DNA of 64,000 nt. Origin: Antedon mediterranea (lineage: Eukaryota > Echinodermata > Crinoidea > Comatulida > Antedonidae). The notes below the pieces were generated by a model. That model saw only the letters and a list, made by a program, of their open reading frames with translations. It did not search any database and was not told the DNA's origin. The stretch is taken from contig NC_092671.1 of assembly GCF_964355755.1 (NCBI RefSeq), forward strand, positions 6,273,001-6,337,000, given 5' to 3'. Below, in pieces: positions 1 to 64,000 of this stretch (position 1 is its first letter; the number at the start of each line of letters is the position of its first letter). The translations under genes and the position numbers were made by a program.

Positions 1-108
1 CATAAGTTTGTTCATGAAGTTGTTACTGTATATGACTATGATTACCAGGGTATAATCACATATTTTAATCTGTACCAGTACACTTTTTTTTCTATTTCTA
101 TGTTCTAT

Positions 109-134
109 CATAGAGAATAACTAATTTCTCCATG
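109..134. mobile_element. Short CATAGAG...CATG palindrome (possible micro-element)
   Basis: An imperfect 26-bp palindrome that begins CATAGAGA and ends TCTCCATG. It resembles four other short palindromes in the window. The flanking 7-mers (gttctat and attatat) match at only 5 of 7 positions, so this is the weakest member. Confidence 0.3.
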
Positions 135-615
135 ATTATATATAGTCACATTACAATAAAAATTAAAATAACTTGAGATAGATATGATAAAAAATTTGAT
201 AATTTATGCATGCATGTTTCCCTTCCCTTTTGTCATTTTATTACATTGTACTTACTACTACACACCATAAAAAGGATGGGGTTGAAATACTGTATACATA
301 GTTACAGCATGGTAACCAGACATTCGGTTTATGTACAGTAGGAGGATATTTAAATAACGTGAAACAGAATAAAATAAATAAAAGGACAGGGTCAATTACA
401 GTGTCTTATGAACCGACCCATTTACTGTAGAATGAAGATATACTGTAAGAAAGACGAGATCGATTTCTAAAGTAAACTTCAATTCTGTGCATAGCGTCAT
501 TGGATACCACGTTGCTCTAAAATTACTGACGCCACTGTGCAGTCGATGACTACTTTCAATTCAGAATCATAAAGCTGTAGAATCATACAGCACCAGTGTA
601 TTGTTGAATACATTT

Positions 616-747
616 AAGCTCTGTCTACACGGTCAAACTTTATGTGACAAAAATATGATGTGCACTGCCCATATATGGACATGATGATGTCATATCACTA
701 CCATATTTGGGAACATCACACTTTTTTTGATTGTGTAGACAGAGCTT
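616..747. mobile_element. TA-type MITE, family with AAGCTCTGTCTACAC termini, copy 1
   Basis: Inverted ends AGCTCTGTCTACAC and GTGTAGACAGAGCTT bound about 130 bp. The interior (words such as CCATATATGGACATGATGATG) is shared with copies at 7407, 42729, 49918 and 57321. No coding capacity. The TA dinucleotides at the edges of the better copies suggest a Tc1/mariner-type origin. Confidence 0.8.
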
Positions 748-1684
748 TAGTTTCCCTTTCCCTATTAACAAAACCATGGACATTACAACTCGCCACTGCT
801 TTAACTGTAATTTCCAAGTCAGCAGCTTTTTGAAGAATTCTATACAAAAGCTACAGACTGTTTTAAATGCCATTGCTTCAACTCTACTGTGAACAACGGT
901 TAGTGCCACATTAATACAGTACTCTGTATTAATGAATACAAAGCTTAAGTTACAAATCATGTGTAATTTAGACAACTTAGTAATAGATTGGTCTACTTTT
1001 AAGCCATTATTCAACATTAGACAATACTTCTATTTATTGCTGTTTGTTTTGTTTAATATTCTTGTGGCTCTATCTACACTATTAAACTAGTTTGACCTCT
1101 TGGGAGAGCAGTCCTTGTATTGAAGAGCTATTCCAAGAAAGATTTGTATTGTGTTCATATTCATGTCAGGCCATTTGAATATTTTCTTGTTCTCCAACAA
1201 TTGACATTCAATAAATGTACCACATGAGTTTTTAACACAAATGTATTAAATAAGAACTAAATAACACCGTGTAGGATTATTACACAAATAAATTTACACC
1301 CAATAATTGGCACCCTGTGGTTAGATTTTCACTTATAAATCATAAAATAATAACAGCACCATGGGTAGTCTTTTGATATGCGGAAACGTTCATATTCGGT
1401 TTAAACTTGCTAAAGAGTAAATCAAATTAAAATCTAGCCACTTGTTGTTGGTGAGATAGGTCAGGTATCAAATAACAGCCTAAACCATATGCGTGCTACT
1501 ATCCTCTAACGAAGAACTCCTCGCTCTTAACAGTGAGTTTATGGATCGTAAAAAAAGAACTTGATGGTTAAATACACCTGTTCTATCTCAAAACTATGAT
1601 GCAAAAATACTGGTAGGTACAGTAGTAATCTACAGTATGCTGTATAGTACTCTACAGAGACATATTTTGATGAAGCAGTTTAAA

Positions 1685-1711
1685 CAGGGAGTTGTTACAA
1701 AGTTCTCCCTG
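1685..1711. mobile_element. 27-bp CAGGG...CCCTG micro-element
   Basis: The left end CAGGGAGTTGTTA is identical to the first 13 bases of the terminal repeat of the 2,554-bp transposon at 35856. The right end is TTCTCCCTG. Flanking 7-mers are gtttaaa (1678-1684) and gtttgaa (1712-1718), a 6/7 match consistent with an aged 7-bp target duplication. Confidence 0.55.
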
Positions 1712-1949
1712 GTTTGAAGTCCTCCTTGTTTGCAAGTCTAAATATTTGATTAAATACTAATAGAATGGTTAATAGCTAATTAAAGTAAAATTAAACCTTC
1801 AGTTTTGACCAACTGGGAATGGATCTTTGCTATGTCCGTGTTTTATGACAGAAGTTATTGTAGACAAATGTACATTTGATACAAAAACAATACACTGGAC
1901 TGTTGGGCACCTGGATGTTACAACAGCGATGTACTGTAATGTCTCCTAA

Positions 1950-1977
1950 CATAGAGATATTATATAATATCTCTATG
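1950..1977. mobile_element. 28-bp CATAGAG...CTCTATG palindrome
   Basis: A perfect 28-bp palindrome with an alternating AT centre. The 7-mer ctcctaa occurs directly to the left (1943-1949) and again two bases after the right end (1980-1986), so a target duplication is likely but not cleanly placed. The same palindrome, with a slightly different centre, occurs at 14079 and 33840. Confidence 0.5.
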
Positions 1978-4923
1978 TGCTCCTAATCACATTGATAGTC
2001 AGAAGTTTAATACTGGCCACAGGGTTGGCGCCAAAATGGTTAGTATGTGATTCACATAGTATTGCTGTAATGTTAGATTCTGGTACACTACCTGTACATC
2101 AATTGGAAAATAAAACGCACCAAATTTAATTACGAATGAGAGTACGTTTATTGTAAATACATATAAAAATAACGCTTAAAAGAGAACGACGTTTTGACTC
2201 CATCATGGGGTCCAATGAATAAAATATAAAACAACTAATTAAGTAGCACAAGCCAAGGGTCAAAGTTTAAATAACAAAAGACCTATTGTCTAACATCCTG
2301 TCAAATGAAAAGCTTAGCTTTTACAGAGTCACTTTGTTTATTCAGACTAGGTTTTAATTGTCTGATACAACATTTCATAGATAAGACAGTCAAATTTGTT
2401 TTTGCATTTCCTAAATATACTAAAACATGAATTAATTTTATTTGGATTAACAATCACGTTTAATCAAATTTAATGTTACAGATAATGTCATAATGTTGTG
2501 GTCTAACTATTTTGGTGGTATTTCAGAGGTCTTAAATCCTGGATTTAGTTAAGGATTTTTTTTTATGGGAAGTCTGTGTTTCCAATAATTTTGCTGTGTA
2601 TTTTGTCTTTTCTTACCTTGTGGGGTAAAATAGTGTTACATTACAAATATAGACATTTGAATTCCATATCCCATATAATTAGTATTTGATGGCATTGCCA
2701 ATAGCTGTTTGAAAACAACTAAATATATCAGCCTTTTCTGAGCAGAAAAATGTGACCCCCAAACACAAAAGACCATTTATTGATTAAAAAAGCCTCATCT
2801 ATTCTTTATTTAAGAAGTCTAAAGGCCAAAGGTTACTTGAAATGCTGTGTCTTTAGTTGTTAGTTTGAGGAAGGCTAACTAAAGTGATCAAGAAATACAA
2901 TAAAATGAAACAAATTATCCTGCAGTATGCTTGTCGTAATAATGAAAAATACTAATGTTTATTTTTCTGCAGTTACTGCAGTATTTAATCTTTCTCAATT
3001 GTTCATTTAATAGCTTCATATCAGCTGTTGCTGGATTTTTTAATCCCTTGGATGTATTTAATCTTTCACATAAAAAAAATTAGAAACGGGATCAAATCAA
3101 CCTGTCGCGAGTTTGAATATGACTTCCGTAATGATTATTTCATGGACATTAAATTCTAACATTACTTATAAACATTGCTGGTGTAAGTCGGTATCACCAA
3201 GGTAACATGAAAACAAAGTTTTAATGTTGACATTTACAACAGTGAGAATTTGAAAGCATATTTTTTTTATTCAAAGTAAATAGAAATGACACTACGGTTG
3301 ACAAATGTTACCTCCTCAAGCTATGTATAGGCATTCAATCTTTCTTGATCTGCAGAGGGAAGTACTGTGGTTGTGTGGGGTGTAATTTTGTCCAGCCTAA
3401 ATTTCAATCATCACTTAAATTTATAATCTACTGTACAGTACATTAAGCCTCTTGGAAACCCCCCAAACCAAAGGTAAGCTAGGCACGAAATAGAATTTAA
3501 CGCACAACATAAGTAGAAAAAAAATATTATGATGAATATGATGACGCTCAATAACCATTCATTTTTATGACCATACTTTACCACAACAAAAAAAGCATCA
3601 CTCTAGCCTAGTCTAAAACGGAATGTTATTTTTGAGTCAAAAAACAAAAAAACTTCTTGTAGAGTGTAATAACAAAAAATTTATGAATTTAGATTTTATT
3701 TTAGGCATTCATTCATAACCGGCTGAAATTATCTGATAATATCGGGGTACAGTACAGTATTACTAAGTTCTATTAACATCACATTACTGCCACACTACTG
3801 TACTGTAGGCCTACCGACCCAACTAAATCTAAAAAGTCGGTTGCATGTTTTCCCGTGAACTCACCACCAGGTAGCAGATCGATCAATGACGAGAACACAC
3901 ACATCCGGCTAGCCTAAGCCTAGCCTTGCCTGCTACAACTCTTCTTCATACAGGTGGTTTGCTACTTGAAAACTGACTTGAATATGTTCATTTAAATAGA
4001 AAAATTATGAATAGAATTCTTGAATGGAAAAACAAAGATGGTTACTTACAGATATGTTTGGAATTTAAACGGATTTCAGTATTGTTGACAATCAGTTCTT
4101 GTGTGTGTTTACTAACTTCGATCAATCCATCGTTTACGCTTGCTAGGCAGCGACTTACAATGCGCAAATTCATTTGCGCACAGACGTGTTAACGAATGAT
4201 TGTACGGTATTCGATTGTATTTTAAAGGAAAAGACAATTGAATATGGAACGCCGTTACTGCCTTCTGCCTTAATTAAAATTCAGATTCAGTTTATTCAGA
4301 CTTTATATAGCAAAACAAAAGTAAATTAACAAATCTACTGTACAGGATGAACCAAATGAAAAGCTGCAAAGTAACTATCAACAGTTATTCATTTACTGGG
4401 AGTACGGGATGAAAGACATTAGAGATAAACGGGCTTTCTTCATTACTTCTTAACCAATTAAATTCACTAAGATGAGGGTGATCATGTTTAAGAACAATGA
4501 TATAACTTTTTCTAAAATTGTCTGTTATCAATCGATGTCTTCGTCCATGATAGGACATGCCTTATAGTATAAATTAGACTTTGGAGTTTACATAAATCGG
4601 ATGATTGTACTATATAGAATAAAACTGCACTTACTATCACAGGTGATAGAATAAATTCATAATTCCAATTTATTTTATAATTCATTCATTCATTCATTCA
4701 ATCTTTTATTTCGGAAACTCTGGTCCGTAGAAAGTAAATTACATATAAATGAAATAAATAAAATCAACAAAATTACTACTACTCATCTCAGGATGGCATT
4801 CCATCTGGAGAGCATCTTCGACTTAACTAAGACATTGCTTATAATCGTTGAGATTAAAATATTTTAATACATCCTCTTCCAAGTTTAGTTTGTCATCGAT
4901 CATCATTCTATACTTATAGTTAA

Positions 4924-5258
4924 AGATGTATTGTCCCCCTGAAAATATAATTCTTAACAAAATCTTTATTGAAAATGCCATTTTAATGTCACAATAGTTA
5001 TCCACTTTGACCAAAAATTGGATCGAAAAAAAATGTTTACCTGAAAAACTGTAATTTAAAGCAAAAAAATGGTCTAATTGGCCGCCAGTGAGTTTGTGGT
5101 TGAATTTAACCATTTGTTTTGTCAATTTATAAGTGAAAACATTATTTTTAATTTTTTTTTTATGGAAGTGATTAACTTTATTAAAACTACAAAATAACAT
5201 ATTCAAAGTCTGATTTAATTAATCTTCATTTTTCATGTTTTTGAGGGACAGTACATCT
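4924..5258. mobile_element. TTAA-type MITE, AGATGTATTGTCC termini, copy 1
   Basis: TTAA at 4920-4923 is followed by AGATGTATTGTCCCCC, and the right end is its inverse, GGGACAGTACATCT, followed by TTAA at 5259-5262. The interior (CCATTTTAATGTC, then TTATCCACTTTGACC) is shared with copies at 6386, 47120, 55216 and 56888. The exact TTAA duplication suggests piggyBac- or Kolobok-type transposition. The open frame across it is accidental. Confidence 0.85.
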
Positions 5259-6385
5259 TTAAGTAATCTTTAAGACTAAAGAACTCCATGCTTGACACAA
5301 TTTTCTCGGACAAACTTGAGGCAAGGATCAAGTTTTGTAAGAAAACTTTAAATTGATCGAACTCTTTCACATGATACGCCATACGTTAATATTCAAGAAG
5401 TGAGGGAGGGGTAGGAGGGTTGCTATTCGAACTTTTTTGATATTAAATTTAGAGAGGGCGCTATCTATATTTATTCGCTGCCTGACTGATGATTTATTTT
5501 TGATGATTGCGTAGTAATGTGATGAGTGTAAACGAAAGCAGAGCCAAACCAGTGTATTTAAATCAAGATTTTAAGAATTACTTTACTTGTAAGTTAGATA
5601 ATGCAATATTTTATAAGCTTTGTTATATCCGAAAAATGTCTAGAATCAGGATCAGGAAACATGTGTAATATTACAGCTGTAGAAAGATTCTCTCTGCCGC
5701 CGGTAGCTTGATGATGGATCGGATGGCCGGACGGAAAGAAAGAACCAGGCCAGCCAGCAGCCTAGCTCGGACCAATGCCCTGGTGACTGGTATGCGTGGT
5801 ATTGTTTGTAGTGGTTACGCCTATTTTTTTCCCATCATATCTCCGGAGAACTGTAATAAATAGTAGGCCTAACTAGGTTGGCCCTCAACATGCAGGTCTA
5901 GCTATGATAGGATGAATTTGTAATATTGTGACCTGCCCAGACTTGTCCAATGTTTTTAACTTACCTACTCAATGTTTTGACACAATTATTTATACTACTA
6001 GCTCCTAGCTAGGGCTTAAATGATATTAATTATTGTAATTAAGACATAAGACACACAGGAGGTGATTGGCTACTTTTTCTTTCGTTTGTAAACATAAGTC
6101 TCTGAGATTTTACAGGATTCTTCGGAAAAACCAATATAATTATTTTAAAAAGTATGTGGCCTATTTTCTTAGAAATTAGGCCAATGTTTTTAAATCTTTT
6201 TGTATATCGCCCCCTATAAGTATAATGAAATATAGATTCATTGCGTTAAGTGGAGAGCGCACTCAGCTGAGTCGGGTGATTTTTTTCATAATGCTTGGCA
6301 AAGTTAAAACGTTTTAGATAAACTTTTTTTTTTCAATTTGAAATTAATAATATTAATAATGTCATCTTCCAACTGATTTTATTAA

Positions 6386-6692
6386 AGATATATTTATTAT
6401 TGTCCCCCTAAAAATATATATTTTTTTAATGTTTTGTTGAATAGGCTTATGCCATTTTAATGTCGCGTAATACTGTAGTTATTCACTTTTACAAAAAAGA
6501 AAATGATTTACCTGAAAAAATGTAATTTAAAGCAAAAAATACTTATATTGTCTGTCACAGTGGTTTTTGGTTAAACCGTTTTGTTTGTCTTTTTATGAGT
6601 GAAATAAATTTCTTTTTGTTTTTTTTTTACAGAAGCGAAAAACTATTTAAAGTCTGATTTTATTAATAATGTTTTTGGGAGACAATACATCT
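6386..6692. mobile_element. TTAA-type MITE, copy 2
   Basis: Bounded by TTAA at 6382-6385 and 6693-6696. Termini AGATATA...TTGTCCCCC and GACAATACATCT match copy 1, with small internal indels. Confidence 0.8.
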
Positions 6693-7406
6693 TTAAATTA
6701 TATTTAAAAAAACCTAAAATAAAGAGATACATACTGGATGACACTTGTGACATCACAGTTGTGACATCACAGTTGGATGACTCATTCTTATAAACAATTA
6801 TCTAAAATAGGGGATTCCCCATTGTTTACATCATTATTCAATAATCAATTAGACTTTGGTACTATCCTTGTCACGTTTCACCTGTATTGTATTATTAATA
6901 AAAGTCCCTTATGAATATCAAGTTAATCTTTTATTATCTGAAAGTCATACAACTGGAAAACTACTGTATTAATGTATTGTATGTGTAGCATTGGATTGTT
7001 TCAATTTGTGTAATTTTGCAATCAAAACTAAAATATTCCTTTAAAATGGTTAAAAGAATTGATTTGCTATGTAACTTTTAATTAGTAGGCCTAACTAACC
7101 ATGTGCAGGAACACTAGACTATTATTAGTATACTCATTTGTACATCCTATGGTGAAAAAAACCGTTGTTGTGGTCACCTTTACCCACAGTGCCCTTGCGT
7201 GACCTATCGTTGGTCTTTTGATGTCTGTTTGTCGACGCACCTGATTGTAAAACAACCAAGAATCAATTATTTAAGTTTTTTTTTTTTTTTACTTTATTGT
7301 ATGCGTCAATTGTGAAATAAGCTCTGTGTTGTTCAGTGAGTCAAGATGTGTTGTAATTAAAGTATAGCAGCACGACATTAGCTTTGTTTGTAAGTTTAAT
7401 ATTGTA

Positions 7407-7570
7407 AAGCTCTGTCTACATATATCAAATTTTATATGACAAAAAAATGTGTTGTGCCCATATATGGACATGATGATGTCATATCACTACCATATTAAGG
7501 CATATTGCTACCATATTTAGGCACATCACACTTTTTTTGTAAAACTAGTTTGATAGTGTAGACAGAGCTT
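7407..7570. mobile_element. TA-type MITE (AAGCTCTGTCTACAC family), copy 2
   Basis: Inverted ends AAGCTCTGTCTACA and TGTAGACAGAGCTT; the interior has the same CCCATATATGGACATGATGA block as copy 1, plus a short internal duplication. The left TA is intact; the right one has drifted to AA. Confidence 0.8.
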
Positions 7571-10254
7571 AAGATTATAATACAGTAGTTTTATTCTAAT
7601 TGTGTGTAGGTTTTAAAATGATGCAATGGTCAAACATTGGCTTTGATTGAAATCTACTGTACTGTACAGTATAATTATACTAAAAGTCACTAACAAATTA
7701 ATACAAATTAGAATAAATTTAATAACATTTTGTTCAAATCCAACAGTATCCATATATAGATATTATTATTATCTATCTGTTTTGATAAACTGATAATTTT
7801 CACTTTACTTTACTTATTTTTTATATTAAAAAAAGCACCACATTCTTTTCTAGAAATGGGACTTTTTTCTTCTTAGTTATTAAGCCATTTGTGCATAATT
7901 ACTACTGTGCAGTATATTAGATGACAAATAATGACAAGGATAAGAGTTACCTATTGTGTAAACAAAAGAAAGTAATTTATGCAGGATCTTTGATACAAGT
8001 AAAAATCAAAACGTCAAATAACATTTGGCAAATAATACATAGTACATTTAGTATGTAACTTGAAACTGATATAATATCATTTAATTGTCAAGGTAGACAT
8101 TTAATATGAATTATTCTAAATTGTAAATATCATTACCAATAACAAAAGAGTAACAGTGTGGATAACGTTCCATTTAGGAGACACAAGTCTATGCTGTTAT
8201 TGACGAGTTAAATGATTGTCAAATTACTATTGAATGTTCAAACATTAAGTCGCGCTTAATTAATATTGTCTTGTATCATGATCTAACAGTTGCAATAAAG
8301 ACGCCGACGTCCTCCACCAGTGTGAACACCTAATGGCAACAAATCTTGTGTAACCAACATCATCTCATCTGAACTCCAGTCACAGTTCATTGTACTTCTG
8401 TGTGTGTGTGTACAGTTTCCATAGCGACAGAATCAATGTTTGATAGGACAATGACTTGAACTTCATCTGACTGGTTTTTCACGTTTACATCTCTCAAGGA
8501 CTGTAAGTACTGAAACCCCACTAATTAACATTAATTAATTCTTGGAATTTACTAGCCATAATGTCATATTAATGACAACAAAAGTTCATTATGTTTGTGC
8601 ATTAATTGCTAAATCTGTACTTAGGTAAAGTTTATTATGGAAAGTGTTATGAACTTGTGATCACACTACCTATAACCTATTGATTAATAGTAGTTTAATA
8701 TGATTACCATATCAATTTAATTGTGAAAATTGTGTATTTTGTAATTGCTGGAGTGATAGAATCACGTTTTCAAGATTTCCACAACAATGTGTACAGTAGT
8801 TGACGTACAATCTTATATCCTGTTTCTGTTGATCACATCCTTTAAAATTTAACTTTTTTCTTGTTTTTTCCTTGGGATTTTACCACAGGAAAAAGTTTAT
8901 ATTAAAAACATTGTCACTATTACCATTATTTTACTATAACAGGAAATAGTTTTATTTTTATGCAAATTAAAGGAATATTTCTAGTTTTTTTCTAGAGATT
9001 TTTTCTATAGGAATGTTTATAATAAAAGTTTATATTTAAGAAATTACAAAATAATTTATTTTGAAATGACATTTTCACTATTACTAATAGGAAATAGTTT
9101 TATTTTTATGCAAAATAATAAGGAATGTCCAATTCAATAAATTTAGTATTCCCGACACAGGAACAGGAAAGCAATTATTTAATACTCAAGTTTATGAATT
9201 GATCATTTTATACAGTGTTCTTCAAAAATCCTTTTTTTTTTAATGTACTTTACTGTAGGTGAAGGTACTGTAGAATTACTAGTGAATCAGATTATTTTTT
9301 TCTTTTAGGTATAGAGTGTCTATAGTATAATGAGACAGGACTTAGCCTAAACTGTAATTGTTGACACAAAATTGGGGAAACTCCCTTGTTACATTACCTG
9401 TTGTGTACTGTATATACACAAATTGCTAATATTAAAGGCATGCTTAAGTATTACTTATTAGAAGATTGATTTTAAATTGCGTCACAGACAATAGTCGGCT
9501 TATCACACGATTTCATTGTTCAATGTTTACTTTCTGACTATCCTATCGTTATAACAATTTTGTGATTTGAACTTCTACCATACTAAATGCTGTTTATTTT
9601 GATTACTTACTTTCTGTTATCGGTTGCCATACCAATAATTGAAACATTGCATGACAATGAAACATGAATATTGTAATAAAATCAATTATTCATGTTTTAA
9701 AATTGAAAAATGGATTAACAAAAATTAATTTCCTGTTCTTTACGGCACATTAAAATTATTTTTTAACCGGCTAAGTACAAAAAAATCCGTCCAGAAAAAG
9801 CGTCATATCTGAAGATGAGAGGCGTAACTGATAACAATTGACACTATTCTGTCTCTTTGGATTTTGTTTGTTAATTTTTACATTGTTTGATTATTTGGTA
9901 ATTACATTTTCTACTTCCTGCTATTACTGTAAATTTGTTTGAATGGTTATAAATGTTATGCACTGTGGGTTTTTTTATTGGAAAATATTAAAGTGATATT
10001 AGTTTCAAGGTCGAATGACCGGAAACAGGACATACATACAATGAAGTCGCAACTATATCTGACATTCAGGATCAAGAGCATATTAGCAGGATCTTTCCAG
10101 TTGCATTGTTCACATATTTGCATGGTCCTCTTAGTCTGTATACTGTATGTCACGTTTGTATGTTGTTATGTCATCAAATACGCAGAAACAAAGTACATAC
10201 CAGGGACTATATGTTTTATTACACGTTTTACTTCTTAACTATGAGGCAATGTAA

Positions 10255-10330
10255 CACAGGGACGTTTGACGCAACGTATCACAGGGACGTATTGACGCAA
10301 CATATCATAGGCACATATTGACGCAAAGTT
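10255..10330 (+). repeat. Short tandem repeat, unit about 27-29 bp, three copies
   Basis: Three diverged copies of a unit containing CACAGGGACGT and TTGACGCAAC. The word ACGTTGCGTTATGTTGCGTC appears again near 10446 in inverse sense, so the array may be part of a larger decayed inverted repeat. Confidence 0.5.
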
Positions 10331-10887
10331 CTCTATTGCATAATCACAAGTGGGAACCGAAAATGCAATACTGATCATGCAAACATCGCAGGTTTGATTT
10401 TACGCTGGTGGAGGCAAACACAATCATTTGAAGGGCATTTTCTTACGTTGCGTTATGTTGCGTCGCTAGTAGGAACCAAGCTTTAGGTTTCTGTATAATT
10501 ATACTATAAAGTATTTTTAAATATTTAAAATTCATCAGTACGTTCAATCAAGCAAGAAAAGATATACAACGTAGATCCTACATGACGATATTTAGTTTAT
10601 TTAATAATACTTAACTGTTAAATTATTAGTACCTGAATGAACAGTAACAATAACATTAAGTTTTTGTAAAACTATGCCTTTTGAAGTAAGGCATTTACCT
10701 TTAATTATTTTTAGAACTTATTGGATCATTTGTCAAAGTAATTAAAGTAACAATAGTAGTGAATGATGAAAGCAGCAGGAAGTTGTCACCATTTTTGTAA
10801 GGAACAACCTACGTAATTTACAATATTGTTCCATTGCTTGGGTAAACAGCAGTCACGTATATTATTAGAATCATATATACATATTCA

Positions 10888-11131
10888 AAATTTCAGTGGC
10901 ATTTTCCAAGTAGATTTTTCCTTATGAGATAAAATTACAAGAATAACCAGATGTATCCATTCCTATTGTACATCTGTTTATACAATACTGCCAGTGACGT
11001 AACGGCATAGTCTAAATTTCAGTGGCATTTTCCAAGTAGATTCTTCCTTAAAGAGTAAAATTTACAAGAATAACCAGATGAATCCATTCTTGTCATTGCT
11101 TTTCTTTCACAGTACTGCCAGTGTTGTAACG
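10888..11131 (+). repeat. Tandem duplication, period about 126 bp
   Basis: The segment starting AAATTTCAGTGGCATTTTCC at 10888 is repeated from 11014. Both copies end in TACTGCCAGTG..GTAACG. Two copies with moderate divergence; no coding potential. Confidence 0.8.
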
Positions 11132-11149
11132 TCTTTGAGTGCTCACTGG

Positions 11150-11249
11150 CTTAACCCAGGGACCCATGGCTTAACCCAGGGACCCATGGCTTAACCCAGG
11201 GACCCATGGCTTAACCCAGGGACCCATGGCTTAACCCAGGGACCCATGG
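11150..11249 (+). repeat. Minisatellite, 20-bp unit, about five near-identical copies
   Basis: The unit CTTAACCCAGGGACCCATGG repeats without visible change, implying recent expansion. It directly follows the 126-bp duplication. Confidence 0.95.
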
Positions 11250-11667
11250 CTTACAGTGGGGCCTGAACAGACCTAAGAGCAAAAAACATTAGGCATTAAA
11301 ATATTTCGAGAAATGTTAAAAACACCTGAAGCCTCCAGCTTTGAAGGACCACTTACAGTAGGGTTCCTAAACCAGCGTTACGCCATTGAGTACTACTTCA
11401 ATTGTATTATATTTGTCTTACTTATCGGAAGATTTGATTTGTAGCCACCTGTATAAAATTAGATAATTAATGCTAATTTTATAGCTGTATGGTTTGAATT
11501 ATAGGGAATTATAGGAACTCATACGATCCACAATTGTCAAATTGCACAACCAAGTTACATACTGTACTTACAGTATAAAAGAAATTCTGTTTCTGAGACA
11601 GCTGACTTACATAATTTTTAGAACACAAAAATCTATAAAAACTGTAACTATGTACAATATATGTATG

Positions 11668-11681
11668 GTTACCTTGGTAAC
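11668..11681. promoter_or_regulatory. Candidate RFX X-box
   Basis: GTTACCTTGGTAAC is a perfect inverted repeat and matches the RFX X-box consensus (GTNRCC, 0-3 bases, RGYAAC). It lies about 6.4 kb upstream of the Bcl-G-like start codon, so any link to that gene is inference. A weaker X-box-like word with one mismatch is at 17345-17360. Confidence 0.4.
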
Positions 11682-14078
11682 AATGTCTGTTTAGATCACG
11701 TGATGATGGTGCAATCTTATTAACATATGTCACATGATGAAAATTAATTCATCTTCAATTGTGTAAAATGATGTTGCAGAATTTTAGTATGAAATCTGCA
11801 TACTTATTGCGATTAGTTTGAACTCTTACTTACTAATTAATTTATATGCATTATCATGCAATATATTAATTGTTTACCTTTTTAATTGTACTGAAGAATT
11901 CCAAGTCACATTACTATCACATGTCACAGGAAATCTAAATTTAACTATTGATTAAAAAAACATTATTTCTTAGAAATAGTTAATGACGACCAGTAAATTT
12001 ATCTAAAAATAATTATTCAGATACTACTGTATGTACAATTAAAAATCTACTGTGCAACAAAATAACTATTAAGAATAATAAAAAATCATAATAAATAGGT
12101 AATCATTATTACATATTATTAGGGGATTTATTTCTTTGTTGATATTTGTGTAGGTTGTGTGGCCTCTGATAATCCTACTAGTAACCTTGATGTCACAGTG
12201 TTAGTCAATATTTGTCTGAGAGGTTTTTCTGCATAATTTACAGATTAAGTAGTTTAATGCGAGTTGGTTACTGGTAAAATAATTGTCTTTTTTATCTGTC
12301 GTTAATTAGTATTTGACAGTATGATGTACCAAAAAAGAGAACAATATTATTAAAATAATTGTATATTTTTTATCTGTCGTTTTTCTTATTAGTATTTGTC
12401 ATTATGATATGTAAATAAAATAAAAAGAAAACAATATTATTAATATTAAGTATTAATTAAATATTGATTGGCTGGGATTTCACAATTTGTTATTTACAGG
12501 AAGAGAAACAAAGAAAAAATGTCAAATAATTAAGGTATTGTTTCCGAGAATTCATTCATAGGTGTTGCCAAGGCTTTGTGTGGTTTAAATGTCTCCTTGG
12601 TAGAAATAGCAGGAAAACATCCTGGTGTAAGCTACTGTAGACTCTCTATCTATAGTCTGACGACCTCTAACAATAAAATGTATGGATGACTAATCAGACT
12701 AGAACAACAATGCGTTGCTCAGTCTAGTTAAATACAGCACTCTGTCGCAGTCCTGTTTACTTTGTGTTAGCTATCTATCGTACGAAGACTTGACAAGCCC
12801 TATTTTTTAACATTGTGAATTCAAACACCGATACATATTCTTTATAGTGATTTATCTTTTTGCTTCTTTATCGTTGGTAAGTAATTTATTGTTTTTTTCC
12901 AGACAATGAAATAAATTACTTTTATTTTTTTGATAGTTGGTAACAAAAGCTATGGTTTTTTTTTTTCACTTCGGCATGTTGCTGCGTTTATTTTTGTTAG
13001 ATGGCAATTGATCAACCAGGTGTTATAATGTGACAAAATAAAATTGTCAACCAGTTGCAGAAAAATCAATTTCATGTTAAACTGGTATGAATATTAATGA
13101 TTGATACAGTATCACTATTTGACCTATAGTAGTGACAATCTCATGTCGCAATTTGAATGGTATTAATTACATAGGATCAGATTAAACTTGATTATGGTAA
13201 ATTACGTTTGAACTTTATTAATTAGTATACTCTACTGTAAAATACAAACATTAAGTTTTATAATATTGTGTTCAAGTTCAATAGTACTTCTATTATAATT
13301 ATCTGTAAAAGACATTTCTTTCATCTTATTTTTATAATACCGGTATCTAAGTCTTCGTGATCTCGCGTTTTAATTTCCTAGTAATAAAATCATCCTTTTT
13401 TTCAAATAAAAGAACGTAAGAATGTAACAAACATCCCAAGTCACAGCTTGTCGACAACAATACAAAACACTAAAATAAGAAGGTAAAAATAGTAAAACAC
13501 ATAAAATTCAGATTGCTATAAAAAAAATTACAATTTTAGGGAACAATTTTTCCATGTCGGTTTAAAGCGGGGATTCTCTATATACCAATGCTGTTGCGCT
13601 TAGTATTTTATTAATTTTTTTCATTTATTGTGGCCACAATTGTTGATATAACCCTTGGTCTACTATATAATTCACCATTGGACTTTCAGTGATACATTTT
13701 GTATCAACCCCATAAAGCAGACTCTCGCTACATTAATTTCAGAATTGCGTAATATTGTAACATAAACAGAAAGCTATTAGTTTTTTAATTTTATGCATTT
13801 GAATTTTTAGTAGCTAACTGCAAAATTAAATATTAAAATCATGTTGGGGTCTGTATATAGAGCAGTGTCTTTTTTCGTGCCTAGCTTACCTGGATAAACC
13901 GACAAAAGCCCTTTCTCCTCAAAGAACGAGATATAACTCGAAACAAATTTTCATTGAACATATCTCTCTACAAATGGTATACTGTAGTCCATGATCTATG
14001 CCCTCAGGTGGGAACCGTCCCACAAACCATTTCTTTGCGAGACATAAGGGAGTATCTTTCAGAAACTGTTTGTTCTAC

Positions 14079-14104
14079 CATAGAGATATTATAATATCTC
14101 TATG
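14079..14104. mobile_element. 26-bp CATAGAG...CTCTATG micro-element
   Basis: A perfect 26-bp palindrome flanked by gttctac (14072-14078) and gttctat (14105-14111), a 6/7 match. Same family as the palindromes at 1950 and 33840. Confidence 0.6.
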
Positions 14105-17100
14105 GTTCTATACGACAGTAGATAAGTGGTCTAGTCAGCTTTAGATTTTATCAGCACAGGTTGTGTAGACATAAACCTTGTTTTGTTTATTGAGCCTGGT
14201 GTTGGCGAGAATTTAGTATTTAATTTGTGTTTAAATGAAGACAAATTGGCTAGCCTGTAGCATGTTTTTTTTAACAGCACAACACTTATTCCATATTGAG
14301 ATGTCTTTTCATGGATGGCCAAATTATATCAATGGATTATACAATACAAATAAATATATTAATGTTTTGAACTGATGAAGGGTTAGTGTTGCCCGAAAGC
14401 TCTGCTAATTTTTCTGGCCGTTTTACTTACATAATTATTTATATAACTCATCACTGCTCTGGTATTTTTGTTGGATATTATCAGCCCATTGTCAATGTCA
14501 TCATTGCCCTATTGTTGTAATTGAGTGCTGGTCCATTGTTATGTCATGTTTACTACTTGGTACTTCCTATAATTTTTTATAGGCCCACCATCCTTTATGT
14601 TCTTATTGTTTTATAAGTCTGACTCAATTTGTTGTTGTTTGTTGTGATATTTATAGTGCTGTGCTATTAAATAATAGAAATAAAGCTTTTTTTGTTGACA
14701 ATTTAAAATTGAATTTGTGTCCACTATAGTATGTACAGGTATGTTATTTGAAAATGACTTTTTTCTTGTTGTTTTTAGCGTTTTAGGTATTTCAATTGTG
14801 AAGGAACACCATGTGTTTGTCTTGTCATCATCTTGATTTTCTGTATTGCATTTTAGTACAGTACTTATTTTAGAAAATTTATATTTTCTTTATTATACAG
14901 TATGTATCCCTTTTAAATTAAAATCATTTTGGAACCGTATGGTATTAGTATGTGTCTGTTTGATATTGATACAGAGGTTCCCAATTGTTTTAATGATTGT
15001 GTTTACCAAATTTGTTAGCACATGGAACATGCGCTGCTGTCACCAGAAAGCCTGGTACTACATCTCAAATCTAGTTGGCCAAATACTGAATGGCGCCAGA
15101 TAACAATTTACATTTGTGTGTGAAGTACTGTAGCATGATTTGCATTGGTAAATGCACAGTCTCAACGGTGTGTGATCTGCAATTTGCTGGCTTTACTCAG
15201 GCCCCCGAAGCCCTATCCCCAAAAAATCCAGACGGCCACACTAAAAACATTACAGGATTATTAATGATTAATTACCGAGTTATCCAGAGACACTCCCCAG
15301 AACCTCAAGTTTAATAAGTGTACATAGTGTGATACATTTTTAGGTAAGAGTAAATAGCTGGATTCCATAGTACAGGTATTTGCATTCTGGTCAAAATAGA
15401 TTTATTCAACAAATAAAAAATAATACCAACACCTGTTTTTGTTATTTTTAACAACAATAATACACAATGCATGGGTTGTGTAAGCAATACATTTTATTTC
15501 ATCACTTTTTGATGACTAATATAAATAAACATTATTAACAATGTCTATATCATCATTATTATTTACCTACCTTCTCGAAATTGATCAAAACCCAATCAAA
15601 TGAAACGTATGTTATACTTAATTATATATATATTTTTTTTTTATTCATATGACTAACAAAATAGATTATGTATTAAAACGATGTTTATACCAGCCCTATT
15701 TCATAATCATAGTCTTCTTCACAGTTCAAATAAAGTTTACAATTAACTTTTACAAGGGCGGTGATTAAAAAATTTTGAATTTTATTTTAATGTTGTCATA
15801 TTATGACTAATATAAATCGATAATGTATTATAATGTGTGGGATATCTTATTGTGATTATTATCACAAGAGTTCATAGAAAGTTTATTGTTAATATGTGGA
15901 GCTGTGACCAGTTTATTATCAAGTAGTTGATATGATACTACTTACTATAGTGTGTGGGCGGAACTATTTTTATCTGCCGGGTATTTCTCATCGTTTGCTA
16001 AAGAGTCAATTAGCTATTTTCTAAACAACTGTTAAGACTTCTGCTTTTGTTGTTTTTGAACTTCAAACTTGTTTGTACTTTCATAATTGTTTTGTTTCAA
16101 TTATATTATTATTTAATTACTTTTTTTTTCTCTTTTAAAATTTCTTTCTTATCTTTGTGCAGAGAAATAAGGATAAATAAAATTTTTTTAATAGTTTAAT
16201 ATTAATTAACAATAAAAAATAATTAACATAAAATACAGTAAATTTTTTCTGTTGGTAGTGAAAGATACAATAGTGTCTATAGTATTCATTTTTTTAGAGT
16301 AAAATTAAAATAAATTATTATTATTATTATTATAAATAATCAATTTAACCAGACTTATTCAATAATACTATTTATAATGTTATTATAGTCTATTAAAAGT
16401 AATGCATGAAGTGCTTTTCACTATACTGGTATTTAAGTGGGCTAGGACATGCTGGTATGTTTTAGATTCATTCATAATTGTTATTGTCTAGCAAAGGTAT
16501 TTCTTACTATGGTATGCACATCTTACAGTAAATAGGTTATAGTCGACATGAGTGGTATGACTAACTTACCGGTAGGCCTGCTGTGTACCTACTGTATACA
16601 ATCTGTACTAGTGAAAATGGTGAATGACTCTCATATTAGGATAAGGCCCTGTTCGCACAGCGTATAATGCTGACAATTTTTATGTCCATAATACTGTAGT
16701 TTTACACTGTCGACTGTACCGTTTTAGTGTCAACAATTTACACACTGTATTCAGAGTATGTATGCTGTTATGTTCTAATAAATAATTTAAAATATTAATA
16801 TAGTACTTGTTTCTCATTCAGACCTAATCTAAGGACATATGTACAGTACTTGCAATTTTCATCTACTACTGTGAACAAAGCTTTAAAAAAAGACTATTTG
16901 CCAAACAGCACTAATTTTATTTAAAATTACGTATATTATTATTCCTTCTTTTTTTTTCTAATATTATATTATATTTTAGTCTTAGTTGGTTCATAGACTA
17001 TACGCTAGTTTGCAATTCATATATTAAATAATTAACAAGTTTAAGATTGAGCAATGTTTGGTTTTGTTAATTAGTAGCCTTCTTGCAGATTCCCATCCAA

Positions 17101-18100
17101 TGACCTCCAAACCAAAGATGCGATGACATCATCAACGTGCTGTTTCATTGGATAGGAATTCAACAAAAACAACACAGACCTTGCTTGCGTGCAACTCATT
17201 ACATTAACTTATCAGTGGTTGTAACAATAGGACAATGACCATCCCAATGTAAACAAGCTTTATAAATATATGACATGGATTTTTTTTATGGCATCGTCTG
17301 AAAGTGAACGAGCCACGTCTTCTAGTTCAATTATTGATTTTTAAGTTGTCATGGCGACGCAGGGATTAGGATTCAGCCAGGTGGCGAGGACATGCATTGT
17401 ATGTTAATGAGCATTTTTTTTAGCTGCCTCATTATCGCTGATGAGTAATCTGAGAAACCTGAATTGCTAGAGTATTTTTTTTTAATTCGGGGAGACAAGA
17501 AGATTATGTTTACTATTTTCATCAAGTAACTCTACAATATTGAATTACATTATGGTCTTGTGATATTAAATATGCCATGAATAATTTTTCACAAAATGTA
17601 TTACTTTATACTGTATTCATTAAGTAAAAAATAACTTACCTTAACCTTTTATGAGTGTTAATATCAATATATTGATTTTACCCCGAAAATCAATAGGTGA
17701 TGGTCTGTTATTATACTTATTTATATATTTAAACAAAATTAAATTGTGGATAAACAAACAATAAAATGCATGTAATTTATATGGAATTTGCTAATCCCAA
17801 TGATAATGTTTACTGTATAACATATTAGTTTTACAATAATTTTATAAATAAATTTATTATTTCATACAAAAAGATAATTAGTTTCGCAGTTTTGGTCTAC
17901 TAATAGCATTTCTGATGTGAGAATATCGTCACTTAGATGGCTTGATGGACAGATTGTAAACTCTCTAAGAACAAAGAGTTTTCAGTGCATACTGGCTTTA
18001 TGCTTTTTGTTTTTTACATATAATATTCATTTTCATCATATTTTGTATTTTTCAGAAATATAAATCTAAAAGTTATAAGGTGGAGTGACAATAACGCATA

Positions 18101-21100
18101 ATGGCAGCTTGGGCTGGTGTAGGTAATGATGGTGATGCTGTTACACCAATTGGAGAGCAGTATCCTTGTATTTCTGCTGGAGGGAATGATTTAACTGTTC
18201 CTGATCTAACACCTTCACCGTCCATCAGTCCACAAACTAGTACCGACATAGAACTCGAAGAAACTGACCTAACACTCACTAAGAAAAGAGTCAGAGCGAT
18301 GACACCACCGGCACCTCACACATCCCCTCCGACACCGATAGATGTACCTTACACGCTGAAGAAAGGAAAAAGTGTTCCTCTCGTGAAACGAGAGACGGCC
18401 AAAATCGTAGACTATTTTTTAAAGCGACGGAGTGTGAGCTTATCAAGCGCCGATCTCTCAGAGGATTACAGAAGGGTTAGAAAACGAAATAAAAGGAAAG
18501 AAAAAAGAAACAACACCATTTCTGTTACGTCAAACATCAGTAGTGATTCAAACGTGTTTTTACCGCGGGAAAGCGATAGCTTTAGTAGAGAGGTAAAGAA
18601 AAAAGATTATGACATTGACAATTTGAATGCAGCACATGAACCGATGGATTTAAACAGAGCAAAATCAAACTCTGCTCCGTCTACCCTTCGGTTCAAAGCA
18701 AAACCGTGTGAACAAGACTTTGAGAAAATTCAAAGAATGAAAGATGAAGGATTGTTAGAGCCTTCTGACGATACACAAATACAAGAAAGTAAAGGAAAAC
18801 ATAAAATAAAACGACGCAAAACATTATTGAATCGTGCTAGAAGTTTTATTGGTTCTCCGACATTTAGGGAACGCAAAGAAATAGTGGACACTAAGGAGAA
18901 GGAAAACCGCTCAAAAGTTCATCATGAAATGAAAAAAACTGGTTTCGGGAAAAGACTTCGAAAAATGTTTGGTATTAAAAAACATAAACATGGATCTGTA
19001 GAATCTGTTGAGTCCCCGGTTACAAATGGGTTTAACTCTACTAGCTCTTTAGATAGCTATGACAACATTCCCAGAACTACATCACCAATCACTCCGTCCC
19101 GTGATGAACGTAGAAAAATAAAATTTCCAAGTTTTCTACGTAAGAAACCACGAAAGGAATCGCCACAAAATGATGAGAGAACCCCTCATTGGCCATCATC
19201 AACTGGGAATGCGACAACGTTTTTCAGCACGAACGACTTTCAATACCGTTGTTCTCAACATTCGGAAGTCGTCCGATCTTCTTCGCAACCAAATCATATT
19301 CAGTCATCAACGTCCATGCAAGTTGCACCACAGAGGTCAATATCGCGTCCAACATCACTTGGTCTAAACATGTCGTCTTTGTCAGACCCAACCCGAGGTT
19401 TTAATGGTAAATTTTTATTGTTTATGTTTATTATTAATATATTTTTCCTGTTTTGCTTTTGAATGTTCTTTGGCATTTGGCACATTTCCAGATACTGTGC
19501 TTTATTGAGGAAACGGTAACATTTATTTTGTTTTCCTCAAGAAAATCACTAATTACCAAATACCATTTACCAACCACCATTTACCAACTAACATTTACCA
19601 ACTAACATTTACCAACTACTTTTTTTTCTTTATGAAGAAGTGCTTCACATCAACAGTCCACTGAGACCTGGCATTGAACTACGTGGTAGTGGTCAACAAC
19701 GTGACAGTGGACAACAGCTTGCCCGACAGGCCCCACTGGCCAGCATTGATGACGACGACTTAGAGGTTGATGGTCTTAGTGGTGATGATGAAAGTAAAGG
19801 TTTGTCAATATATTCTATTTTTACGGTATTTTTTCTGTTAATGACAGTATTAAACTAGACAATTTAGATTGTAGTATTTGTCTAAGGGGTTGTTAATAAG
19901 ATAAAAATACCATTGGTTTAAAGGCCGCCTTATAATTATTGTTTCTTACACACCATTTTAGACAACAAGGCATTCACAGACAGTGGCTCTGTAGACATTT
20001 CAACTGCTAGTGCAGCCTCTGGTGAAGAAGATGACGATACCAGATATCGTGAAGTAGCAGAAAGACTAGCAGAGATTGGAGACAGTATCGTCGGTGCTGT
20101 TGGAGGGCGCAGTGGTGGTGCTTCCTCGCTGCCGGGAACATGTACAGGTACTGTATAGTAATTGTATAAATGATGTAGAGATTATGTACTGTAATTGAAT
20201 ATGATTTTACTGATTATTACTTATGTAATTATGATTAATGATTAAATAAAAAAGATGTTGTTTTTAATCATCAACAAAAATATAGCTTTTTCTAAGCAAA
20301 ACATAGTTGGCGTCATTTTTTTTCTGAACTAATAAATGATGTTAATCCCTGGCGAGCAGAAAAAATTATTATTTCTTTTCTACTTGTTTTTTTCTAGATG
20401 GTGCTTTGGTTGATCCAGTTGTTTTACAAGATATCTCAAACCATGTAAATATGCATTTTAATCAGCAGTTTTTAAGTGTTTATTTTGGTTTAATAGAATT
20501 TTAATGTCACAATACAGTACAGCCCCTATAGGATACATTTTTTAATCTCTCCAAAGTACATTCCTAATATGGGGTTTGCCATAGAGTTAAAACATGTATT
20601 TCCACATGTTTTCACAGGAGAGTGTCCCCATAATAGGGTTGTACTGTACTGTATATTAACTATTTCGACTAAAGTAAAATTCGGAACAATTTACAATTTA
20701 GAGGGTGGTCGGAGAGAATATATTATATGTTAACCTGAGCCATATAGCTATTAAGTTTATCGAGGAGAAAAAAAAATGTGTTTTGTTACCATCATATTCT
20801 GTTTATATTTTTTAAGGCAACAAATAATTCAAGGTTTTCTGAAGACACAGTAATACGGGTTGTTCTTGACACCACCTACCATGCCTTCTCCACCACCGTG
20901 GAGACCCTTATTGGCGATGATCAAGGCTGGAACCAGGTGGCGTTGGTGCTAAGATTCACAAAAGTTGCTATGCAGGCAGCAAGGACGATCGGTGTACATG
21001 CTACGCAGATCAAGAACAATAGTATAGAATACATTTCAGATCACTTTGCTGAATGGGTTGGAAGCCAAGGTGGATGGGTAAGGAGTTTACTATATATGGT

Positions 21101-22409
21101 ATATTATTCATGCACCCCCTTCCCTCACTCCTTATATTTCACTTGAAAAAATAACACAAACTTTAACCCCCAGCATTAAACTCAATGCTGAATCTGCCCC
21201 TCCATCATAAATGCCCTTTAAGATTGTTACCAGAAACAAAATGTACCCCAGCACCAAGATGTAGATCATTGTTGTCAATGGAATTAACTGTACCCAAGGA
21301 CCAAAATATACCAGCCGATTCTCGGTACTGTATCTATTTCCAAAGTATCTTTGGCATATTGGTAATACAACATCACATGTGTTTCACATGTATTGTAGTA
21401 GTAACCTAACCCTTAACCTAAACTTACATGATACATGTACCACATGTGATATAAATGAGATGCTGTATTACCAAATATTACTATGATACCTCGGAAATAG
21501 ATAGTATGTGGAGATACAGCACTGAGAATTGGGTGAATATACTGTGACATGATACAGGCACCACATGTGATATGTGTGAGATACTGTATTAATACCAAAT
21601 ATTCCTATACCTTGGAATAGATACAGTAGTATAAGGAGATACAGCACTGAGAATTGGGTGAATATACTGTGACATGATACAGGCAGCACATGTGATATGT
21701 GTGAGATACTGTATTAATACCAAAAATTCCTATACCTTGGAATAGATACAGTAGTATAAGGAGATACAGCACTGAGAATTAGGGGAATATACTGTGTCAA
21801 AATCTATTGTTGATATTGTCTACAAAGAATATGACATTCCAGACAATAGAATGTTTTTATGCAAAAAGAACAATAGACAGATAACAAAAGGAATTATTTT
21901 GAAGAGTTGACAAGCTTTTGTTCTGCTGTAATTACTGTATTAAGACAATCACAATATGACAGCTTGTGAAAAAATAGGTTTTATTTTTAAATCCATGTCA
22001 TAAATTTTACAACCGTATCAGACAAATTAGTATGGTTCAAGGTCCTATTAAGTAGGTAGGAGTATAATTACAACATTATCTTTTCATAATTTTTTTTTTC
22101 CTAAAAAATTTGATTGACACATTGTGTTTTTTTAAAAACAATAATGTGCGTGTCTGTTATGATAATTTAAAATTGGAAAGTTATTAAAGACTTGTACTAA
22201 GACTTGGTTTATGTAGAGCATCTTATGTATATGTTTGTCTTGTGAATGGAATTGCCACCTTTAAGAGGGAATTTGGTTATGGTTTAATATCCTTGGCAAT
22301 TTGCCTAATGCCTAAATATGTAAAAAAAAAAACAAATTTAATGTTTATTTTCTTACAGGAATCCATTATTATTGATGATAGTGATGGGCAGGAATCTGAA
22401 ATTGACTGA
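18101..22409 (+). CDS. Bcl-2-like protein 14 (Bcl-G)-type protein, 670 aa, six exons
   Basis: Exons read as 18101-19406, 19638-19799, 19962-20147, 20398-20444, 20817-21077 and 22359-22409; all junctions are GT-AG and the joined 2,013 nt stay open. The first exon encodes about 435 residues of basic, Ser/Thr-rich, probably disordered sequence. Residues 521-532 (VAERLAEIGDSI) fit a BH3 motif (L-x3-I-G-D). The exon for 568-654 carries a helical Bcl-2-like region with QVALVLRFTK and ends HFAEWVGSQGGW, followed by ESIIIDDSDG. This BH2-like ending and the absence of a C-terminal membrane anchor closely resemble vertebrate Bcl-G. Family members are apoptosis-related; whether this one promotes death is unknown. 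It is about twice the length of human Bcl-G because of the long N-terminus. An acceptor at 18056 implies a 5' UTR exon upstream. The exon-4 donor was chosen at CAT|GTAAAT because the alternative breaks the frame. Confidence 0.82.
21428..21792 (+). repeat. Tandem repeat in intron 5, unit about 120-125 bp, three copies
   Basis: Three copies of a unit containing GGAGATACAGCACTGAGAAT, GTGAATATACTGTGACATGA and CACATGTGATATGTGTGAGA. Copies two and three are almost identical. The ORFs inside are by-products of the repeat. Confidence 0.85.
22190..22340 (+). repeat. 3' part of a SINE-like dispersed repeat
   Basis: From ACTTGTACTAAGACTTGGTT to CTTGGCAATTTGCCTAATG and an A-rich tail. This matches the 3' half of the SINE-like element at 29436 over roughly 145 bp. 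It lies in the last intron of the Bcl-G-like gene. Confidence 0.6.
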
Positions 22410-25296
22410 TGATACAATCTGTGCTGCTGGGATGGTGCAAAAGACTACTGACTGTGCTCTATAAAAGACGAGCGGCTGCATTTTTTATGAGACATCGTCA
22501 TGTGATGGTCGTGTGCATAATTTAGTAGTAATTTAAGATAATTTTTAAAAACAACCATACCATACCATAAATGATTGATGAAATGCTGCTTTCACGTGGT
22601 CTTTTACTTTATAAATATTGGATAAATCTCTTTTATAAATAATGTAGAAACTTACAAAGTTTTGTAAAAAAATGCGGTTTACAGCCATTAGTAATTTCCC
22701 TTCATTATAGGCTTGCTTAATCTGAAATAAATAAAGCATCTTAAGGGGTCTTTCACAATTGTTCCGGCATGGTTCCAGTCCGTTGTATCGAACGTCAATG
22801 TTTTGTTTTCACGAAGCTTCATGCGGCTATGCAGCAATCGATATGTGCATAGCTGCCTGAAAACATTAACTTTGATTTCCTGATGCTGGACCAGAACTGT
22901 TCCGGAAAGACCCTTAAGGGGTGTGTGGTGGTGCAGTCTCCCCACAGCCTAATAAGCTCCACCCAAGTTTTATGTACTTAAATTTACATGTGACTTAAGC
23001 CAGTGCCAAGTTTTCCTAGAAATAATTTCCTAATTACATTTCTTTTTTAAAGTTTTTGATTACCTTGATCATATTCCCTTTGATGCTTGTTAGGACAAAA
23101 ATGTTTTTAAAAAGATCTTTTAACGAAACATTCCAATATTAGTGGCATGAAGTATAACAAAAATTATTTTATGGTATTGTTGACAACTTATAATTTATGA
23201 AGACAAAATAAGAAATACAATTTCATTTGTTGGATTTGGTAATATTTTCTAACCTTTCCAACTTCGTCCTTCATTTGGTGCAAAGACTGTTCCAGTTTTG
23301 GAACATTTAGTGATTTGTAAATGTAAATATATTTAATGTTTGTTTGATATCTTTTATATAATATTTTACTTTTGCAATAATTTTATAGAAGATATTGATT
23401 TTATGTTACAATGATTCCTAAAGAAGTTTTAAATTTGAATTGTAACAAATATTGTTAGATGATATTTTTTTAGATTACTAAATTTGTAATCACACTTAAT
23501 CAAAATTATAAATTGAGTTGTACTACCTTGATTGCGTGAATATGTTAAAATGACAAACTTGAAATTGAATGTTTTTGAATTTAACAAAGAAGTGTATAAA
23601 AGATGTTTTAAAATTTTAAATGAAATACATTATTCCACGAAACGTGTCTTTGGTTTCATTCTTCCGTGTATGATTTTATGAATTTATATTTGAGGACGAT
23701 TTGTACAGAATTCAAGGATTATAGTATTAAGAAATATATTTTTACTGAAAAATTGAGTATTCAAATTATACTGTAATTTTTCCAACAGAAAAGGCCATGT
23801 GGCATTTATAACATGCATGGGCTTTATTTTACTTAAAATGGAGAAATTTTTCATTTTGATTTCAATGTCAAACAATTTCATTTCAGAATCTGAATAAGCA
23901 TGTTATTTGGACATACATTACTAAGAAACAATCGAATATAAAATTTGTACCCATGAAAACAGGTTTTTTATTTAGTACAAGTAACAAGAAAAAGAGTTAT
24001 TTTTAAAATCAAATTTGGACATAGACTTTTTGAAGTGAATATTTTGATGAATGTCTTTCTAAAACTGTTAAAAATTTAGAAAATTGTATCCATGATCAAA
24101 GTGTATTATTTTAATTATTGGATGCATTTACCCCCACCCACCAAAAAAAAAAGAGTATAATTCTGTTCCCCACTTGAAAGGGAATAGCGCCCTCTATTTT
24201 AATTTCAATTTATTTTAGCAGTTTTATTCCTGATTATAGCAACTACAGCTGTATTGCTACAAATACATATTTTTTCATACTCGTTTCATTTTATAATTTG
24301 ATATCTTATATGCTATACCTACAACATGATTCCAACCCAATAGTAATGAATTAGCCGAGAGAAAGAAAAAGATAACCAACAGATTACTTTACATCATTTA
24401 CTTTTTTTAAGTGCATGCAAGAAGAGAATGAAATAGCCTACATCATTTTGTGACATATTTTTGTAACTGAATTGATTTGATAAGAATGTAGGTGTAAGAA
24501 TTTGTATACTACTGTATTAATATTTAAAAAAATTAAGAAGTTTAATAAAGTTGACAAAATATATTCTGTACCGATTGTGAACATTGTTAATACAAGTGTT
24601 GTTGATAATAATAACAATTACACATCCACTGAAAAGTGCTCATAAAGTAAAGTTATAGAAACAGTATATTCATCCATGGATACCGCCATGATTCATCTAT
24701 CCATGATTTTTGGATGGTGTCATGAAAAAAAATCATGACAAATATAGTACTGTAATTACAAAACACACAAATGCTGCTACTACTTTGGGCATTTACTGAT
24801 TGATATTTTTATTTAAGAAAACTAATAATGTATATATTAATAGATTTCTTTTTGTGCATTGCGTCGATTGTGTCTATAAATAGAAAATGATTCATGTCGT
24901 TGGTGGAACTACTGCGCATGCTGCTGCACATAAATACGCCAAAAATCTAGCGCAATCGCGGGAGATGCAAACACTGAACACATATTCGACGAAACAAACA
25001 CGGAAATTCACTGAATTTTATTGGAAATCATTCTTGTTGTTGGTGTATTTAATCGAACGCTAACTACTTCGAGTCAATACCTTTTTTCTCAACTTAACCG
25101 TAGTATAGTAGTAGAATCGGCTAGGCCTAGCCTTTAGCTAGCAAAACTCACTTGTCTGTAGGCGGCCTACACAATAAACGACGTCCATCTAGCTCAGTCA
25201 GTTAGTACTACTAAATCGCTTTGTCGTGAGGCCGGAGTAGCCTAGGCCTAAAGTACAAGTACGTAGTAGGCCTAACTGCAACACCTATCATCAAGC
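22410..25296. other. 3' UTR of the Bcl-G-like gene and intergenic space
   Basis: Overlapping AATAAA signals at 22726-22735 could end the Bcl-G-like transcript. The rest is AT-rich with no supported exon. The last 400 bases before 25297 hold a possible promoter of the next gene: TATAAATA near 24874 and an NRF1-like word GCGCATGC near 24914. Confidence 0.5.
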
Positions 25297-28200
25297 ATGT
25301 CAGATCCGTTAGCCCACATTCTTGGGTTTTATTTTGCTGATGTATTGAAAGAATCCGGTAAGATATACAATATGTATTTATTATTTAATAATAATATATT
25401 TAAACATACAGTAGCTATGTTTAATCATTTCTCCATGGTTTAATCATTACACTCCATGGTTTAATAGTAGGACTCAGGAGATTACTTACTACTGTATTTT
25501 TCAGTATAGATGTTATATATTTATAGGTTAGTCCTACCCTATTTATTTTTTACTACTGTAGACAAAGCCCCTAGGAAAACATTTATTTAACTGTACCTAG
25601 GCCTACTCTTGGCCTAAAGAGCTAGAATAGGCCTATGTTGGACAGTATTAAATATTGTACTCTCTCGCACAAATTTAATCTTGACAGTTTTTTACTTCAA
25701 AATTACATCAAACAAATAAATAATAATTATATCTAAAAATGTGATGCTACAGTACACATGGTATAAAATTAAATGCCCACTATCCTATCCATCATATGCT
25801 GGAAAAAGTGTAATAATATGGCCCATAATATGGGTAGCTGTATAGTAGTGATTAAATCTAAAAAAATTAATTCAATTGCGGTGCATCATTCCACTCTAAA
25901 ATATTTACAATGTTAAATATTTGTATTTATTATGATGCAAGTTCAAAAATTATAATATTTTATAAACTATTGTGATTAATTATGTGGCCTTGGTTTGGCC
26001 ATCTGCCTAGTTGTGTTCATTTCAGACAACAATGTTTTTATGGCACATAAATATTTTCTTTTTCAAATAATTTGTGATAACTTTCAGTGCATTTTAGTTT
26101 CATACATAAATTAAAATAAATAATGATATCTTTAAAATATTCTTTGTTCCTTGTGAACACATTGTCTTATTTTAGAGTAATTTCTTAACAAGCTACTACT
26201 ATGCAGCATTGAATTAGAATAATGCTACTGACTGACCTAGGCAAGGCTTTACAGCTTACCTGGGAAGTACTGTAATATTATCTCAATGTTAATGAGTATA
26301 TCTAATTCATCCAGGTATATTGAATATTTTCAATTGGTTCACTAAGACTAGAGATTTCACTCTTCCTCCTTTGTACACTGGATATAAATGAAATATGTAA
26401 AGAAAACAAATTAACATTCTCTAAAACATAATGTTTACACCTGTATACCTGCCACCTCTCACGCATGAGGGCCGATTTTTTTTATGCCTCATGTATTGTA
26501 TATGTGGCTATTTTTTGCGCATCCATAAAAAATATTCAGAAAAACATTGTTTTGAAATTAACTTGCGTATTTTGATAAAATAACCTAGGACTACACGTTA
26601 TTAATTAATTTGAGCATAATTAGCCTTGACCTACAAGTATTGCATGGTTATGGTAGTACAGGAAAACAGAACTGAATTCTGCGAAAAATTATTTCTCGAT
26701 TATTTTGAGTTATTATAACATAGAGGGTGCTATATATAATTTTGATGTAATGTCTCGTGCATTGGCCACTGAAAAAGTTGGCAGGTACAGTACACTACTT
26801 CACACCTAATTTATAATATCGACTTTATATGAAAAATTCACTGATAAGCTGATATTGATAACAGCAAATGAACGAGTGCATAGTTCAGTACTAGTTACCA
26901 TAGATACACAGTGTGTTTATTATGTAATAACTTGCCCTTCATAATAATTGTTATTGATTTTAACAGCTAGGAAGGTTATTATGTAAATTTTAAATGTTTG
27001 ATTTTAGGTACTAATTCAGGAATCTAAATTTTAAATTTCTAGTTTTAAAAATATGAATCCTTTGAGATACCCCTACATTATTAAGGGAAGATTTCCAGTA
27101 AAACATTACATGGGAAAGTATATGTTTATGTTCAGTTATTTAGAGGACACACCTATTTAAGGAGACACTTTGTGGGATCCCAAATCATACAGTAAATGTG
27201 TCCTCTTAATACGGTTTTACTGGATCATTTACTACTACACATTGCTAACATTGGTGGTGCAAAGTATTGTAAATAATATATTAGATTGTTTAGAAAAGTG
27301 AAAAAAAAAATTCAATTTTAAAATATAGGAATTGTCTTTACTATTAGTAGATTTCAGATTTATAATATTCAAACTAGAATACTGACAAAAATCACCGACT
27401 TAGCACATACAGTACGAATAATAACATTGAACAACATAAAGAAAGACTAGATACTTGGGCAAGTCTAGAATTGTCTTTTTACCTTAATAGGTTTTCTATC
27501 ATGAATACAATGCATGGCTCTCTTGTGCCCCAAGGGCTTTCAGACCTCGCCATAGACATAGTACATATACCAACACATAGAATAATGTGTTGTAATAATC
27601 TACCTGCAGCTTGCTACAAAGTAAATATTTTTATTCAAAATTACTTGGAAATGAAATTGTAATCTTATCTTATCTTTACAGTTCATTTAAAATAACTTAA
27701 TTCTTAAAATAGTAAGTAATTTCTCTCAATGCCGATCAAATGCTTTATATTGTTTCCTTTTCCAGGTATTCTTTTGTTAAACTTTCTATAGAAATTCTAA
27801 ATATAATGATAAAGGCAAGGAATTTTATTATGAGAATGAAAGCTTAAAACTTATAGTGTTATTTACCCTAAGAATTTTTATTGTGGTTGATTGTAACTAA
27901 ATGTCATTACAAACTAGAATCACTATTTCTAAAAACTGTTTTCAGCATATTCACCTGATCATATTCACCAAAACTATAACTAGGTTTAACTGTTTCAACA
28001 AACAGGTAAAGATTTTCCAGATGGAATGGTCAGTTATCAAACAACGAACAAAAACAGTATAAACATGAATAACTCGGCCACATCATGGCTACAGGTGGGT
28101 GGAGGTGACGGAGGCTATGACATGGTGGATGGAGACAATAATGTGGAAGAATCGCACGATGATGCCATGACAAATTTTGAAGGTACAGTAATTTTTGGGG

Positions 28201-29193
28201 TTATCCGCACTTTGCAGATAACCCTTGTTATTTTTTTTTTCCTTATTTATTCTTCTTTCTTTCAACGAATTTTGTTGGCAGCGTATGTCTAATTCTTGTT
28301 AACATAAGATGAGATAACTTTGTCAGAAGATTGACCTCTATCTCTAGATGTGCAAGAAACTTCGTTATATGACTTTAGAGTCGCGCAGAGTAAGTTACGC
28401 GCGATTTTATAAATTTCACGTATTTAACATAGATCGAAAACCATATAACAATTTAAATTGAAACTTAACAAAGTGTAATTTATATCATGCGCTAACTTTC
28501 TGTGGAAAGAAATAGAATGTTTTACAGAAAGTTACGCGCGGCGGATAACCTAACTCCTCCGTAGTGACGAGTTAAAATCTAGTTTTCTTTGTACTTTTCC
28601 CAGCTAGCTTAATGAAATCATTATATGGCACCCTTCCAAATGATTTGTTATCTAACTTCTTTGCCCCACCTAAAGTCCACACAGTTTTGACCATTATTCC
28701 TTAACTTTTCCATTCAAACATGAAAGTGTTTTTTGTTGGGGTATATCTTCAATTAGCCTTATATTGTAGTGTATATTTCTTCCTTTTCTACCGTTTTGAT
28801 CATTATTAACTAATAATGGATAATAACTATTTTTAGGCTCGCTGATAAGCATTCGATTAGAATTTTATAGTCTATGTTTAAAAAGGAAATTTAGTATTCA
28901 CATAGTAGCTATTAATAATTTCAGATATAGCAAAGATGCTGGCGAAGATTGGAGATAACGTGAACGAAAAATATAAACTACCAAAATTCAACCCAAAGAC
29001 GAGCTTCGACAGCCAGGTTGTTAGTTTATTGGCGGAGCGAGTGGGTGACTCGGAGGTTCAACAAGTCGCTCTTGTTCTACGCTTCACCAAGGACGTTTTG
29101 AAGACCGCTGCTAATCCAGAAAACATTCTTAGTAAAACCCGGAGTTTTATCGCAGGGCATTTTGCAGGATGGGTCCGACAGTATGAAACATAA
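25297..29193 (+). CDS. Small Bcl-2-family protein (Bcl-2-like 14/15 type), 168 aa, three exons
   Basis: Exons 25297-25357, 28006-28182 and 28925-29193 join in frame (507 nt; both introns phase 1, GT-AG). The start is the first ATG, giving MSDPLAHILGFYFADVLKES, an amphipathic N-terminal helix. Residues 81-92 (IAKMLAKIGDNV) fit a BH3 motif. QVALVLRFTK is identical to ten residues of the neighbouring Bcl-G-like protein, and the C-terminus HFAGWVRQYET parallels its HFAEWVGSQGGW but lacks the GGW of BH2. No membrane anchor is present. The size recalls vertebrate BCL2L15 (Bfk), a relative of Bcl-G, but one-to-one orthology cannot be claimed. The tandem arrangement in the same direction suggests local duplication. 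A MITE-like repeat sits just after the exon-2 donor. Confidence 0.78.
25419..25465 (+). repeat. Three GTTTAAT 7-mers separated by two short CAT...CATG blocks
   Basis: GTTTAAT occurs at 25419, 25438 and 25459. The blocks between are CATTTCTCCATG (12 bp) and CATTACACTCCATG (14 bp). Read in the other strand both begin CATGGAG, like the CATAGAG/CATGGAG palindromes. It is either two adjacent micro-insertions with 7-bp duplications or a simple 19-21-bp tandem repeat. It lies in intron 1 of the small Bcl-2-family gene. Confidence 0.5.
27095..27223. repeat. Possible short inverted-repeat element in intron 1
   Basis: CCAGTAAAAC at the left and its exact inverse GTTTTACTGG at the right bound about 130 bp containing GGACACACC and GTGTCCTC words, also inversely related. 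Similar 'gtgtcc...' words occur near 20620, 31081 and 46113. No clear target duplication. Confidence 0.35.
28198..28550. mobile_element. MITE-like element with GGTTATCCGC termini
   Basis: GGTTATCCGC near 28199 and its inverse GCGGATAACC at 28541-28550 bound about 350 bp; the left end forms its own hairpin with GATAACCC. It begins about 15 bases after the exon-2 donor of the small Bcl-2-family gene. No target duplication was recognised. Confidence 0.4.
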
Positions 29194-32100
29194 ATGGCAA
29201 GAAAGGATTGCATCAATTTGCCGTATCCGATTCACACCTTCTAACACAAAAACATGACTACAGAATCTCCTGGGATAACAGTATGCTTTCACACTGTGAA
29301 TGTAAAGAAATTTCTGTGTAAAAAAATTAGAAAGATACACCCAGTTATCTGCGTTTTAGATTGATGGAATATTTAAAGATTACAGACTTGTTTTAAAATT
29401 TGACATTGAAGGTACCAAGTTAACAATATGTTGCGTGTGCATCAGAGTTGTGGCTTGATGTTTATGATGATTGGCCGCCAATCCAAATGTCCTGGGTCCA
29501 AGTCCTGTCATGTCAGGATTTTTTCTAATGACAATTTACAACTCCACTCTCAAAGACTTGTAATAAGACTTTGTTTATGTATCTTGTGTATGTGAACATA
29601 TATATGAACGGGATTGCCACTTTTAGGATAGTGAATGAATTTGCTTATGGTTATCCTTCTTGGCAATTTGCCTAAATATATAAACAAAACAAATAAGCTC
29701 TTTACTTTTCAAGATTCCAATTTTTTGATGGTATTATGGTAAGAAAGGCAAGACTTTATATATTTATCGTTTCAAATTAATTAATTAAATTTCAGTATAT
29801 CACCGGGCGGTTTCGAATTAATGTTCATTGCCTAATGTGTTTATATATATATATATATATATATATTGAGGCAGTTTTAACTTATTTGATCTTGATTTTT
29901 TTCTATATCCTGCCTATGGAGCTCTTTGATTTATATATATATATATATATAGGTATTTTATTCATAAAAAAACCCATCATGTTTTAGGTGCTTTTGCCAT
30001 CTATTATGAAAGCTTTAAAACTTTTAGGCGAAGTACAATTTGAAATGTATTGTACAACTAGAAGAAATCTGGGATTGTTTTCTCTAACATTGTTTGCCAT
30101 ATTTATTTATTTCATACTATTTATATAAACAATCATGAGACTGTTTAATTGACTGTAAATTTATGAAGTTGTAGTAATGTAAAAGTGTAATTTAATAATA
30201 GTACAAAAATTGCTTTAAGACTAATATTCTTCAAACTGTTATACTGGGCAAAAGTCCCTGTATAGTGCAGAATGGCATTCCTGTATATTTTAATTCATTA
30301 TGCAATTATTTTTAGACTAATGACTAGATTTTTGTTAATTAAATTAATTAATAATTGTTAAATAAGTTAAGTTATATCTGCAAACATGCTCAATGATTTC
30401 CAGTCATGTTAGCACCTTTGTATCATATGCAATTTAGTAGGTTTTCAATGTGTAAAATCAACCGTAATTTAAATTTAAATCATGTATTTTGAATGCATAC
30501 ATTTTATATATTATTTGATGAATTACTGAACTTTTTTTGATAAACTAATCTATATGTTTACTGAATCAATGCTGCATACAATCTCATTACCTAATCACAT
30601 GGAGTTTTAATACTGTAGATAAATACTATTAAAGTTAATGTACTGTATTGAAGATTGAAAAGGCTGAGTAAATAATTATGGTATGCCATTAAGTCATTTT
30701 GGGATTTCACTAGAAAATTTGGGAAATCCACTTATCTTAAGAAGTGCATCTTTTACCAGTGATTCAATGTGATCCGATGTAAATTGTATGTCTGATGTCA
30801 GAAATGTTGTTAAAGTATCTAACAAATGTGGCCCTATATAAAACTTACATACAGAAGAATGAAATAGTTTTTTCATTACGATTTTAATTTATATTAGTTA
30901 TAAATTATGTAGTTTCGTTTGTTTTATACCGTGCGGTATGTACCATTATGTCTGTAGTGGTAAAGGATTGCTAATCCAATATATGTACTTTTCCGTTTTT
31001 AGATTAGTTAGGCTTCTGTTTGTCTTGTAATACATAGTGTACAGTAGAACCATTCCCCTCCCCCCCCCCCCCAATTTAGAGGACACCCCCCCCCCCCAGT
31101 CCCTCTTATAACCGAACACTTTCCGAGATACGAAATAGAGGAAATATAAAATACTACGGACAACCTCTATTCAAGGCACATTTTGTTGGATCCCGAAGGT
31201 ATTCACTAAGGCCAATTTACACAGACGAGTGTTAACGGAATACAAATATATAAATCTGTTATTCCTTATGACCTTTCATTTAGCGGACGGGTGGTTTCCT
31301 CTGAGGATAGATACAGATTAGTGAGTAGTAGTGGGACAAGTTTTCCGCTCATAACTGTTACCGCTCGTCTGTGTAAATTTGCCTTTATACTTAGTTGTGT
31401 TTGTTTTTAATATACCGTAATACTGTTAAAGGATCGTTAGATACACCTTTCCTTTTTAACGTAAGATGTGGAAAGGCATATGACCAGGAAAGAGTAATAT
31501 TACAATGTGGTTACACTACAGTCATGGAAATAGGTCCATGCTACAGTCAACCTGTCTATTACGGAAACATCCATTAGGGGACACTTGTTGGGGTTTTCCC
31601 TTTTCTCTATGACAATAAACAACAAAAATACTACAAAATGTGAACACGTCAGAAAAAAGTTATTTATTTTTGAACAAAATTAAATACCGCGTTCACAATC
31701 ATTGGTCCTACTGTTAGATGCTTTTACTTTTATACCATATATTAAATTGAGCTGATGCTTATGCCTAACGGGTTTAGATTTCAATCCAACTAACTTTTTT
31801 TTATTAATACGGATACGAATCATTTTTATTGCAATTTAAAATCATAATTTGAAGTTTAAACTAAGAATACTAGGACTATCTTAATCTAACCCTCTGTTGA
31901 ATACTGATATTGGAATGTACAGGAAAAGTGGGTGTTTCAACGAAGCAAACAAAATAAAAGCAAATATTTAATACTAAACCGTGTGAACTGGGTTTATATT
32001 GTGTAGCGATGAACCCTGTAGAAAACACTACAATCTATGACACCACGTATACATTGCAAGCATGTTTATAGTTTATAGTTGTAGTCCTATTATCAAGATA

Positions 32101-32269
32101 CAGGAATTTAATTCACTTAAAATGAAAACTTCACTTCCATAGTATATGAACGTAGTTTAATTACGCAAGAAACATTTTTTATAGCAAAAACTAGCTATGC
32201 GTCATACAATTTATACAGTGCTATGTGAACGCACCAAACATGATTTAATATGAAAGTCCGTTGTTTATA
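29194..32269. other. Intergenic region between the small Bcl-2 gene and DKK3-like gene
   Basis: No exon supported. Contains a SINE-like repeat (29436-29700), TA microsatellites (about 29841-29866 and 29932-29950) and two poly-C tracts (about 31058-31072 and 31086-31097). Confidence 0.6.
29436..29700 (+). mobile_element. tRNA-derived SINE-like element
   Basis: TGGCTTGATG resembles a pol III A box, and GGTCCAAGTCC, about 40 bases on, resembles a B box (GGTTCRANNCC). The 3' body ends CTTGGCAATTTGCCTAAATA with an A-rich tail and is shared with the fragment at 22190. No flanking duplication was resolved. Confidence 0.5.
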
Positions 32270-33631
32270 TTATGGGCTGAATCGTAACTTGTCGATGGTA
32301 TCCATGTCAATGTTGCTCTCGGAATTTCGCTTAACTCCACGGTCTCCTTTGACGCAGACATTGTAAGATGAAAAAAAGCTGAAAGAAATTACCAATAATA
32401 ATCAAATTCAATACATAATTGTTATTTAAGCTTGGTTGACACTGGAGAGGCACAACACAAGGATGTAACGCAACAATGTCGCACATCTCACGTTTTTCTT
32501 CGGAACAATGAAAAAACTATTGAAATAAGGCCTAGAAATTGTCGTTAACAAAAATTATAGTGTATCAAAGATTCAACCGATCAAAGCGTTCGGTTTAAAT
32601 TTAAATTCGTCGTTAATTTCATTCGTCAATTTACGTGACGCAATTTTGATGTGCGGAAAACCGGCCTAGTAATAATAATAGAAAATGCATTTTTCTGCCA
32701 TCGGTGAAATAAGCCATCATTAATATTTAAAGTCTCTCAGTTGCAAATAAAGTACCGGTATGATTTATATCTTTATAATATACGGTACCTACCCGACATC
32801 TTCGCACACTAGCGAGTCTTCACAGGGACAGTCAGTCGGTGGTGAATTGGGCAAAATAGAATTCAACCAACTCTGAAAACCGGAGTCACAAAGTTCACCC
32901 GTCCGGGCAAGCGGCTTGCAAACTTTTATTAATGAATCTTTGGAAAACAAATAAGAGAAATTATGAAAACCAGGAATATTGGTTAATGTACAGTAGGCGT
33001 ATTACATCGATGTTATCTTCACCGTAAAACACGCAGATTCCTGCGTAGCTTTAGGTATATCTTGGTAAACTGTTACTGTTCGTTTCCGTCGTTAACAGCC
33101 CTTCGAGACGATAACGTCCATAAACGAAACAACGCTAACCTATACCGGTAATTAAATAGGCTAATTTGGCTAAATAGGCAAATTAAAATAATATTACGTA
33201 TACGAACCTGACATAGCGGCACAGCACATGTTGTCGTCACAATCCTCATTCTCCATACAGGTGGCTCCGATATCGCCCGCTACTTTGTTGGAGTTGCACT
33301 GACCAAAATAGCAAATAGAATCGGCGCAGCATTGCTCATGACGATTACACATGCCGTCCTCGATGAGACAACGCCGACACTCTGATCCATAGAAACCGCC
33401 GTCCATGCAGAAGTGATCGTCCGTGCAGTCTGAATCCTCGGAGCATTTCTGAAAAATAAATCGTCATCATCAACATCATTATCGTTATTAGTTATCATTG
33501 TTGTCATTGTTTTATTTATTGTCGGCCAGCGCCATCATCTTAGGTCTCTTTCATCACGTCGGTTTTGTTTCTTTGCTGTTTATCGTTGTCATCCCCATCC
33601 TCTCATTGGTTTTATTTCATCGTCGTCGTCG

Positions 33632-33668
<37 letters not shown>

Positions 33669-35087
33669 TATCATTGCATTATCATCATCGTCATCGGCAT
33701 CAACATCGTCGTCGTCGTCGTTATCATCGGCATATACATCATCGTCATCATCATCACGACACGCGGTCTGTCCTTATCCAGTCCTTATCTAGTCATTGCA
33801 ATGTCACGGCTTTCGGTGAAAATCAAGATTTAGTTTTACCATAGAGATATTAATATCTCTATGGTTTTACGCATCTATTCGACTATTGTTGGTGCAATGC
33901 AATTAAAAGTCGCTTTAAAATATGTATTAAAGCTTATAGTAATGGTACGGTGGTGTTTTTTTTTCTCTATAACATTTCAGTCAAAGGTCCGTCTAAATGC
34001 GGAATTTTATTTCAGACAAAAGAAAAATTAAAACGTACGTAATCTGCGTCTACATTGTGAACCTCTTCGGACATAATCAATGATTTACTTCCATTTGGTA
34101 GTTGCATAATAATTACAGATGTATTTGTTTGAATTGTGTAATTTCCCATATCTTTGGTTACTGATGTTCCATTTATCGTATAGTTTCCTACGGGAAAATC
34201 GTCATCATAAAATTCTATCCATTCATCATCTATAAAAATAAGAAAAGTAAACGTAAGGTAAAAATACCGACACACGATACGTCAGCTTCTGATGTGATTA
34301 ATTATTATATTTTTGGCCTATCGATCAATAATTTAGTTTAAATAAGTTATTCACTTTCGAAAAAAAAAACACAAACAACACACGATTTTACTTATAAAAA
34401 GAATTATAACCAGTTTGTTGTTTCGTTATAATATATTATAATATAAATAAATATTAAAATGGCATATTCAACAACAACCACTTTTCAGGACACTATATTA
34501 TATATTATTTACATTAAAAAACCTGTCTATAATATACTACATGTATTTTCGTGGCGATCGAGAAAGTTCAGTTTCTACATCTTAAATTGAAGCAACCATC
34601 CTTCCTCACAGATTGCTTCTTCCCTTTATAAAATATTAAAATGGCAAATTCAACAACAACCACTTTTCAGGACACTATATATAATTATATTTACATTCAA
34701 AAACCTGTTTATCTATAATATACTTTATATATTTTCGTGGCGAACGAGAAAGTTTATTTTTCTACATCTTAAATTGAAGCAACAAACCTTCCTCACAGAT
34801 TGCTTCTTTCCTTCAAAATGATGAATGCAACATTTTGAAATAAATTTATAAAAGTAATACAATCATTTACCTTCGATATCGTCCGGTACTTCATTCAATT
34901 TACTTAGAAGCTTGTCCAACCTCTTCGATATTATATCAAACAAACTTGATCCTAACCCACCATTAACAATGTCCGAATCAAATTTCCCCCGCCGTCCACG
35001 TAGAAGATTTGGCCCAGCACTAGCTAGGTTAATGACAAGTGCACAAAGTACAAGAACACCGCCGAAAGATCTCACTAAAGTCATCAT
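32270..35087 (-). CDS. Dickkopf-3-like secreted protein, 300 aa, five exons
   Basis: Minus-strand exons 35087-34871, 34229-34039, 33448-33208, 32937-32793 and 32378-32270 join in frame (903 nt, GT-AG). A signal peptide (MMTLVRSFGGVLVLCALVIN) is followed by an acidic linker with several N-x-T/S glycosylation sites (NYT, NGT, NTS, NGS). Exon 3 encodes the first Dickkopf cysteine region: CSEDSDC, HFCMDGG, CRRCLIEDGMC, EQCCADSICYFGQC, then CMENEDCDDNMCCA. Exons 4-5 carry the second region (VCKPLARTGELC, DCPCEDSLVCED). Cysteine order and the 'EDCDDNMCCA...C.PL...GELC' stretch match DKK3 better than DKK1/2/4. DKK proteins are secreted; DKK3 modulates signalling, with a debated role in Wnt inhibition. 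The alternative start at the second Met would change nothing of note. Confidence 0.85.
33620..33670 (+). repeat. CAT/CGT trinucleotide microsatellite
   Basis: A run of CGTCGTCGT then CATCATCAT units in intron 2 of the DKK3-like gene, with further degenerate copies to about 33760. The poly-His and poly-Ile ORFs there are artefacts of the triplet repeat. Confidence 0.9.
33840..33863. mobile_element. 24-bp CATAGAG...CTCTATG micro-element with perfect 7-bp duplication
   Basis: A perfect 24-bp palindrome flanked on both sides by gttttac (33833-33839 and 33864-33870). It lies in intron 2 of the DKK3-like gene. This is the clearest member of the CATAGAG group. Confidence 0.7.
34449..34812 (+). repeat. 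Tandem duplication, period about 182 bp, in DKK3-like intron 1
   Basis: Two copies starting AAATATTAAAATGGCA and containing CAACAACAACCACTTTTCAG and TTCCTCACAGATTGCTTCTT. Small indels separate them. No coding sense. Confidence 0.9.
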
Positions 35088-35848
35088 TGTATAAACGGAG
35101 AGAAAAGGCTATAGACCTATAATACTTCGAAGTTTCTAGATGTGTGTTGTTCACTAAATAAAGTAGTCTGTGTTATTTATTTGTTCTGGTGACAAACATC
35201 AGCAATCTGATGACGATCAACAGATGTTACAAATTATTAATCAATAATTATTTTCGATTGAATATTGTGTTTTGTTATAAATTGTCGTGTTGTTATAATT
35301 ATACCTATTCAAATGCAGCCAGTTGGTTCAATGATTCGGAATTACGTAGAAAGTCCCATTTTTATGATGTGTTTCCTTTCAAATATTTAATTAGGCTAAA
35401 TGTAATAAATGAATGAGTAAAACTGGTCTAAAATATCTCCCCTAGAAACCCGTCCAGCTACAGCTGACCGTTTTATTCATAAGGTTGTGTAGGCTAGGCC
35501 TGAATTAAAAAAAAAATATAAAAATGATAAAGAACTTTAATTTTGCTGATAAATTCTTACAATTTGTTAGGCGGCTAGGCCTATTTATTTAGGTAGACAG
35601 ATCAAATTAATAAACGTTATTAGAATTAATTCTTATTAGGCGTTATATTATATTTTGCTCGTGTGTAATCATAAGTGTGTAGGCGACAGATGATGACGAT
35701 TAAAATAATGCTTGACCTGTTATCATTTATACATGTGTACTTTTGGGTCGTTAAATATATATCAGATAATTTGTATGTGATTAAGTTCTAAGCTTTAAAT
35801 GATCAATATCTGTAATGAATAGGAACTAAAATCCATTAGAATTAGTCA
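35088..35848. other. Upstream region of the DKK3-like gene
   Basis: AT-rich; no exon or clear core promoter recognised. The proximal promoter of the DKK3-like gene should lie here, as its start codon is at 35087 on the minus strand. It ends at the 7-bp duplication of the next transposon. Confidence 0.4.
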
Positions 35849-36002
35849 AGCTAAGCAGGGAGTTGTTATTAGATGGAGTAACATCATAGTATGTTCTTTT
35901 GATCAGTCTACTTTTCCGACAGGAAGTAAAATAGATAAGACTTAATCCCCGATAAACAGTTCCTCATCAAATAAACAATTTTCCCTGACGTAATCAATGA
36001 CA

Positions 36003-36014
36003 CGCGCATGCGCA
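36003..36014. promoter_or_regulatory. NRF1-type site in the transposon's left part
   Basis: CGCGCATGCGCA matches the NRF1 consensus YGCGCATGCGCR exactly. It lies about 100 bases upstream of the PHD-gene start, where a promoter would be expected. A 9-10/12 match (TGCGCATGCC) lies at 38174 near the opposite end, upstream of the minus-strand gene. Confidence 0.45.
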
Positions 36015-36114
36015 GAAAAGTCAAAGTTGCTTCGCTTCGCTTGAATAACTCTGGCCTACGTCACACATCGTCATGGTGTTTCAGAAAGCCAGATGATACA
36101 ATCGCGACACACAA

Positions 36115-36966
36115 TGACAACTGACGACTTCTATACCGATGTACGTAGACTTTTCCGATTTAGATTTCGATGATAGCGATTTAGAAGATGTTGATCTAAA
36201 TGAAAATGTGCCAATGTATTGCCCATGTGGGGAAAGTTCTGACGATCAAATGATCGCTTGTGAAGGAAAAGCATGTCCTAATGAATGGTTCCATTTTGAA
36301 TGTGTGAAGCTCACTGCTCACATCTTCTGAAGTTCCAGCTGGCAAATGGGTTTGTGAGCAATGCTGTCAACAACACGACGTTAATAATATTGGGCATAGG
36401 CCTGGCTCAAGTAGGCCTAGTGTTAAGCGACCTAGTAGTAGTACTACTACTCAAGAAACAGGTTAGTAACTGGTGTAGCCTATTCAATATTTGATACTAC
36501 TGCAGCCTACCGTTCCTAGCTAGAATCTCTAGGAAAGAAAGGAGGCCTTTTACGTTGCCTTTTTTTTACAGGTATTTATTCATTGAACTTTAATATTTCA
36601 TCAGGAAGGAAGGGAGGGACGGTCAAGTAGGGGCTAGGCCTACCCCAATAAAAACAACTTTCTGATGATGCAGTATTATTTCCATTTATTAATTATGACC
36701 TGGGCTGTCACTACTGACAATTGGGAAGATTTATGTATTTTTCATTTGTTAACAAATGCCGGGAGTTAAATTGACAACGCCTGATTAAATGTATGACCAG
36801 GGAGTTATGTTAATTGTTTTTTTTTTCAATTCTAGACAAAGATGTTCCTGCACAGACCAGGGAACTCCCTGCACAGACAAAGAAGAAAGGGGCTACAGTG
36901 CAGAAGAAAAATCAAGTACTGAACAGTACTGTATATCTAAATGTAACCAAGGCTTTTAATGAATGA
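36115..36966 (+). pseudogene. Transposon-borne PHD-finger gene, frameshifted, two exons
   Basis: Exon 1 (to 36461) encodes an acidic leader (DFSDLDFDDSDLEDVDLNE) and an ING-like PHD finger: MYCPCGESSDDQMIACEG, CPNEWFHFECVKLT, then after a one-base shift near 36315, VPAGKWVCEQCCQQ. The Cys4-His-Cys3 order is complete only if the two frames are joined. A second one-base shift may lie near 36147, because an upstream ATG at 36115 gives MTTDDFYTDV in another frame. Exon 2 (36836-36966) continues the second frame through a phase-1 GT-AG intron to a stop, which supports a once-intact gene. PHD fingers of this type bind histone H3 tails; the role in a transposon is unknown. A basecalling error cannot be excluded. 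Confidence 0.55.
36858..36871. mobile_element. 14-bp CAGGGAACTCCCTG palindrome with perfect 7-bp flanking repeats
   Basis: A perfect palindrome with the CAGGG...CCCTG ends of the host transposon, flanked by cacagac at 36851-36857 and 36872-36878. It lies within exon 2 of the PHD gene and, with the duplication, adds 21 bases (seven codons) without breaking the frame. The direct repeat can be read as 11 bp (CCTGCACAGAC) because CCTG precedes the left copy, so a simple duplication is the rival explanation. Confidence 0.45.
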
Positions 36967-37036
36967 TATACTGTAAATAAAAATAATCGATATACTGAGT
37001 CATTTTTTAATTCTTTGTATTGTATTAAATACATAT

Positions 37037-37437
37037 TTAAAAATAAATACATGTACAATCATGTACAAATAACAATGTTTGTAAACATGTGTTTGTCTTC
37101 TCCTTTCCAAAGAATGTATCCCATTTGAGATGCAATGCAACTACTGCTGCCTCACAGAAAAAAGATTCTTCTGTCTGTTTTTCACTGGAATCAAAATCAG
37201 CAAGGTTTATTCCAATTTTTACATCCTTCTTTTTAGAGCGCATATTCTTCTTCCATGTGTCAAGTTTTACTCTACAGTTGTTACAACTGTATGGTGGGAG
37301 AATATCCGTGTTCACATCTACTTAAGTTGTAGTGCACGCTGGATTAAATCTGAATAATCAGATTTCAAAATTAGACGTCTTGAGTCAGATGCAGCAGTCT
37401 CTCGCCCACATAAACGACAAATAGCCTGTATTTCCAT
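37037..37437 (-). pseudogene. Transposon-borne paired-CxxC zinc-binding protein, frameshifted
   Basis: Starts at MEIQAICRLCGRE (37437) and runs to RALQLK. After a frame break near 37322 it continues VDVNTDILPPYSCNNCRVKL and a Lys-rich segment. The two CxxC pairs with an intervening helix resemble the ZAD-like or 'CRLC' domains found in transposon-linked genes of marine invertebrates. The upstream hydrophobic ORF extension is probably not coding. Head-to-head with the PHD gene's 3' end; both belong to the same element. Confidence 0.5.
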
Positions 37438-37662
37438 TATTACAGTACAAATTCCTATAATGAATAAAAGGAAGACAACAAAACAAATTACAGTCAGTAC
37501 ATTCATACATAGTCATAGAATTGTATTAATATTAATTATTATTTATAGTGGACATCCTATAATTATATAGGCCTATTCTATAGGCTATGCTTAGTTATAT
37601 AGGTAATTCCCCGCCTAGCATACGTGCAGGGGCCTAGGCCTATTTATGGGAGAGGGCTAGGC

Positions 37663-37691
37663 CAGGGATTTGTTATTAGACCATCTCCCTG
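37663..37691. mobile_element. 29-bp CAGGG...CCCTG micro-element nested in the large transposon
   Basis: Left end CAGGGATTTGTTATTAGA matches the large element's terminal repeat at 17 of 18 bases; the right end is CCATCTCCCTG. The 7-mer gctaggc flanks it exactly (37656-37662 and 37692-37698). It looks like two element tips joined with nothing between. Confidence 0.7.
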
Positions 37692-38416
37692 GCTAGGCCT
37701 AGGCCCTGGTGGTGTACCTAGTGCATCACCAGAATCGGCGATTCCAGCCGCCAACAAACATACGATCGGAGGGTGTTAATTACCCAGATTACACGCTGGC
37801 GTTTATCACTACTGACAACATGCCCACACCTATAAAAACATGTTGTATTTTAACCAAAATTACGATTATGTAAGAAACTGTAAGAAAATAAGATATCAAG
37901 AGAATGATAGAAGACATACTCTTTTAAATATTAGCGCTGGTGTTAAAATGGAGAAACGTGCGGAAAATATCAAATATTAACTTTAAAACTTACCAAAAGT
38001 CTCTGAAAATCACGAAAGAAGGTCTACAAACAAACAGATGAACGTACACTTTGAATTATCGTAACTTTTTAACGAAAGGTCGGAATTTAAAGCGGTTTTT
38101 TGTAAAATATATATTGCAGAATTCTCTAATGACGTAAACAAATTGTAAAGCTATAGACGAAGAAGGAATCATCTGCGCATGCCTACAATGTTTGTTTGTC
38201 AGGAATGCATCGAAAGTCTTTACTCAAAATGGACGAATCCCGGCGATAGAGGGCCTGGCATCGTCGGCAAAGTAGACTCCAAACAAAAGGCAGGAAATTA
38301 GTGCCAGTTGACTGCATAATCCTTTGAGGTTCCTGTATACCGCTCGTCGCTTATTGGCTGTAGATCAGTTGATAAATTTGTTGTTACTCCATCTAATAAC
38401 AACTCCCTGAGCTAAG

Positions 38417-39406
38417 GAAACTACATTTGATGACGTTAATAATAATAGGCTTAAATATTTGACCAATCAGAAACATCCGGAAGCTCTATCTTCTTGTATA
38501 CATCGTGACGGGCTAAGTGCGTTATAATCTGAAATCATTATATGAATCAAATGTTATATATATATATATATATATATATTCAATAAAATGAATACGTATA
38601 AATAAAAAAAAAACCATATATAAATACTATAATTGTAGTGATTAAGGCTTATCAGTGTAGTTAAACACTTTATTGAAATATCCACTATGATGTATACTGT
38701 TGCTTCCTTTTCATGTTGGCCGCTGGCGTTCCATGGACCATGAAAACAAGAACAAGAACCAAACTCAAAAACTGGGGGAAGCAAAGTTTCTGATTAAGAA
38801 TAGGCCTAACTGTGACTTTTTATCGTAAGTTTAAATAAAAAGGTACAGTGACGAACCCAGACAGTGTAGCTTATTCAATTCCAATTTTTGCTAGGCCTAA
38901 CTAGGCCTAGGGCCTAGGCCTAGGCAAACGGCCCATATGCCCTAGTCTAGAGACTAGGGCTAGGCAATATAGGCTTAACTTAGAGAGGATTCGAGTAGTA
39001 GGTGGCCTAGCCTAGCTAGCTAGGCCTAGCAAGAGCAGTAGTATCAGACAGACCTGAGCTTGAGTTAGTACAGGCCCCAGCTAGTCTACTACTGCTTAGC
39101 AGCCTAAAACTATAATAGATAGGCAGTACGGTAATGGGAATGGCTAGAATAAAATATTCATACTGGCTGCATCTACACCTCCCTAGTCGTACTCGTAGAT
39201 ACAATCTCCAGACTAGTATAAAAGTATATCTACCCCTATAAAACTTATATATATATATTTTTATTTCCAAATTATATTTAGTTAATTTTTTTAAATAAAA
39301 AATATCACATCACAGAGGGCGGTCTTTAGTTTTGGAATAAACCTAATCAGTATTTTTACTTACATTAACTAATTTTAATTTAAAAATGTATAACATATAC
39401 AACTAA
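38417..39406. other. Intergenic spacer between two transposons
   Basis: Holds a (TA)n microsatellite at about 38556-38579 and a dense cluster of AGGCCTAGGCCTA palindromic words (38890-39030). No exon supported. Confidence 0.6.
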
Positions 39407-40235
39407 GGGCCTGTTTCTGCTGCAACTGCTCAAAATACGGTATAAAAATACGGTATAAAATACAGTATTTTTTATACCGTATTTTTTAGTACCCCGTTTC
39501 TGCTAACAATACTTCTTGGGTGGTCGTGTTAAATTTCATCTTTTTTACCCAAATTGCCATTCATTTATTTGATCGATAATTAAAAGTCGCAATAAAGGAA
39601 GTTTTACGTCTCACTTTCAACAGCCTAGCCCTAGTGATAGAGATGTTGTGAGAGCACAGAAAACATCGTAATGGGGACAATTAATTCGTTCCCTCCCCGA
39701 GTTATTGTATTTTGCAATGTTGTACTGCTTTCGCAGGCTCTTCAGCTTTGAGTTTACTTGCTTTGGAGACAAGTCTATTCCATACTCCTGCTTTATTTTT
39801 TTAGAAATGTCTTTATAAATGTGGTTGTCCCTTTTATTACCTTTTAGTTGGCCAGACATTTTAGCTTCCCCACACACATTTATTTAGTAAAACTGTGACG
39901 TCTTCGCTCCACATTTTCGCCGAATATATCTATACATGTGTGTAAAGCAGCTGACAGCGACAGAAAATAAAAACACGAATGGTGACCTTTTGTCATGTAA
40001 AAAAAAAATACGGTATTTTTTATTGGCAGCAGAAACGGGTACAAAAAATACGGTATAAATTTGTAAATACCGTATTTTATCCACAAATTTTGTAATTATC
40101 CACAAAATACGGTATACAAAATACGGTATATTTTTTATGAGCGCAGTTTCTGCTGCCAAAAATATACCGTATATATACGGTATTAAAAAAATACTGTATA
40201 ATATACGGTATTTAGTTGGCAGCAGAAACAGGGCC
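39407..40235. mobile_element. PIF/Harbinger-like non-autonomous element
   Basis: Left end GGGCCTGTTTCTGCTGC and right end GCAGCAGAAACAGGGCC are inverse with a one-base offset, flanked by TAA on both sides (39404-39406 and 40236-40238). TWA target duplications and GG-starting termini are typical of PIF/Harbinger. Both subterminal zones are packed with ATACGGTAT/ATACCGTAT words, likely binding sites for the element's own protein. The interior keeps a Myb/SANT-like remnant on the minus strand. Confidence 0.75.
39617..39877 (-). pseudogene. Harbinger Myb/SANT-like DNA-binding protein, truncated
   Basis: The frame reads KRDNHIYKDISKKIKQEY, then LSPKQVNSKLKSLRKQYNIA and SGRERINCPHYDVF. This is the second half of a Myb/SANT-like (MADF-type) trihelix. 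The first helix with the usual Trp is missing, so it is a fragment. Harbinger elements encode a nuclease plus a Myb-like helper; only the latter survives here. Confidence 0.6.
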
Positions 40236-40352
40236 TAAATATTAAGAATAATTGACCATTAAATATAATGTTAGGATGTACTAACATTGTATAATCATAA
40301 AACCCTACCATAAGTATTTATTTACTGGCCTTATTTTTTAGGTTCTCAAAAA

Positions 40353-43300
40353 ATGGCATACATGCTTTTGCTGTTATCAATTATATTTTGTGTGAACGGT
40401 GAGGAGGACTATCCGTTCCGCAACACATCTCTTCCATGGAAGGACCGAGTTGATGATCTTGTAAGCCGATTGACATTAAACGAGATAATACTGCAGATGA
40501 CAAAAGGGGGCGCTTATAACAATGGTCCTGCACCAGCAATTGGTCGTTTAAATATAGATCCCTACAGTTGGAATACAGAGTGCTTACGTGGAGATGCTCA
40601 AGCTGGTGAAGCCACAGCATTTCCAGAAGCTATAGGCTTAGCAGCTACCTTCAGGTAAATTGTTTTTCCATTAGTCAACTTTGTGTTTATTGCAGTAGAC
40701 AAAAATATAAATAGAATAGATAGAATATAATTAATAAATATGAATAGATAAATGTTGACACAGATAAGCCCAATCCAAACTTGTTTTTACTTGATTAAAA
40801 AGTTTGTATTGTATAATTAAACTTTTCTGTTTAGCACTGATATTGTGTTTGACGTAGCGAGAGCAACAGGAATTGAGGTACATGCAAAGTATAATAACTA
40901 TACCCAGCACAAGATCTATGGAGACCACAAGGGGCTAAGCTGTTTCAGCCCAGTCATCAATATAATGAGACATCCACTATGGGGGAGGAATCAGGTAAAA
41001 GGCCCAAGGCTAACCATCAATTGTCATTTAACAATTCATAACACAGTCGTTGATTACAGTTCTGATGATGAGAATAAATTTCTCTAAACATGTCACATAA
41101 TTTTAAGTCTGCATTTTCATTAAATGCCTTACGATTTTGATTCTCACTTTGGTGGTATTATACATGATTAATTATAAATATACTTAAAGAAAATATGTAG
41201 AGGAAGAAGATACTGTATGATTAAAACAAAATATTCTGTCCTCTTCTTTTTCAGGAAACGTATGGAGAAGACCCATACTTGACCGGTGAACTTGTGAAGG
41301 TGTTTGTAAAGGGACTTCAAGGTGATGACCCTCGCTATGTGTTAGCAAACGCAGGCTGTAAACATTTCGCTGCTTATGATGGACCAGAGAATGTACCTAC
41401 TTCAAGGTTCTCTTTTGATGCAAAGGTACTTTCTTTTTTTATTTGCCATAAAACGAGAATCAATTTTTAAACAGCAAGACATGAGCAAAAATAAAACCCA
41501 GATATCTTTGCCAGGATAACCCATAAAAGTTTCCAATGAGGTCCAAAAGATTATCAAATTATAAGTATCAAAGTTAAAACCATCTGGTGGTTAACATGCT
41601 TACCTTACCTAGTGGCAGGGTTGTAACTCACCACTCTTTCAACCCTACTCCCTAAGCCTCAAATGCGACTTAGTTCATAAGCACCATAAATTATCAAATA
41701 GTTTATCCATCCTGTATTCGGCGAGTTGCTGCCTGTTGGAGGAAGTTAAAAAAGAAAACAATTTAGTGGATTATATATACAGTATAAATAGATGATTCAG
41801 GTTTACTTCATTTGTATAATAATTTTTCCTCTTCTCCTTTTGAACATTTCAAAAATGTAAACATTGAGGCTGATGTAAATTTGATTAAATTTGTATTTTT
41901 TACAGGTGTCTGATCGTGACCTCTATATGACCTTTTTACCCGCTTTTCATGAATGTATAAAAGCAGGAACGTATAGTGTAATGTGCAGTTACAATAGGTA
42001 TGTAAAAAATGTCATTAGTAGAGCTGAAAGAGCTAAATCAAACATTAATTTTTGCCTGTGTAAGATCAAATAATGTATTTATAACATCTGCTGAAACAGT
42101 TATTACCTTAAATTAGGAGAGAAAATAGGAAATGACAAACATAATAATTATTTGCTGAAAACAAATTGTAAATTCAATTTCCAAATTTCATCTATTGATG
42201 TTTTAAATATTTTTTGTTCTCAGTGTGAATGGAATCCCAGCATGTAGCAACAAACACCTTTTGACGACTATCCTACGAGATACATGGGGTTTCAATGGAT
42301 ACGTCGTAAGCGATCAAAACGCATTAGAGGACATATCATTAGCTCACAAATACACTAGCAACTACCTTGAAACTTCTATTCTAGCTGTGAAGGCTGGCTG
42401 CAACCTCGAACTCAGCAACTTCGTAGACAATGTCTTCACGCAACTTAATAAGGCCGTCGAGAACAAGAATATAACGCAGTCTGAGCTGATAGACAGAATC
42501 AAACCCTTGTTTTACACTCGTTTTAGACTAGGTGAATTCGATCCAGTTTCTATGAATCCATACACTAAACTTGATCTCACAAATGTTCAGAGTAGCGAAC
42601 ATCAAGAACTGGCCGTTGTAGCTGCGGGAAAAAGTTTTGTTTTGCTAAAAAATGACCAGGCTGTACTACCTGTGAAAAAGCTAGGTAACCTCGCTGTAAG
42701 TTGGTGAAGCATCTAAATACAGTGTATAAAGCTCTGTCTACACTATCAAATTAGTTTGACAAAAAATTGTGATGTGCCCAAATATGGTAGTGATATGCCC
42801 AAATACGTAATAATATAATAATCATCATATCCATATATGAGCACATTACATTTTTTAGTCACATAAAGTTTGATAGAGTAGACAGAGCTTTAGCATAGAG
42901 GTTAATAATAATATTATTTATTTGGCAAGTTTAAAAAGTATATGATTTGCCAAGTATGAGCCCAAATAGAATAACTTATCAATCATTAACACCAAAAAAA
43001 ATACATACAAAATTATTACACATAATATTTTTATTAACAGTTACGTTATTAAATAATAATAATTCTGAGTTTTAGAGCTCTTATAGTTAAAAAAACATCT
43101 AAGCGCTGAACATACAAAAATAAGATTAGGGTTAAACTTCAATAACGTAAGCAAAATCTTCATCGTCCATCTCCATTCTTATCTAAAGTTTATAAATTCA
43201 ACATTGTTTTTTGTTTTATTTCCCAGATTGTTGGACCATTTGCAGACACTGAAAGTATTTTATTTGGTGACTATACCCCAACGATTGACCCTAAGTACAC

Positions 43301-46077
43301 CACTACTCCAAGAGGTGGCCTCAGTCACATTGCTGTGTCAACTAAATATGCAGCAGGCTGTAACAATGCCAAGTGCAGCAAGTATGATGCAAATGCAATT
43401 AAATCAGCCATTGAGGGTGCTGATGTCATTGTGGTGTGTCTTGGAACAAGTGAGTATCTCAGTTGTCTTTCATTTAAAGACAATCTTTTTTTATTGTTTA
43501 GTAGTAAACATATCTTAATTTAAGTCTTCTCGAATAATTACTATAAACCAGTGGTCCAGTGTACACAGCTTGTCCGTGTGCACTTTAAAGAACCCAGTTC
43601 GTCATTAAAGACCTCGGCGAACTGGTTCACAAAATAGCCCCTGTGTCTGGGGTATTACCACCTATCTGATATGACAGTGATTAATTAACTATTGGTAATC
43701 CTTGGTCACATGTGCCTAAATACATAATACATAAAATAAAATTGAGAATGTGATGTGACTTTCCTAAACTTAATGTATAATTGTTTTCTTAATATCAGTG
43801 TTATTGAAGTTCTGTGAGTAAATGTGATTTAAAAAAGGGCTGTAACTAAAATATTGTGAGGTAAATGATATTTTGGTGGTTACTTGTTTTTTAGGTACAT
43901 CTGTAGAGAAAGAGAGTAATGATCGATACGATCTGCAACTTCCAGGCCATCAATTAAATCTTCTTCAAGATGCTGTAGCTGCTGGTAAGTCTGTTGCCCT
44001 GAAACTAAGCTAAGAGCTGAAGAAGCCCATCTTCAAAAACGTGTTCAGACCTAGTTATTTACCAGGGTAAGTTAGCGTCATTGGCCAATTAAATCAACAA
44101 CTTACCTAGGTAAACAACTGAGCCTGAATACGCCCGAAGGGTAAATATGTAAAGATGAAAAGTTATTCAAAAAGTCTGTGACATTAATCGTACTATACAC
44201 TAGCAATTTTCAATGTGATCTACTTGATTGCCTTTTCTTAGCATTGCAGATGGTTGCTATGCTATACAATCTATATTTTTTATTTATTGATAATATATAA
44301 TTAGCTTATTACTTTTATGTTATGAAATGATGCATATAATGGAATATATGATTACTACTACTTAAAATTAGTATGCAGTATAATTGCTTTAATGAGTTTT
44401 TGTAAGATTTTGGATATTTCGCAATGCCATACATTTCACTACTAAAAAAAATGTACTTTAGTTTCACGAGTATACTCTCATGCTCTTGGTATATCTAATT
44501 CATGATGAATTCAGGCTTCCATTTTTTAATGTTGTATGAGTATAATCTTATTCACACAATTTTTGCCAAAGTTCACACTTAGTCCCATGGGATTATACTG
44601 AAATATGATACTATTTTAAACAAAAATTTAATGATTTTTTCTTGGTTTTATCAGCTAATGGAAAACCAGTTATTCTTTTGCTGTTTAATGCTGGACCATT
44701 AGATGTCAGCTGGGCTGTGTCAAGCCCTAGTGTGCGTGTGATTGTTGAGTGCTTCTTCCCAGCACAGGCCACTGGTGAAGCGTTGAGGAGGTTGTTTGTC
44801 AACTATCCACACTCGAATCCTGCCGGAAGACTGCCCTCAACGTGGCCAGCTTCTATGGAACAGGTTTAATACTTTTATTCTTTTTAAAGTAATATTTGAG
44901 GTGATCTCTTTATTCCAGCCCAGGCTGTCCAATACACATCACTGTTTTTCAACCATCCACACTCAATCCTAACTCGAAATATTTCCGCCAACTGACAAAC
45001 AGGGACTGTCTCCCTAAACCCATTGCACACAACACAATCAAGATTCAAGACATTTTATTGATCCACTTTAAAATGGTAATTCATTTTGCTTGGCATAATT
45101 AAGACATTAAAACACAAAGACAAAATACATCAAATTGCAAAAGGCAATGTTAAAATACTATTTATATGTTAAAATACTGTTAAAAATATTGTAAAAAAAA
45201 ATATTAAAAATGCAGATTGCAAAAACGCCAGTAAAATGTAAGCATAAAACCAGCCTTCCAATATATTCCAACTTCCAACAACTTTAAAACAAATTTCCTT
45301 CATCATGACCTTGTACAGGTGTACCATAAATGCAGAACTTGTTAGAAAATATTTTTTAATTTCTCCAAAATCTATATACTAGGTGCCACCAATGACAAAC
45401 TATAGTATGAAAGGCAGAACCTATCGATACTTTAATGGAAAGCCACTATTTGAATTTGGTTATGGACTCTCCTATACAACTTTCCAATACACATCACTGA
45501 CTATCTTATCGAGCAAGGGTAAACCATGTGACAATGCCACTGTCATGGTAACGGTTGCTAACATCGGTAACTATTCTGGTGATGAGGTTAGTATTATTTG
45601 TGTCTTTTATTTTGAGAATATTGATACAGTCAATGGGGTGTATCCAAAGGCAGATCTAAGATATTGGGAATGTAGGGGCAAACAAGGTATTGTCCTCCAT
45701 TATAGTGGAAATTGGAGTGGTGTAAGAATAATTGTTGATTAAAATGTTTAATTTTTTATTTTTAACACAGTTTTCTTGTTTTTTTTCATTTTAAGGTGAT
45801 ACAGTTATACATGCGTTGGAAGAATGCCACTGTACCTGTACCAAGACACCAACTGGTTGGTTTCAATCGTACTGAAATCCAAATAAACCGCTCTGTGAAA
45901 GTGATGTTTACGGTTCCTCCACGTGTCATGGCTGTCTACACGGACAGTCTCGTTATCGAACCAGGTGTTTTTTTATTTCAAGCGGGTGGCCAACAGCCAC
46001 AGTCGTGGACAAATTCTGTAAGCTTTGAAATTGTTGGTACAGTAACAAAACTTTCTGATTGTGCTTTTCAAGGTTGA
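40353..46077 (+). CDS. Glycoside hydrolase family 3, beta-xylosidase-like, 734 aa, ten exons
   Basis: Exons 40353-40654, 40835-40994, 41255-41425, 41906-41997, 42224-42695, 43227-43449, 43895-43984, 44655-44863, 45383-45586 and 45796-46077 join to 2,205 open nt with GT-AG junctions. A signal peptide (MAYMLLLLSIIFCVNG) predicts secretion or lysosomal routing. The N-terminal GH3 barrel shows ETYGEDPYLTG, GCKHFAAYDGPE (Lys190-His191) and the nucleophile motif GYVVSDQNALED (Asp272). The second domain contains IVGPFADTESILFGDYTP and KPVILLLFNAGPLDVSWA. The C-terminal FnIII-like domain follows the diagnostic PLFEFGYGLSYTTF (594-607). Substrate is likely beta-1,4-xylosides or related glycans; related genes are known in marine invertebrates and plants. 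An acceptor at about 40341 implies a non-coding first exon. No inactivating change was seen. Confidence 0.9.
41583..41720 (+). repeat. tRNA-like SINE remnant in GH3 intron 3
   Basis: TGGTTAACATG resembles an A box and GGTTGTAACTC, about 40 bases on, resembles a B box; the 3' body runs to TGTATTCGGCGAGTTGCTGC. Boundaries are uncertain. Confidence 0.35.
42729..42890. mobile_element. TA-type MITE (AAGCTCTGTCTACAC family), copy 3
   Basis: Perfect inverted ends AAGCTCTGTCTAC and GTAGACAGAGCTT, with TA on both flanks (42727-42728 and 42891-42892). It lies in GH3 intron 5, about 30 bases after the donor. Confidence 0.85.
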
Positions 46078-46112
46078 AATTCAGTAGAAACCCTGTTAAG
46101 TCAACACCCACA

Positions 46113-46305
46113 AAAGTGTCCTCTATAGAGGTATCCCTGAATAAAGGTTGGCTGTAGTGTTTAAACATATATTTCTCCTTATTCATTCCATGGTAAAGTG
46201 TCCTCTTAATAGAGGTATCCCTGAATAAAGGTTGGCTGTAGTGTTTAAACATATATTTCTCCTTATTCATGTCATGAGAAAGTGTCCCTTAATAGAGGTA
46301 TCCCA
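46113..46305 (+). repeat. Tandem repeat after the GH3 stop, unit about 82-84 bp
   Basis: Two full copies and one partial copy of a unit containing AAAGTGTCC, AATAGAGGTATCCC and GGTTGGCTGTAGTGTTTAAA. It starts 36 bases after the GH3 stop, so it probably lies in the 3' UTR. Confidence 0.8.
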
Positions 46306-47119
46306 AAAGGTAAGTTCAACTTATTATATACTGTACTGACAGGTGTGGTCAAATGACCATTAAGTAGTTCAGTGAAAATTCTAATACAGTATACTATGCT
46401 TTTCATTTTAATAGACATGGTTGGTTTTGAATTTCAGGACATTTTTTCTCCGTGCATTACTATTATTTAAATCTGGGAAGCATGTTCATAAAGTAATATA
46501 TTTATATAGAGCCTCTGTAAACTTAATTTAGACCGTAAATTAATAGTATGAATGGTGATGGATTATTGAAGGTTAGATTTTTATATTTTTATATGTTTAT
46601 TTTTATATGTATTTTTATACAATTTGTAGTTTTCATATCTATGTAACTATTAAATTTCAGTAAACCCCTGTCTGTAAGAATACACTTAGCCTAAATAGGC
46701 TGTTGTTTGAATGGTAGTTAATACTATTATTATTCATGACAGATATGAACGCTACAAGTTCTTTGGGTCAACCGGTGCAGCTACAGTGATTAAGTTCACT
46801 TAGGTTGACACACTGGTCTTCCTAATTTCAGTTTTTTTTTTATGTATATACTGAAATAGACCAAAAAAATAATGAAATGAAATCATGTACAGTTTTTACT
46901 ATAGCCATCCATATTATGTTAAAACATTTGATTCAAATCTATTTTTACAATATATTTTTATATTATATTAAAGTATATAGACAATTTATTTTTTATATAC
47001 TATTTACATTTTAAATGCTGCAGTATAAATAATTCAATTATTTAAATTGTTTTTTATTAAAAGAGAGTTGTGCAAAACATAATGTGTATTTTTCATTTAC
47101 TAAAATAGAGTAAGATTAA

Positions 47120-47455
47120 AGATATATTGTCTCCCTGAAAAAATATTTGTTTACATTTTGTTTAATATGCCATTTTAATGTCGCATAATAGTTATTCACT
47201 TTGACCAAAAACTGGATCCAAAAAAAATTATTTCTCTGAAAAAAAAATGTAATTTAAAGCAAGAAATACTCAAATTGTCTGTCAGACAATGATATGAGTT
47301 TTTGTTTAAAATCGACTGTTTATTTTGTCTTTATAAGTGAAATAGTTATTTTTTTTTCGTTTTTTTTCTATAGAAGTGAATAACTTTAATAAAACTGGAA
47401 AATGGCATATTAAAAGTCGGATTTTATTATTCTTCATTTTTCGTGTTTTAAAAGT
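47120..47455. mobile_element. TTAA-type MITE, copy 3, right end decayed
   Basis: TTAA at 47116-47119, then AGATATATTGTCTCCC; the interior CCATTTTAATGTCGCATAAT and TTATTCACTTTGACC match the other copies. The right terminus is not recognisable. Confidence 0.7.
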
Positions 47456-48528
47456 TTTAACATAAGAAAAGATAAGATAGATGGCGTTAACTAGAAAGAT
47501 AGTTTGAATTTTACTTTCAATGCATGTTCGACATTGGTACACAGAATTTGGAAGAAAAAGAAATTTACGATATAATATGCATGTGAACCATATTGAAAGT
47601 AATAAATGCATACTTATTATTGAAAGTGATATTAATTTATATCAGATCATATGCCTACATCTCTGTCACAGATCTGTCGGTAGATAGGCCCTATATGGTT
47701 AAACGTTTCCGATATAAGTTCCCCAAAAATAAAACCGTAGATATTACTCCACCCCAAAATTATTGAAAGATGCTATGTTGATTAGTAAGTTTGTTTACTA
47801 TAAACTGTAGACCATTATTTAACTACATGCAATGGAACTTAATCTCCCCACAAAATTGCTGCTGTAAAAATCGTTCGTAAAAGTTTCATCATTTACCCAA
47901 CTAAAGAGGGCGCCACAACGTACTGTACTTAATTTATTGCCAAGTATTTTTACCAGCCGCGTTATTTAGATTATGCAAATGAGGAACAGTAGTCCTTATT
48001 GTGCATTCTTGGACATTAAACAATTGTCAACAATAAGACTTCGCTGATTTTATATCTGTCATGGAATCATCGCTGAACACCTCGTCCGGGAATGTATACT
48101 CTTTATAATTGTCAGTGGTGATTACATAATAAATAGATAAACCGGATAGCCCTAAACTCAGGAAAATCTATGATTGCTGAAAGTAGTAGGCTATTTTGGT
48201 ATCTGTGCTTTACTGTGTACGTTTAACAACTCATACTCTGTTTTTGTTTTGTGTATTGGATTAATATGGAGCTGAGACAACTACATTGTAGTCTCAGATA
48301 TGGAATAACATGAAGTGGATGTTATCGGCGGGAATATTACTTTATAGAATGGTAAGTAACATTTTATTATTTGTCATTCAATTGCTGAGTACAAAGAATT
48401 ATTTTTGGTATTTCTACACATGTTTTCAAGTTCAATCAACACTAAATAATACAAGCGTCCAACCACCTGTCGCCACCTGTAAAGTGTCACCACGAATATT
48501 CCTTTTTCACATTTAAGCTCGAAATGCT

Positions 48529-48691
48529 CAAATAATGTATTTATAGCACCACAGCTGCTAGTTATGTTAAAATAGAACATTTTCATTAACGTTAAGAGAG
48601 AAATAGGAAATGACAAAACTAACAATTATTCGCTGGAAACAACGTTTATTATTATTAATGTTTTGAACCGTTTGTTTCCTCAGTGTGAATG
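48529..48691 (+). pseudogene. Remnant of a second GH3 copy (intron 4 to exon 5 boundary)
   Basis: About 160 bases resemble the end of intron 4 and first bases of exon 5 of the GH3 gene (42068-42233). Shared words include AAATAATGTATTTATA, ATAGGAAATGACAAA, TTATT.GCTG.AAACAA and, at the junction, TCAGTGTGAATG. Similarity stops eight bases into the exon. It indicates a lost tandem duplicate or a local copy. Confidence 0.6.
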
Positions 48692-49371
48692 CGCGCTTCA
48701 TTTTACAAAAATACATCCACATTTAGAGGGCGCTAATAAATGTCCATCTAATATCGTCACTATCTTTCAAAACCCAAATATAAAGTGAAACATAAAATAA
48801 GAATTAAAAAAAAACGACAAATATTCTCGAATCGGATCATGATAAAAACGCACATCATTCTCCTCATAACAGAGTAGAAGTGAGGGCGTCCTAATTGTTT
48901 AAAATATGGAATAAAAATAGACTATTTCAGTAGGCATAGTATATTTAATAATGCGTCAATCTTATACTTTAAGCGCTTCACATTACCCCGGTATGTTTTG
49001 GATCTGATACGTCTGGAAACGCATTCCCTAATGTTGCAGCCAGTCAGCGCACTTGTGTTTTGACCTAATACCAGGTACCCATATGTACACCTGGGTACGG
49101 TCGAGAGAACACTATTATAAGTAAAGTATCTTTCCTAAAAGATCCTGAAATTTGTCAATGAATATCATTATTATTTATTTAACTACAAAAAACAGTAGAA
49201 AAGTACGAAACCACCAAATTGCATAACATAAGACAATGGCAAATATGATAACAAATGTCAATTATTGATGGTCCTTAACTAAAAATTTTGTAAGATAAAC
49301 TTGTATTTTTATCTTTTTCGGACTCTGCTTTCGTGTATTTCCTTTTCAATGTCTTATTCTATCGATTTACT

Positions 49372-49480
49372 TTTTTTACAGCTCACTATGTCGGTCGGTT
49401 GGTCGGTAAACACTAACTCAAATATGAGCACGCGAGTGCATGCAGCCATGTATATGACCTTGTTTTACTGTGTGTTGACG
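49372..49480 (+). repeat. GGTC-containing dispersed repeat, copy 1
   Basis: GCTCACTATGTCGGTCGG, a short GGTC run, GTAAACACTAACTCAAATAT, then GCACGCGAGTGCATGCAGCC and ATGTATATG. Further copies lie at 59905-60030 (inverse) and 61219-61385. Confidence 0.8.
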
Positions 49481-49529
49481 AAAGGAACTGTTTTTTTAAT
49501 TGAACCAAATTGAACACTCTACCTCATAC

Positions 49530-49564
49530 CATAGAGAAATTAGTTAGGAACTAATTCCTCCATG
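49530..49564. mobile_element. 35-bp CATAGAG...CTCCATG micro-element
   Basis: An imperfect palindrome (AGAAATTAGTT inverse to AACTAATTCCT), flanked by ctcatac (49523-49529) and ctaatac (49565-49571), a 6/7 match. Related to the shorter palindrome at 109-134. Confidence 0.5.
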
Positions 49565-49917
49565 CTAATACTAAAAATAATTGTCATACATGACACCGTT
49601 TCAAAGGAAAATGTTATTTTAAATATTAAAATATATAAGATGCTGAAGAATGTTATAGTTATTTGTAACATTATAATAATAGTATTGATCGTTAACACAT
49701 AATTCTAGATTATTATGTCACAATTAACATCAGAGCAAACCTCATAAAAGCCGTTGCTACAAGAAATACAAAGGCTTTAGTTATAAACAAGAAACCATAG
49801 CGACAAGAACTGTGGTATAATAAACAATTTGGAATCGCCATAGCTTCATTCATTCATCATTACTTCATTTAAATAACGTAAATTCACATCGCATCATGAA
49901 AATAATTATCTAAACTA

Positions 49918-50068
49918 AAGTTCTGTCTATACTATCAAACTAGTTTGACAACAAGTGTTTAGGTTAGTGATGCCCAAATATATAGTAGTTATATGACATA
50001 ATCATGTCCATAAATGGGCACATCACGTTTTGTCATATTATACTATTTGATATAGTGTAGACAGATCA
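49918..50068. mobile_element. TA-type MITE, copy 4, diverged
   Basis: Left end AAGTTCTGTCTATACTATCA, right end TATAGTGTAGACAGATC; the interior keeps ATCATGTCCATAAATGGGCA. Older than the other copies. Confidence 0.7.
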
Positions 50069-50668
50069 AAGATCATTCTTAAACACATTCTGGATTTCTT
50101 TTTATTTACCCAAAAAAGGTAATCAGAAACCAAGGTAAATATAAACATACATACTGGAAGGGTTAGAAACTAAACCAGGTTAAACATTTAATAATTAAAT
50201 ACATTTGATTCTATCTTTCTGTATATATTTATTAAATTATGACAAATTTCTGTATGTTTGAACCATTTACTAATTTAAAACCTTGTAATTGATCATTTTG
50301 AAAAGTAGTACTACGCTACTAAAAATACAATATAGTAAATTTTAAAAAAATATATGAATTAAAAAAAAAGATTATATTTTGTAATATATTATTGTCTGTC
50401 TGCTAAATGTTACCGCGCACAAGTGCAAATAAAAGTACTGGTATTAGTGGTAATTAATTAATTCCCGATTACCAGAGGATATTTTAGAATTCGCACATGC
50501 ATATGGGATATCGTCGTTATAAACATCATGACCAAGACATTTCAGAAGATAAACCGGTTATAATATAAACCTTAAATTGATAAAATGAAATTGAGTATGA
50601 AAGTATGCAGAGTAGCTATATAGGTCGCTGTTGATCTTGCCACTGTTTCCAAATACACAGCATCCACC

Positions 50669-50925
50669 ATGCTCTGTTTTACACTCTGCTTTACACTCTG
50701 CTTTACACTCTGCTTTACTCTCTGCTTATACTCTCTGCTTTACTCTCTGCTTTACTCTCTGCTTTACTCTCTGCTTTACTCTCTGCTTTACTCTCTGCTT
50801 TACACTCTGCTTTACACTCTGCTTTACACTCTGCTTTACACTCTGCTTTACTCTCTGCTTTACTCTCTGCTTTACTCTCTGCTTTACTCTCTGCTTTACT
50901 CTCTGCTGTACTCTTAGCTTTACTC
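50669..50925 (+). repeat. 12-bp minisatellite (CTTTACTCTCTG variants), about 20 copies
   Basis: Units of CTCTGCTTTA plus CT or CA. The two variants, TTTACTCTCTG and TTTACACTCTG, occur in blocks. Because 12 is a multiple of three, all frames stay open and give repeats such as FTLC and KAES; I see no sign that any is translated. Confidence 0.9.
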
Positions 50926-51373
50926 TTAGTCTTCTTTTTAAACTGAAGTGTTATTGTATACAACAATTGTTCCGCTTTGTTTTAGTAGGCATGTTAAGGA
51001 GCATATTTTAGGCAAATCCTTCAAATTGTGATAACATTTTGAAACTTTGCACAGTTATTCATTAGGGTGTCAAAAATATGAAATGGAAGGGTTGCACAAA
51101 ATTTGGTCAGGGGAAAGCCGCCATTTTGGATTTCAAAATGGCTGACCTCAAATTTTCACTTGTCAGGTATATCTCTGCTAAAGAGGCACCTAGAGTTCTG
51201 ATTTTACCTGCAAAATATATGGTAGTGGGGTCACCAAACATATTGGTATAATTAACATTTGATTGCATGGCGGCCATGTTGGATTTCAAAATGGCGGACT
51301 TCAAATTTTCACTTTTCAGGTATATCTCTGCTAAAAAGGCACCTAGAATTGTGATTTTAGGTGCAAATTATAA

Positions 51374-52185
51374 TTATGGTAATGGGGTCACCAAACATAT
51401 TGGTATAACTAACATTTTAATTTCATGGCGGCCATGTTGGATTTCAAAATCATAAATCACTCTTTCTGCATTTACAGCGTCCAAGATCACAGTCGGTGTG
51501 TCACAGCGATTTGTGACATCTGAAAGTTCCGGCAATGAACTCCAAACTGGACTAAATTTGTTGCCGTCCTTCCTCCATCCCCAGTTTGCTGGGTCCTGTT
51601 CAACCCTGAATGCATCTAGACAGTTGTACCACTTTCTGGCTTGTAGAAAAGACCGTTTCACATGTTCTCTTAATGCCGCAGATGTTGGGGGGATATTTTC
51701 AATAGTCTGTAGTAAAAAAATATCGTCTTGCATCATTTACCTTCTTTCTACATAGTTACAACAAACTGTTCTAGATAATCTGTGTCACTAACATCCCCTA
51801 CAGACAATGACATCGTCTCAAATTCCTTTCCTTGAACAGATGAAGTTGTATCACAACTGCTAAAGGAATGAAAGAACAAGTAAGCGGCTGATGCTTGTGA
51901 TCCAAGAGAAGTAATCTTGTGTATTGAGATATACTTCAAGTGCTTCCCCACTCCAAACTCGATCCAAAGCTCGTGGATGCCAGGTATTCTGTGGAAAGTT
52001 GACAATGAAATAACAACAACATCACTGTCTACAGTCTTGACAAGAATGCGCGGACAAATTTTAGCGGCATGTTTAACATGAACAAACATACGTTCATCTG
52101 CCTCTTCTATGTTACTTGGCATCAGCGGTTTTATATTTACAGACTGGTTTGTTACAGCTCTGTCTCTCAGAGACCCTACAAACAT
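51374..52185 (-). pseudogene. Relic transposon protein, left copy
   Basis: The minus frame reads EEADERMFVHVKHA, RILVKTVDSDVVVISLSTFH, IEFGVGKHLKYISIHKI, LGSQASAAYLFFHSFSSCDT, then a deletion and frame change into TIENIPPTSAALREHVKR, ARKWYNCLDAFRVEQDPANW and PVWSSLPELSDVT. The family is widespread in animal transposons. The D-x-D stretch and the 'CDTTS' after a helix recall FEN1/XPG-type nuclease signatures; that assignment is inference. Confidence 0.6.
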
Positions 52186-52419
52186 TCCGTGATTTGTGTC
52201 AATGTTCTCTACTACTTCAGTTACAATTAATGAAACAACTCTGATTTGTTGTCATCATATCTCGAATATGTGGTCCAATTGTTGGGCATGCTCCCACTGG
52301 CTTTGACGCCCCTCATTACACCAGAGCCGCGGTTTGAACGCGTACTAGACTTTAAACCGTCGTTAAAGTATCTATCGAAAACCAAATCTGGTCACGTCAC
52401 TGATCGACTGTACACAATG

Positions 52420-53100
52420 ATGTTGTTGTCAGCTTTCCACAGAATACCTGGCATCCACGAGCTTCGGATCGAGTTTGGAGTGGGGAAGCACTTGAAATAC
52501 ATCCCAATACACAAGATTGCTTCTTCTCTTGGATCACAAGCATCAGCCGCTTACTTGTTCTTTCATACCATTAGCGGTTGTGATAGAACTTCATCTGTTT
52601 AAGGAAAAGGTAAAGCTACATTTAACGAGACTTTGAAAAAGATGCCATGTATGACTCCAGTTTTTGAGAGGATGTCATTGTCTGTAGGGCATGTTAGTGA
52701 AACAGACACAGATTATCTAGAACAGTTTGTTGTAACTATGTCTACTGCAGAACATTTAATGATGCAAGACGATATCTTTTTACAACAAGAGAAAGACTAT
52801 TGAAAATATCCCCCAACATCTGCGGCATTAAGAGAACATGTGAAACGGAAGCCAAGAAGTGGTACGACTGTCTAGATGCATTCAGGGTTGAACTAACAGG
52901 ACCCAGCGAACTGGGGATAGAGGAAGGACGGCAACAAATTTAGTCCAGCTTGGAGTTCATTGCCGGAACTTTCAGATGTCACAAAGGTTTTAATTCGCTG
53001 TGGACACACCGACTGTGATCTTGAATGCTGTAAATGCAGAAAGAGTGATTTACGATGCACAGAGCTGTGTGGTTGCCAGGAAAAATGTGACCTACAATAA
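52420..53100 (+). pseudogene. Relic transposon protein, right copy
   Basis: The plus frame repeats the left copy from FHRIPGIHELRIEFGVGKHL onward. It retains GKGKATFNETLKKMPCMTPV, which the left copy has lost, and continues through several stops to a Cys-rich end (CGHTDCDLECCKCRKSDL, then CTELCGCQEKC) like the CxC tails of this family. The two copies converge on the element centre, so it is an inverted duplication rather than one gene. Confidence 0.6.
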
Positions 53101-53187
53101 GTGTCCGTGTTAAATGCATGTAATTATGAACATAAACAAATAGTGTAAAGCCAGTACGGGTTGAGCTACATTCAAAATGGCCGCCAT

Positions 53188-53995
53188 GCAATCAAAGACG
53201 TTATACCAATATGTTTGTTGACCCAGGGAAGAGTTAAATTAAATTAATTAAATTGTAATTTAACTCTTCCCTGGTTGACCTCAATACTATATTATACTTT
53301 GTACCTAAAATTATAACTGTAGGTACCGTACTGAAACATTTTGAGTTCGCCATTTTGAAATTCAAAATGGCCGCCATGCAATAAAAATGTCAGTTAAATA
53401 CCAATATGTTTGGTTACCCATTACCATATAATTGGCACCTAAAATCAGGACTCTGTGTACCTTTTTAGCAGAGATACCTGAAAAGTGAAAATTTGAAGTC
53501 CGCCATTTTGAAATCCAAAATGGCCGTCATGCAATCAAAATGTTAGTTATACCAATATGTTTGGTGACCCCATTAACATATAATTTGCACCTAAAATCAG
53601 AACTCTAGGTGCCTTTTTAGCAGAGATATGCCTGAAAAATGAAAATTTGAAATCCGCCATTTTGAAATCCAACATGGCCGCCATGGAATCAAAATGTTAG
53701 TTATACCAGTATGTTTGGTGACCCCACTACCATATAATTTGCACCTAAAATCAGAACTCTAGGTGCCTCTTTAGCAGAGATATACCTAAAAAGTGAAAAT
53801 TTGAAGTCCGCCATTTTGAAATCTAAAATGGCCGCCATGCAATTAAAATGTTAGTTATACCAATATCTTTGGTGACCCCATTACCATATAATTTGCACCT
53901 AAATTCAGAACTCTAGGTGCCTATTTAGCAGAGATATACCTGACAAGTGAAAATTTGAGGTCAGCCATTTTGAAATCCAAAATGGCGGCTTTCCC
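53188..53995 (+). repeat. Array of about 155-bp units in the right arm
   Basis: Each unit has CCGCCATTTTGAAATCCAAA, then ATGGCCGCCATGCAATCAAA, TATACCAATATGTTTGGTGA, TAATTTGCACCTAAAATCAG and TTTAGCAGAGATATACCTGA. Units begin near 53188, 53344, 53500, 53654, 53809 and 53964, the first and last being partial. Confidence 0.9.
53224..53273. mobile_element. 50-bp CAGGG...CCCTG micro-element with perfect 7-bp duplication
   Basis: Inverted halves CAGGGAAGAGTTAAATTA and TAATTTAACTCTTCCCTG, flanked by gttgacc on both sides (53217-53223 and 53274-53280). It lies inside one unit of the 155-bp array. Sister units read ATGTTTGGTGACC followed directly by the next bases, showing the site without the insert. 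Confidence 0.85.
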
Positions 53996-54110
53996 CTGAC
54001 CAAATTTTGTGCAACCCTTCCATTTCATATTTTTGACACCCTAATGAATAACTGTGCAAAGTTTCAGAATGTTATCACAATTTGAAGGATTGGGTCACTT
54101 AACAGGCCTA

Positions 54111-55171
54111 CTATTTTGTTGCTTCAGCTTTTGGTCGCGTAGGCAAGACTCGACGAAACGTAGGCATACACGGCAGCGTCACAAGTCTTTGTATAATGCA
54201 AATACAGCCGATAAAAAGTGTAGTTGAAAGAATCGAAGCTAATGACAATACTAGAATAAACCCATCATTCCAAACAAGATCTACACAATAATTACAAAAT
54301 AATTATATATAGCTATATTGTTTTATACTCTAATATCAGTTTCTAAAAACATTTTTAAAGATGCTAGAACCCATTTTCAAAGAACCATTTCCACGTCATT
54401 CACGCCGTTTTTAAAGGTATAAACAAATTTCCATCCGCCATAAATGTTTCAAAAGTGGAGGTTCAAACCGAAACAGCAACGCAAAGATAAGCAGTATTTT
54501 ACCATTATTTATTATACACATATTTGTATTAAAATATTAATAATAAACAAATATCACCTTCAATTTTTTCTGTTACTTCTGCTTCTATAGTTACAGTATC
54601 TGTTATATTAACCGTTTCAGGAGCCACTGTATATTAATAAATATATAATTATACCAAGTTATCAACATTAATAAACATCGAAAACATTAATGTCATAATA
54701 AAACAAATACAGTTATGGCTTCATGCTTTTAGTTTTCCAGCAAATGAGCCTATTTAACAAAATGTGTACGGAATCAACATCTTAATATCACTAACAAGTT
54801 AGTCGAAGGATGTCGAATTAGGAAATTGCTGTAATTTCAAAAAATAATTTTGAAATGCAAAAAATATAAAGATCAAAAAGAGTACAGTAGATGCATAAAC
54901 ATACAGGGAAAAGACAATGTTTGTAATTCCAAAAATAGTAGTACATCTGGGATTAAACTGCAGCCGCTGAGTAATTGTTTTTTGGACCAAATCTACTATA
55001 CAAGTTTAAATATTGCATTTTAAAATCAATAAATCAATCAATACCTTATCTAGTTCACGTAGAGCAATTATTTAAGTCTTGCTGACACGATAGTATTAAC
55101 TATAACTACTAATATAACTTACCTGCTGTATCAATGTTGGTAAAAAGCATCAACAATAAGAAGGAATTCAT
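54111..55171 (-). CDS. Short type I membrane protein, 95 aa, three exons (family A, member 2)
   Basis: Minus exons 55171-55123, 54626-54558 and 54280-54111 join in frame (288 nt, both introns phase 1). Exon 1 is a signal peptide (MNSFLLLMLFTNIDTA). Exon 2 adds a 23-residue acidic, Thr-rich ectodomain (PETVNITDTVTIEAEV) with one N-glycosylation site. Exon 3 begins LVWNDGFILVLSL, contains one membrane helix (SILSTTLFIGCICIIQ) and ends in a basic tail (RLVTLPCMPTFRRV). The last exon resembles those of the genes at 57682 and 63778, with identical phase and the LVW start. The long ectodomain of the next gene is absent. The stop codon abuts the foldback element's right end. Function unknown; I do not recognise the family. 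Confidence 0.6.
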
Positions 55172-55215
55172 TATGTTCTTAAAAAACAGAAGAAATAGGT
55201 AAGATATAAACTTGT

Positions 55216-55525
55216 AAGATCTATTGTCCCCCAAAAACATGAAAAATGAATATTATTTAAATCAGACTTTGAATAAATTATTTTGTAGTTTTAATAAAGT
55301 TAATCATATCCGGCCATAGAAAAAAAAATGATGTTTCCACTTTTAAAATGACAAAATAAATAAAAAAAAAAACACAACTTTTCAATTTTTTCTTTAAATT
55401 TCATTTTTTTCAAGTATATGCATTTTTTCGATCCAATTTTTGGACAAAGTGGATAATTATTATTTAACATTAAAATGGCATATCCAACAAAAATGTATTA
55501 AAAACAAAACCTTTAAGTGTTTAAG
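55216..55525. mobile_element. TTAA-type MITE, copy 4, diverged
   Basis: Left end AAGATCTATTGTCCCCCAAA, followed by the inverse interior of the family (CAAAGTGGATAATTATTATT, TTAAAATGGCATATCCAAC). The right terminus is worn. It lies just upstream of the short membrane-protein gene. Confidence 0.65.
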
Positions 55526-55908
55526 ATTAAAGTTATGCTGTATTTATGTCCTTTTTCAATCGAATGTTATCTTTATAAATATTTAAGGCAATCATAAAAC
55601 TACAGCATACGACAATTACAATAACATGGCGATCTTATCTTGTTATCGCTGCTTGGTGAATTTTCTTTCTCTATTTCATACCTTTTAAACGGCAACTCCC
55701 TATTTTAAGCAACAAGTTTACAACTTTTACAACAAAAAAAGCCATTAGAACTTTCGTTTATGAGAAACCAGAATCAATTTAATTAATTTTATGTTGAACT
55801 TTGCTAAAAGCTAAAATGTCTGCGTATCTTTTCGGACATTAGGGCCTATATCTATCTCTATCGGAAATGTTACCCGAGTTATCATCCTAGGTGAACCCAT
55901 CCCGCTCC

Positions 55909-56262
55909 AATAATTACTTTCAAATAGGAAGTAAAACAGATACTTATTTATTGAAAGATCTCCATTGGCTTCATATAAAAAAAAGGATTTTGTACAAAGT
56001 TATTGTTTTTGTTTATAAATGTATTTACTCTGTTGTTCCTTTTTACATTTTTGATTTAATTAAGTTTAACCGTGACCAGCTTTCATTTAATTACAGGTTT
56101 CGACTTCGCTCCTCTAATTATCCCACCCGACTTTTCGTTCCATGATCTAATCGGAAAGCTGGTGACAATGCTTTTTCTGTCGCCCCTCCGCGGATCTGGA
56201 ACGCGCTACCTGTCGATTTGAGAGGAGCGAATTCGGCACCTCTATTTAAATGTCAACTTTAA
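55909..56262 (+). pseudogene. 3' end of a non-LTR retrotransposon reverse-transcriptase ORF
   Basis: The frame reads LLKDLHWLHIKKRILYKVIV, VYKCIYSVVPFYIFDLI, RFRLRSSNYPTRLF, then one in-frame TGA (56143-56145), then KAGDNAFSVAPPRIWNALPV and LFKCQL. This is the conserved C-terminal region of CR1/Jockey-group ORF2 proteins. It is a 5'-truncated dead copy, as is usual for LINEs. Confidence 0.8.
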
Positions 56263-56887
56263 ACTTTTCTTTTTAATTTATTACTAAGTATTGTTAGAAT
56301 AGAATAGTAATTCTTAAATAATTTAATAAAGAATTGGAGAGCGCCGTTTTCTGTTCCGTGAAAAAACTGTCACGGAATGTTAAAAATTCAACAACTTTTA
56401 GTAACTTAACAATCTGCTGCATAACCCTAACCTATTCCTACCTTAAGATTGTTATTAGATGTTATCCAATAGTAATATGCAATAATTCAATTATTGCAAT
56501 TAGCAGTAACTAATATTATCTCTATCATCATCTTCATCATCATTATTATTACCTACTTGCTTGAGTGTTATATCAAAACAGTTCCGTCCACATAGCTTGC
56601 TAATGATAATACCAAAACCTTATCCTTTTCAGATCAATAATTTTTTTATGAACGTATCTAAATTCTAAATTTTGACTATCCTCACGTAGTCCCATTGAAA
56701 GAAACAACAGAAAACGTGCTGTTGTTTATATAAGCGAGAAATTACATCTTTATGTATTCGATATTATATGAAAATTACACGTATAAGTATTCATGTTGCC
56801 TTGAAATACTATGCATCTTTTTACCAATAGGGAAGGGATATTTCAAACAAAAAGGAAAATAAAAAGGAGATCGATTTTTAATATTAA

Positions 56888-57179
56888 AGATGTATTGTCC
56901 CCCTGAAAAAAATAATTATTTAAATTTTATTTGTTGAATATCCCATTTTAATGTCATATAATAGTTATCCACTTTGAGCAAAAATTAGATCGAAAAAAAA
57001 TTTGGCTGCCAGCCAATGGATTTTTTGATTGAATTCAACCATTTATTTTGTCATTTTATAAGGGAAAACATTTTTTTTTCTACGGAAGTGGTTAACTTTA
57101 TTAAAACTACAAAATAACCTATTCAAAGTCTGATTTAATTAATCTTCATTGTTTTCATGTTTTTGGGGACAATACATCT
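56888..57179. mobile_element. TTAA-type MITE, copy 5
   Basis: TTAA at 56884-56887 and 57180-57183; termini AGATGTATTGTCCCCC and GGGGACAATACATCT are inverse and nearly perfect, the best-preserved copy of the family. Confidence 0.85.
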
Positions 57180-57320
57180 TTAAGTGCGTTGCGTCTCTAT
57201 AGTGGGAATCCAGCTTGTCTTGGTCAAATCGCTGGTGTAAACCAAGCTTTATATGAGTTACGGTACACGTCGATAAAAGTTATAACTAAATTCCTGCCGT
57301 TATACTGATTATGACTCTTA

Positions 57321-57467
57321 AAGCTCTGTCTACACTACCCAATTAGTTTGACAAAAAAGTGTGATGTGCCAACATGTGGTAGTGATATACTCTGATAGTG
57401 ATATGAAATCATCATGTCCATATGGGCACATCATTTTTTTGATAGTTTGATAATGTAGACAGAGCTT
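57321..57467. mobile_element. TA-type MITE, copy 5
   Basis: Ends AAGCTCTGTCTACACTA and TAATGTAGACAGAGCTT with TA on both flanks (57319-57320 and 57468-57469). It lies just downstream of the 396-aa membrane-protein gene's stop. Confidence 0.85.
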
Positions 57468-57681
57468 TACTAACCATTTTGTTGATTACTATTATTAGGG
57501 TTACAGCTACACATTTTGTCTGTTAATTATTTCCCTTACTCTTCTTACACCAATTACACAAACAACATATTTTTATTTACTTCCACAGTTTTATACTTTT
57601 TCTCTTAAATATACATCGATTTTCTGTGCATTATCATTCTAGTATGTTGACAGTACTACTACATTATTACTATACACTCGG

Positions 57682-60443
57682 TCACATTCTTGTTTCACAT
57701 TTCTTTGGTGCCTCAACTTCTGATGTATATGAAACTCGACGAAATCGCTTAGGAATTTTCACCAAGCTTTGTAAAACGCAAATAAAGCCAAGAAAAAGAC
57801 TGAAAACTGCAATCGATGTTGTACACAACTTTAGAATAAAATCGAAGTTCCAAACAAGATCTACAAAAACAAAGATTGCTAGTGTTGAGATTGTCTGCCT
57901 CAACGGATAATTGTTACGTAATTTGATGACAATGTTTTCTTTTATTTCTTTAAAAAATAAACACAAATAAAGGTAAATTATTCTCATGTTGAAGGTGAGG
58001 GCTTTCTAACTTGATTCCGTCGTTTCTGTACCTCCACTAATGATATTATGTTATGTGTCCAGTAGGCCTATCATAATTATGTAAATAAAATGCCATGTGA
58101 ATCACACAGGGTTCGTGTAGTTAGTATTTGTAGTAAAGTACAGTATGTGTGTGTGGTATATGAGTGTTATGTTATGTATGTTATGTATCTATAATTAAAG
58201 TTACTTAGTACTATATATTATGTGCTAGTATTATTTGTGTAGTATAAGTATGTTGCCTTATGGTCTGATGGTGCAGTTATCATTGTCACAATAAAAACAA
58301 ATGATGACACTTACTTCGATACTTTTTACTAGTTACCGTGAGTTGAGTAGTACTGGTGGTAGACGCATTTCCCTCTATGAATTGAGTAGTAGTACCGGTG
58401 GTATACACGTTTCCCTGTACAGTTGTGGCTGCGATTTCTTTAATAATTAATTATGATAAGCAATTAATAGTAATTTTGTTAACATATGTATTGTATGGCA
58501 GTCTTAACTTATTACTTTTTATTGTATTAAACTTATTTTGAAGACATTATTCGACGTACCTGCTACATTCCCTGCCGTAATATGGAATTCTGTTGCAGTA
58601 ATAGTGTTCATCAGATAAGTATTCTGCTTTGATATGGCAACATGTGCAGTGGACAGTTGCGGCGCAGTGGACAATTGCGGCGCAGTGGACAATTGCGGTG
58701 CAGTGGACAAATGCGGTAGAGTAGTATGTTGCTTTGAGGTTGCAATGATAGTTGTTGTAGGCGGCGCGGTAGATGTATTCAAAGGATTAGTCGTCTGGGT
58801 ATTAGTAGTCAGGGGGGCTGTGTTAGAACCAGCGTGTACTGCAACATAATATGCACAGTCTGCAACTGTGTACGATGAACATCCACAATTAACGTAGTCT
58901 CTATCCCAAGTACAATTGTCTGGTGCTAAGATACACGTCATCTCTCCCAGAGAATGACCACTAACTTGACATTGAGATCCCAAATCTACATAACAGAGAT
59001 TTTAGATGTTGATGTTTAACTAAATACATTATTATTTTATTTTTAACAATATTTTACGACGGTGGACCATCCACCCGAAGCTGATCATTAGGGACCCTCA
59101 CAAAAATACAACATGACGAGACATGTAGGCCTAACAATACAAATGTAATTAAAATAAATTTAATTAAAATAAAGCACAAACAAATTAGAATAAAAAATTA
59201 AATGAATGAAATTTGTTTGTATTTAAATGCCCATACCTAATTTGCAATCTGACGCATGTACATTCACGTCGTACCAAAAATATCTAGGCAGAAATGTTGC
59301 AACTGGTGATTGAACGATTACCCCAGATCCGTCTGTGTTGTTAACATAAAAAATGCCATTCTGATACGTTATTGTAATAATGTCCGTCAGAAGAAGATCA
59401 AAAGCGTAAAACTCCAGATCTTGATTGTATTCACATGTACTTTTGAATTCGTAAAATCCAGGGAATAGTCTCTTTACATTTATTTCATATATAAAGGCAC
59501 CTCCTGTAAACTCTGACGTAAACATGTACACGTGATTGGAATAGACATTGACATATACGTCACCGTTAATACTAAACCGTTCTAGATTCTCGGGAAGATA
59601 AATAAACTTGTATATATGGTTGTCCGTACCACAACCTATACAAAAAGAAAAATAGTGAGCGAAAGTTATTAAGCGACAAAAAACCACTAGTAATATTTCT
59701 TTATCATTAATTAAGGCATAGTTGAACATAATGTAGCCAATCTGGATATCAAAATGATTGTCTTTAAACGAAATGAAAAATAGATCTATATCTGAACATT
59801 TTAACATTAATTAATCTCTCCTTACATATTTATTGTTAATTGTTATAACATACCTATTGTTAAAGTAAACTTTTTAGAAAATTAATCTATTGCTTTCATC
59901 TTTAGCATTAACAAGGCCATATACATGGCTGCAGTCGCGTGCTCAAATTTGAGTTAGTGTTTTACCGACCGACCGACCGATCGACCGACCGACCAACCGA
60001 CCGACATAGTGAGTTGTAGAGTCGCGTTTGCACACAACTAAAAAAAGAGAACTTTGATTTTAACCGAAGCACCCCATACGATTGTCACAGCCTCCGAATA
60101 CCAAGGGCTACAACTTGCATCATTATCCAGAAAAAACACCGCACAATTATTGTATGCTATAACAAAACATGAAACGTAAAGTATACGTTCAGTGGCGTAA
60201 CGCAGGCGGCAAAGGCCTCTAGTTTAGCACTCCTAAGTGGCCCTCCAAAACTGGGTAGTTGCATTGAGGCTTCTCATCCTCTGGGCCAAAAAAATCTCTG
60301 GGTTTAGCCACTGTATACGTTGCTTCACTATCAAGACGTTTAGTGGTTGTTTGAATCAAACCTAAGCTATGGCTTTTACCTTCATTCGCTTCAGTCAGAG
60401 TTGCACAACTTAAGAAAAGAACAACGATCGGAATTCTTATCAT
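57682..60443 (-). CDS. Type I membrane protein with Cys-rich and mucin-like ectodomain, 396 aa (family A, member 1)
   Basis: Minus exons 60443-60380, 59635-59237, 58985-58560, 58437-58315 and 57860-57682 join to 1,191 open nt; every intron is phase 1 and GT-AG. Exon 1 is a signal peptide (MIRIPIVVLFLSCATLTEA). Exon 2 (residues 22-154) is a beta-rich domain with three cysteines (CGTDN, STCEYN, ASDCKLG). Exon 3 opens with a compact domain of about 50 residues (SQCQVSG, MTCILAPDNCTWD, NCGCSSY, DCAYY) and then a Thr/Ser/Pro stalk with LSTAPQ repeats. Exon 4 extends the stalk. Exon 5 has LVW, one membrane helix (about 345-367) and a basic tail (KIPKRFRRVSY). Symmetric phase-1 exons are typical of modular surface proteins. 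An acceptor just before the ATG implies a 5' UTR exon. The family is not recognised; a surface receptor or mucin is possible. Confidence 0.65.
58647..58715 (-). repeat. 18-bp coding repeat (LSTAPQ), about four units
   Basis: Units of GGCGCAGTGGACAATTGC on the plus strand encode LSTAPQ in the stalk of the membrane protein. In-frame unit number could vary between alleles. Confidence 0.85.
59905..60030 (-). repeat. GGTC-containing dispersed repeat, copy 2 (inverse)
   Basis: CATATACATGGCTGCAGTCG, GAGTTAGTGTTTTACC, a run of CCGA/CGAC units, then CCGACATAGTGAGTTG. It is the reverse complement of copies 1 and 3 and lies in intron 1 of the membrane-protein gene. Confidence 0.85.
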
Positions 60444-61218
60444 CGTTGTTGTTTTTCTAAAAAAAAAAAAAAAAATATTGTGAAAGAAATTCTGTCCTTG
60501 CACCTTACAAATAGAACCTGCTGACGGAGATAAAATGTATTAAAAGTGTTTAACACACCTAGACTAGAAGTATCTAACTGCCTTGCAATAGTCAGTTTGA
60601 TGAATCCTACAGATGTACAACAGAAGCTCTTTCTAACCAACCAAGTAGAATTTATTTTGTTGAAATGTACATACATAAACCTCCTAATATACTTTACAAG
60701 CTATACCATTTTTATTCAAAACTTCAAAGTCCACTATTAAAATAATATTAATTTCTTACCCTGCAGTTATAATATAACAAATTCAAATGTAAACACGATT
60801 AACTGCGTACATATATTGCAAACTTTGTGTTCGTCTCTGCAACCGTTACCGAAATTAAATTTCCTCCATGGTATTATAGATGAGTAAATCAGATCTCTAA
60901 ACCGTGTAATTCGAGATTATCTTTTAAAAATCATCTTTATTGAAACACACTGTTTAGATGCATTGTTGGACAGGTAATTATGGTACCAATAAGCAGTAAG
61001 CTGCGCTAGCTATTGTGCTTTATGCACTCATCTCAACGTTAAGGGTCAACCAGTTTCTATAGGATCGAATAACCTATTAGTAATTATCGTCGAAAAAGTA
61101 CCAATTAAGAAAGTAACAATTTGGAATTGGCGGCAGGTATCAACAGGACACTTTAATCAACATCTTTTTTTCTTAATTTGGTAGACAGATGACACTCGAG
61201 TCTTTAGCATGTTTTATT

Positions 61219-61385
61219 GATTTCTAGTCGCGTGCAACGCGACACTACAGCTGCTCACTATGTCGGTCGGGTGGTCGGTCGGTCGGTCGGTCAGTCAGTT
61301 GGTCGGTCAGTTGGTAGGTCGGTCGGTCGGCCCGGTTGGTCGGTAAACACTAACTTGAGCACGCGACTGCAGCCATGTATATGGG
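61219..61385 (+). repeat. GGTC-containing dispersed repeat, copy 3
   Basis: TGCTCACTATGTCGGTCGGG, a GGTC/GGTCAGTT run of about 70 bases, GGTAAACACTAAC, then GAGCACGCGACTGCAGCCAT. The Val/Gly/Arg-rich ORF is a by-product. Confidence 0.85.
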
Positions 61386-61908
61386 TATGTTGTGGGTAAA
61401 GCACTTAAAAACATTGTATTAGGCGCTATATAAGACTACCATTATTATTAACCGAATCCATTTTACCAGAAACCAAAGACACAGCAGACTTTAAACTAAC
61501 ATGGTTGGTGATGTGATATTCGATAATTCTGCAACGCATGTTTATTTTATACCAAACAGGAAAGATGTGTTAATGTTCACTCTTGAAATTGACAATTTAG
61601 GCCTAGACAATTTAGGCCTAGATTGAAATAGAAATCATTTCCATTGTTTGCGTGTAACCATACTCTTTTAAGCCAATACGTTGCTGGAATGACCAGGGAC
61701 ATCCAATTAAGCTTAGCCCCTCATTTGACCATTTTAGGCACCCCTCCCATCATTTCAAAATCCTAGATCCGCCACTGATGACAAATAAATTAAGCGCTCT
61801 TTAAAAGTGCAGATTGGCAGAGGGCGCGCTATTTGATATTTCGGAGATAATATTAAGCCTTCGGCTTCTAAGATCTTATAAAGATACCTGAATGTTAATA
61901 AGCTTTTG

Positions 61909-61916
61909 TGACGTCA
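61909..61916. promoter_or_regulatory. Consensus CRE (TGACGTCA)
   Basis: A perfect 8-bp palindromic CREB/ATF site within TTGTGACGTCACCAA, with TTTATAG close downstream. No gene start could be tied to it. Confidence 0.3.
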
Positions 61917-63139
61917 CCAATTTATAGTTTTGCATGGCTGTTTATATTTGGAAAAAATAATCAGAAAGACAATTTGCAAGCAATACTAAGACACAAATAA
62001 ATAAAATGAACAAAATGTCTTTAAATAGTTTTTTTTATTCTTCTTAAATAATTAAAATACTCTCATAAAATAATCTTCACTTCATACATTATGATGTATT
62101 ATAATTCTCAAAAAAAAATCTCAGAATTTGTAATGTATTAATTTAAATTTTCAATGAAAGAAATAAATGTTTATTTGAATTGAATTAAATTATGTTGTTT
62201 GTGTTTTTGCCTTTCTATATTATACGTTTGTATTACCACCGTACAATCGATTGTAGGTGATCATCGTGCCAAACATGATTGTCTTGAAGCTCAGGTACAG
62301 GCATGAATTTTAAATATAATATTTGGTTAATTGTACATAAATCAAATATTTGTAACAGAAATCAAGACGAAAAAACATCAATTTCCCGTAATATGGACAA
62401 ATACAAAATTTGGCAAAATTCTTACATAAAAACCAGTATAATTTTTTTTTCAGTAGTTAGGTAGTTAACCTAATGTAATAACATGTCTGGTGACTCCCTA
62501 GATGGTGAAAAAAGATGGTGGATATACAGTGGATAATTTTTTCTATAGCATGAAAATAAAAATCTGAAGTTGAATAAAAATATCAGAAATGTAATATTTA
62601 AGTTATAGTACCTATATTTAGTCATCTGATAACATTTTTACCACACCGTTTATTTTTCATAGCTTTTTAAAACGCCTCTCTATTTACAAAATTTGTGTAT
62701 AAAAGAATAGAGATTTTACTGTGCAATTTGAACTATTCCCCCCACTGATTAGAAAGTGCTTATTTTCAACAAGCTCGTGTAACACAAATAAAATCCCAAA
62801 AATTATGAAACATAGGGGAAACTATAGATCGATAATTATTGGAATGTATGATCAATAGAAATTTTTTTTCCCGCACCTGGCCTTTAAAGTAAATATAGAA
62901 AAAAATCGTAGTTGTGTAACCAAATGCCAAAAAATAACCTCTTCACTTTGATGTGACGGTTGTCGGCGTTACAGTATTTATTTAAAAAGTGATCTGACCA
63001 TTCGCCATGCTATATGTGTCTTTTCCGTTTGGTGCAGAATACAAGAAGTTATCAAAACTACTAAACAGCAGAACTTTTTGAAAACGCAAGTTGACTAACT
63101 ATTCGAAAGGCAATTGAAAAACAGAACTATTCGACATTA

Positions 63140-63413
63140 TTACAACTACTGTAGGCCTACATTATTACAACTACTGTAGGCCTACATTATTACAACTACT
63201 GTAGGCCTACATTATTACAACTACTGTAGGCCTACATTATTACAACTACTGTAGGCCTACATTATTACAACTACTGTAGGCCTACATTATTACAACTACT
63301 GTAGGCCTACATTATTACAACTACTGTAGGCCTACATTATTACAACTACTGTAGGCTTACATTATTACAACTACTGTAGGCTTACATTATTACAACTACT
63401 GTAGGCTTACATT
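63140..63413 (+). repeat. Minisatellite, 25-bp unit, about eleven copies
   Basis: The unit ATTATTACAACTACTGTAGG plus CCTAC repeats almost without change; the last copies have CTTAC instead of CCTAC. This is recent expansion spreading from the left. There are no spacers, so it is not CRISPR-like. Confidence 0.95.
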
Positions 63414-63777
63414 ATTTGAAGAATTGTTGGTATAAGATGTTGAAATAAAATGCTTTAAATTGCCTAAAACGAACCAATTAGACTGTATTTATTGTCTTTT
63501 TGATTTTTTAAAATATTTTTGTCTGAAAATACAAGCAGTATATACGTATGAAATGCCATATGTGGCAAAATATCTTTTTACTAATATTAAGTCAAAACTT
63601 CGTCTGGAACACAGACTACGAATCTGAGCATTGACATCCGGGCGCTATTCGCTAAAAAATGATGAAGAAAAAACACATGCGTGTCACGTTCCATCGAAAA
63701 CGCCTTTTCGTTTGTTGTAGAATACAAAACAATTAACAGCAGAACAGAAACAACCTTTTATTGAATATTTTCTTGAA

Positions 63778-63935
63778 TTATTTCTGTGCGAGCTGCTTTT
63801 CCGGCGTTACTTTACGTCTTTTTCTTGGTTTCAACAGCAGACCGTGTATCGCGCAAATACATCCAACCAGAAAAGCTACAACTACAGCTGCGGTCAACGT
63901 TGTCATGATTAAGAGACCTGTTGTCCAAGAATGAC
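63778..63935 (-). CDS. Last exon of a third family A membrane protein (partial)
   Basis: The minus exon opens after TTTTCAG with HSWTTGLLIMTTL, contains one membrane helix (TLTAAVVVAFLVGCICAIHG) and ends in a basic tail (KPRKRRKVTPEKQLAQK, stop). The entry phase (1), the helix-plus-basic-tail layout and the GCIC word match the final exons at 54111 and 57682. The rest of the gene lies beyond the right edge of the window. Confidence 0.6.
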
Positions 63936-64000
63936 CTGAAAATAAACGTTTCGCATTATTATGTTTTTGTGGAACAAATAGAGTACTAAAACCATGGGCC

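Follow-up and report, generated by a model that had tools for sequence, protein, structure and literature searches.

The window analysed here is a stretch of 64,000 nt from the genome of Antedon mediterranea (contig NC_092671.1, forward-strand positions 6,273,001 to 6,337,000). It contains a repeated element at 51015–54091 (limits approximate) with 437-bp inverted arms that are 94% alike and with units of about 155 bp, which form a tandem array at 53332–53986. The unit motif CCAATATGTTTGKTGACC has 247 genomic occurrences, 115 in the forward and 132 in the reverse orientation. Comparison of three reading frames of the element with Pfam gave nothing above the cut-off, and Rfam at gathering scores gave zero matches in the window. 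Reading-frame fragments are found on both strands of the element. Elsewhere in the window, near-perfect tandem arrays with units of 20, 12 and 25 bp lie at 11147–11253, 50672–50926 and 63134–63416, respectively, and AT-rich inverted pairs around ATACCGTATT, with flanking repeats of 7–9 bp, occupy a motif-rich stretch at 39474–40129.

The repeated element is interrupted at 53217–53280 by a 50-bp palindrome (53224–53273, running CAGGGAAGAGTTAAATT...AATTTAACTCTTCCCTG), placed between two exact copies of GTTGACC on the plus strand (53217–53223 and 53274–53280). The left 18 nt of the palindrome (53224–53241, plus strand) are identical to nt 1–18 of a long element described below (L048), and the reverse complement of its right 20 nt (53254–53273, minus strand) is identical to nt 1–20 of the same element. 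We regard these arms as retained transposon ends, each a part of a 33-nt terminal inverted repeat. The 12 nt between them, AATTAATTAAAT (53242–53253, plus strand), are absent from the parent terminal repeat and represent a junction filler, putatively inserted during end joining. In 200,000 draws of random 50-bp stretches from the window, 49 had a 7-bp match at their flanks. A scan for units of up to 400 bp found no second CAGGG...CCCTG unit in the 64 kb.

The sequence-only reading had described this palindrome with its doubled GTTGACC exactly, and was right to see an insertion accompanied by a 7-bp target duplication. All seven paralogues of the innermost unit that were fetched from other places in the genome (L096–L100, L102 and L103) carry GTTGACC in a single copy and read ATGTTTGTTGACCTCAATAC without interruption and with 0 mismatches; both the insertion and the duplication of 7 bp can thus be regarded as secure. 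This empty site is cleaner than the sequence-only reading supposed: the other units of the window array have GGTGACC or a variant of it in the same place.

The 20 nt that begin such palindromes are also the start of a 2593-bp element (L048, C2:12496547-12499139) bounded by a perfect 33-bp terminal repeat, CAGGGAAGAGTTAAATTACATGG.... A DNA search with this sequence added two copies at 99% and four long copies at approximately 90–97%. The long copies span 2.4–3.2 kb. Six were read at both ends, and all six are flanked by exact duplications (GGAATAC, GTGAGAG, GTAAAAG, GTTTAAT, CTTTTAAG and GTTCGAAC), four of 7 bp and two of 8 bp; the seventh (L076/L077) is left out of this count, as its left end could not be located. 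No transposase family was matched by either of two L048 reading frames. There is also a degenerate copy of 1.7 kb in which both ends are present (L117). Two other arrangements of parent-type ends were observed: at L082 (173 and 1120), two ends in the same orientation, whose left flanks are identical, are separated by 947 bp in an LTR-like manner, and at L049 (166–592), two inward-facing ends lie 427 bp apart between mirror-image flanks, as if within a larger inverted repeat.

Small units resembling the one in the window were searched for in the whole genome (354 Mb, 18 contigs). There are 193 units composed of perfect 12-nt ends separated by 8–36 nt. At 49 sites of this kind that were fetched, the duplication of 7 or 8 bp is exact in 35, has one mismatch in 10 and is lacking in four. 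Sites, sampled mainly from contigs C1 to C3, were retained if they had a duplication of 7–8 bp within one mismatch and a unit of 18–74 bp. The four sites just mentioned failed this filter, as did 13 of the 33 sites selected by a single end, which show no bracketed unit; several of these 13 resemble mutated copies and some do not. The 69 passing rows, from which L001–L003 were excluded as repeats of L004–L006, were combined by flank similarity into 44 flank groups. The duplication is 7 bp long in 36 groups and 8 bp long in eight, the two copies are exact in 38, and the consensus is GTWWWAC. In the six groups with more than one member (13, 5, 5, 4, 2 and 2), the members have common flanks, which indicates that their small units were multiplied along with the host sequence. 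A dense, mostly same-strand run of the 20-nt end is located on C3 at about 19.6–25.1 Mb; the sites read within it (L130–L134) have an identical 41-bp unit and identical flanks.

The length of parental sequence retained at each end has a clear upper limit. Genome-wide, ends of the CAGGGAAGAG family number 693 at a length of at least 17 nt, 391 at 19 nt, 307 at 20 nt, 140 at 21 nt and 13 at 23 nt. In 43 of the 44 flank groups, no more than 20–21 nt of the 33-bp terminal repeat are retained per end. The sole exception (L114 95–166) retains approximately 28 nt on one side; this 72-bp unit resembles a scar plus a second end. The single-end sites had been selected for at least 19 nt, and the 26 groups free of that bias (the perfect-12-nt-end sites and the window, for which at most 12 nt per end was demanded) were tested separately. 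In these groups the longer end measures 17 nt in one, 18 nt in three, 19 nt in four, 20 nt in 12 and 21 nt in six. The chance that 18 of 26 groups reach 20 nt or more is 2e-4 if the true tail is 19 nt and 7e-26 if it is 17 nt. Position 21 is a T in six of the 28 groups with 20–21 nt, against 9.5 expected from base composition. Units such as L005, which consists of 20 nt, AT and 20 nt, have no room for more parental sequence, so that the limit is independent of the parent copy chosen for comparison. The shorter end is frequently trimmed: it has at most 16 nt in 21 of the 44 groups and at most 12 nt in 12 of them, with the duplication still present. In the extreme case of L124, as read by eye, 20 nt are kept on one side and zero on the other, where the 8-bp duplication TATTAATC follows directly.

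The junctions between the two ends were classified in 35 groups; the nine omitted (L056, L062, L065, L066, L094, L095, L108, L113 and L114) mostly have an end that looks mutated. There are 20 junctions with inserts of 1–19 nt, six blunt junctions and nine with overlaps of 1–2 nt. Six fillers of at least 8 nt copy the terminal repeat above the level of shuffled sequences (summed P 0.0005). This result is carried by L027 (10 nt) and L032 (8 nt), each of which is significant singly; templating is not significant singly for L022, L030, L038 or the window filler, for which the shuffle P is 0.45. None of the 20 distinct units whose insert is at least 8 nt long, which come from 13 flank groups, was shared between flank groups. 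Recurrence at two flank groups each is seen for five simple units, all with a 1-nt insert or an overlap (L008/L033, L010/L020–L021, L060/L078, L063/L123 and L105/L115). A 30-bp form joined at an internal AATT, in which the plus- and minus-strand matches overlap by 4, is present at least eight times on C1.

Taken together, the trimmed ends, the unshared complex interiors and the limit near 20 nt argue that the small units are remnants of excision followed by end joining and not a transposing palindrome. For the same reasons, the proposal of the sequence-only reading that a small unit had itself inserted finds no support. The 50-bp palindrome very likely represents the excision footprint, or scar, of a larger P-superfamily DNA transposon that has departed, and not a mini-element that inserted by itself. 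Read from the scars alone, the apparent tail of the CAGGGAAGAG family is about 20 nt, not 17. From the junctions we infer an end-joining repair pathway.

The events would begin with a step that is directly visible in the genome, the insertion of an element with 33-bp terminal repeats at a GTWWWAC-like site, with duplication of 7 (sometimes 8) bp. A P-type transposase would then excise the element by widely staggered cuts, so that about 20 nt of either transposon end stay behind single-stranded on the host DNA. End joining of these tails could involve trimming, overlaps of 0–2 nt (and probably also of 4 nt) and short, partly templated inserts. The expected product, consisting of the duplication, about 20 nt, a filler, about 20 nt reversed and the second duplication, would mimic a very small palindromic element; its counterpart in the window would be 18 nt, a 12-nt filler and 20 nt. 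Such a scar is probably immobile by itself and copied only with the host repeat.

Other origins of the palindrome have to be weighed against an excision footprint. It might be a very small MITE, a non-autonomous transposon moved in trans that produced the 7-bp duplication on its own insertion. Palindromic ends, target duplications and the 193 units with perfect 12-nt ends are all what such an element would show, and the five simple units that are identical at different flanks could be cited in its favour, although we read them as recurrent simple joins; the 30-bp AATT form might conceivably be able to move. A MITE is, however, hard to reconcile with the extent of trimming at one end in groups that keep their duplication, and with the confinement of each of the 20 complex units to one flank group. 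Moreover, the units lack the sequence internal to the terminal repeat in which the Drosophila P transposase has its binding sites (PMC7776569). We therefore judge this origin improbable.

We give even less weight to aborted gap repair, in which copying of the gap after excision is interrupted and the resulting internal deletion leaves only the ends by chance. PMC4168063 mentions the process among the origins of defective P-superfamily copies, and both the unit with about 28 nt at one end (L114) and the degenerate 1.7-kb copy (L117) agree with it. Its endpoints, however, should fall anywhere in the element, in contrast to the drop observed from 307 ends of at least 20 nt to 13 of at least 23 nt. 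Finally, nothing was found in favour of the idea that the 155-bp unit contained the palindrome from early on and that most copies lost it. The sequence-only reading had named partial palindromes at the same place in other units as the sign of such an origin; no trace of one exists in the seven fetched paralogues, each with its one GTTGACC, and units of the same kind occur in many unrelated sequences (44 flank groups). This origin can be practically discounted.

An autonomous partner was sought among the P-type transposase genes of the genome, in which PF21787 has 35 matches; none with CAGGGAAGAG ends was found. No CAGGGAAGAG ends bracket the P-transposase loci at L044–L047, L088–L095, L116 or L141–L146. 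Two P-type families have definable ends, which differ from CAGGGAAGAG; at the other P-transposase loci read, ends were not found. One candidate was examined and rejected: at L116 on C5, a degenerate L048-like end lies 2.7 kb from a THAP/P transposase. The link was dropped because an alignment with five other copies sets the limits of the transposase element at L116 2289 to about 5708, with ends CAAAGATCTTATA. This THAP-domain P-type family is represented at L116 2289–5708, at L141–L144 and on C9, and L116 and L142 have the same flanks in opposite orientation. Two P-transposase fragments (L094 and L095) have scar-like units at a distance of a few kb, possibly by chance. With its duplications, target preference, repeat length and scars as the bases, and the gene not among them, we infer that the CAGGGAAGAG family would be of P type.

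A parallel is offered in the same genome by a family whose transposase gene is present. Its type element, L088, is 5551 bp long, with a 32-bp terminal repeat, ends CTGAGACAAC... and a 7-bp duplication, and encodes, in a 794-aa open frame, the RNase H and GTP-binding domains of a P-type transposase (PF21787 and PF21788). There are three long copies (L088 600–6150 on C1, C3:37947660-37953233 and C8:6206158-6211719), all flanked by exact 7-bp duplications, with long terminal repeats, and possibly recently active. All 30 genome-wide matches to ends of at least 15 nt were read. Eight of them extend to at least 32 nt; the remaining 22 end at 15 nt (three), 16 nt (11) or 17 nt (eight), and none stops at 18–31 nt. 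Exact 7-bp duplications bracket five distinct sites (L137, L140, L153, L158 and L161), L138 and L139 being copies of the L137 site. One of the five palindromic units of this family, L136, has no duplication, and 11 of the 16 single-end rows show neither a bracketed unit nor an end of the full-length type. The same kind of scar, in the 17-nt register of Drosophila, is thus left by a transposon with a P-type transposase gene of its own.

Short palindromes with target duplications are easily misfiled as tiny transposons, and one class of them is here better read as scars. The excess of small units (193) over the long copies found (seven) suggests that the family was mostly lost by excision; many of the small units were copied with a host repeat, so that excision events are fewer than small units. 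On balance, we favour the view that this genome holds a natural archive of several hundred P-superfamily scars, which would record staggers of 17 nt (L088) and of about 20 nt (CAGGGAAGAG) and a polymerase-theta-like germline repair with templated fillers. If this is true, the stagger and target preference of an unseen transposase, and the habits of germline break repair, could be read from an assembly alone, and the literature searched would hold no earlier hint of variable stagger length within the P superfamily. P excision footprints as such are already known from the laboratory; what is new is the large natural set and the apparent 20-nt register. The literature searched, which covered few subscription papers, contains no prior report of a genome-wide natural set or of a register other than 17 nt.

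Two characters of the CAGGG family agree with those of the P superfamily. Its duplications are 7–8 bp long with a palindromic GT...AC preference, and its terminal repeat, perfect over 33 bp in L048, is close in length to the approximately 31 bp of the P element. As in P-type footprints, both duplications are kept together with tails of fixed length (about 20 nt here and 17 nt in the L088 family), and overlaps, blunt joins or inserts, some of them templated, characterize the 35 of 44 groups that were classed. Elements of the hAT superfamily produce 8-bp target duplications, which does not correspond to the 7 bp seen in 36 of the 44 groups. The small units share with MITEs their short length, palindromic structure, lack of genes and target duplications at the flanks. 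A MITE is, however, one sequence found in many unrelated places with both ends intact, whereas here one end is often truncated, complex interiors are unshared and no sign that the small form moves was seen. The L088 family is similar in its 32-bp terminal repeat, 7-bp duplications and duplication-bracketed palindromic scars, but differs in its end sequence and 17-nt limit and is far less abundant (30 ends of at least 15 nt).

Among systems described elsewhere, Galileo, a P-superfamily element of Drosophila, makes 7- or 8-bp duplications with the target GTATTAC or GTANTAC (PMC4168063), which resembles GTWWWAC; its terminal repeats are long, whereas those found here are 33 bp, start with CAGGG and belong to elements whose transposase was not found. 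The terminal inverted repeat of zebrafish Pdre2 is 13 bp (PMC10983969). In Drosophila, the P transposase cuts 17 nt inside a 31-bp terminal repeat (PMC7776569). The closest likeness in the form of the junctions is with those left by laboratory excision of P{wa}: in Table 1 of PMC2895639, they consist of the target site duplication, a 17-nt tail, a filler, a second 17-nt tail and the second duplication. Up to 17 nt are kept per side, with an overlap, a blunt join or an AT-rich insert, and loss of polymerase theta alters P junctions in laboratory flies (PMC2895639). The scars described here have the same duplication-bracketed tails, join classes, asymmetric trimming and templated inserts. They differ from the P{wa} junctions of that source in having tails of about 20 nt and duplications mostly of 7 bp, instead of 17 nt and 8 bp; and whereas the Drosophila junctions were recovered in the laboratory, those of A. 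mediterranea are a natural record kept in a genome assembly.
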